The position numbers and the translations under genes are program-made. From a bacterium (GTDB lineage: Bacteria > ARS69): a stretch of DNA of 29,259 bases. Positions within the stretch are counted from its first letter, which is position 1, and every line of letters starts with the position of its first letter. Positions 1 through 29,259 of the stretch are shown here, in pieces. Where the stretch lies: assembly GCA_025774805.1 (NCBI GenBank), contig JALGZR010000075.1:1-29259 (forward strand), in the 5' to 3' direction. The notes under the pieces were generated by a model. It saw only the letters and a program-made list of their open reading frames with translations. It was not told the DNA's origin and ran no database searches.

Positions 1-944
1 ACCGTGAGGTCGTGGACGGGCACGTCGGTGACGACGCGCCTCACGACCTCCGCGACACCGATCCGGTCCTTGAAGAACTCTCCCTCGTACAGGCCGGCTC
101 CTCTCCGCTCCCAGTTCACCGGGAGGTCCCGGGTCGCGTGCGCGAGCATCTCGCCCCCTCCCGCCGTTCGCATCTCGACGCGCAGCCGCACGCGATCTCC
201 CGTGGATCGTTTCAATCCCGTGAGGGAACCGTCGTAGAGGAGGTGCCCCTCGTCGATCACGATCACCCGGCGGCAGAGCCGCTCGATGTCTCCGAGGTCG
301 TGGGTGGTCAGGACCACGGTCGTGCCGAGCTCCTCGTTCACACTCTTGAGGAATCGACGGATGTTCTCCTTGCTGACGACGTCGAGCCCGATGGTCGGCT
401 CGTCGAGGAAGAGAACCTCGGGACGGTGAAGGAGGGCGGCGACGAGATCGCAGCGCATCCTCTGCCCCAGGGAGAGGGTCCGCACCGGCTGGTGCAGGAA
501 GCTCGACAGATCGAGGAGATCGTTGAAGAGCTCGAGCTGGCGGCGGTAGAGATCGGGGGGAACCTCGTAGATGCGGCGGAGCAGCTTGAACGACTCGACG
601 ACGGCGATGTCCCACCAGAGCTGGGTGCGCTGCCCGAAGACCGCCCCGATCGTGCGGGTGTAGGCTCTCCTCTCCCGGGCGGGGACGAACCCGTTGACGC
701 TCACGTGTCCCGACGTGGGCGTGAGTATCCCCGTGAGCATCTTGATCGTGGTGCTCTTGCCGGCGCCGTTCGCCCCGATGTAGCCGACCATCTCCCCCCG
801 CTCCACCGTGAAGGTGACCCGGTCGACCGCGACGAGGCGCGAGATCCGCCGCCGGAAGAGATCGACGAGGGCTCCGCCGACCCCCTCGCGCCGCTGCGCG
901 ACGCGATACTCCTTCGTGAGATCCCGGGCCTCGATCATGCTCAC
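1..944 (-). CDS. ABC-2 type transporter ATP-binding protein, C-terminus beyond window
   Basis: Hydrolyses ATP to drive an ABC-2 type exporter; the substrate is unknown. Counting from the ATG at 938, the protein shows Walker A GANGAGKST (55-63, K61), a Q-loop near Q103 in FGQRTQLWW, the signature LSLGQR (155-160), Walker B LFLDEP (176-181) and the H-loop His213. The Q-loop sequence resembles ATPases paired with DUF990-type permeases, so permease genes may follow on the minus strand past base 1. A GTG at 944 overlaps the stop of the upstream membrane-protein gene (GTGA), giving tight coupling; ATG 938 is the alternative start. After the nucleotide-binding domain a C-terminal extension of about 70 residues is still running at the window edge. 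Family assignment is secure; the substrate is not inferable. Confidence 0.93.
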   Translation of the reverse strand, partial: MSMIEARDLTKEYRVAQRREGVGGALVDLFRRRISRLVAVDRVTFTVERGEMVGYIGANGAGKSTTIKMLTGILTPTSGHVSVNGFVPARERRAYTRTIGAVFGQRTQLWWDIAVVESFKLLRRIYEVPPDLYRRQLELFNDLLDLSSFLHQPVRTLSLGQRMRCDLVAALLHRPEVLFLDEPTIGLDVVSKENIRRFLKSVNEELGTTVVLTTHDLGDIERLCRRVIVIDEGHLLYDGSLTGLKRSTGDRVRLRVEMRTAGGGEMLAHATRDLPVNWERRGAGLYEGEFFKDRIGVAEVVRRVVTDVPVHDLT

Positions 945-2635
945 GGTCGGCCCCCGGGCGGCGGCCGCAGGGCCTGGACGTGCAGGTCCACGGAGAACGC
1001 GGGATAGCCGGGCGTCCTGGCCGTCGCGACCGGCGTACCCGGGAGCCGTCCCGACTCGACGACCACCAGCATCTCCGACTCTCCGGCGGCCGCGGCCCGA
1101 CCGGCGAGATCGACGAGAGCCTCCTGTCCCGCGATCAGGTGGAAGTCCTTTTCGAACCAGAGGGAGGCGAGGTCGGTCGGGAGCCAGAAGAGATCGGTGG
1201 CGACGATCCGACGCGGATCGGCCTGGAGGGCGGCGGCGATCCGACCCGACGCGTGCCGCTTTCCGTGCAGCAGTTCGATCGAGCGGAAGCTCCAGAGCGC
1301 GGCGAGAGCTCCGAGGAGAACGATTGCGGCCGCCGCCCGTCCGCCGCGGAATCTCGTCACGGCGAGGGCGCACACCACGGGCAGGATCGGAAGCAGCATG
1401 CGGGGCGCGGGGTGGACTCCCGTGATCGTTCGCTCGGGCACGAGAACGAGAAAGGCGCCGACAAAGAGGGCGGCGGCGAGACCGAGAAACCTCGGACCGC
1501 CTCCCACTCGGGTGCCTCGTCGCGCGGCGCGATTCCCCCGTCCCGGGAGGAAAGGCACCGCGAGAGCCCACGGGAGGAAGACGGCCGCGCTGTTGAAGTC
1601 GATCAGCGCGAGGGCGCGATCCTGTCCGCTCGGGTAGCGGAGCCACGCCGTGAGCGAGATCGCCGCCAGGACGATCCCGCCGACCCCGAGGGCGGCGCCG
1701 GAGACGGCCGGGCGGGACCGGACGAGGAGGGCACCCGCGGCGAGGGCCGCGAGCGCCGCGACCACGACCCCGACGGGGATCCCGGTGGGTCCCGGAGAGA
1801 GGAGAAGACCGTGGAGTGCCGTCCCGAGGTCCCGGAGGGGAACGGGACGGTTGACTCCGACGTGCGGGCCCCACCACGAGCCGGACACCGTCCGCTGGAA
1901 GAGAAGGTGCGCACAGGCGCCGATCGCCCCTCCGGCCCCGTAGCTGAGAAGGACGTCGCGGCCTCTCGCCCGGAGGCCGAGAGCGACCCCCGTCGCCACG
2001 AGCAGCAGCCCGTTCTCCTCACGGAGGAACGTGGCCGCCCCCATCAGGACTCCGCCCAGGGCGGCCCGCTCACGTCCTTTCTCTCGAAGGGCCAGGAATG
2101 CGCCGGCCGCGAGGGCGGTGACGGTCGTGTGCTCCCAGAAGACGGCGGAATAGAAGAGGAGGGGAGACGCGACGGCGCAGAGAAGCGAACCGACGACGCC
2201 GGCGCGCTCCGAGCCCGCGGTTCCGGCGGCGAGAGCCCCGGTGAGAGCGACGGCGACCCCACCCGCCAGGGCGGGGAGGATTCCCAGGCCGAAGAAACCG
2301 AACGCGGTCGCGAACGGGAGGACCATCCACACGAAGGGGCACAGATAGGCCGAGACGACCTCTCCGTCCCGGATCTCCCCGTAGGCCTGGGAGCCGCGGA
2401 CGGGGAGGGGGAAGTTCGTGAGCTCCGGATCCAGCTCGCGTCCGGGGTAGAACAGTCGAGTCGCTCCCGGATCCCGTCGCAAGTGCTCCACGAGCAGAGC
2501 CTTCGCGCCGGTGTCGAGGTTCCAGTAGGTGTTCGGAGGGCCGAGTCGCGTGTGGAGTGCGAGACCGGCGACCACCGTGACCGTTCCCAGAAGAACCGGG
2601 ATCCGCGCGGTCGGAGATCGGAGGGGAGACGCCAA
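941..2635 (-). CDS. polytopic membrane protein, GT-C glycosyltransferase-like
   Basis: A 564-aa integral membrane protein with roughly ten or more hydrophobic helices. An N-terminal anchor (about residues 13-28) is followed by a long non-cytoplasmic loop carrying WNLDTGAK, and then by tightly packed helices. This plan (first loop with an acidic residue after TM1, then many helices) resembles GT39/ArnT-like lipid-linked sugar transferases, but the motif is weak, so the function stays putative. The start is a TTG at 2635; no in-frame ATG lies just upstream and the ribosome site is poor. A promoter-like TTTCCT-N18-TAGACT on the minus strand (2684-2713) supports the position. The gene overlaps the following ABC ATPase by 4 bp, so the two are probably one envelope operon. 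It could instead be an uncharacterised membrane subunit working with the ABC transporter. Confidence 0.75.
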   Translation of the reverse strand: MASPLRSPTARIPVLLGTVTVVAGLALHTRLGPPNTYWNLDTGAKALLVEHLRRDPGATRLFYPGRELDPELTNFPLPVRGSQAYGEIRDGEVVSAYLCPFVWMVLPFATAFGFFGLGILPALAGGVAVALTGALAAGTAGSERAGVVGSLLCAVASPLLFYSAVFWEHTTVTALAAGAFLALREKGRERAALGGVLMGAATFLREENGLLLVATGVALGLRARGRDVLLSYGAGGAIGACAHLLFQRTVSGSWWGPHVGVNRPVPLRDLGTALHGLLLSPGPTGIPVGVVVAALAALAAGALLVRSRPAVSGAALGVGGIVLAAISLTAWLRYPSGQDRALALIDFNSAAVFLPWALAVPFLPGRGNRAARRGTRVGGGPRFLGLAAALFVGAFLVLVPERTITGVHPAPRMLLPILPVVCALAVTRFRGGRAAAAIVLLGALAALWSFRSIELLHGKRHASGRIAAALQADPRRIVATDLFWLPTDLASLWFEKDFHLIAGQEALVDLAGRAAAAGESEMLVVVESGRLPGTPVATARTPGYPAFSVDLHVQALRPPPGGRP

Positions 2636-2658
2636 ACCATGCCCCGGGAGATGAGTGA

Positions 2659-2690
2659 TCGCGACGAGCCTGGTGAGAGATGCAGTCTAG
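2659..2690 (-). repeat. partial copy (left end only) of the CTAG-ended repeat family
   Basis: Read on the minus strand, these 32 bases match the left end of the element at 4820-5000 at 28 of 32 positions. They start with CTAG, pass through the CTCACC core and end in GGCTCGTCGCGA. No matching right end is visible on the other side, so this looks like a truncated copy. It lies in the divergent intergenic region between the GT-C gene and the Nif3 gene. Confidence 0.6.
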
Positions 2691-2713
2691 ACAGTCGCTC
2701 ATCTTTGAGGAAA
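2684..2713 (-). promoter_or_regulatory. candidate sigma70-type promoter for the GT-C/ABC operon
   Basis: On the minus strand TTTCCT (2713-2708) is separated by 18 bp from TAGACT (2689-2684), about 50 bp before the TTG start. The -10 box falls within the CTAG end of a repeat-element remnant (2659-2690). Match to consensus is modest. Confidence 0.3.
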
Positions 2714-2803
2714 CCCCGATGGAGGACAAGCCCCTTCCCGTCGCCTTCTTCCCGAGGTCCGGAGCGTGTGGTAACGTGCGCCGCATTCCCCGGGAGGTGG
2801 ATC

Positions 2804-3559
2804 GTGCATCGAGATCGCGTCGTCGGATTTCTGGACGACCTGCTCGACGCCGGCTCGATTCCGGACTACGGGCCGCAGGGACTCCAGATCGAGGGCAAAG
2901 ACGACGTTCGCAAGGTCGCCGTCGGCGTGAGCGCCTCGGTCGAGCTCTTCCGGCGGGCCGTCGAGGCCGGGGCCGACATGATCCTCTGCCACCACGGGAT
3001 GTTCTGGGACTCCGAATCGCGGGTCGTCAAAGGCCGCTTGAAGCAGCGGCTCCGCCTCCTGATCGAGCACGAGATCTCCCTCGTTGGCTACCATCTCGTT
3101 CTCGACGCCCACGACGAGCACGGAAACAACGCGGTCATCGCGCGGGAGCTCGGCCTCGTCGACGTGGAGCCCTTCGGGGAGTACCGGGGAACGCTGATCG
3201 GACGCAAGGGCCGCTTCGATCCGCCGCTTCCCCTCCGCGATCTCGAGTCCAGGGTGCGCGAGGTCTTCGGAGGGGAGCCGCTGATCTACGGCTTCGGCCC
3301 CGAGCCGGTTCGGACCATCGGGGTGATCTCCGGCGGCGCGGTCGACCAGTTTCTCGGTGCCATCGAACAGAAGCTCGATGCCTACCTCACGGGTGAGGTG
3401 AAGGAGTTCGTCCAGGAGGTGGCCCGGGAGGAGCGGGTCACGTACGTGTCGGCCGGCCACTACCGGACCGAGACCTTCGGGGTCCGGGCGCTGGCCGAGC
3501 GTCTCGAGCGGGAGCTCGGAATCGAGACCGTCTTCATCGACGTCCCGAACCGGGTCTGA
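2804..3559 (+). CDS. Nif3-like (DUF34/YbgI) dinuclear metal-centre protein
   Basis: A 251-aa protein of the Nif3/DUF34 family: hexameric, di-metal-binding cytosolic proteins, some linked to metal handling or to GTP cyclohydrolase I-like activity. The metal ligands are all present: His63-His64 in CHHGMFW, Asp101 in HLVLDAH, and His219 plus Glu223 in GHYRTE. The first three fall at the numbers known from E. coli YbgI. The length is right for the short form, with no inserted CutA-like domain. The start is GTG at 2804, chosen because GGGAGG lies 6 bp upstream and the domain begins immediately (HRDRVVGFLDDLL). The frame stays open far upstream, but that stretch is antisense to the GT-C gene and is not coding. 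The gene stands alone, divergent from the GT-C gene. Confidence 0.93.
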   Translation: MHRDRVVGFLDDLLDAGSIPDYGPQGLQIEGKDDVRKVAVGVSASVELFRRAVEAGADMILCHHGMFWDSESRVVKGRLKQRLRLLIEHEISLVGYHLVLDAHDEHGNNAVIARELGLVDVEPFGEYRGTLIGRKGRFDPPLPLRDLESRVREVFGGEPLIYGFGPEPVRTIGVISGGAVDQFLGAIEQKLDAYLTGEVKEFVQEVAREERVTYVSAGHYRTETFGVRALAERLERELGIETVFIDVPNRV

Positions 3560-3630
3560 GGCCACCCCTCCGTCCACCCCTGTCCCCCCGCGGGACCCCG
3601 TCAAGATTTCACTGAAACCGCAAGACGGCG

Positions 3631-3659
3631 TTCAGGCCCCGCCCAGGCCCGCCGATAGC
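3631..3659 (+). promoter_or_regulatory. weak candidate promoter for the 211-aa gene
   Basis: TTCAGG (3631-3636), a 17-bp spacer and GATAGC (3654-3659) precede the gene starting at 3783. Both boxes are poor matches; the 17-bp spacing is the main support. Confidence 0.25.
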
Positions 3660-3685
3660 TTGCGTAGAGAGACGGACGGACCGCA

Positions 3686-3710
3686 GCCGGCCCGCATCTC
3701 TCACCCGGCC
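3686..3710 (+). repeat. degenerate end of the CTAG-family repeat
   Basis: GCATCTCTCACC with GC-rich flanks resembles the CTCACC-containing left end of the family, but the CTAG terminus has decayed to CCGG and no partner end is visible. It would lie in the 5' untranslated region of the next gene. Confidence 0.35.
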
Positions 3711-3782
3711 CCCCGCGCGGATCGCCTCCGCCGCGTCGGAGCACGGTGGGATCCGCGGGCGAGAGCGTTCGGAGGAACAGCG

Positions 3783-4418
3783 ATGAAGGTCGTGTTCGCG
3801 CAGCCGGACTTTCCGTTCGTGGACAAGGTGGAGCCCCTGGTGAAGGAAGTCGCGGCCCGGCTGGACATGACGAAGGATCTGAGAACCGTCATGCTCGACA
3901 TCATCGACTTCGGCCGTCCGGCCCGGCGGAATCCCGCGGACTCCATCGAGGTCTACTCGAACGGCGGAGTCCGCCTCCATCTTCGCTACGACCACTTCCT
4001 GAAATCGAAGTACAAGGGGGATCCCCGTCGGCGGGACCCCCGTGCCCGGATGCCGGCGCGGGCGTTCGATCGACCGTCGGCTCTCGAGGTCCTGTTCCGC
4101 CTTCTCCTGCAATGGCGCGACGTCCAGGAGTGGGGCATCCCGGAGAACCAGGATGAGGAGTTCCTCTGCATCTGGAACGTCCACGTCGCGGGACGGCTCG
4201 ACCGGCTCGACGCCCCGTGCGCCTCGAAGACCGCGCACTGGGAGGAGTTCCTCCGTGTCTTCAGCAACGAGACGTACGTCGCTCCGTTTCTCGTGGAGTT
4301 CGAGGTTCTCTGGAAGTGCGATGACCTGGGCAAGTGGGGCCTGACCGACGTTCTCTACAGGATCCGGTCGAGCCGACACTACCGGCCGCTCGTCGGCGAG
4401 GCGCAGACGACGGGGTGA
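3783..4418 (+). CDS. conserved-looking protein of unknown function, 211 aa
   Basis: I do not recognise the family. The start is ATG 3783, supported by GGAGGA 6 bp upstream; extending to upstream in-frame codons would run through a degenerate repeat and gives low-quality protein. The protein is soluble, with no signal peptide or membrane segment. It is rich in aromatic and charged residues: VFAQPDFPFVDKVEPLV at the N-terminus, a central WRDVQEW(G) segment, and a C-terminal stretch FLVEFEVLWKCDDLGKWGL. Ordinary codon use and balanced composition argue that it is a real gene. A basic loop around residues 80-95 (K, R, D rich) could be exposed. It is followed by a 570-bp repeat island, so it is probably monocistronic. 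Confidence 0.75.
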   Translation: MKVVFAQPDFPFVDKVEPLVKEVAARLDMTKDLRTVMLDIIDFGRPARRNPADSIEVYSNGGVRLHLRYDHFLKSKYKGDPRRRDPRARMPARAFDRPSALEVLFRLLLQWRDVQEWGIPENQDEEFLCIWNVHVAGRLDRLDAPCASKTAHWEEFLRVFSNETYVAPFLVEFEVLWKCDDLGKWGLTDVLYRIRSSRHYRPLVGEAQTTG

Positions 4419-4457
4419 CGCGCGAGCAGCGGGCACGCGGACCCACTTCCTCCCTCT

Positions 4458-4652
4458 CTAGCCTCGATCCGTCAGAAAATCTCGGCGAAAAGCGCTGGCG
4501 CTCGCACGATAGCATGCCATCCGCGGCCGTGCTCGCCCTCGCCAATGCTCACTTATCGTGAGACAAGCTCCGCTTGGCTCGGGCTGCGCGCGACCCCGGC
4601 TGGCGCGCTCTCGTGCGTTTTCCCTCGAGTTTTTCTGACGGATCGAGGCTAG
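4458..4652 (+). mobile_element. 195-bp CTAG-flanked inverted-repeat element (MITE-like)
   Basis: The left 27 bases (4458-4484) and the reverse complement of the right 27 bases (4626-4652) agree at 26 positions: CTAGCCTCGATCCGTCAGAA and onward. Both ends carry CTAG, consistent with a 4-bp target duplication or CTAG-terminated repeats. The interior has further small hairpins (CTCAC/GTGAG and CAAGC/GCTTG) and no convincing gene. Short open frames across it look like artefacts of GC-rich DNA. No transposase is present, so mobility would need one in trans. Its right CTAG is shared with the left end of the next element. Confidence 0.7.
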
Positions 4653-4714
4653 CTTGCATGTCTCACCGGGCCAGTCCCACGGATCCGTCGAGTCCGGTGA
4701 GAAACACCGGCCAC
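4649..4714 (+). mobile_element. short copy of the CTCACC/GGTGAGA inverted-repeat family
   Basis: The left end CTAGCTTGCATGTCTCACCG (4649-4668) is mirrored by the right end CCGGTGAGAAACACCGGCC (4694-4712), leaving only about 25 bp inside. The transcript could fold into one long hairpin. It looks like an internally deleted relative of the 181-bp copy at 4820-5000. Confidence 0.55.
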
Positions 4715-4736
4715 GGGCGACCTCCCGGCTGTCCGC

Positions 4737-4765
4737 TTGCTCGACCCCGGGGCACGGCCTATCCT
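4737..4765 (+). promoter_or_regulatory. sigma70-type promoter ahead of the DUF1460 gene
   Basis: TTGCTC (4737-4742), a 17-bp spacer and TATCCT (4760-4765) form a good promoter. About 20 bp later comes GAGGAGG (4774-4780) with ATG 4786 spaced by 5 bp. These are the best initiation signals in the region, yet they lead into a repeat element rather than directly into the gene. Confidence 0.55.
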
Positions 4766-4785
4766 GGACGCTCGAGGAGGCATCC

Positions 4786-4986
4786 ATGCGCCGTTCCCGG
4801 CGAATCTCGACGACTTCCGCTAGCCTGCGTTTCTCACCGGGCTCGTCGCGAGGCTGTGGATCGTCGTGCCTGGCGAGGAGACGGGGTGCTTTCGCCCGAG
4901 GCGGGGCCGTAGCCCCGTCGCAGGGCGGGAGCGCCGCAGCGACAAAGCCGGGCGCGGCGAGCCGCTGCCGCAGCAGAGGCTGGTGA
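4786..4986 (+). other. original 5' end of the DUF1460 gene, interrupted by a repeat element
   Basis: ATG 4786, with a strong GAGGAGG site, opens a frame reading MRRSRRISTTSA, which looks like the basic n-region of a signal peptide. It then enters the repeat element at 4820 and ends at TGA 4984-4986. This is the same reading frame as the downstream lipoprotein gene. Joining base 4819 to base 4997 would give the in-frame fusion TTSAGSVRARIGIGLAVLAG, a normal signal peptide. I read this segment as the displaced start of the DUF1460 gene, now possibly translated as a short leader peptide that ends 3 bp before ATG 4990. Confidence 0.5.
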
Positions 4987-5000
4987 GATATGCAGGCTGG
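4820..5000 (+). mobile_element. 181-bp CTAG/CTGG-ended inverted-repeat element inside a gene start
   Basis: The left terminus (4820-4840) and the reverse complement of the right terminus (4980-5000) agree at 17 of 21 positions, centred on CTCACC/GGTGAG. The flanking tetramers are CTAG (4820-4823) and CTGG (4997-5000), a probable 4-bp target duplication with one change. The interior contains smaller palindromes such as GGGGCCGTAGCCCC and has no transposase. Excision of 177 bp (59 codons) restores the host gene frame. The related copy at 18414-18481 shares both ends and looks like an internal-deletion form. Confidence 0.68.
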
Positions 5001-5925
5001 GTCCGTGCGCGCGCGGATCGGGATCGGTCTGGCGGTTCTGGCGGGAGTCGCGACGTTCGGAAGCGCGAGCGGGGGATGCGGCCCGCCGCGCGGCGATCCA
5101 CCGTCCCCCCGCGAGCGCTCGGACTCGCCGACCGACACCAACGCGGCGGCCTGCAGCGCTCTCGCCGCCCGTCTACCGGACGCGGGCGTCGTCGAGAGGT
5201 TCGTTGCGGCGACCGCGCTCCTGGTCGGCATCCCCTATCACGACGGCCCGCTCGGGGAGGGCGAGGCCGGAAGAATCGACTCGGATCCTCGGGTGGACTT
5301 CGAGCGGGCCGACTGTGTGACCTACCTGGAGGAGTCCCTCGCGCTGGCCCTCGTTCCCTCCGGCTCCGCCGCGGAATTCCTCGCCGCCCTCGACGCGATC
5401 CGCTACCGTGACGGCCGCGTCGAGTTCACGGCGCGCAACCATTACATGGTCGCCGATTGGATTCCGGCGAACTCGCGTCTCGTGGAGGACGTCACCGCCG
5501 AGGTCCTTCCCGGGAAGACCGTGAGCGTTTCCCGGGTGATCGACCGGGCGGCGTTCCTGAGGGATCACGGAGCGGAGCCATCTCCCGAGAGGGACCGGGC
5601 CCGGACGATCGAGATCAGAATCGTCCCCCGCGAGCTCGTGGCCCACGCCGCTCCCCGGATTCGCAGCGGCGATCTGATCTTCTGGGTCGGAAAGCGGGAG
5701 GGGATCTTCGTGGTGCACACCGGGCTCGCCGTGCGTAGCGAAGAGGGCGGGTTGCTCTTCCGGCACGCGTCCTCCAAGGCGGGCCTTGCGGTGGACGAGC
5801 CGTTGACCGAGTACGCGGAGCGCTCGGCGTTCGCGGCGGGTTTCCTGGTCCTTCGGCTCCGGCCCCCCTCCACCGACTCCGGAGTGGCGGGCGCGCGACG
5901 GACACCGGGAGCGGAAGGAGAGTGA
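4990..5925 (+). CDS. DUF1460 (NlpC/P60-like fold) lipoprotein, putative cell-wall amidase
   Basis: A 311-aa exported protein of the DUF1460 family, cysteine amidase-like enzymes implicated in peptidoglycan or N-acetylmuramoyl-peptide cleavage. The catalytic Cys is in RADCVTYLEES (about residue 108) and a His is in VVHTGLAV near residue 240, followed by the family-typical FRHASSKAG. The N-terminus has basic residues, a hydrophobic stretch (IGIGLAVLAGVATFG) and SASGGC, an approximate lipobox, so it is probably a lipoprotein. ATG 4990 lies inside a repeat element; GTG 5005 is an alternative start. The original start was probably ATG 4786. The stop overlaps the next gene (TGATG), so it is coupled to the GlmU-like gene and a wall-metabolism role fits. 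Confidence 0.85.
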   Translation: MQAGSVRARIGIGLAVLAGVATFGSASGGCGPPRGDPPSPRERSDSPTDTNAAACSALAARLPDAGVVERFVAATALLVGIPYHDGPLGEGEAGRIDSDPRVDFERADCVTYLEESLALALVPSGSAAEFLAALDAIRYRDGRVEFTARNHYMVADWIPANSRLVEDVTAEVLPGKTVSVSRVIDRAAFLRDHGAEPSPERDRARTIEIRIVPRELVAHAAPRIRSGDLIFWVGKREGIFVVHTGLAVRSEEGGLLFRHASSKAGLAVDEPLTEYAERSAFAAGFLVLRLRPPSTDSGVAGARRTPGAEGE

Positions 5926-7232
5926 TGGCGAGATCGACCTTGATCCTCTTCGAAGACGCGGCGGCCGGCCACTTCGAGCCTCTGGCCCTCACTCGCAGCG
6001 TGGCGAGGCTGCGGCTCGGGAGATGGACGCACCGGGAGCGATGGCGTCGCCGGTGTCCGGATCGGAGCCTCGGTCTGCTCGTTCGAGGATATCTCTCCGA
6101 GTTGGAGGCAGCAGACGGCGGCTGGGCGTTCGTGAACGAGGCTCCGCCCGAGGGCGACACACTGTTCGTCGCGGCCGCCCTCGCCGACCCCCTGGAGGAT
6201 TTCGGGAAGGCGGTTCGCGAGCTCGAGCCCGGTCGGGCGCTCCTGGCCGACGGCCGGCTGCTGGCTGCCCGCGCGACCGGTGGGACCGCCTCCCGTCTCG
6301 CGACGATCTTGCGGGAGCTGGCGGGTGAGGGTCCCTTTCCCGCGAGCTCCCGTCCCGACTGGCCGGCGCTGCTGAGCGACCTCGGCATCACTCCCGAGGA
6401 TGCGGCCGTCGTTCCGCTCCGGACCCCGGTCGACCTGATGGCGCTCAACGGAGCGGCGATCGACGCGGACTTCGCCTCCGTCGAGTCGGAACTGCCGCCG
6501 CCCGATCCGGCGGCGCATCCCGGGGTGCAGTTCCTCGCGCCGGAGCGTATCCGGATGGACGAGGGAGTGCGTCTCGATCCCGGCGTCGTGCTCGACGCCC
6601 GCGAGGGCACGATTCACCTCGGACCCCGCACGCGGGTGATGGCGAACTCCCTGATCACGGGTCCGGTCACCGTCGGGAGCGACTGCACGATCCGGGCGCT
6701 CTCGCGAGTCACGGACGGAGTGAGCCTCGGGCCGCACTCCCGGATCGGGGGCGAGGTCGCCTCCACGATCGTTCTGGGTTTCTCCAACAAGCAACACGAC
6801 GGCTTCGTCGGGCACTCCGTCTTGGGTTCCTGGGTCAATCTGGGAGCGGCCACCGACACGAGCGATCTGAAGAACGACTACGGCAACGTCCGCATCGTCC
6901 TGGCGGGCGAGACACTCGACACCGGGAGCCGTCACGTCGGCAGTCTGATCGGGGATCACTCCAAAACCGGCATCCACACGATGCTGAACACCGGCACGGT
7001 GGTCGGAGTGTCGTCCAACGTCTTCGGGGCGGGCTTCACTCCGAAGGAGATCCCGAGCTTCGTCTGGGGCGGGGGATCCGACTGGCGGGAGTACCGCATG
7101 AAAAAGGCCCTCCAGGTGGCGAAGGTGGTCACCTCCCGGCGCGGGGTGGAGTTCCGCCCCCTCGACGAGGAGGTTCTCACCCGGGTCCGGGAGGCCACCG
7201 CCGGCCGCCGGCGAGCGATGCTGGAGGCCTGA
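5925..7232 (+). CDS. alternative GlmU family: putative sugar-1-P nucleotidyltransferase / acyltransferase
   Basis: 435 aa, matching the Bacteroidetes-type alternative GlmU (TIGR03991-like), proposed to make UDP-N-acetylglucosamine from glucosamine-1-phosphate for peptidoglycan and LPS. The N-terminus ILFEDAAAGHFEPLALTRSVARLRLG is the family's version of the nucleotide-binding region, in place of the classical LxAGxGTRM motif. Residues about 195-400 form a left-handed beta-helix of hexapeptide repeats, with NKQHDGFVGHSVLG and LGAATDTSDLKNDYG in the acyltransferase part. ATG 5925 overlaps the preceding stop (TGATG) with GGAAGGAG 4 bp upstream; GTG 5922 is less likely because the site would be too close. 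It is cotranscribed with the DUF1460 gene. Confidence 0.9.
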   Translation: MARSTLILFEDAAAGHFEPLALTRSVARLRLGRWTHRERWRRRCPDRSLGLLVRGYLSELEAADGGWAFVNEAPPEGDTLFVAAALADPLEDFGKAVRELEPGRALLADGRLLAARATGGTASRLATILRELAGEGPFPASSRPDWPALLSDLGITPEDAAVVPLRTPVDLMALNGAAIDADFASVESELPPPDPAAHPGVQFLAPERIRMDEGVRLDPGVVLDAREGTIHLGPRTRVMANSLITGPVTVGSDCTIRALSRVTDGVSLGPHSRIGGEVASTIVLGFSNKQHDGFVGHSVLGSWVNLGAATDTSDLKNDYGNVRIVLAGETLDTGSRHVGSLIGDHSKTGIHTMLNTGTVVGVSSNVFGAGFTPKEIPSFVWGGGSDWREYRMKKALQVAKVVTSRRGVEFRPLDEEVLTRVREATAGRRRAMLEA

Positions 7233-7361
7233 CCCGCCCCGACCGTCTCCTCCCTTCGCCCCTCCCCCCGGCGGCCCGACCCCCATCTCCTTGTCATGCA
7301 AGAGGATCCACCGCCTCGCGGCGACCCGGGCGAGGAACGCGGGCTGGGGTCGTGATTTCCC

Positions 7362-7389
7362 TTGATGAATTATGAGATTAGGATATTTT
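7362..7389 (+). promoter_or_regulatory. promoter of the MarR-type gene in an AT-rich island
   Basis: TTGATG (7362-7367), a 16-bp spacer and TATTTT (7384-7389). The -10 box overlaps a perfect palindrome at 7386-7404. The AT-rich stretch of about 70 bp stands out sharply in this GC-rich sequence. Confidence 0.45.
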
Positions 7390-7404
7390 CATATGGTATG
7401 AAAA
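7386..7404. promoter_or_regulatory. palindromic operator candidate for the MarR-type regulator
   Basis: TTTTCATATGGTATGAAAA is a perfect 8-bp inverted repeat around TGG. It overlaps the -10 box and the likely start codon at 7398. MarR-family dimers typically bind AT-rich inverted repeats of this size in their own promoters, so autorepression is the simplest reading. Confidence 0.5.
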
Positions 7405-7877
7405 AGGAGATTACTCATATTATCGGTCGCGTGGAGAGGATCGGGGAGCGCCGGGACCGCTATCGACGCGATCTGCGACGGCACCGGCTGTCTCCGCCGC
7501 TCCTCCTGGTGCTACGCCTGCTGGAGAGTGATCCGGGAGTGACGATGGTCGAGTTGGCGCGCAGACTGGGAGCCTCCGTGCCCACAATGCAGAGCCGGAT
7601 CAACCGACTCGAGGAGTTGGGGCTGATCTCCCGGCGGCGAAGTCACGAGGATCGAAGGAAGGTGCCGACGGAGCTCTCGCGGCGGGGCCGTACTCTGCTT
7701 CGAAGGGTGCCGCTGGCCGGCGCCGGAAGGTTGATCGATGCGTTGGAGAACGGCGAAGTGACGCCGCGTCGTCTGCGGCGCCTCGCGGAAGAGCTGAAGA
7801 ACGTTGAGCGCCTGCTCTTCCCCGAAGAGGGAAGAAAGAAGCCGGGCCGAAGGCCCACGTCTCTCTGGAGACGCTGA
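7398..7877 (+). CDS. MarR-family winged-helix transcriptional regulator
   Basis: With start ATG 7398 this is a 159-aa DNA-binding protein of MarR type, length as usual for the family. An N-terminal basic helix (IIGRVERIGERRDRYRRDL) is followed by LSPPLLLVLRLLE, the recognition helix region VELARRLGASVPTMQSRINRLEELGLI and the wing SRRRSHEDRRKVPTELSRRG, which match the MarR pattern in order. The start is uncertain: TTG 7362 and ATG 7365 are in frame but lie in the promoter. If the promoter call is right, transcription starts within a few bases of ATG 7398, implying a leaderless message; an AAGGAG at 7404-7409 would instead suit a rare ATT start at 7419. The target other than itself is unknown. 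Confidence 0.85.
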   Translation: MKKEITHIIGRVERIGERRDRYRRDLRRHRLSPPLLLVLRLLESDPGVTMVELARRLGASVPTMQSRINRLEELGLISRRRSHEDRRKVPTELSRRGRTLLRRVPLAGAGRLIDALENGEVTPRRLRRLAEELKNVERLLFPEEGRKKPGRRPTSLWRR

Positions 7878-8263
7878 GCCCTTCGGTCGGGCGTACGACA
7901 TAGCGGCTCGGAGCCGCTCGTGGTCGTGCGGTTGGGTGGTGACGTCCCGGTTCGGGGCCCCCGAAGGCCCTCGACACTGGGAGAGTTGGCTCCGAGCCTC
8001 TCTCCGGAGGGGCCACTAGGGCTCGCCGCGCGGTGAGAGTATGAGGCGGATCGCGCGCGGGCCCGGGGCCCCTCTCCGCACGTCCGGCCACGATCGTCCG
8101 CGCCTTCGGCTCGGGGGCGGTGCCGGCGGACCTTTCGCTCGAGCCTCGAATGTCGCCGCGGTTCGGGCCGTCTCTTGAGGCGCCCCTCGGCGGGGCGCTA
8201 GAATCTCTCGGTTCACCGGAGGTTTCGTCACAGAAGAGCCAGTGGACCGCTCGAGGACATCGA
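7878..8263 (+). other. intergenic region, 386 bp
   Basis: Only the promoter at 8175-8204 is recognisable. A 44-codon open frame from ATG 8041 (preceded by GGTGAGAGT) has low-complexity Arg/Gly/Pro-rich translation and is not supported as a gene. The CGGTGAGAGTATGAGGC at 8031-8047 weakly recalls the right end of the CTAG repeat family. No terminator with a T-run is seen after the MarR gene. Confidence 0.5.
8175..8204 (+). promoter_or_regulatory. promoter of the secreted GH-like gene with a palindrome in its spacer
   Basis: TTGAGG (8175-8180), an 18-bp spacer and TAGAAT (8199-8204). The spacer is a 7-bp perfect inverted repeat, GCGCCCC (8180-8186) and GGGGCGC (8192-8198), which could be a regulator binding site. 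The expected transcript start lies about 50 bp before ATG 8264. Confidence 0.5.
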
Positions 8264-9784
8264 ATGCCGTCGATCCTCTCCCCGCTGACCGGCCTAGATC
8301 GACCGGGGAGACTCCGCCTCGTCCCCGCACTCGCGCTCCGCTCTCTCCTTCTCGTCGCCGCGGGGATGGTCCCGGGCGGCCCTCCTCCGGCCGCCGCCAC
8401 CTCCATCCGCGCGGACGGCCTCCTCGAGGTCGACGGTGAGCCGTTCTTCCCCGTCGGCCTCCTCGATCTGGGAACGTTCACGTACAGCGACTGGAACCAG
8501 AGGATTCGCAAGTCCGGGGCGAATCTGGTCTGGGATGTCGGCGTCGCCTACGCGGACACGTCTCCGACCTGTGAGGCGGTGATGGACTCCGCGGCGGCCA
8601 CGGGCTACCGACTGCTGATCGGCTCGTGGGACACCTGGGGCTGGGACGATCCCGACACGCCCGAGTACGAGGTCGACTTCCGGATGTACGAGCACGACGA
8701 GTTCGCGACCCTGCTCACCTGCTTGAGCGCGGATCCGGGAAACGTCATCGGCTACGTCAATCGCGACGAGCCGGTCTGGACTCTGTCCCAGAACTGGATC
8801 GGAGACATCGACTCGGCCCACATCATGGAGACCTACGACCAGATCCACGCCGCGGTCCCCCACACGATCGTGGCGATGAACTTCGCGCCGGTCCACGTCT
8901 CCCGGGATCTGGAAACCTGGAAGAGCGACATCGTCCCTTTCCTGGACGCCACCGACATCGTGATGTTCGCCAGTTACCCGTATCCGGCGGGGGAGGGGAC
9001 GTGCCTCGAATTGAACGTGACCGGTTATCCGGAGTGCCCGATGGATCGACTGACGGAGGGTGCGGACATCTTCCGCCAGGAGCTCAGTCACCCGGGGCAG
9101 CCCCTCTGGATGATCATCCAGGCGTTCAAGAGCATCCCTCTGAAGGAGTCGCGGTGGGAGGCCTACGCGTCCCTGGTGCACGGGGCCACGGGGCTGCTCT
9201 GGGCCGGGTGGACATGGAGCCACGTTCTCGGGAACGGTCCCCGGTCGTGGCCGGTGACGCGGCAGGTCGTGGCCGAGGTCGCGTCTCTGGAGGAGTTTCT
9301 GGTGGGGAAGGAGATCCCGGGCTCCTTCTCGACGCATCCCCTCGTCGAGACCCGCGCCAAGTGGGGGCGGGGGACCCGCGCGGTCGTCTTCGCCGTCTCC
9401 CGGGAGGGATTCGCGGGAGAGGTGCAGGTGCGGCTCCCGCGGATCCCCCGGTGGCCGACGACCGTGACCGTCGTGGGAGAGAGCCGGGAGCTCGTGGCGA
9501 CCGACGGATTCGTGACGGACACGTTTCTCGATTACGAGGCCCACGTCTACGAGTACCGGGGTCTCCGGAGGTCCAAGAGCGCAGTGGCGATCTTCACCGT
9601 CCACGACGCCGCCGGGCGCCGGGTGGCCCTCCTCGGCTCGGGAACGTACGAGGCCGGGGTCGGCCATTTGGTCTGGAACGGGCAGGACGCGAAGGGACGA
9701 CGGGCGGGCCCCGGAGTCTATTTCGTCCGGGGAAGGACCTCGGACGGCGAGACGGCCACCGCCAGGCTGCTGATCCGCAGGTGA
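8264..9784 (+). CDS. secreted glycoside-hydrolase-like TIM-barrel protein with FlgD-type C-terminal module
   Basis: 506 aa. ATG 8264 has GAGGA 7 bp upstream; a signal peptide follows (hydrophobic VPALALRSLLLVAAGM, ending near PAAAT, residue 46). Residues about 50-370 look like a clan-A glycoside hydrolase barrel: DGEPFFPVGL at the first strand, GYVNRDEPVW with Glu169 as candidate acid/base, MFASYPYPAGEG, and WEAYASLVHGATGLLWAGW near the end. This resembles GH5/GH42-type folds, but I cannot name the family or sugar. A beta-sandwich-like segment (about 380-430) and a FlgD-like Ig module (441-506: FTVHDAAGRRV, WNGQDAKGR, GVYFVRG) follow, typical of exported proteins in this lineage. A strong terminator follows at 9840-9860, so it is monocistronic. 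Confidence 0.8.
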   Translation: MPSILSPLTGLDRPGRLRLVPALALRSLLLVAAGMVPGGPPPAAATSIRADGLLEVDGEPFFPVGLLDLGTFTYSDWNQRIRKSGANLVWDVGVAYADTSPTCEAVMDSAAATGYRLLIGSWDTWGWDDPDTPEYEVDFRMYEHDEFATLLTCLSADPGNVIGYVNRDEPVWTLSQNWIGDIDSAHIMETYDQIHAAVPHTIVAMNFAPVHVSRDLETWKSDIVPFLDATDIVMFASYPYPAGEGTCLELNVTGYPECPMDRLTEGADIFRQELSHPGQPLWMIIQAFKSIPLKESRWEAYASLVHGATGLLWAGWTWSHVLGNGPRSWPVTRQVVAEVASLEEFLVGKEIPGSFSTHPLVETRAKWGRGTRAVVFAVSREGFAGEVQVRLPRIPRWPTTVTVVGESRELVATDGFVTDTFLDYEAHVYEYRGLRRSKSAVAIFTVHDAAGRRVALLGSGTYEAGVGHLVWNGQDAKGRRAGPGVYFVRGRTSDGETATARLLIRR

Positions 9785-9818
9785 TCTATCTTATTGCCCA
9801 GTATGTAGATAGGTAGAT
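9784..9818 (+). other. AT-rich imperfect hairpin after the GH-like gene
   Basis: ATCTATCT (9784-9791) can pair with AGATAGGTAGAT (9807-9818), starting at the last base of the stop codon. It lies before the intrinsic terminator and may protect the 3' end or be part of an unidentified repeat. Confidence 0.3.
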
Positions 9819-9839
9819 TCCCGCCCACCCGATCTCCGT

Positions 9840-9860
9840 CCGGCCGGGAGGTCGGTTTTT
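9840..9860 (+). terminator. rho-independent terminator of the GH-like gene
   Basis: CCGGCC (9840-9845), loop GGGA, GGTCGG (9850-9855) with one G-T pair, then TTTTT (9856-9860). Placed 56 bp after the stop codon at 9784. Confidence 0.7.
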
Positions 9861-9988
9861 CGGGAACCTCGGGCCGGAGGCGGGGTACATGGCACTGAAG
9901 GCGCTCGGGACCGCAGACCCTCGGGCGCCCCCTCACCGAACGCGGGACAGCAGCCAGAAGCTTCGGATTGACGGGACGATCAGGACGA

Positions 9989-10028
9989 CGCCGCGACCCG
10001 ACGACCCCCGGGCGCGGCGTTTCCTTTT
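9989..10028 (+). terminator. second terminator-like hairpin
   Basis: CGCCGCG (9989-9995) pairs perfectly with CGCGGCG (10013-10019), followed by TTTCCTTTT (10020-10028). It may back up the first terminator, or act as an attenuator if transcription of the next gene begins upstream. Confidence 0.5.
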
Positions 10029-10056
10029 GGGCAGGAACGGGTCCGACCGCTAATCT
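10027..10056 (+). promoter_or_regulatory. candidate promoter of the homocysteine methyltransferase/MTHFR gene
   Basis: TTGGGC (10027-10032) with TAATCT 18 bp later (10051-10056), or GCTAAT at 16 bp. It sits just after the second terminator and about 50 bp before ATG 10106. Confidence 0.35.
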
Positions 10057-10105
10057 CCCGGAACCCTGACGAAACTCCGACCGGAACCGGACGAGGAGGG
10101 GGCCC

Positions 10106-12022
10106 ATGAGCGCACCGACGGGACTTCGAGAGCGCCTCGAGGCGGGCGTGGTCGTCGGAGACGGCGCCATGGGGACGATGCTCTACGGCAAGGGCATCTA
10201 CATCAATCGCTGCTTCGACGAGCTCAACGTCGCCTCTCCGGATCTCGTCCGGGACGTCCACCGCGGCTACGTCGAGGCGGGGGCGGACTTCATCGAGACG
10301 AACACGTACGGGGCCAACGCCTTCAAGCTCGAGCCGCACGGCCTGGCGGAACGGTTGGAGGAGATCAACCGGAAAGGGGTCGAGATCGCACGGGAGGCCG
10401 CGGGCACCCGCGCGCTGGTGGCGGGATCCATCGGACCTCTCGGGATCCAGATCGAGCCGATCGGCCGGCTGGCCTACTCGGAGGCCCGGGACGCCTTCCG
10501 GAAGCAGGCCCGGGCCCTCGAGGAGGAAGGGGTCGATCTGTTCGTCATCGAGACGATCCGGCGGCTCGAGGAGATGCGGGAGGCGATCCGGGCGGTCCGC
10601 GAGGTCTCGGACAAGCCGATCGTGGCCTGCGTGACCATCACCGAAGAGGACATCTCGGCCTACGGCGATCCTCCGGAGAAGATCGCCGCCGCCCTCGACT
10701 CGTTCGGGCCCGACGTGATGGGCCTCAATTGCTCGGTCGGCCCGCAGCCGATGCTGAAGGCGATCGGGGAGATGATGCCCCACACCCGCCTCCCGACGTG
10801 CGTTATGCCGAATGCCGGGATACCGCGCCTCGTCGAGGGCCGGTACATGTACCTCTCCTCGCCGGAGTACTTCGGCGAGTACACCCGGCGGTTCCTGATG
10901 GCGGGAGTGAGAATCGTCGGCGGGTGTTGCGGAACCACACCCGCTCACATCCGGGCGATCAAGGACGCGGTGCGGTCGGTGCGCCCCGAGAGGCCGCACG
11001 CCGAGCGGGCCGTCGCCACTCCGGTGAGCCCGATCCGGGGCGAGACGATCGCCCCCGTGGCGAAGGCGCTCAAGTCGGACCTCGCGGCGAGCATCGATGC
11101 GGGACGATTCGTCTGCTCGGTCGAGATCTTGCCGCCCAAGAGCCCCGATCCCGAGCGGGCTCTGAAGCGCATCCGGCGCCTTCGAGAGGCGGGCGTCGAC
11201 GCGGTGAACATCCCCGACGGACCTCGGGCCAGCGCACGCATGAGCTCGCTGGCGCTGGCCGTTCTCGCGAAACGGAGCGCCGGCGTGGAGGCGATCCTCC
11301 ACTACTGCTGCCGGGATCGGAACCTCCTCGGGATGCAGTCCGACCTGCTGGGAGCGGGAGCGCTCGGAATCGGGAACATCCTGATCATCACCGGGGATCC
11401 TCCGAAGCTCGGCGACTATCCCGACGCCACCGCGGTCTTCGACGTGGACTCCATCGGGCTCATGCAGATCGCGAACCGCCTGAATCACGGACAGGACCTG
11501 ATGGGGAATCCCATCGGTTCTCCGACCGCGCTGCACCTCGGGGTGGGCGCGAACCCCGGGGCGGTGAATCTCGACGAGGAGATCCGCCGGTTCGAGTACA
11601 AGGTCGAGGCGGGGGCGGAGTTCGTGATGACGCAGCCGGTCTACGACGCGTCCGTCTTCGAGAACTTCGTGAAACGGATCGACCACTGCCGGATCCCGAT
11701 CCTCGTCGGCATCCTCCCGCTGCACAGCTTCCGTAACGCCGAGTTCCTCACGAACGAGGTGCCGGGGATGGAGGTTCCGCCGACCATCATGAGGCGGCTG
11801 GCGGACGCCGGATCGGCCGAGGCGGCGAAACAGGTGGGAATCGAGGTCGCGCAGGAGGCGCTCGCCGCGAGCCTTCCCCTCTGCCAGGGGGTGTACATCA
11901 TGCCCCCGTTCGGAAACGTGTCCGCGGCGATCCGCGTCCTCGAGGCGATTCCCGAGGATCTGCGCGCGCCGGGCGGCACGGCCCCCAGCGGGCGATCCGT
12001 TTCCTCGGAGGCATCGCCTTGA
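10106..12022 (+). CDS. bifunctional homocysteine S-methyltransferase / methylenetetrahydrofolate reductase (YitJ type)
   Basis: 638 aa in two catalytic parts. Residues 1-300 form the zinc-dependent homocysteine S-methyltransferase barrel: GDGAMGTMLY near the N-terminus, Cys209 in GLNCSVGP, and Cys274-Cys275 in GGCCGTTP are the zinc ligands. Residues about 330-620 form the FAD-dependent methylenetetrahydrofolate reductase: SVEILPPKSP, HYCCRDRN, IITGDPP and MTQPVYD. The domain order and size match B. subtilis YitJ (about 612 aa), and MetH-type B12-binding domains are absent. Together they reduce methylene-THF and methylate homocysteine in the methionine/one-carbon cycle; whether the first domain uses methyl-THF or S-methylmethionine cannot be read from sequence. 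GAGGAGGGG precedes ATG 10106. The stop overlaps the start of the DUF368 gene. Confidence 0.95.
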   Translation: MSAPTGLRERLEAGVVVGDGAMGTMLYGKGIYINRCFDELNVASPDLVRDVHRGYVEAGADFIETNTYGANAFKLEPHGLAERLEEINRKGVEIAREAAGTRALVAGSIGPLGIQIEPIGRLAYSEARDAFRKQARALEEEGVDLFVIETIRRLEEMREAIRAVREVSDKPIVACVTITEEDISAYGDPPEKIAAALDSFGPDVMGLNCSVGPQPMLKAIGEMMPHTRLPTCVMPNAGIPRLVEGRYMYLSSPEYFGEYTRRFLMAGVRIVGGCCGTTPAHIRAIKDAVRSVRPERPHAERAVATPVSPIRGETIAPVAKALKSDLAASIDAGRFVCSVEILPPKSPDPERALKRIRRLREAGVDAVNIPDGPRASARMSSLALAVLAKRSAGVEAILHYCCRDRNLLGMQSDLLGAGALGIGNILIITGDPPKLGDYPDATAVFDVDSIGLMQIANRLNHGQDLMGNPIGSPTALHLGVGANPGAVNLDEEIRRFEYKVEAGAEFVMTQPVYDASVFENFVKRIDHCRIPILVGILPLHSFRNAEFLTNEVPGMEVPPTIMRRLADAGSAEAAKQVGIEVAQEALAASLPLCQGVYIMPPFGNVSAAIRVLEAIPEDLRAPGGTAPSGRSVSSEASP

Positions 12023-13074
12023 TCCGCACGTCCTCGGACGCCGTCCGAGGTGAAGCCACCGAGCCGGGGGACGCGCCCGCCCGCGGCGACACCCCGGTCC
12101 CGCTTCTGGCGGGACGGGGAGTGATCGGCGGGGTCCTCATGGGACTCGCGAACCTCGTTCCGGGGATCAGCGGGGGCACGATGCTCCTCGCGGCCGGGGT
12201 CTACCCCCGGTTCATCCGCGCGATCGCCGAAGTGACGACGCTGCGATTCCGCATGCCCTCCCTGGTCGTGCTGGGGAGCGTCGTGATCGCTGCCGGGCTC
12301 GGGATCCTCTTGCTCGCCGGCGTGATCAAGGATCTCGTCGTGCACCATCGGTGGGTCATGTACAGCCTCTTCATCGGCTTGACCCTGGGCGGGATTCCCG
12401 TGGTGTGGAGGATGGCGAGACCGGCGACGGCTTCTCTGTGGGCGGGCGCGGTCGCGGGCGTGATCGCGATGATGTTTCTCGCTCTCGCCCAGCAGGCGGG
12501 CACGGGGGCGAGCGGAAGCGCCGACAGCAACTTCCTCATGCTGTTCATCGCCGGTCTCGCCGGCGCGAGCGCGATGATCCTGCCCGGCGTGAGCGGGGGA
12601 TACCTGCTTCTCGTGCTCGGCCAGTACGTACCGATCCTGTCCGGGATCGACACCCTCAAGCAGGCGCTCGGGGCGAGGGACCTCGCGGCCGCGACGGATC
12701 CGGTGCTGTCCGTGGTCCTGCCGGTCGGAATCGGAGTGGTCGCCGGGGTCGTCGGGGTCAGCAACCTGCTGAAGTGGCTTCTCAACCGGCACGAGAAGGC
12801 CACGCTGGGCGTTCTCCTCGGGCTTCTGCTCGGAGCGGTCATCGGCCTTTGGCCCTTTCAGGCCGCCGTCGACCCGACGCCGGGGGAGACGATCATCAAG
12901 GGACGGGTCGTGACGGCGGAGAACCTCGAGGAGTTCGACGTCGATGATTGGCCGGTGACGCGATTTTCACCCACCGGGGGGCAGATCGCCGGGGCCCTTG
13001 CCCTCGTGCTCGCCGGAGCGGCCACGACCGCCGGAATCGCCCGGCTCGGACGAGAGCCGTCGGACGAGGCCTGA
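12019..13074 (+). CDS. DUF368 family membrane protein, putative polyprenyl-phosphate translocase (PopT type)
   Basis: A 351-aa polytopic membrane protein. The DUF368 family includes PopT, recently assigned as a flippase that returns undecaprenyl phosphate to the cytoplasmic face for wall synthesis. Two inverted-topology signature loops are clear: GLANLVPGISGGTMLL (about residues 40-56) and SAMILPGVSGGYLLLVLGQY (about 189-208). Eight or so hydrophobic helices are present; residues about 290-315 form a hydrophilic loop before the last helix. The start is TTG 12019, overlapping the previous stop (TTGA), with GGAGG 7 bp upstream. The first 32 residues are hydrophilic and precede the domain. Coupling to a methionine-cycle gene is not functionally obvious. 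Confidence 0.9.
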   Translation: MIRTSSDAVRGEATEPGDAPARGDTPVPLLAGRGVIGGVLMGLANLVPGISGGTMLLAAGVYPRFIRAIAEVTTLRFRMPSLVVLGSVVIAAGLGILLLAGVIKDLVVHHRWVMYSLFIGLTLGGIPVVWRMARPATASLWAGAVAGVIAMMFLALAQQAGTGASGSADSNFLMLFIAGLAGASAMILPGVSGGYLLLVLGQYVPILSGIDTLKQALGARDLAAATDPVLSVVLPVGIGVVAGVVGVSNLLKWLLNRHEKATLGVLLGLLLGAVIGLWPFQAAVDPTPGETIIKGRVVTAENLEEFDVDDWPVTRFSPTGGQIAGALALVLAGAATTAGIARLGREPSDEA

Positions 13075-13134
13075 GCGTCGGGCGATCGACCGGTCCGGGC
13101 GATGGCGGGGGAGTGTCCTTTTCCGGGGCTTCCC

Positions 13135-15873
13135 CTACTGCTGCACCATCCGCAGGATCTTCTCCGGCGCGAAGACCTCCTTCGCCAGGTCCTGGACTAC
13201 CGCGTGGGAGACGGAGCGGAGATCGTCCGCCCGGCGCGTGACTCGGCGGAATCCGAGTCCGTTCCCCTCGGCGCGGGCGAGGCGCCAGGCCAGCCTCCCG
13301 TTGTTCTGCATGTCGAGGATGTGAGCGTTCGCGAGGCGCTGCACCGCGTCCGCGAACTCCTTCTCCTCGAACCCGGTCGTGGAGTAGCGCACGAGATCCT
13401 CGTCGAACATGGCGAGAATCTCGTCGAACCGTTCCCGCTTCACGTCGTTCTCGATGATCCACGCCCCGGGACCCAGGTGCTGCCAGAACCGGATCCAGCT
13501 CCGATAGGAGACTCCCTCGCCGTACACGTACCTGTAGAAATGGTCGTTTCCGGCCATGCGACCGAGGACGACCGAGGGCACCCAGGCCTCGTCGTCGGCG
13601 GTCGCGCCGCGCCGGCCCCAGTTCACCGTCCAGTAGTTCTTTCCCAGGGCGAGCACCTGCCGATCGGACGGCGGATTCCATTCCGTCGCCCACGCGGCGG
13701 GATCGATCGTCCGTGGCCCGGACTCCGTGGCCTCGAGGTCGGACCAGCGGGTCGCGATCCACGCCGCGACCTCGTCCGGATCCACGTCCCCCACGACGGT
13801 GACCACCGTGCGATCGGGGGTCCAGTTCTCCCGGTGGAACCGCCGGAGATCCTCGACGGTGATCGCCGCGAGCGACTCTTCGGTCCCTCGGGTGGGACGT
13901 CCGTAGGGGTGCCCGTCGTAGGCCGCGACGTAGAACTGCTGTTTGATGTACTCGAGGTTGTTCTCGGGGAGCGAGCGGATGTCGTCGAGGAGATCCCCGC
14001 GCAGCTTCTCCAACTCGTCCGTCGCGAAGTCGGGGAAGAAGAGCGTCTCCTTCAGAACGGCGAGGCTCTCCCTCCACTGCGGGGCGAGTCCGAGAACGTG
14101 ATGGGCCCCGGAGTCCCGGTAGTCCACGTTCATCGAGGTGTTGGCCCGGCTGCCGACCGAGGCGTGGGCGGTCAAGGAGATCGGTAGGCTCGCGAACAGA
14201 CGGGAGGCCTCCTCCCGGTTCCACCGCCGGGTGAACCTTGCCCCCAGCTCGGCGGTGAAGAGGTTGATCCCCTCCATGCCCTCGGGCTCGATCCACTGCC
14301 CGCCGAGCACGCGGCCGGTGACCGCGATGAGAGGAGACGCATCCGTCGGACGCACGAGAAGGCGGAGCCCGTTCACGTACACGTAGCGATGAACGCCGTC
14401 GGCCTCGTCGGTCTTCTCGTGGGTCAGGGGATCGGTCTTCGGGGGCAGGAGGGCGCCGGACACCGCGAGATCCGGGGTCGCCGGCGCATCGGGCGCCCCC
14501 GGCTCGACGTTCCGGTCGAGGGAGGAGGAGGGATCGAAGGTGTCGGGGTGCACGAGAGCCGTCACGATCCGGCGCGGGCCGATCCATCGGTTCTTCGCGT
14601 CGCGAACCGCCTCCGGAGTCACCGCTCTCAGGGACTCCTCCCAATGCAGGGCGGTCTCGATGCCGTGCCGGCTCGCGAGGAATCCGATGCGCCCCGCCCG
14701 GCCCGCGTTCGTCATCCGCGCTCGCGCCTCCTCGAAGAGAAGTCTTCTCCGGGTCTCCTCGAAGACGGGAGCCGGGACGATCGTCGGATCGAAGTCGCAG
14801 AGAAACGCCTCGATGAAGCTCGAGACGGCCGCCGCCTTCTCGGGCTCGAGGCGCGCGAGCACGCGCAGTGTCGAGTAATCCCGCATGGCGTAGTGCTGCG
14901 CGCTCACGGACGTGACCCATTTCTCCTGCTGGATCAGGTATCGAGACAATCCGTAGGACTCGTCCTCCAAGAGCTCCGCCAGCAGGACGAGGGCCGGCGT
15001 GTCCTCGTGGAGGCCGCCGGGAGTCACCGCCCCCACGAGCAGGTGCGTGTTCGTGGCCTGCGGCGCGTGATCGACCCGTCGCCGCGGGCCCGTCTGCTCC
15101 GGCTCCACCAACCCGAGCTCGAACGACTCCGGCCCGGGCCTCTCTCCGCCCCAGACCTCCCGCAGAAGAGCGACCGTCGCCTCGACTTCGAAGTCGCCGC
15201 TGATCGCGAGGATCATGTGGTTCGGCGTGAATCGCTCCTTGTAGTACTCCCACGTCCTGTCGAGATCGAGCTCGACGACGGCCTTCTCCGATCCGATCAC
15301 CGGGCGGCGGTACGGATGGACTTGGAACGCCGTCTCGTTCCAGGCGTTGTAGACCATCCGGCGGGGCTCCTCGAACCTCCGCGTCATCTCCTGAATCACG
15401 ACCCGCTTTTCGTCCTCGAACCACTTCTCCTCGAACTGGAGGTCGAGGAGGGCCTCCCGGTAGGTCTCGAGCGCCTCCCGGAAGTTCTCGCGGGGAACCT
15501 CGAAGCCGAAGTTGATCTCGTCGTCCCAGGTATACCCCCCGGCCTCGCGACCCAGGAGACTCATCTTCTTCCTGAACTCGGTCGGGGGGAGGTTCGGCGT
15601 CCCGCCCTTGAAGATCAGGTGCTCGATGTAGTGAAGAGAGCCCTGGTAGTACTCGTCCTCCGTGCGGCCGCCCGTCGTCACGAATCCGGACAGCGCGACC
15701 ACCGGATGGGCGTCGGAAGGGGAGAGGAGAAGCGAGAGGCCGTTCTCCAGGGTGACGACCTCGAAGGCGGCGCCCTCGGCGGCCCTCGGGCGGTCCGGCG
15801 TGAGGGCGAGAGTGAGGGCGAGCGTCGCGAGGGCCGCGACCCGGGCGGTTCGGACGGACGGTATCGGCGGCAT
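13135..15873 (-). CDS. secreted M16 family zinc metallopeptidase, two-domain
   Basis: 912 aa with a signal peptide (RVAALATLALTLALT, cleavage near RAAEG, residue 34). The first M16 half carries the inverted zinc motif HYIEH (His81, Glu84, His85) and Glu162 in VVIQEMTRR, 77 residues later as in pitrilysin, so this half should be active. The second half lacks HxxEH (GINLFTAELGARF at the equivalent place) but keeps the C-terminal substrate-binding R/Y region (FYRYVYGEGVSYRSW), the normal active-inactive pair arrangement. It would degrade peptides in the periplasm. ATG 15873 follows GGAGG spaced 7 bp inside a perfect palindrome GGAGGTACCTCC. The gene converges with the DUF368 gene and diverges from the SLC13 gene. 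Confidence 0.93.
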   Translation of the reverse strand: MPPIPSVRTARVAALATLALTLALTPDRPRAAEGAAFEVVTLENGLSLLLSPSDAHPVVALSGFVTTGGRTEDEYYQGSLHYIEHLIFKGGTPNLPPTEFRKKMSLLGREAGGYTWDDEINFGFEVPRENFREALETYREALLDLQFEEKWFEDEKRVVIQEMTRRFEEPRRMVYNAWNETAFQVHPYRRPVIGSEKAVVELDLDRTWEYYKERFTPNHMILAISGDFEVEATVALLREVWGGERPGPESFELGLVEPEQTGPRRRVDHAPQATNTHLLVGAVTPGGLHEDTPALVLLAELLEDESYGLSRYLIQQEKWVTSVSAQHYAMRDYSTLRVLARLEPEKAAAVSSFIEAFLCDFDPTIVPAPVFEETRRRLLFEEARARMTNAGRAGRIGFLASRHGIETALHWEESLRAVTPEAVRDAKNRWIGPRRIVTALVHPDTFDPSSSLDRNVEPGAPDAPATPDLAVSGALLPPKTDPLTHEKTDEADGVHRYVYVNGLRLLVRPTDASPLIAVTGRVLGGQWIEPEGMEGINLFTAELGARFTRRWNREEASRLFASLPISLTAHASVGSRANTSMNVDYRDSGAHHVLGLAPQWRESLAVLKETLFFPDFATDELEKLRGDLLDDIRSLPENNLEYIKQQFYVAAYDGHPYGRPTRGTEESLAAITVEDLRRFHRENWTPDRTVVTVVGDVDPDEVAAWIATRWSDLEATESGPRTIDPAAWATEWNPPSDRQVLALGKNYWTVNWGRRGATADDEAWVPSVVLGRMAGNDHFYRYVYGEGVSYRSWIRFWQHLGPGAWIIENDVKRERFDEILAMFDEDLVRYSTTGFEEKEFADAVQRLANAHILDMQNNGRLAWRLARAEGNGLGFRRVTRRADDLRSVSHAVVQDLAKEVFAPEKILRMVQQ

Positions 15874-15885
15874 GGAGGTACCTCC
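15874..15885 (-). promoter_or_regulatory. ribosome-binding site embedded in a 12-bp palindrome
   Basis: GGAGGTACCTCC directly precedes the M16 start codon. The Shine-Dalgarno GGAGG can pair with the adjacent CCTCC, or the same site on another transcript; a tetraloop hairpin of GGAG/CTCC would hide it. Confidence 0.45.
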
Positions 15886-15927
15886 GAGAGATGGCGGGAG
15901 GGAACGGGCCAGGATCTCCAGGGCAGG

Positions 15928-15956
15928 ATGCTAGCTCCAGACGGCGGGAAGTGAAA
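15928..15956 (-). promoter_or_regulatory. promoter of the M16 gene
   Basis: On the minus strand TTTCAC (15956-15951), 17 bp, TAGCAT (15933-15928). The leader would be about 45 nt to ATG 15873. The -10 matches the style of the promoter at 23449-23477. Confidence 0.5.
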
Positions 15957-16020
15957 GCGGGACGGGCCGGGTGCCCCCGGTCGAGGGGGGAACGGGGAGG
16001 GAGGAGGGCCGAGTTCTGGG

Positions 16021-16049
16021 TTGTCGATGGGTGCCGGTCGGTGGAGAAT
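16021..16049 (+). promoter_or_regulatory. promoter of the SLC13-type permease gene
   Basis: TTGTCG (16021-16026), 17 bp, GAGAAT (16044-16049). The GAGAAT -10 recurs with the same spacing ahead of the FG-GAP gene. Confidence 0.4.
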
Positions 16050-16086
16050 CGCGGCACCCGGGACGGCCCCTCCACGGCGGAGACGC

Positions 16087-18417
16087 ATGACCCTCGAGAT
16101 CGGTCTTCTGCTCCTGCTTCTCATGGGAATGGCCTACGTCTTCTTCACCGAGAAGCTGCCGATCGAGCTCACCGCGTTCGCCGGGCTCGTGGTGCTCGTG
16201 ATGGGCGGGTTCATTCCCGTCTCCGCGGCCTTCACCGGCTTCTCCTCGCCCGCGGTCATCACGATGCTCTCGATCTTCTTCGTGAGCACCGCGATCCTCA
16301 ACACCGGGCTGGCGGATCGCGTCGGGTACGGGGTCCATCGCTTGCTGGGGGGTCAGGAGAGGCTCCTCGTGGTCGCGATCATGACCGTCGCGGGCATCCT
16401 GTCCGCGTTCATGAACAATATCGCGGCGACCGCGGTGATGCTTCCCGCGGTCGCGAGCATCTCGCGGCGGACGGGGGTCGCCCCCTCGCGTCTGTTCATG
16501 CCGCTCTCCTTCGGTGCGATCCTCGGCGGCACGACGACCCTGGTGGGAACGCCGCCCAACATCCTGGCCGCCGAACTCCTGCAGGAGCGGGGACACCAAT
16601 CGTTCGGCCTCTTCGACTTCCTGCCGGTCGGGGGGACCCTTCTCCTCGTCGGGATGGTCTTCTTCCTGCTCACCGGGGATCGGTTGCTTCCCCGGCACGC
16701 CGGTGCGGCCTCGGTCTCGGCGCGGAGCGACCTCGTGCAGGTCTACCAGCTCCACGAGACCTTCTTCTCGATCCGCATTCCGCCCGGCTCCCCCCTCGAC
16801 GGGCAGACCCTGGGAGACACCGCACTCGGTTCCGCCCTCGGTGTCCAGGTCGTCGGAATCCTGCGCGAGGGACGCGGCAGACCCGCTCCCGAGGCGGGCT
16901 CCGTGCTGCTCGGAGGCGACGTCCTTCTCGTCCAGGGCAGCGCGGGGAACGTTCGCGAGCTCTTCCGCGTGCGGGGAGCCGAGTTCACCGAGGCCCGTCC
17001 GTCCGACCTCGCGGAGGACTCCGAACGGGTGACCGGGGTGAGCGCCCGGGTGGGCCAGGGCTCTCCGCTGGTGGGCCGGACGCTGCGCGAGCTCCGGTTC
17101 CGGGAGCGCTTCGGGGGGGTGGTGATGGGCGTTCGTCGCGGGGAGGCGTCAATCGACCGTGGGCTCGCCACTCTGACTCTCGAAGAGGAAGACGAGCTTC
17201 TCGTGCTCGGCCCCCGCGCGGGCCTGGACGAGGCCGCGCTCGAGCACCACTTCCACGTGACGACTCTCGACCGGAAGCGGTTTCGTGCTCTCCTCGAGCA
17301 GCTTCACGTGATCCGGGTACCGGAAGACTCGGGACTCGTGGACCGGACGATCGGAGAGAGTCGAATTCGCGAGCTCGTCGGTCTCACGATCGGGGGCATC
17401 CTCCGCGGAGACGAGACGATTGTCGGAATCGACCCCGAGGAGCAGATCCGCGCCGGTGACCGGCTTCTCGTCGCGGGAGAGGTGGAGCGCCTCCAGAGCC
17501 TCATCGCGCTGGGCGCGGTCGAGATCCAGCCGGCGGCGGGGACCTCCGCGCTCGAGTCGGACGGGATCGGACTCGTGGAGGCGACGCTGGCCCCGCGCTC
17601 GCGGAGCGCCGGACGAACGCTGATGGATCTGCGGTTCCGGGAGCGCACCGGTCTCCAGGTGCTCGCCGTCTGGCGGGAGGGAGAGCTCATCCACGAGGAC
17701 CTGGCCCGGATGCCGCTCCGGTTCGGCGATGCGCTCCTGCTCCACGGTCCCTGGAAGCGAATCCGTCTGCTCGCCTCCGACCGGGATTTCGTCGTGCTCT
17801 CGGAATCGGCCCGGGAGGAAAGGCGTACGAAGAAGGCCCCTTTCGCTCTGGGGGCTCTGCTCCTGATGGTCCTTCTCGTGGTGACCGGGTTCCAGCCGAT
17901 CCACGTCGCGGCCTTCACCGCCGCCACGCTCGTCGTGTTGACCGGGGCGATCACGATGGAAGAGGCGTACCGCGGGGTCGAGTGGCGCGCGGTTTTCCTG
18001 GTCGCCGCGATCCTGCCCGTCGGGGTCGCCATGGAGAGCACGGGGGCCGCATCGCTCCTGTCCGAGGCGGTCACCCGACACGCCGGCCCGCACGGACCGT
18101 ACGCCGTCCTGGCCGGACTCGTCCTGCTGGCCAGCCTCCTCAGCCAGGCGCTCGACGGTGCGCCCGCCGTGGTTCTCCTGACGCCCGTCGCCCTCACGGC
18201 GGCCGATAGCCTCGGTATCAATTCCCGAACGGTGATGATGGCGATCAGTCTCGCCGCCTCAGCGGCCTTCATGACCCCCTTCAGCCACAAGGCGAACCTC
18301 CTCGTGATGGGCGCGGGCGGCTATCGCGTTGCCGACTACCTGCGAGTGGGGACCCCACTGACCGTCGTCGTCCTCGCTCTGATCACGCTGCTCGTGCCCG
18401 TGTTCTTCCCGTTCTAG
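16087..18417 (+). CDS. SLC13/DASS-type anion permease with four tandem RCK_C (TrkA-C) modules
   Basis: A 776-aa ion-coupled anion symporter of the SLC13 family with regulatory RCK_C domains. The N-terminal membrane half (1-215) has VFFTEKLPIELTAFAGL, an ILSAFMNNIAATAVMLP hairpin and GTTTLVGTPPNILA, the substrate/Na+-site signature. The C-terminal half (about 585-776) has ALDGAPAVVLLTPVAL and the family-typical FMTPFSHKANLLVMGAGGYRVADYLRVG. Between them are four RCK_C-like repeats (about 222-300, 318-385, 405-475, 494-570), each with a (S/R)x(L/A)xGxTL-like turn and a GDxLLxxG-like end. Sulfate or dicarboxylate is likely; the exact substrate is unknown. ATG 16087 has GGAGA upstream. The stop TAG is part of a CTAG repeat-element end. 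Confidence 0.92.
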   Translation: MTLEIGLLLLLLMGMAYVFFTEKLPIELTAFAGLVVLVMGGFIPVSAAFTGFSSPAVITMLSIFFVSTAILNTGLADRVGYGVHRLLGGQERLLVVAIMTVAGILSAFMNNIAATAVMLPAVASISRRTGVAPSRLFMPLSFGAILGGTTTLVGTPPNILAAELLQERGHQSFGLFDFLPVGGTLLLVGMVFFLLTGDRLLPRHAGAASVSARSDLVQVYQLHETFFSIRIPPGSPLDGQTLGDTALGSALGVQVVGILREGRGRPAPEAGSVLLGGDVLLVQGSAGNVRELFRVRGAEFTEARPSDLAEDSERVTGVSARVGQGSPLVGRTLRELRFRERFGGVVMGVRRGEASIDRGLATLTLEEEDELLVLGPRAGLDEAALEHHFHVTTLDRKRFRALLEQLHVIRVPEDSGLVDRTIGESRIRELVGLTIGGILRGDETIVGIDPEEQIRAGDRLLVAGEVERLQSLIALGAVEIQPAAGTSALESDGIGLVEATLAPRSRSAGRTLMDLRFRERTGLQVLAVWREGELIHEDLARMPLRFGDALLLHGPWKRIRLLASDRDFVVLSESAREERRTKKAPFALGALLLMVLLVVTGFQPIHVAAFTAATLVVLTGAITMEEAYRGVEWRAVFLVAAILPVGVAMESTGAASLLSEAVTRHAGPHGPYAVLAGLVLLASLLSQALDGAPAVVLLTPVALTAADSLGINSRTVMMAISLAASAAFMTPFSHKANLLVMGAGGYRVADYLRVGTPLTVVVLALITLLVPVFFPF

Positions 18418-18481
18418 CCGGCATTTCTCATCGGGCTTGTCGCCGCCGCCGCCGCAGAGCCTCGTGAGATATGCGGGCCAG
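18414..18481 (+). mobile_element. 68-bp copy of the CTAG-ended inverted-repeat family, overlapping a stop codon
   Basis: The left end CTAGCCGGCATTTCTCATCG (18414-18433) mirrors the right end CGTGAGATATGCGGGCCAG (18463-18481). Both match the ends of the 181-bp copy at 4820-5000, including the GCCGCAG segment before the right end, with about 110 bp of interior missing. The CTAG contributes the TAG stop of the SLC13 permease. The folded transcript could act as a terminator-like structure. Confidence 0.6.
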
Positions 18482-18538
18482 GGGCCCTTTCCGGGGGCGG
18501 CAACCCTGCCGGCATCTCCGAGATCGGCACCCCCCGTC

Positions 18539-18567
18539 TTGAATCCGGTCCTCCCGCGCGCGAGAAT
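18539..18567 (+). promoter_or_regulatory. promoter of the FG-GAP protein gene
   Basis: TTGAAT (18539-18544), 17 bp, GAGAAT (18562-18567), about 60 bp before ATG 18629. Confidence 0.45.
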
Positions 18568-18628
18568 CCCGGTGGAAGACGGGTATTTCGCCGAGACCGC
18601 AGCGAACCGGATCGGAAGGGGGAAGCCC

Positions 18629-20782
18629 ATGATTTCGCCACCCGCTCGACGGATTCGACGCCTCCGGAACCTCGGCATGCTGCTCCCGGCTTTGGTCGTG
18701 CACTCGAATCCGGTCCACGCCGGCGAAGAGGCCGGGCCCGACCTCGAACTGACCCCGGAGACCGTACGCGACGTGTTCGATCTGGCGGCCCTCGGGGCCG
18801 ACCTCCCCGAATCGCCCGTGGAACCCTCCGGCGGCGGCATCTGGTCCATCGTCGATCATCCCGCCCTCGAGAACCTCGGAAGCATCGTCGGGGCGACGTT
18901 CACCGACGTGCTCCGCAACGGATCTCCTGACGTCTTCTGGGCCGAAGCGGGCTTGGGGGATCCGGACGCGCCGAATCATCTCGCGGTGAACTACGGGGGA
19001 GAAAATTTCGTGCACGTGACGGGAACCCCTCTCGATGAGGCGGGAACGGGTCGCGGGTGTGCATGGGGTGACTACGACGACGACGGCGATCTGGACGTCT
19101 ATGTGGCCAGAACCGATACGAACTCTCTCTACCGGAACGACGGCCCTCTCACGTTCACCGACGTGACGACGCCCCTGCTGGCGGGACCGGGGGCCTCCTC
19201 CTCCGGCCCCTCGTGGGTGGACTTCGACGGGGACGGGGACATCGACCTGTTCAATCCGACGGGGACGCATTATCCGAACCGCCTCCTGCGCAACGACGGC
19301 ACCGCCGGATTCGTCGACGTCACCGCGGGAGGGCTGACCGATTCCCTCTGGGCGATGAGCAGTTCTTGGGTCGACTACGACAACGACGGCGACCCGGACG
19401 TCTACATCTGCGGCCCGGATCCGAACCGTCTCTATCGAAACGACGGGAACGGCGTCTTCGTCGATGTGACCACCCCCCCGCTGGACGACCCGGGGGGAGG
19501 GCACGGCGCGGCGTGGTCGGACCTCGACAACGACGGCCACTGGGATCTCTACATCACGAACTTTTGGGAGGAGAATCGGCTCTTTCACAACCGCGGCGAG
19601 GGCTGGTTCGCCGACGTGACCTACGGTTGGCTCGGGGACCCGCGATTCAGCTCCGGGATCGCCTGGGGCGATTACGACAACGACGGCTTCGAGGACCTCT
19701 TCTGGGGCAACTCCCTGGCTCCCAACGTCCTGATGCGGAATCTCTCCGGCGGGGGGGAGATCGTGTTCGAAGAGACCACCGAGCTGGTACTCATGGACAA
19801 CTCCATCGCCGGGGGAGCGGCCTGGGGGGATCACGACGAGGACGGAGACGTGGATCTCCTCTACGCGTCGCTCCAGACGCAGACCTACAGTCGTCTTTTC
19901 CGCAACGGGTCACAGCCCGGTCCGGCGTGGCTGCACGTCGATCTGATGGGAATCCAGTCGAATCGTTTCGGGATCAGCTCCCGCGTGCGAGCGGTCGAGG
20001 GAGACCTCTCTCAGATGCGGGAGGTGGACGGAGGATCGAGCTTCGCTACTCAGAACTCGTTGGCGGTCGAGTTCGGTTTCGGGAACAGGGTTACGGACGG
20101 CGCCGTCGACTCCGTCGTCGTTCGCTGGCCGAGGGGGAACGTACAGATCTGGATCGACGTTCCGATCAATCAGAGAGTCCTGATCATCGAGGATTCGGAT
20201 CCGACGCCGATCCGTCTGTCCGGGTTCGTCGCGACGGACGTGCCCTCCGGGATCCAGCTGGAGTGGACGACATCATTGGAGACGGAGTTCGCCGGGTTCT
20301 TCGTGGAGAGGGGCGCCGCCGCCGGCGGTCCCTACCGCCGTCTCCACGACGACATCCTCCGGGGACGAAGCCCCTACCGCTACCTGGACGAGGACGTATC
20401 GGCCGGGGAGCGCTGGTCGTACCGGCTGGCCGCCGTCGACCTCGACGGTACCGTCGGGTACTACGGCCCGGTCGAGGCGCGCGTGCCACCTCGCACCGGC
20501 CGAGTGCTCGCGGTCGATCCGGCCCGTCCGAATCCCTTCGCGACGTCCACGGAGATCCCCTTCTCGCTGCTCGCTCCCTCGAACGTGACCATCACGATCC
20601 ACGACGTCGGAGGGCGGAGGGTCCGGGTCCTCCCGAGCGGAAGACGGGACGCGGGATCGCATCGCGTCCCCTGGGACGGGCGTGACGAGGAAGGACGTCC
20701 CGTGCCGGCCGGGTCCTACTGGGTGCATGTGGAGGGAGACGGAATCTCGGCCGCCCGGCGGCTCGTTCGGCTGCAGAGGTGA
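18629..20782 (+). CDS. secreted FG-GAP/VCBS repeat protein with ASPIC/UnbV, FnIII-like and FlgD-like modules
   Basis: A 717-aa exported protein. ATG 18629 has GGAAGGGGG upstream and starts a signal peptide (MISPPARRIRRLRNLGMLLPALVVHSNPVHAG in outline, basic then hydrophobic). Six calcium-binding DxDxDG-type loops start at residues 148, 198, 249, 298, 348 and 401, an even spacing of about 50, each followed by a (L/F)(Y/L/F)RN(D) motif: a beta-propeller. Residues about 440-515 are ASPIC/UnbV (SSRVRAVEGD, VRWPRGNVQIW). Then come an FnIII-like domain (about 525-620) and a FlgD-like Ig module (about 625-717: PARPNPF, HDVGGRRV, WDGRDEEGR). Likely surface or extracellular binding; no enzyme active site is seen. 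It converges with the next gene. Confidence 0.9.
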   Translation: MISPPARRIRRLRNLGMLLPALVVHSNPVHAGEEAGPDLELTPETVRDVFDLAALGADLPESPVEPSGGGIWSIVDHPALENLGSIVGATFTDVLRNGSPDVFWAEAGLGDPDAPNHLAVNYGGENFVHVTGTPLDEAGTGRGCAWGDYDDDGDLDVYVARTDTNSLYRNDGPLTFTDVTTPLLAGPGASSSGPSWVDFDGDGDIDLFNPTGTHYPNRLLRNDGTAGFVDVTAGGLTDSLWAMSSSWVDYDNDGDPDVYICGPDPNRLYRNDGNGVFVDVTTPPLDDPGGGHGAAWSDLDNDGHWDLYITNFWEENRLFHNRGEGWFADVTYGWLGDPRFSSGIAWGDYDNDGFEDLFWGNSLAPNVLMRNLSGGGEIVFEETTELVLMDNSIAGGAAWGDHDEDGDVDLLYASLQTQTYSRLFRNGSQPGPAWLHVDLMGIQSNRFGISSRVRAVEGDLSQMREVDGGSSFATQNSLAVEFGFGNRVTDGAVDSVVVRWPRGNVQIWIDVPINQRVLIIEDSDPTPIRLSGFVATDVPSGIQLEWTTSLETEFAGFFVERGAAAGGPYRRLHDDILRGRSPYRYLDEDVSAGERWSYRLAAVDLDGTVGYYGPVEARVPPRTGRVLAVDPARPNPFATSTEIPFSLLAPSNVTITIHDVGGRRVRVLPSGRRDAGSHRVPWDGRDEEGRPVPAGSYWVHVEGDGISAARRLVRLQR

Positions 20783-20859
20783 TAGGGGAGGGGACAAGAG
20801 GCGCATGCGCGAGCGCGTCGAGGACCGGGCACTTCCGTCACTTAACCTCGCTCCGGCAT

Positions 20860-20887
20860 CACGCCTTCGCTCGGATCGCGAAGCGTG
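20860..20887. terminator. hairpin between convergent genes, no T-run
   Basis: CACGCCTTCGC (20860-20870) and GCGAAGCGTG (20878-20887) form a stem of ten pairs with a single bulged C and a 7-base loop. Position between convergent genes suggests bidirectional termination, but neither strand has a T-run. Confidence 0.35.
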
Positions 20888-20963
20888 GTGGGAGCGCGTC
20901 GGGGGAATCCGGGTTGGCCAACTCGATTCCGCAGGGTCACGCGCCGGCCAGTGAGATGTCCAT

Positions 20964-21683
20964 TCAACGGTACAGGTTCTTGACCTCTCCCCAAGATCCG
21001 TCTTCGACCGCGACGGGGCACGCCAGAGTCGCCGCTGCCAGCCACTCGACGTAGCACTGCCCGTCGTGGAGCGGAGAAGGCGGACACAGTGTGCTGTCCG
21101 CGAGGCCGAAAAAGTGGGAATTCGTCGTACGCGTCGTCGGGAAGCAAACGCCGCAGCCGAACGGACCATCGGAGTACGTTGCCACCGGAGTGCCGTACCC
21201 ATTCTGGTCTACGACGAAGTAGACGATGGCGAAGCGCTCCGGAACCGGAACCTCCCACGCATTGAATTCCCAGCCGGCCCCAGAGGGGCAGTGCTTGACG
21301 GAAGCGAGGGGCGGTTCGATCAGGCAGTCAAAATCGTCCACGGCGTGAACTCTCGCATATCCTGAAAACCCGTAGGACGGAGGAGCTCCCGTCGGGAAGT
21401 ACTGATAGGAACCGGTGAGCACCGACGATCCGGCGGCACAACAGGAATCGAAGATCGTCCCGAAGAGGTCCCCGTGATGGAATCCGTCCCACACCCACAC
21501 CCACCCGGTGCAGATGTTGTAATAGGCCACGGCGCAGGTCGCCCCCACGTTCCAGTCGCCGGGTCGGTCTTGTTCCCGCATGCGCGCGAGGGTCTTCTGG
21601 AGCGCCTGAGCGGGCGGGCTGAGGAGAGCGGCGGTGGCGAGAACGAGAATCGCAGTTCCCAGAATCTGATGGAGTGTCTTCAT
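20964..21683 (-). CDS. secreted cysteine-rich protein of unknown function, 239 aa
   Basis: ATG 21683 with AGGAGG 8 bp upstream begins a clear signal peptide (ILGTAILVLATAALLSPPAQA, cleaved near residue 28). The mature part has 11 cysteines, including the motif CAVAYYNICTGWVWVWDGF and FDSCCAAG, then GYARVHAVDDFDC, CPSGAGW, GCGVCFP and CYVEWL. I recall similar C-x-YYN-x-C-x-GWxWxW segments in other exported proteins of Eisenbacteria-like genomes but cannot name a family. The even number needed for full disulfide pairing is missed by one. It lies 38 bp behind the 561-aa gene, so it is probably cotranscribed. No enzyme motif is visible; a surface or binding role is a guess. Confidence 0.8.
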   Translation of the reverse strand: MKTLHQILGTAILVLATAALLSPPAQALQKTLARMREQDRPGDWNVGATCAVAYYNICTGWVWVWDGFHHGDLFGTIFDSCCAAGSSVLTGSYQYFPTGAPPSYGFSGYARVHAVDDFDCLIEPPLASVKHCPSGAGWEFNAWEVPVPERFAIVYFVVDQNGYGTPVATYSDGPFGCGVCFPTTRTTNSHFFGLADSTLCPPSPLHDGQCYVEWLAAATLACPVAVEDGSWGEVKNLYR

Positions 21684-21721
21684 GGCTCGAGCCTCCTGGA
21701 TGAAGCATGCCCGGGGCCGGG

Positions 21722-23407
21722 TCACGGATCCCGATGTCGGATTCCTCCCCAGTCCCCGGGGCCGGCCCCGCCGGCGGCGATCACCTCGATGCGAATCGAG
21801 TCCGCGGAGGTGCCTTCGGCAACGATCTTTCCCTCGACGATCAGGTCGACTTCTCGCGGTGTGAATCCGGGACGGTCGACCCGACTCGAGTCGGCCACCT
21901 GGATTCTGGTGCCGGAGAGGATCGTGAGAGTGTGATCTTCGCGGACGACGAAGTCGGAACCCAGCCAGACGAGTCCACCCCACTCGGTATCGGACGTCGT
22001 GGACCCGCCGATCGGATAGCCCTTGCGAAACCAGGCCTGGGTGGGGCCGTCGACACCCGTGACATCGTTGTCCCCGGACGTGTACCCCACCCAGACGGTG
22101 TCTTCCTCGGCCACGAAGACCGGAGCACTGGCGTAGGTTCGCATGTCCGACGCGACGGGAATGGGGTGCGACCAGCTCGAAGGCTCCCGCGGGTCGCCGT
22201 CCGCTCGGACGTAGCGAAGTCTCGCCGTGGGAACCCGAGCCGAGTTCTTGTGGTACATCACGTGGACCTTCCCGTCGGGAGAGCTGCACAGTCTCGGACC
22301 GAGGTAAGTTCCCATGCTCCGGGGACTGATCCGGATCGGAGTCGACCAACGGTCCGCGCCCACCTCGAAGCGGGCGAAGTGGACCTCTCTCCGAATTCGC
22401 TCTCCCTCACGGACGTTGTGGCTCCAGGCGGCATCGAGGTACTCCCCTGACTCGGTGCGCAGTACGGCAGCCTGACGAGTGATCCAGATTCGCCGCTCCC
22501 CGGGTTCTCGCGGTCGCCCCGGCATCGAGTCGATCACTTGGATAGTCGTGCTCCAGTCCTCGCCCGGGCCCGGTGGACTGCCATAGAGATGGCAGACTCG
22601 GACGGAGTCCGCCTCCCGGGACTTCCTCCGACCGATCGTGTGGACCCTTCCCCGCGAGTCGACGACGGGAATCAACGCCATCCCCCCTTCTCCCGCGAGG
22701 GCGAATCTCTGATCTACGAAGTGGTCGGTAAACCACGACTCGCCGACCCAACCTTTCGCGGGATCGATGACCGAGAGCGGCTTGGCGTTGTGCACGTACC
22801 AGAAGGCCCGGCAGGCCTCGGGGATCGATCCGTAGAGCAGGGGCCGCCGGTGATACAGGACGTGAAGCCACTCCCGTCCCGACGCGTCGGTGGACAGACA
22901 CGCGGCAGGATTCGCGCCCGCGCAGTCCGGTGAATCGATCGTTTCGATGAGCTCCGGAGGTGTCGTTCGGTTCCAGTGCGACCACTCGCTCGTCTTGTAA
23001 CCGACGTTGATCGTTCCTGTCTCGAAGGCGTCGAACGCCTCGTGGATGTAATGCATACGGTTCCGGGAATCGACGACGACCGTGGGAACGTTGGATATGA
23101 GCTTCGATTCGTGCTCGTAGGTAAACTGAACTCGGTCGCGCCAGGCTCGGTCCCAGCGGAGGTCTCTCCCGACCGACATGGCGTAACTGCGCAACGAAAA
23201 CACACGCTCGTGCCCGTTCACGATCGCGAGCAGATCGAAGTCGGACTGCCGACCCTTGAGGAGATCCATGAAGGAGCAGGGCCCCGCGTCCTCCGTCCCA
23301 CTCACCTGGACCGGTTGCTCCCACATCCAGTTCTCGGCCCGGCGGGTCGAGCCGGGAGAGTGGAGCACCACGAGAACCAAGCAAGTGATTGCGATCCGAC
23401 CGGACAT
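21722..23407 (-). CDS. exported sialidase-like beta-propeller protein of unknown function, possibly C-terminally shortened
   Basis: 561 aa. ATG 23407 has GGAGAGG about 6 bp upstream. An N-terminal export signal (RIAITCLVLVVLHSPG) precedes repeated blades with VVDSRNRMHYIHEAF, STDASGREWLHVLYHRR, VVDSRGRVHTIG, CSSPDGKVHVMYHKNSA and APVFVAEEDTVWVGYTSGD. These D-x-x-G-x-x-H blades resemble BNR/sialidase-type propellers without obvious catalytic residues. The end (LTILSGTRIQVADSS, GKIVAEGTSADSIRIEV, GPGDWGGIR) is the usual opening of a parallel beta-helix domain, but a stop follows at once, so the helix seems missing. It has its own promoter and the 239-aa secreted protein follows. Confidence 0.8.
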   Translation of the reverse strand: MSGRIAITCLVLVVLHSPGSTRRAENWMWEQPVQVSGTEDAGPCSFMDLLKGRQSDFDLLAIVNGHERVFSLRSYAMSVGRDLRWDRAWRDRVQFTYEHESKLISNVPTVVVDSRNRMHYIHEAFDAFETGTINVGYKTSEWSHWNRTTPPELIETIDSPDCAGANPAACLSTDASGREWLHVLYHRRPLLYGSIPEACRAFWYVHNAKPLSVIDPAKGWVGESWFTDHFVDQRFALAGEGGMALIPVVDSRGRVHTIGRRKSREADSVRVCHLYGSPPGPGEDWSTTIQVIDSMPGRPREPGERRIWITRQAAVLRTESGEYLDAAWSHNVREGERIRREVHFARFEVGADRWSTPIRISPRSMGTYLGPRLCSSPDGKVHVMYHKNSARVPTARLRYVRADGDPREPSSWSHPIPVASDMRTYASAPVFVAEEDTVWVGYTSGDNDVTGVDGPTQAWFRKGYPIGGSTTSDTEWGGLVWLGSDFVVREDHTLTILSGTRIQVADSSRVDRPGFTPREVDLIVEGKIVAEGTSADSIRIEVIAAGGAGPGDWGGIRHRDP

Positions 23408-23448
23408 CGGTCGCCTCTCCGGAGGGTTCTTCCGAGCGGAGGCTCAAG

Positions 23449-23477
23449 ACGCTAGCAGGATCCTTGCCCCGAGACAA
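23449..23477 (-). promoter_or_regulatory. promoter of the 561-aa/239-aa secreted protein operon
   Basis: On the minus strand TTGTCT (23477-23472), 17 bp, TAGCGT (23454-23449), about 40 bp before ATG 23407. Confidence 0.5.
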
Positions 23478-23567
23478 GCACGCGCCGGGATCCTGGATCT
23501 CTCGATTCCGGCGGACCGTCCCCCGATCCTCGCGGCGCACGTGAAGGCGGGATCGACGAGCGACGCC

Positions 23568-26159
23568 TTACGCCGTCTCGGGCTCCTTCACCCCGGAGCC
23601 CTGGATTCCCCGAGGATCCTCTGCCGGCTCGGGCAACAGGAGCTCGGTGAGAACCGCCCCGATGGGGGAGAGCACCGTGAAGATGAACATGTGCCAGACG
23701 CACGTGACGGCGAAGCCGTCGGCGCTGAGGGCGCCCTCGGGGGCGAGCAGTGCGGTGAGGACGGTGGAGAGCACGCCGCCCCCGACGCCGCCCAGGACCG
23801 AGGAGACGATCCGCTTCCAGAGGGTGGCTCCCCCGCCGCCGATCGTGACGACCGCGCCGAGGAGGAGGGGTAGCAGCGCCAGGGCCCACGCGAGGTCGCT
23901 CAGCTCCGGCAGTCGTCCGTGGCCGCCCCGGTGGAACCACTCCACCGTGCCCAGGATGATGGCGGCCCCGGCCGCTACGATAGGAACGTGCCAATAGCGT
24001 GGTCGCCGCAGACGGCGGGCCTCCGCCCGAAGCCGCATGCGCCGGCGAATCGTGAGCGGCCAGTTGTAGAACGCCGAGAACGCCATGTGCTCCAGCAGGG
24101 CCCCCGCCTCGCCGAAGACGGGAACCACGTGCACCGCCTCGGTGGCCCAGTGGGCGGCCATGAATCGGGCCAGCGTCGGATAACGGTAAGTCATCTGGAT
24201 GGGAAAGGCCAGGTAGCCCACATACTTGAAGAAGCCCAGGAAGACCGCGATGTTGTAGTCGCGGAAGTTGCGCTCCCGGATGACGAGCCAGACGACGTAG
24301 AGCCCGCGGACGAGCGATCCGGGAGAGATCGGGATCACCTGGAACAGCGCGATGATGCCCAGGCCGATGCCCCACGCCTGCGCCCTCGGCATCTCGGGGT
24401 GAGACAGCACGTAGAAGACCGCCACCAGCACCGATACGACCTGCGTCACCGGGACCGTGCACACGTGCACGGCGAGGCTCTTGAGGTACTTTTGGATGAA
24501 GGGCTCCTCGATGGCGGAGAGAATCGTCTCGGAGTCCTCCTCGTCGATGATGCGTTTCTCCCGCCCTTCCTGAACCATGTCCCGCAGCCAGTTCGCGCGG
24601 AGCTCGGCGTCGAAGTAGAGACGAACGGGCCGGACGAAGATGTAGTGGAGCCGCTCCCGCAGGTAGGCGCCGTCGGTCAGGAAGCGGTGCAGGCCGACCG
24701 GCAGCAGCGAAAGGGGTATGTGGAGAACCATCCGCCCGGAGGACGAGGCCACCTTCGGGGCGGCGGCGGCCGTCAACCGGCCGTCCCGATGCCAGTCGAT
24801 CACGTACTCGGCGGCCTTGCCCCGCAGGGCGCGCCGCAGGTATCCGAAGCTGGAGACGATCCGCCCGTAGTGGACCCGCCACTCTCCGTGCGCCCAGAGT
24901 CGGCGGATGAGCTTCCCGAGAATCGGCACCAGACCGAGCAGGGAGAACAAGATCGTCGAAAGGGCTCGACCCCGCAGCTTCTTCTCGTGTCGTTCGTCGA
25001 TCATCCGGCGAACGGACCAGCCGGTCACGGCGCTGTCGAGAAGGGTCGACCACAGGGTTCGACTTCCCAAGAGACGTACGTGGTTGTGGGTGACGTCCGG
25101 TACGGAGTCGCGATATCGACGCTCCGCCGACTTCAGCTCCTCGAGCGATTCCCGCAGATCGGCGAAGTCGTCGGCATGGGCGTCGACGAACGCCTCGAGC
25201 TTGCGGAGATCACCCCGATCGAACTGCACGAGACTTCCGCGCGCGATTCCGGCGAGGATCAGCTTGAAGTCGCCCGGGCTCATGGGGAGAAAGGGGAGAA
25301 GCGCGAGGCCCGCCCGGAAGTCCACCGCCACGAGGCCGCCGGAGGGGTCCTCCTCGGTGTCGGCGCGCTTCAGGCAGTTGGGCTGGCTCTTCCACGTCGT
25401 CCACTCGTACTGCCGGGCGAACTCGTGTCCTCCCATATCGTGCAGCAGCTTCACGAAGTCGTGCATGAACTGTTTCTTCGTTCGGAACTCGGGCGATCCG
25501 AGCTGCCGGGAATCGACAGGCCGTCCGCGTCGCCAGCGGCGCAGGAGGTCCATCCGGTCGTCGACCTCCAGTCGCCAGGTTCTGCCGTCGATCCAATCAC
25601 TGAGCTCGCCGCAGCTCCCGAGGTTCTCGTCCACGAGTGTCGCGTGCACGTCGTTGACGGCGTCCTCCGAACCCATTCGGACGCGCGCCCCCCTTCGGAT
25701 CAGCTTTTGCCATAGCGCGCCGGCCCGGGCGGCCGCCGGATTGCACTGGAGCTGGAACGGGCCCTGGAATCCGATCGCGTAGACGAGATTGCGAAAAAAG
25801 AGGGAGAAAGAGGAGGGAGGGATGAGGACCTTGAGAGCGTAAAGCCCGTCCTCACGGACTCCCGGGATCGGACCGCCTTCGATTTGCCGCACCCGAACCC
25901 GATAGACCTGCCCGGCGAAGCCCCCTCCCACGAAGCGCTCAATGTGAAGGTGGACGCGGCCTTTCGCGGCGGCTTCCCGGCCGGCCTCCGCCTCGGCGGG
26001 CCTCGCCGCCCCCGCCTCCCGGGCGGCGACCGGGTCGACGTCGTACACGACGGTGTCTCCCGGCTCGTATCGCTTGCGACGGAAGGGACGGGCCAGTCGA
26101 GCCTCGTGGAACCGCTGCTCGAGCGCTCGACAGACGTCGACGGAGTACTCTGCGGCCAT
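23568..26159 (-). CDS. kinase-like domain fused to a polytopic membrane region, function unknown
   Basis: 863 aa. The N-terminal 300 residues look like a divergent protein-kinase fold: a glycine loop VGGGFAGQVYRV (77-88), Lys110 in YALKVL, a hinge-like ELSDWIDGRTW, Asn261 in QPNCLKR and Asp280 in VAVDFRAGL (a DFG-like place). The usual catalytic Asp five residues before Asn261 is Trp256, so activity is doubtful, or the chemistry is UbiB/phosphotransferase-like. From about residue 400 there are roughly eight hydrophobic segments (such as VVSVLVAVFYVLS and GLGIIALFQVIPI), interrupted by a long soluble part. ATG 26159 follows GGAGAGG; GATAAT at 26226-26221 is a possible -10. I do not recognise a named family. 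Confidence 0.78.
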   Translation of the reverse strand: MAAEYSVDVCRALEQRFHEARLARPFRRKRYEPGDTVVYDVDPVAAREAGAARPAEAEAGREAAAKGRVHLHIERFVGGGFAGQVYRVRVRQIEGGPIPGVREDGLYALKVLIPPSSFSLFFRNLVYAIGFQGPFQLQCNPAAARAGALWQKLIRRGARVRMGSEDAVNDVHATLVDENLGSCGELSDWIDGRTWRLEVDDRMDLLRRWRRGRPVDSRQLGSPEFRTKKQFMHDFVKLLHDMGGHEFARQYEWTTWKSQPNCLKRADTEEDPSGGLVAVDFRAGLALLPFLPMSPGDFKLILAGIARGSLVQFDRGDLRKLEAFVDAHADDFADLRESLEELKSAERRYRDSVPDVTHNHVRLLGSRTLWSTLLDSAVTGWSVRRMIDERHEKKLRGRALSTILFSLLGLVPILGKLIRRLWAHGEWRVHYGRIVSSFGYLRRALRGKAAEYVIDWHRDGRLTAAAAPKVASSSGRMVLHIPLSLLPVGLHRFLTDGAYLRERLHYIFVRPVRLYFDAELRANWLRDMVQEGREKRIIDEEDSETILSAIEEPFIQKYLKSLAVHVCTVPVTQVVSVLVAVFYVLSHPEMPRAQAWGIGLGIIALFQVIPISPGSLVRGLYVVWLVIRERNFRDYNIAVFLGFFKYVGYLAFPIQMTYRYPTLARFMAAHWATEAVHVVPVFGEAGALLEHMAFSAFYNWPLTIRRRMRLRAEARRLRRPRYWHVPIVAAGAAIILGTVEWFHRGGHGRLPELSDLAWALALLPLLLGAVVTIGGGGATLWKRIVSSVLGGVGGGVLSTVLTALLAPEGALSADGFAVTCVWHMFIFTVLSPIGAVLTELLLPEPAEDPRGIQGSGVKEPETA

Positions 26160-26172
26160 CTTCCATCCCTCT

Positions 26173-26184
26173 CCGAGATCTCGG
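26173..26184. promoter_or_regulatory. 12-bp palindrome upstream of the kinase-like gene
   Basis: CCGAGATCTCGG is perfectly symmetric and lies 13 bp before the start codon, between the GATAAT-type -10 (26221-26226) and the coding region. It may be an operator or a leader hairpin. Confidence 0.3.
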
Positions 26185-26220
26185 CCGCCGGCACGGAGGG
26201 CGGCGGGACGAGCGCATCAG

Positions 26221-26226
26221 ATTATC
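26221..26226 (-). promoter_or_regulatory. possible -10 box for the kinase-like gene
   Basis: GATAAT on the minus strand, in an AT-richer spot about 60 bp before ATG 26159. No good -35 is visible at 16-18 bp. Confidence 0.3.
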
Positions 26227-26358
26227 GACCGCGGAAGGCGTTGGGGATAGGAATCTCCGGGGATCTCGCCGGTCGATCGGAGGACGCCGCGACCGGGGAC
26301 GCGCCGCCCGGGGCACGCGGGATGGACCGCGGCCCGGCCGTCCGCCCGGGGCGTGCTG

Positions 26359-26865
26359 TCAGCTATCCGCTTCTACGGGTCGGGCCCCTCGGGTGATCTC
26401 GAGCTCGATCTCGTCCCGGATCGGTACGCCGCCCCGGCCGGTGAGGGGAATCTCGGGCTTGAGCTTGCGCGAGTTCTCGATCGCGCCCTCGTGAATCGCG
26501 GCCACGGTGAACCCTCGGCCCCGGTAGAACTCGATCGCCGGGACGTTGTCGTTCGTGGTGACCGCCCACAGACGGCGGCACCCCCGCAGCGCCGCATCGG
26601 CGCGAACCTTGTTGAGGAGGGCGGTGCCCACGCCGATGCGCTCCCGCAGGGAGTTAAACGTGACGATCTCGCAGGAGCTCTCGTCCTTGCAGTAGGTCAA
26701 CAGCCCCACGCGCTCCCCCTCCAGCAGGGCGACATAGCCGGGGAGCTGATCGGCCAAGTGCACGCGTCCGCGGGAGACGATCCGGGTCGATCCCCAGTGC
26801 TTCTCCAAGAGGTCCCGGATCCACTGGCGGTCGGTGTCATCGACCGGACGGACGGTCACTTCCAT
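26359..26865 (-). CDS. GNAT family N-acetyltransferase
   Basis: 168 aa; transfers an acetyl group from acetyl-CoA to an unknown amine. The acetyl-CoA loop is in RERIGVGTALLNKV (74-87: Gly78 and Gly80), preceded by strand CEIVTFNSL and followed by RLWAVTTNDNVPAIEFYRGRGF, the conserved motif B with the late Tyr. YVALLEGERVGLLTY marks the central strands. The start is ATG 26865 with GAGGAG about 6 bp upstream; the frame stays open further upstream, but that stretch crosses the promoter. A C-terminal extension (GRGGVPIRDEIELEI) is typical of stand-alone GNATs. It is divergent from the phosphodiesterase gene. Confidence 0.92.
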   Translation of the reverse strand: MEVTVRPVDDTDRQWIRDLLEKHWGSTRIVSRGRVHLADQLPGYVALLEGERVGLLTYCKDESSCEIVTFNSLRERIGVGTALLNKVRADAALRGCRRLWAVTTNDNVPAIEFYRGRGFTVAAIHEGAIENSRKLKPEIPLTGRGGVPIRDEIELEITRGARPVEADS

Positions 26866-26976
26866 GGAGATCTCCTCGGTGCACGGAGGGGCGACGCGTG
26901 GAATCGGCGATCGACGGCCGAACAGGGGCGGGGGTACGGTCCGGTGAAGAGCGGGCTGCAGCCGATCTCCCTCGGC

Positions 26977-27006
26977 ATTGTCGCTCATTCCGACCCTCGT
27001 TGTCGA
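26977..27006 (-). promoter_or_regulatory. promoter of the GNAT gene
   Basis: On the minus strand TCGACA (27006-27001), 18 bp, GACAAT (26982-26977). The leader would be about 105 nt. Confidence 0.4.
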
Positions 27007-27057
27007 GCCCGTTTTCCGTTCGCGGTCGAGGGTGAATCGGTCGTCTCTGTCGATTCC

Positions 27058-27087
27058 TTGTCGATCTTGTGCCGATCCCCCTATGAT
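27058..27087 (+). promoter_or_regulatory. promoter of the phosphodiesterase gene
   Basis: TTGTCG (27058-27063), 18 bp, TATGAT (27082-27087), with ATG 27117 about 30 bp further and GGGAG (27103-27107) 9 bp before it. Confidence 0.6.
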
Positions 27088-27116
27088 CGCCCGGTCCGCT
27101 TCGGGAGATGCGATTC

Positions 27117-28909
27117 ATGATCCGCGCGATCGTGCCGGCCCTCGTGGCGGCAGCGGGCTACGCTCTTCTCGAGCTCGCCTTCTTCGTGCCCCGAAACCAC
27201 CTCTTGCCCTGGTCCGGGCAGCACGTCCCCCTCGCTCTCCTGTTCTTCGTGGTGCACGGCGCGGTGGCGCTCTTCGCAGCCGCCGCGGGTTGGCTTCTCG
27301 CTCGGGTCGCGCTTCCCTCCCTCACCGGCACGCTTCCCGCCTTTGCGTCCGTCGGCATCCTGGTCGCATTACAGGCGGTTTCCTTCTACCGAGAGCGCGT
27401 CTACTCGCGCCCTCGGGATCTCGTCGGGACCGCCGTCTCTCTCGGCATCGTCTTGGGGATCGCCGGGTTGGCCCTTCTCGTCGCCCACCGGTTTCGCCGC
27501 CGGGATCGACTCGGGGGAACGATCGCGACGATCCTCGCCCTGCTCATCGTCGGGGCCGGCGTCGGCCGAGTCTTCACCGCGAAGCCGATCGGAATGGCCG
27601 AAGCCGTCCCGCTCCGTCCGGAGGCCGATCGACTGAACGCGGCCGAGACCGGACAACGCGTTCTCCTCTTCGGGTTCGACGGAGCGACGTGGGAGGTCCT
27701 GGACCCGATGCTGGCCCAAGGTCGCCTTCCGAACCTCGCGGCTCTCGCGGCTCGAGGCCGGACGTTCGACCTCGAGACGTTTCGACCGACGTTCTCACCG
27801 GTGGTCTGGACTTCCGTGTCGACCGGGAAAAACCGCTTCGATCACGGCATCCACGACGTCGTGCAGACGACCCTCCCCGGAGGAGTCGTCCTGCCCCGCT
27901 CGATGGAACGGGCCGTCTTCTACACGAAGACGGTCGGGGCACCGTTACGGGCCCTCGCGAAAAGGCGCGGTTTCCCCCTCGCCCCCTACCGGAGCGATCA
28001 AGTTCGGGTGATCTCAGTGTTCGAAGCGGCCTCCGAGGCGGGAATCCCCACGACACAGATCGGGTGGTACGTGAGCTGGCCGGCGCGGCCGCTTTCCGGA
28101 GTGACGATCTCGGATCGCTTTCACCTTCAGGTACATGAACGCGAGGGCATCGCGGGCGTGGTCTCTCCCCAGGCGCTCGCCTCCCCTCTTCGCGGGCATG
28201 TCGTGACCAAGGAGGACGTGACGCTCGATCGGGTGCGCGAGTTCGTGGACGCAGAAGATCTCTCCCCCGAAGCGTGGGAGCGATGGGCGGATCGGCACGA
28301 GGGTTTCGTGGAAGAGATGCGCTTCAACCTCGCCCGAGATCTGAGCACACGAAACGTCGCGGTCGATCTTCTCGCCCGGGATTCGGACTGGCGGCTCTTC
28401 GGGGTGTACTTCCGCGCCGTGGACCTCACGCATCACCTGACCTGGCCGCTCCGGGACGCGACCGGAGACCCGGCGCAGAACGAGGATCTCCGCCTGCGTC
28501 CGGTGATCGGTCGCTACCACGAGTTCATGGACCACGTCGTCGGGGACGTGCTCGCGAACGTCTCCGAGGATGCGGTGGTCGTGATGTTGTCGGACCACGG
28601 CTTCGAGGATCGCTTCGCCCACGCGCGGGCTCCCGACGGGTTCGCGATCCTCGCCGGAGGGGCGATCTCCACGTCTACGAGATCGCGCCGACGATCGCCG
28701 CCCTCCTCGGCCTGCCCGTCGCGCAAGACCTGGAGGCGGCGCCGCGGATCGATCTGTTGCGGGCGGCGTTTCTCGAGGCTCACCCGATTCGAACCGTTCC
28801 CACGTGGGAGCGGTCGGGTCGCCGGACCACTCCGGGAGACGCGGTCGACGACGAGGCGGTTCGTGCCACGGAGGTCGAGCGCCTCCGGGCGCTGGGCTAC
28901 ATCCGGTAG
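27117..28909 (+). CDS. membrane-anchored type I phosphodiesterase/nucleotide pyrophosphatase-like protein, frameshifted
   Basis: About 597 aa if repaired. ATG 27117 is preferred to ATG 27108 because GGGAG lies 9 bp upstream of it. The N-terminal 165 residues hold about five membrane helices. The alkaline-phosphatase-superfamily domain then follows: VLLFGFDGATWEVLD (metal Asp), TFSPVVWTSVSTGK (nucleophile Thr/Ser region), YFRAVDLTHHLTW (Asp, His), MLSDHGFED (Asp-His) and FAHARAPDG (late His). At the G run 28659-28662 the frame breaks; one extra G would join LAGG to GDLHVYEIAPTIAALLGLPVA and end with EVERLRALGYIR at TAG 28907-28909, the usual end of this family. All metal ligands precede the break. 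A sequencing error or a recent mutation explains it. Confidence 0.85.
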
Positions 28910-28940
28910 AAGAACGGCTTCGCCTCAGCGCCGCAGTGCC

Positions 28941-28958
28941 CCGGCGTTCGATCGCCGG
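28941..28958. terminator. hairpin between convergent genes
   Basis: CCGGCG (28941-28946), loop TTCGAT, CGCCGG (28953-28958): a perfect 6-bp stem between the phosphodiesterase and the PD40 gene. It lacks a T-run, so it is only a possible bidirectional terminator. Confidence 0.35.
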
Positions 28959-28986
28959 AGTGTTCCCTCACACCGTTTCGATTCCC

Positions 28987-29259
28987 TCACTCTTCCGGTT
29001 CCACCCAGTCCGCTACGAAGATGTTCGTCTCTCCGGGGACCGATCCGTTCCGGTTGGAGGCGAAGGCGAGCCGCTTCCCGTCGGGACTGAACATCGGGAA
29101 CGAGTCGAACGACGTACAGGTCGTGACCTGCTCCAGCCCGCTCCCGTCGAGATTCACGAGGTAGAGGTCGAAGTTGCGTCCCCTTGGATTGCCCAGGTTC
29201 GACGCGAAGATGATGCGCTTTCCGTCCGGCGTGAAGAAGGGCGCGAAGTTCGCGGCTCC
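28987..29259 (-). CDS. C-terminal part of a TolB-like PD40/WD40 beta-propeller protein
   Basis: The last 90 residues of a minus-strand gene that begins beyond the window. Two PD40 blades are visible: FTPDGKRIIFASNLGNPRG and FSPDGKRLAFASNRNG, each with the P-D-G-K-R-(I/L)-x-F-A-S-N core. YLVNLDGSGLEQVTTC between them and NIFVADWVEPEE at the end are typical of exported TolB-like propellers. The stop TGA is at 28989-28987. The N-terminal domain and export signal are not visible. Confidence 0.88.
   Translation of the reverse strand, partial: GAANFAPFFTPDGKRIIFASNLGNPRGRNFDLYLVNLDGSGLEQVTTCTSFDSFPMFSPDGKRLAFASNRNGSVPGETNIFVADWVEPEE

Follow-up and report, generated by a model that had tools for sequence, protein, structure and literature searches.

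A 181-bp palindromic element interrupts the first codons of a DUF1460 lipoprotein gene in the window, the 29,259-nucleotide stretch of DNA analyzed here. With a probability of roughly 0.7, it serves as a portable relay of stop and start: after its insertion, ribosomes from the native start would terminate at TGA 4984 and begin again at ATG 4990. MITEs are a known class, of which a stop-start relay would be a new variant. The locus and its upstream neighbors comprise the following features.

4458..4652, unstranded: second palindromic element with CTAG ends, 195 bp, with other inverted ends (CTAGCCTCGATCCGTCAGAAAA); inverted repeat of 38 nt, 87% complementary
4649..4714, unstranded: third element, short, 66 bp, having CTAG 4649-4652 in common with the second; left end with 2 mismatches, right end degenerate and read by eye
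4737..4765, + strand: conserved promoter TTGCTC-N17-TATCCT; the N17 spacing, with TTGCGG and TATCGT or TATCCT, is also present at the orthologous loci of G002 and G001
4774..4780, + strand: native Shine-Dalgarno GAGGAGG, read from the sequence; the G002 counterpart is GGGAGGG
4786..4819, + strand: severed native start, MRRSRRISTTS; its ATG is at the start position of the G002 orthologue relative to promoter and Shine-Dalgarno
4786..4986, + strand: read-through ORF of 66 codons that opens at the native start, crosses the element, and closes at TGA 4984-4986
4820..5000, unstranded: palindromic MITE-like element, 181 bp including ends; 91.8% identical to the consensus of 46 aligned full-length copies
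4820..4823, unstranded: left target-site copy CTAG, judged from neighboring elements with one common CTAG and from 35/77 copies with CTAG/CTAG
4982..5000, + strand: right inverted end GGTGAGATATGCAGGCTGG, with a Shine-Dalgarno-like GGTGA overlapping TGA, then ATG 4990
4990..5925, + strand: amidase-like lipoprotein gene (DUF1460, PF07313), present form
4997..5000, unstranded: right target-site copy CTGG, one change from CTAG, read from the sequence

The -35 hexamer TTGCTC (4737-4742) and the -10 hexamer TATCCT (4760-4765) precede the native start ATG 4786; this promoter was missed by a strict sigma-70 scan. TGA 4984-4986 and ATG 4990 are in the same frame. The initial annotation had described these motifs and a start codon region that is repaired seamlessly when the repeat is removed. 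All of its motifs and coordinates are present on the sequence, including CTAG at 4820-4823 and CTGG at 4997-5000, and excision of 177 bp joins MRRSRRISTTSA-GSVRARIGIGLAVLAG in frame. Its assignment of the gene to DUF1460 was confirmed by a match (E 2e-33) to PF07313, a family since renamed AmiA-like. An open frame of 311 codons remains, which has a coding score and matches both PF07313 and orthologues; a search for the amidase in the named genomes gave no match. The upstream stop and ATG 4786 are 367 bp apart, or 110 bp when the elements at 4458-4652 and 4649-4714 are subtracted; the G002 distance is 97 bp. The 4458-4652 element falls in the gap that separates the upstream gene from the promoter.

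The inverted ends of the 181-bp element read CTAGCCTGCATTTCTCACCAG, and its recurrence shows that it did not arise by chance. The window copy matched 39 other places in its own genome at 88–93% identity (among 40 scored of 403 first-look candidates). The 19-base end GGTGAGAWATGCAGGCTRG occurs at 348 sites in this genome with no more than 2 mismatches, and the reversed control occurs at 0. Ends were paired into 77 elements from 361 kb of stretches around copies, a sample picked by good ends and full length in a genome with 348 end-like sites. Forty-six of these are 181–183 bp in length and the remainder are mostly 55–98 bp. The element at 4820-5000 is a MITE by definition: it has terminal inverted repeats, is smaller than about 600 bp, has no transposase coding capacity, carries a CTAG target-site duplication (CTAG/CTGG in the window copy), and is absent at three loci from the corresponding sites of relatives, which are sister genera and not conspecific strains. 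Folded as RNA, the window element makes one extended hairpin with an energy of -136 kcal/mol and a z-score of -10.7. No match to Rfam covariance models was found. One strand always folds more stably as RNA than the other, by a mean of 30 kcal/mol in the genome's own copies (46/46), a difference that comes from G-U pairs. The bias has the same sign in most elements of other phyla (L144, L162, L176, and L222) and suggests selection on a single-stranded form. Minus-strand open frames within the element (44/46 and 40/46 copies; shuffles about 51%) were not counted as evidence, as the copies are related.

Most copies end in CTAG, which stands at both ends of 35 of the 77 elements. Abutting elements have a single CTAG in common (e.g., C87 27468/27534 and C175 3/182). 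Both patterns are expected because duplication of a CTAG target produces them, and the 4-bp duplication that the initial annotation proposed to look for was found in this form. Genes were called by a simple codon-usage method, and the 77 elements were placed relative to these calls. No element of the 77 lies wholly inside a called gene, and in 26 the terminal CTAG supplies the TAG stop of at least one host gene. C-TAG stops account for 53/75 near element ends vs 15/196 elsewhere (p 5e-25). CTAG is very rare outside elements: base composition predicts 1,075 sites in 361 kb and 67 are present, of which 37 are intergenic, 20 form stop codons, and 10 fall within genes. The sites open to an element that targets CTAG are therefore mostly at the ends of genes and in the spaces between them, and duplication of the CTAG rebuilds the stop codon TAG. 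In a genome of Deltaproteobacteria that shares these ends, 18/75 flanks show the stop-codon pattern as well. Elsewhere in the window, the left CTAG of a short element (18414-18481) carries the stop codon of a transporter-like gene (16087-18417).

Insertion into the start of the DUF1460 gene is well supported by sequence comparison with relatives, all of which belong to other genera. The syntenic amidase orthologues of G002 (58% identity) and G001 (55%), members of the same family, lack the element. The gene order Nif3-like, DUF protein, amidase, nucleotidyltransferase-like is common to the window, G001, and G002 (neighbor names read from sequence). All three have TTGC..-N17-TATC.T followed by a close start codon. 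In G002, the -10-to-start distance is about equal to that of the window and the Shine-Dalgarno is GAGG-like; in G001, the start codon lies 6 nt past the -10. The insertion history proposed earlier is supported: the element-free orthologues and the conserved promoter spacing agree with it. Against it, the first 12 codons could not be aligned residue by residue with the relatives. Two further loci have element-free counterparts. The DsbD gene start reads GGAGGAAACATGA/CTAG/G vs GGAGGTTCCATGACGAGA in G002, which has no element. The arginine decarboxylase start reads GTG AGT GAG C/CTAG/T..W vs ATG GCC CAT CCG AAT CGC TGG in G004, and G004 MAHPNRWTTNDSRELYRVDAWGGGFF aligns with VSEPSFWTIRDSVDLYRVDSWGAGFF with no gaps from the start codon onward.

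Eleven genes, including DUF1460, were called from the ATG in the element end (GGTGAGAWATGCAGGCTAG) among the 77 elements. An in-frame ATG or GTG is present 1–11 codons beyond the element in 10/11 of these genes vs 42/148 of all flanks (28%; Fisher p about 1e-5). The C87 case among the ten involves a nested element, where the upstream start is supplied by the end of a different element; leaving it out gives 9/10. The DsbD gene (C8:97610) reads GGAGGAAACATGA/CTAG/GGAGCGCC with an element copy of 83 bp, arginine decarboxylase (C170:25495) reads GTGAGTGAGC/CTAG/TTTCTGG, and the gene at C105:44440 reads MKP/RILMSAYACNP. Start-splitting insertions have codon phase xCT-AGx in 10 cases and CTA-Gxx in 2 (binomial p 0.04 for 10:2), and unoccupied CTAG sites inside genes number 3 and 7 in the same two phases. 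A general role as a mobile start codon was considered and rejected: the end-ATG frame is not enriched for long ORFs at 191 ends, and no starts at element ends were found in 75 flanks of an unrelated Deltaproteobacteria genome that shares the ends. Carrying such an end does not therefore generally mean supplying a gene start. Two elements near gene starts (C55:71926 and C11:42860) are in the other codon phase with an open 59-codon read-through. One of them lies within a predicted signal peptide. In this phase the left end encodes L-A-C, which may be a lipobox.

In frame, the consensus element end is (TGA)(GAW)(ATG)(CAG)(GCT)(AGx), and insertions of one phase near a gene start would thus be survivable. 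Candidate split starts number 12, the ten described above and the weaker C240 and C212, the latter with ACG for ATG. In 12/12 the native frame is open across the entire element and closes at the new start codon, either with TGA 6 nt upstream of it or with TAG 8 nt downstream. Same-phase entry ends at those two places in 84/154 cases over all elements and both orientations, which gives 12/12 a chance of about 7e-4, an approximate value as the copies are related. Folding of the RNA pairs the new Shine-Dalgarno and ATG with the left end of the element. Independent initiation looks poor because of this pairing, and the two signals would most likely be exposed by a ribosome coming from the old start, which favors reinitiation as the mechanism. 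The initial annotation had left two ways to start the protein, from the ATG of the element or by termination-reinitiation, and the second appears better supported.

The proposed mechanism is as follows. A non-autonomous palindromic element, probably mobilized by an IS1380-family (DDE) transposase, entered a CTAG at codons 12-13 of the DUF1460 gene and duplicated it. The native promoter, Shine-Dalgarno, and ATG 4786 stayed upstream of the element. Ribosomes loaded at ATG 4786 would translate across the full element over 66 codons, terminate at TGA 4984, and start afresh at ATG 4990 in its right end. The predicted product of the restart is MQAGSVRARIG..., with the lipoprotein signal peptide intact, and the gene may be expressed at present. 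About ten other genes appear to bear the same start replacement. Reinitiation here would follow melting of a -136 kcal/mol hairpin, a putative step that counts against the relay.

Initiation at ATG 4990 might instead be independent, driven by the GGTGA of the element end and uncoupled from the old start. The GGTGA is part of the anti-Shine-Dalgarno complement and ends 3 nt before the ATG, but both signals are within the hairpin stem, and uncoupled initiation would not require the native frame to end at the new start codon as it does in 12/12 candidates; this alternative is considered unlikely. The gene could also be broken, a decaying pseudogene in which the intact downstream frame is residual, as the native frame ends at TGA 4984 and a stable hairpin stands between the promoter and the gene body. 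Decay is quite improbable given that the element has already diverged 8% from the consensus, yet the 311-codon frame remains open and coding with its PF07313 match, and that about ten genes, arginine decarboxylase and DsbD among them, show this in-phase layout as well.

Coincidence would account for the locus if elements simply lie upstream of genes, short open frames enter their ends by chance, and the frame repair is accidental. Long open frames are usual in G+C-rich DNA and ATG-frame ORFs show no overall excess, but the upstream in-frame starts (10/11 vs 28%) and the element-free relatives at three loci make this very improbable. A misjoined repeat in the contig is hardly credible, even with a source assembly fragmented into 284 contigs: the sequence on either side is unique and keeps its synteny with G001 and G002, the junctions show a uniform CTAG, and the DsbD copy, of 83 bp only, has the same arrangement.

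The stop-start relay was compared with known palindromic elements. Rickettsia palindromic elements (RPE) are palindromes of about 150 bp located in-frame in genes (PMC10969869). They add an internal peptide by translational fusion, whereas the window element replaces the protein start through the stop-start of its end. In-frame read-through inside a protein, as in RPE, is prevented in the window by TGA 4984 and is found at C55:71926 and C11:42860. MITEAba12 of Acinetobacter likewise has start codons at the element ends, with possible fusion to host sequence (PMC6382973); in the portion of that report consulted, neither recurrence in one phase at about ten genes nor a stop-start geometry is described (PMC6382973). 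REP/RAYT elements are also palindromic with high copy number (PMC3733652). They differ in that the window element has two inverted ends and a CTAG duplication, not a GTAG tag, and a Y1 tyrosine transposase (PF01797) was not found in its genome. The open-access papers searched gave no earlier description of such a relay, with a stop and a start in a single phase across many genes.

If selected as translation relays, such elements would have remade the N-terminal ends of dozens of proteins within a single genome, with native control kept. A relay of this kind would show how a bacterial transposable element enters coding sequence without killing the gene, by an in-phase stop-start junction. The about ten genes with element-derived N-termini (MQA/MRA...) are a concrete testable set. 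The distribution of CTAG, almost only at stops and between genes, suggests a route to hundreds of copies in a gene-dense genome. Tentatively, and with more doubt than confidence, the element may have been selected as a translation relay, with its CTAG target and its ends jointly making insertion nearly harmless at stops, where TAG is rebuilt, and at first codons, where translation crosses the element, stops at its end, and restarts.

The IS1380 family is the best candidate partner of the element, judged from the ends. Ends in the IS1380 family read CTAGCC[CT]G[CG]ATTTCTCACGAG, or nearly so, and IS1380-like ends were found at L246, L248, L251, L258, L261, and L245. In some other genomes, PF13701 transposases are flanked by CTAACCCGGATTTCTCACGAG, CTAGCCCGGATTTCTCACGAG, or CTAGCCTGCATTTCTCACGAG, and about 18–20 of the 21 end bases are common to the element and the ends flanking these transposases. 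IS1380-derived MITEs resemble it further in being palindromic, non-autonomous, and about 180 bp. In contrast, its own genome (assembly about 96% complete) has no intact PF13701 gene and one 115-residue fragment without the element's ends. The partner transposase expected of an IS1380-derived MITE was thus not found in this genome, and a past partner is possible. No Y1 (PF01797) or DDE_Tnp_1 transposases were found there. The target duplication of IS1247 is given as 5 bp (PMC3281130) and differs from the 4-bp CTAG of the window element.

When named genomes were scanned for the pattern, the same 21-base end turned up in Deltaproteobacteria, Eisenbacteria, Gammaproteobacteria, Acidobacteria, Verrucomicrobia, Nitrospira, and other assemblies. 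No match was found in the plasmid collection, and one contig matched in the viral collection. Palindromic elements of 170–290 bp with the same 21-base end and diverged stems are present in several phyla (L144, L162, L176, L200, L222, L146, and others). The inner motif CGTCGCGAGG ... CCGCAGYAG is common to many elements of other phyla. Elements of the sister genus G002 (L010, L012, and L018) share the inner core, but their inverted ends are quite unlike those of the window element (e.g., CTAGTTCGGGTGGCGGGAGGG), as if the core had exchanged ends. In a Deltaproteobacteria assembly (L144-L221), many contigs start or stop within roughly 100 bp of an element end, which would fit a break in assembly at the palindrome.

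Follow-up and report, generated by a model that had tools for sequence, protein, structure and literature searches.

Kinases of the ABC1 family need an active-site aspartate, and SelO, which keeps the αC glutamate and carries a C-terminal Cys/Sec motif, is an active AMPylase; no fusion of SelO with a membrane domain is known. It has been described that SelO adopts a kinase-like fold in which the lysine, the asparagine and the DFG aspartate are kept and the HRD aspartate is replaced (PMC3281104). Mycobacterial MviN (MurJ-type, ActPs3) combines a pseudokinase with a membrane protein on which peptidoglycan synthesis depends; this pseudokinase no longer has the motifs for ATP and metal and fails to bind ATP, and the bacterial pseudokinase families reviewed so far have mostly lost their ATP-binding motifs (PMC12599244). 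Regarding membrane domains, those of UPF0104 occur in two-domain proteins (PMC5898192), and the flippase domain of MprF binds or handles phosphatidylglycerol-derived lipids (PMC8131360).

The 863-aa gene, its family and its surroundings

The window, i.e., the whole stretch of 29,259 nucleotides that was analysed, carries a gene with an ATG start codon (direct reading) for an 863-aa protein, whose features are collected in Table 1. Since overlapping open frames are abundant in high-GC windows, conservation was taken as the decisive test of this reading frame. A scan of GTDB genomes recovered homologues in 68 further loci, with 45–66% identity, most of them matched across residues 1–845, and such whole-length conservation argues that the ORF is not a chance high-GC frame; on this evidence, it is real. 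The loci belong mainly to Planctomycetota (Phycisphaerae, Sedimentisphaerales), with further carriers among MAGs labelled Fibrobacterota, Latescibacterota, Cloacimonadota, Acidobacteriota, Aminicenantes and Pseudomonadota. No significant match was obtained when the window protein and 59 members were compared with Pfam, nor when the family was searched against NCBIfam, PHROGs and plasmid records, and phmmer and profile searches of PDB sequences returned no significant relative. A literature search found no paper describing the family. Judging from these comparisons, it is an unnamed, uncatalogued and strongly conserved bacterial family, present in several phyla.

Table 1. Positions of the features of the 863-aa gene in the window
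Feature	Position	Strand	Basis
Whole gene, 863 aa, kinase-like and membrane domains	23568..26159	(-)	ORF; 68 homologous loci near full length; AF2 pLDDT 82
Shine-Dalgarno-like GGAGAGGG, ~8 bases before ATG	26167..26174	(-)	direct reading
Residues 1-66, conserved N-terminal extension (EYSxExC...LHRPMRxxRYDxGTEL) and variable linker	25962..26159	(-)	alignment
Residues 67-330, kinase-like domain	25170..25961	(-)	AF2 model; fold search of PDB; hhalign with Ser/Thr kinases
Glycine loop GGGFAGQVY (78-86)	25902..25928	(-)	G78-80, G83, Q84, Y86 invariant in 85/85
β3 lysine K110, in A108LK110	25830..25832	(-)	85/85
Q151 in αC helix, Glu in kinases	25707..25709	(-)	Q 82/85, H 3/85
Catalytic loop W253-T-T-W256-K-S-Q-P-N261	25377..25403	(-)	K257SQPN261 invariant in 85
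W256, place of kinase catalytic Asp	25392..25394	(-)	C58/W13/L7/A3/M3/G1 of 85
D280-F-R, DFG-type metal-binding motif	25314..25322	(-)	D280 85/85; DFG in two PgpA fusions
D297, αF-like Asp, 17 residues past D280	25269..25271	(-)	85/85; AF2 helix 295-306
Residues 400-715, conserved membrane core	24015..24962	(-)	invariant columns; hydropathy; weak UPF0104/LPG_synthase_TM match
Membrane motif P610-I-S-P-G-S615	24315..24332	(-)	P610, S612-P-G-S615, R618, G619 (nearly) invariant
Residues 724-845, C-terminal hydrophobic segment, about four helices	23625..23990	(-)	hydropathy, alignment

In the phylogenetic tree, the window protein groups with the Fibrobacterota members and not with the pgpA-linked Planctomycetota, and the gene is absent from four genomes of the window's own taxonomic family; the tree position is compatible with either horizontal transfer or differential loss. 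Homologues of 1216–1221 aa with extra helices were found in Planctomycetota genomes of 9–10 Mb (L084:5135-8782(-) and L085:6485-10147(+)), where they carry a C-terminal region weakly similar to GDSL lipase/acylhydrolase (E 0.005); these genomes gave no pgpA match.

Within the window, the same strand carries a GNAT acetyltransferase gene (26359-26988(-)) some 200 bases upstream; beyond it, on the opposite strand, lies a type I phosphodiesterase/nucleotide pyrophosphatase gene (27108-29090(+)). Farther away, a VCA0040-like undecaprenyl phosphate translocase gene (12019-13074(+)) comes right after a homocysteine S-methyltransferase/MTHFR fusion (10106-12022), and an FG-GAP/ASPIC-UnbV protein (18437-20782(+)) ends in a C-terminal FlgD_ig domain, which is likely a secretion tail.

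A kinase-like domain without the catalytic aspartate

A preliminary description of the gene had proposed a kinase-like N-terminal fold, and structure prediction followed by fold search of this region bore it out. For the whole protein, AlphaFold2 supplied with the family alignment reached a pLDDT of 82, and for residues 1–340 one of 81; in the predicted model, residues ~27–310 form a kinase-like fold according to Foldseek and VIA. The predicted N-lobe has the order of elements of a kinase, with β1 at 67–78, β2 at 84–94, β3 at 106–112, αC at 141–162, β4 at 171–177 and β5 at 182–188, followed in the C-lobe by αE (223–242), the catalytic loop, D280 and αF (295–306). The best matches of this region were kinases, with a Foldseek probability of 1.0 and E of 2.6e-4; VIA-align superposed 163–168 residues on HIPK2 at 3.4 Å with Z of 10.6–10.7, many kinases being tied and the C-lobe partly covered. 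With the whole model as query, the matches listed were taken up by kinases, with none for the membrane domain among them. Independently of structure, hhalign against Ser/Thr kinases from related genomes gave P=0.001, while twelve unrelated families gave 0.025 or worse and the reversed profile 0.25.

Residue conservation was read from an alignment of 85 homologues, which included remote members with lengths between 763 and 1230 residues. The markers of the kinase fold, namely the glycine loop, the β3 lysine, the catalytic-loop asparagine and the DFG aspartate, are all present and invariant in the 85, so that the nucleotide and metal residues are kept family-wide; the positions previously assigned to the loop, the ALK lysine, Asn261 and Asp280 proved correct, and Q312-F-D314 is likewise invariant. 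Both markers of a canonical kinase, the HRD-type aspartate and the αC glutamate, are missing from the 85 homologues. Position 256 stands five residues before N261, hence in the place of the catalytic aspartate, and among the 85 homologues neither Asp nor Glu ever occurs there, which upholds the earlier remark that Trp256 replaces this residue. The preliminary description had not noticed that no conserved glutamate exists in the αC helix (141–162) in any of the 85 homologues, where Gln151 may serve as a stand-in. According to the alignment, the loss of both the catalytic aspartate and the αC glutamate is family-wide.

The stretch from D280 to D297 is hydrophobic (281–297, hydropathy) and covers 17 residues; the corresponding distance in PKA, from D184 to D220, is 36 residues. 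Given so short and hydrophobic an activation segment, the substrate would be a lipid rather than a protein, with residues 281–297 probably providing a lipid-facing and not a protein-binding surface, and ATP is presumably bound by the kinase-like domain. The loss of both catalytic residues calls for caution regarding activity, which, with the αC glutamate also absent, may have been lost. The N-terminal domain could be a pseudokinase regulator that binds nucleotide, or nothing, and gates the lipid transporter-like membrane core or PgpA, comparable to MviN; the family-wide absence of the two residues, the MviN precedent (PMC12599244) and the UPF0104-like membrane core described below are consistent with such a role. 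However, the bacterial pseudokinases reviewed mostly lose their ATP motifs, whereas here K110, N261 and D280 never change from one phylum to another, and a mere scaffold would have no use for the likewise invariant K257-S-Q-P. We consider a regulator of this kind a real possibility, though not the leading one.

The suggestion that the protein might be a UbiB-like enzyme fared differently. The UbiB/ABC1 profile (PF03109) had no hmmscan match in 59 members and reached P values of only 0.04–0.1 by hhalign. The KxGQ motif and the Ala-rich loop are absent, the loop being GGGFAGQVY, and because these motifs and the catalytic aspartate are lacking and the profile match is not significant, membership of UbiB/ABC1 was rejected. 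The D-x4-N Brenner motif of APH/choline kinases was also not found, there being no aspartate five residues before N261, and neither this group nor SelO gave a Pfam match in the family. A UbiB-like working mode is a separate matter: ATP hydrolysis would drive lipid extraction or mobilisation by the fused membrane domain, with no transfer. The short, lipid-facing C-lobe, the GQVY of the glycine loop, which recalls the UbiB loop, the membrane fusion and the lipid-gene neighbours would fit such an ATPase, but the same missing motifs, the lost active-site aspartate and the non-significant profile match speak against it and make it distinctly improbable.

The membrane domain and the pgpA neighbourhood

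The kinase-like domain is covalently joined to a large membrane domain, as claimed in the preliminary description, which had counted about eight helices; eight clearly hydrophobic stretches were recognised by hydropathy (about 404–414, 567–584, 599–619, 643–648, 730–736, 758–776, 791–805 and 818–837), and the AlphaFold2 model contains many helices beyond these in the membrane part. Across 290 genomes, no clear case of the membrane domain without the kinase-like domain was found. The core motifs P610-I-S-P-G-S-x-x-R-G, G648-Y-L-x-F-P-x-Q-M and P680-x-F-G-E-x-G-A-L-x-E are strongly conserved, while residues 724–845 are missing in some distant members and are replaced by PgpA in two fusions; the idea that these last helices are a decayed PgpA was rejected, as no profile similarity was detected (P 0.39).

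The membrane arrangement had been called unrecognised, which holds in part. HMMER hmmscan of family members gave no match to UPF0104/LPG_synthase_TM (PF03706), but hhalign detected a weak similarity of the core to this family (P 0.0007–0.001, probability 27%), the P values of twelve unrelated families being 0.03 or higher and those of reversed profiles 0.4–0.6, and the PISPGS motif aligns with the IPxxPG motif of UPF0104. As a lead and not a proof, the core may be akin to the UPF0104/MprF flippase domains.

PgpA is phosphatidylglycerophosphatase A, the enzyme that yields phosphatidylglycerol from its phosphate. Roughly half of the loci have its gene directly upstream of the family gene, on the same strand, and in some of them the two overlap or almost do. 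Another survey, of 198 Phycisphaerae genomes, found the family in 44 and pgpA in 160. In about 29 of the 44, pgpA adjoins or is fused to the family gene, in two orientations: upstream and co-directional in 15, and convergent at the downstream end in 12 (six whose coordinates are close, five at 0.6–0.9 kb with approximate gene length, and G831, recognised only when example loci were read directly). In two of the 44, G691 (L191:2451-5090(+), 880 aa) and G716 (L192:2781-5369(+), 863 aa), the fusion is in frame, in the order kinase-like domain, membrane core and then PgpA where the last helices stand, the PgpA parts having Pfam E-values of 1.8e-33 and 3.9e-28. PgpA is present in 43 of 44 genomes with the family versus 117 of 154 without it (Fisher p=0.0004, kinship ignored). 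The occurrence of two orientations together with gene fusion points to a working link rather than a frozen gene order.

Outside Phycisphaerae, no pgpA adjacency was found and the neighbours in other phyla are unrelated; pgpA is lacking in five of 12 family-carrying genomes checked, and the window gene has no PgpA domain, the two pgpA genes of its genome both being on other contigs. The family as a general partner of PgpA was thus rejected, since the link fails outside the class, where its absence indicates that PgpA is a possible and not an obligatory partner. It could also be argued from the same observations that the association is merely a gene order inherited in one class, the protein having an unrelated membrane role; this is very improbable, as two orientations and a fusion are hard to derive from a single ancestral order. 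The pgsA model had matches in 197 of the 198 Phycisphaerae genomes, above the cut-off in 120, and, being near-universal in the class, these matches make it unlikely that the family protein replaces PgsA. A pgsA-like gene also neighbours the fusion in G716, and G802 has the family gene grouped with both pgsA and pgpA.

Downstream, many loci carry two unknown genes followed by purA, uppS, cdsA, phoH and a 7TMR-HD gene. The pair between the family gene and purA is conserved in Phycisphaerae (L005:8710-9516(+), 9539-10021(+) and relatives, ~30 loci) and has no convincing Pfam match. In the same locus, pgpA (L005:5350-5988(+)) bears an appended stretch matching the first BacA/UppP residues, below the cut-off.

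Proposed function and comparison with known systems

The reading that we favour, with a probability of roughly 0.45, is that of an ATP-binding, lipid-directed atypical kinase-like membrane protein of phosphatidylglycerol metabolism; it is ranked ahead of the pseudokinase regulator, which in turn precedes the UbiB-like ATPase. Under this proposal, the kinase-like domain would lie on the cytoplasmic side and bind ATP together with a metal ion, and the protein would act on phosphatidylglycerol-type phospholipids, working with PgpA in Phycisphaerae. The mechanism would be either a modified transfer of a phosphoryl or nucleotidyl group that dispenses with the usual base, for which SelO offers a similar residue pattern, or a handling of lipids by the UPF0104-like core that is gated by the nucleotide. 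What speaks for the lipid-directed role is the link with PgpA, together with an activation segment that is short and hydrophobic. The strict conservation of the metal/phosphate ligands and of K257-S-Q-P suggests chemistry or at least nucleotide-driven motion. A catalytically active role is preferred over a dead scaffold. The pseudokinase sensor and the lipid kinase of the preliminary description are both still tenable. The more specific proposal of a new class of lipid-modifying enzymes, in which a kinase fold without the aspartate, paired with or fused to PgpA, would phosphorylate or nucleotidylate a phosphatidylglycerol-type lipid offered by a flippase-like membrane core, is unlikely as it stands.

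Every member of this conserved membrane family breaks the rule of kinase catalysis with the ATP site intact, across several phyla. The tie to phosphatidylglycerophosphatase, true fusions included, provides a concrete pathway in which kinase folds without the aspartate can be tested, and, if the protein acts on lipids, it would represent a new ATP-dependent step or control point in bacterial phospholipid synthesis.

Compared with UbiB/ADCK/ABC1, the family shares an atypical kinase fold, membrane association and a GQV in the nucleotide loop, but differs in the motifs, the catalytic aspartate and the profile match discussed above. Like SelO, it has no catalytic aspartate and retains the lysine, the asparagine and the DFG aspartate; unlike SelO, it lacks the αC glutamate and is fused to a membrane domain. 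PgpA, adjacent or fused in Phycisphaerae, is a separate fold and a known enzyme. With MviN, the family has in common a kinase-like domain lacking catalytic residues joined to a multi-helix membrane protein in one chain, as well as a membrane protein belonging to a lipid-linked pathway, although the domain order and the membrane family differ. Finally, the membrane core aligns weakly with UPF0104/LPG_synthase_TM proteins (MprF, AglD, YbhN) around the IPxxPG motif, whereas the glutamate found after this motif in many members of UPF0104 is not conserved here, and the partner domain is kinase-like instead of a synthase.
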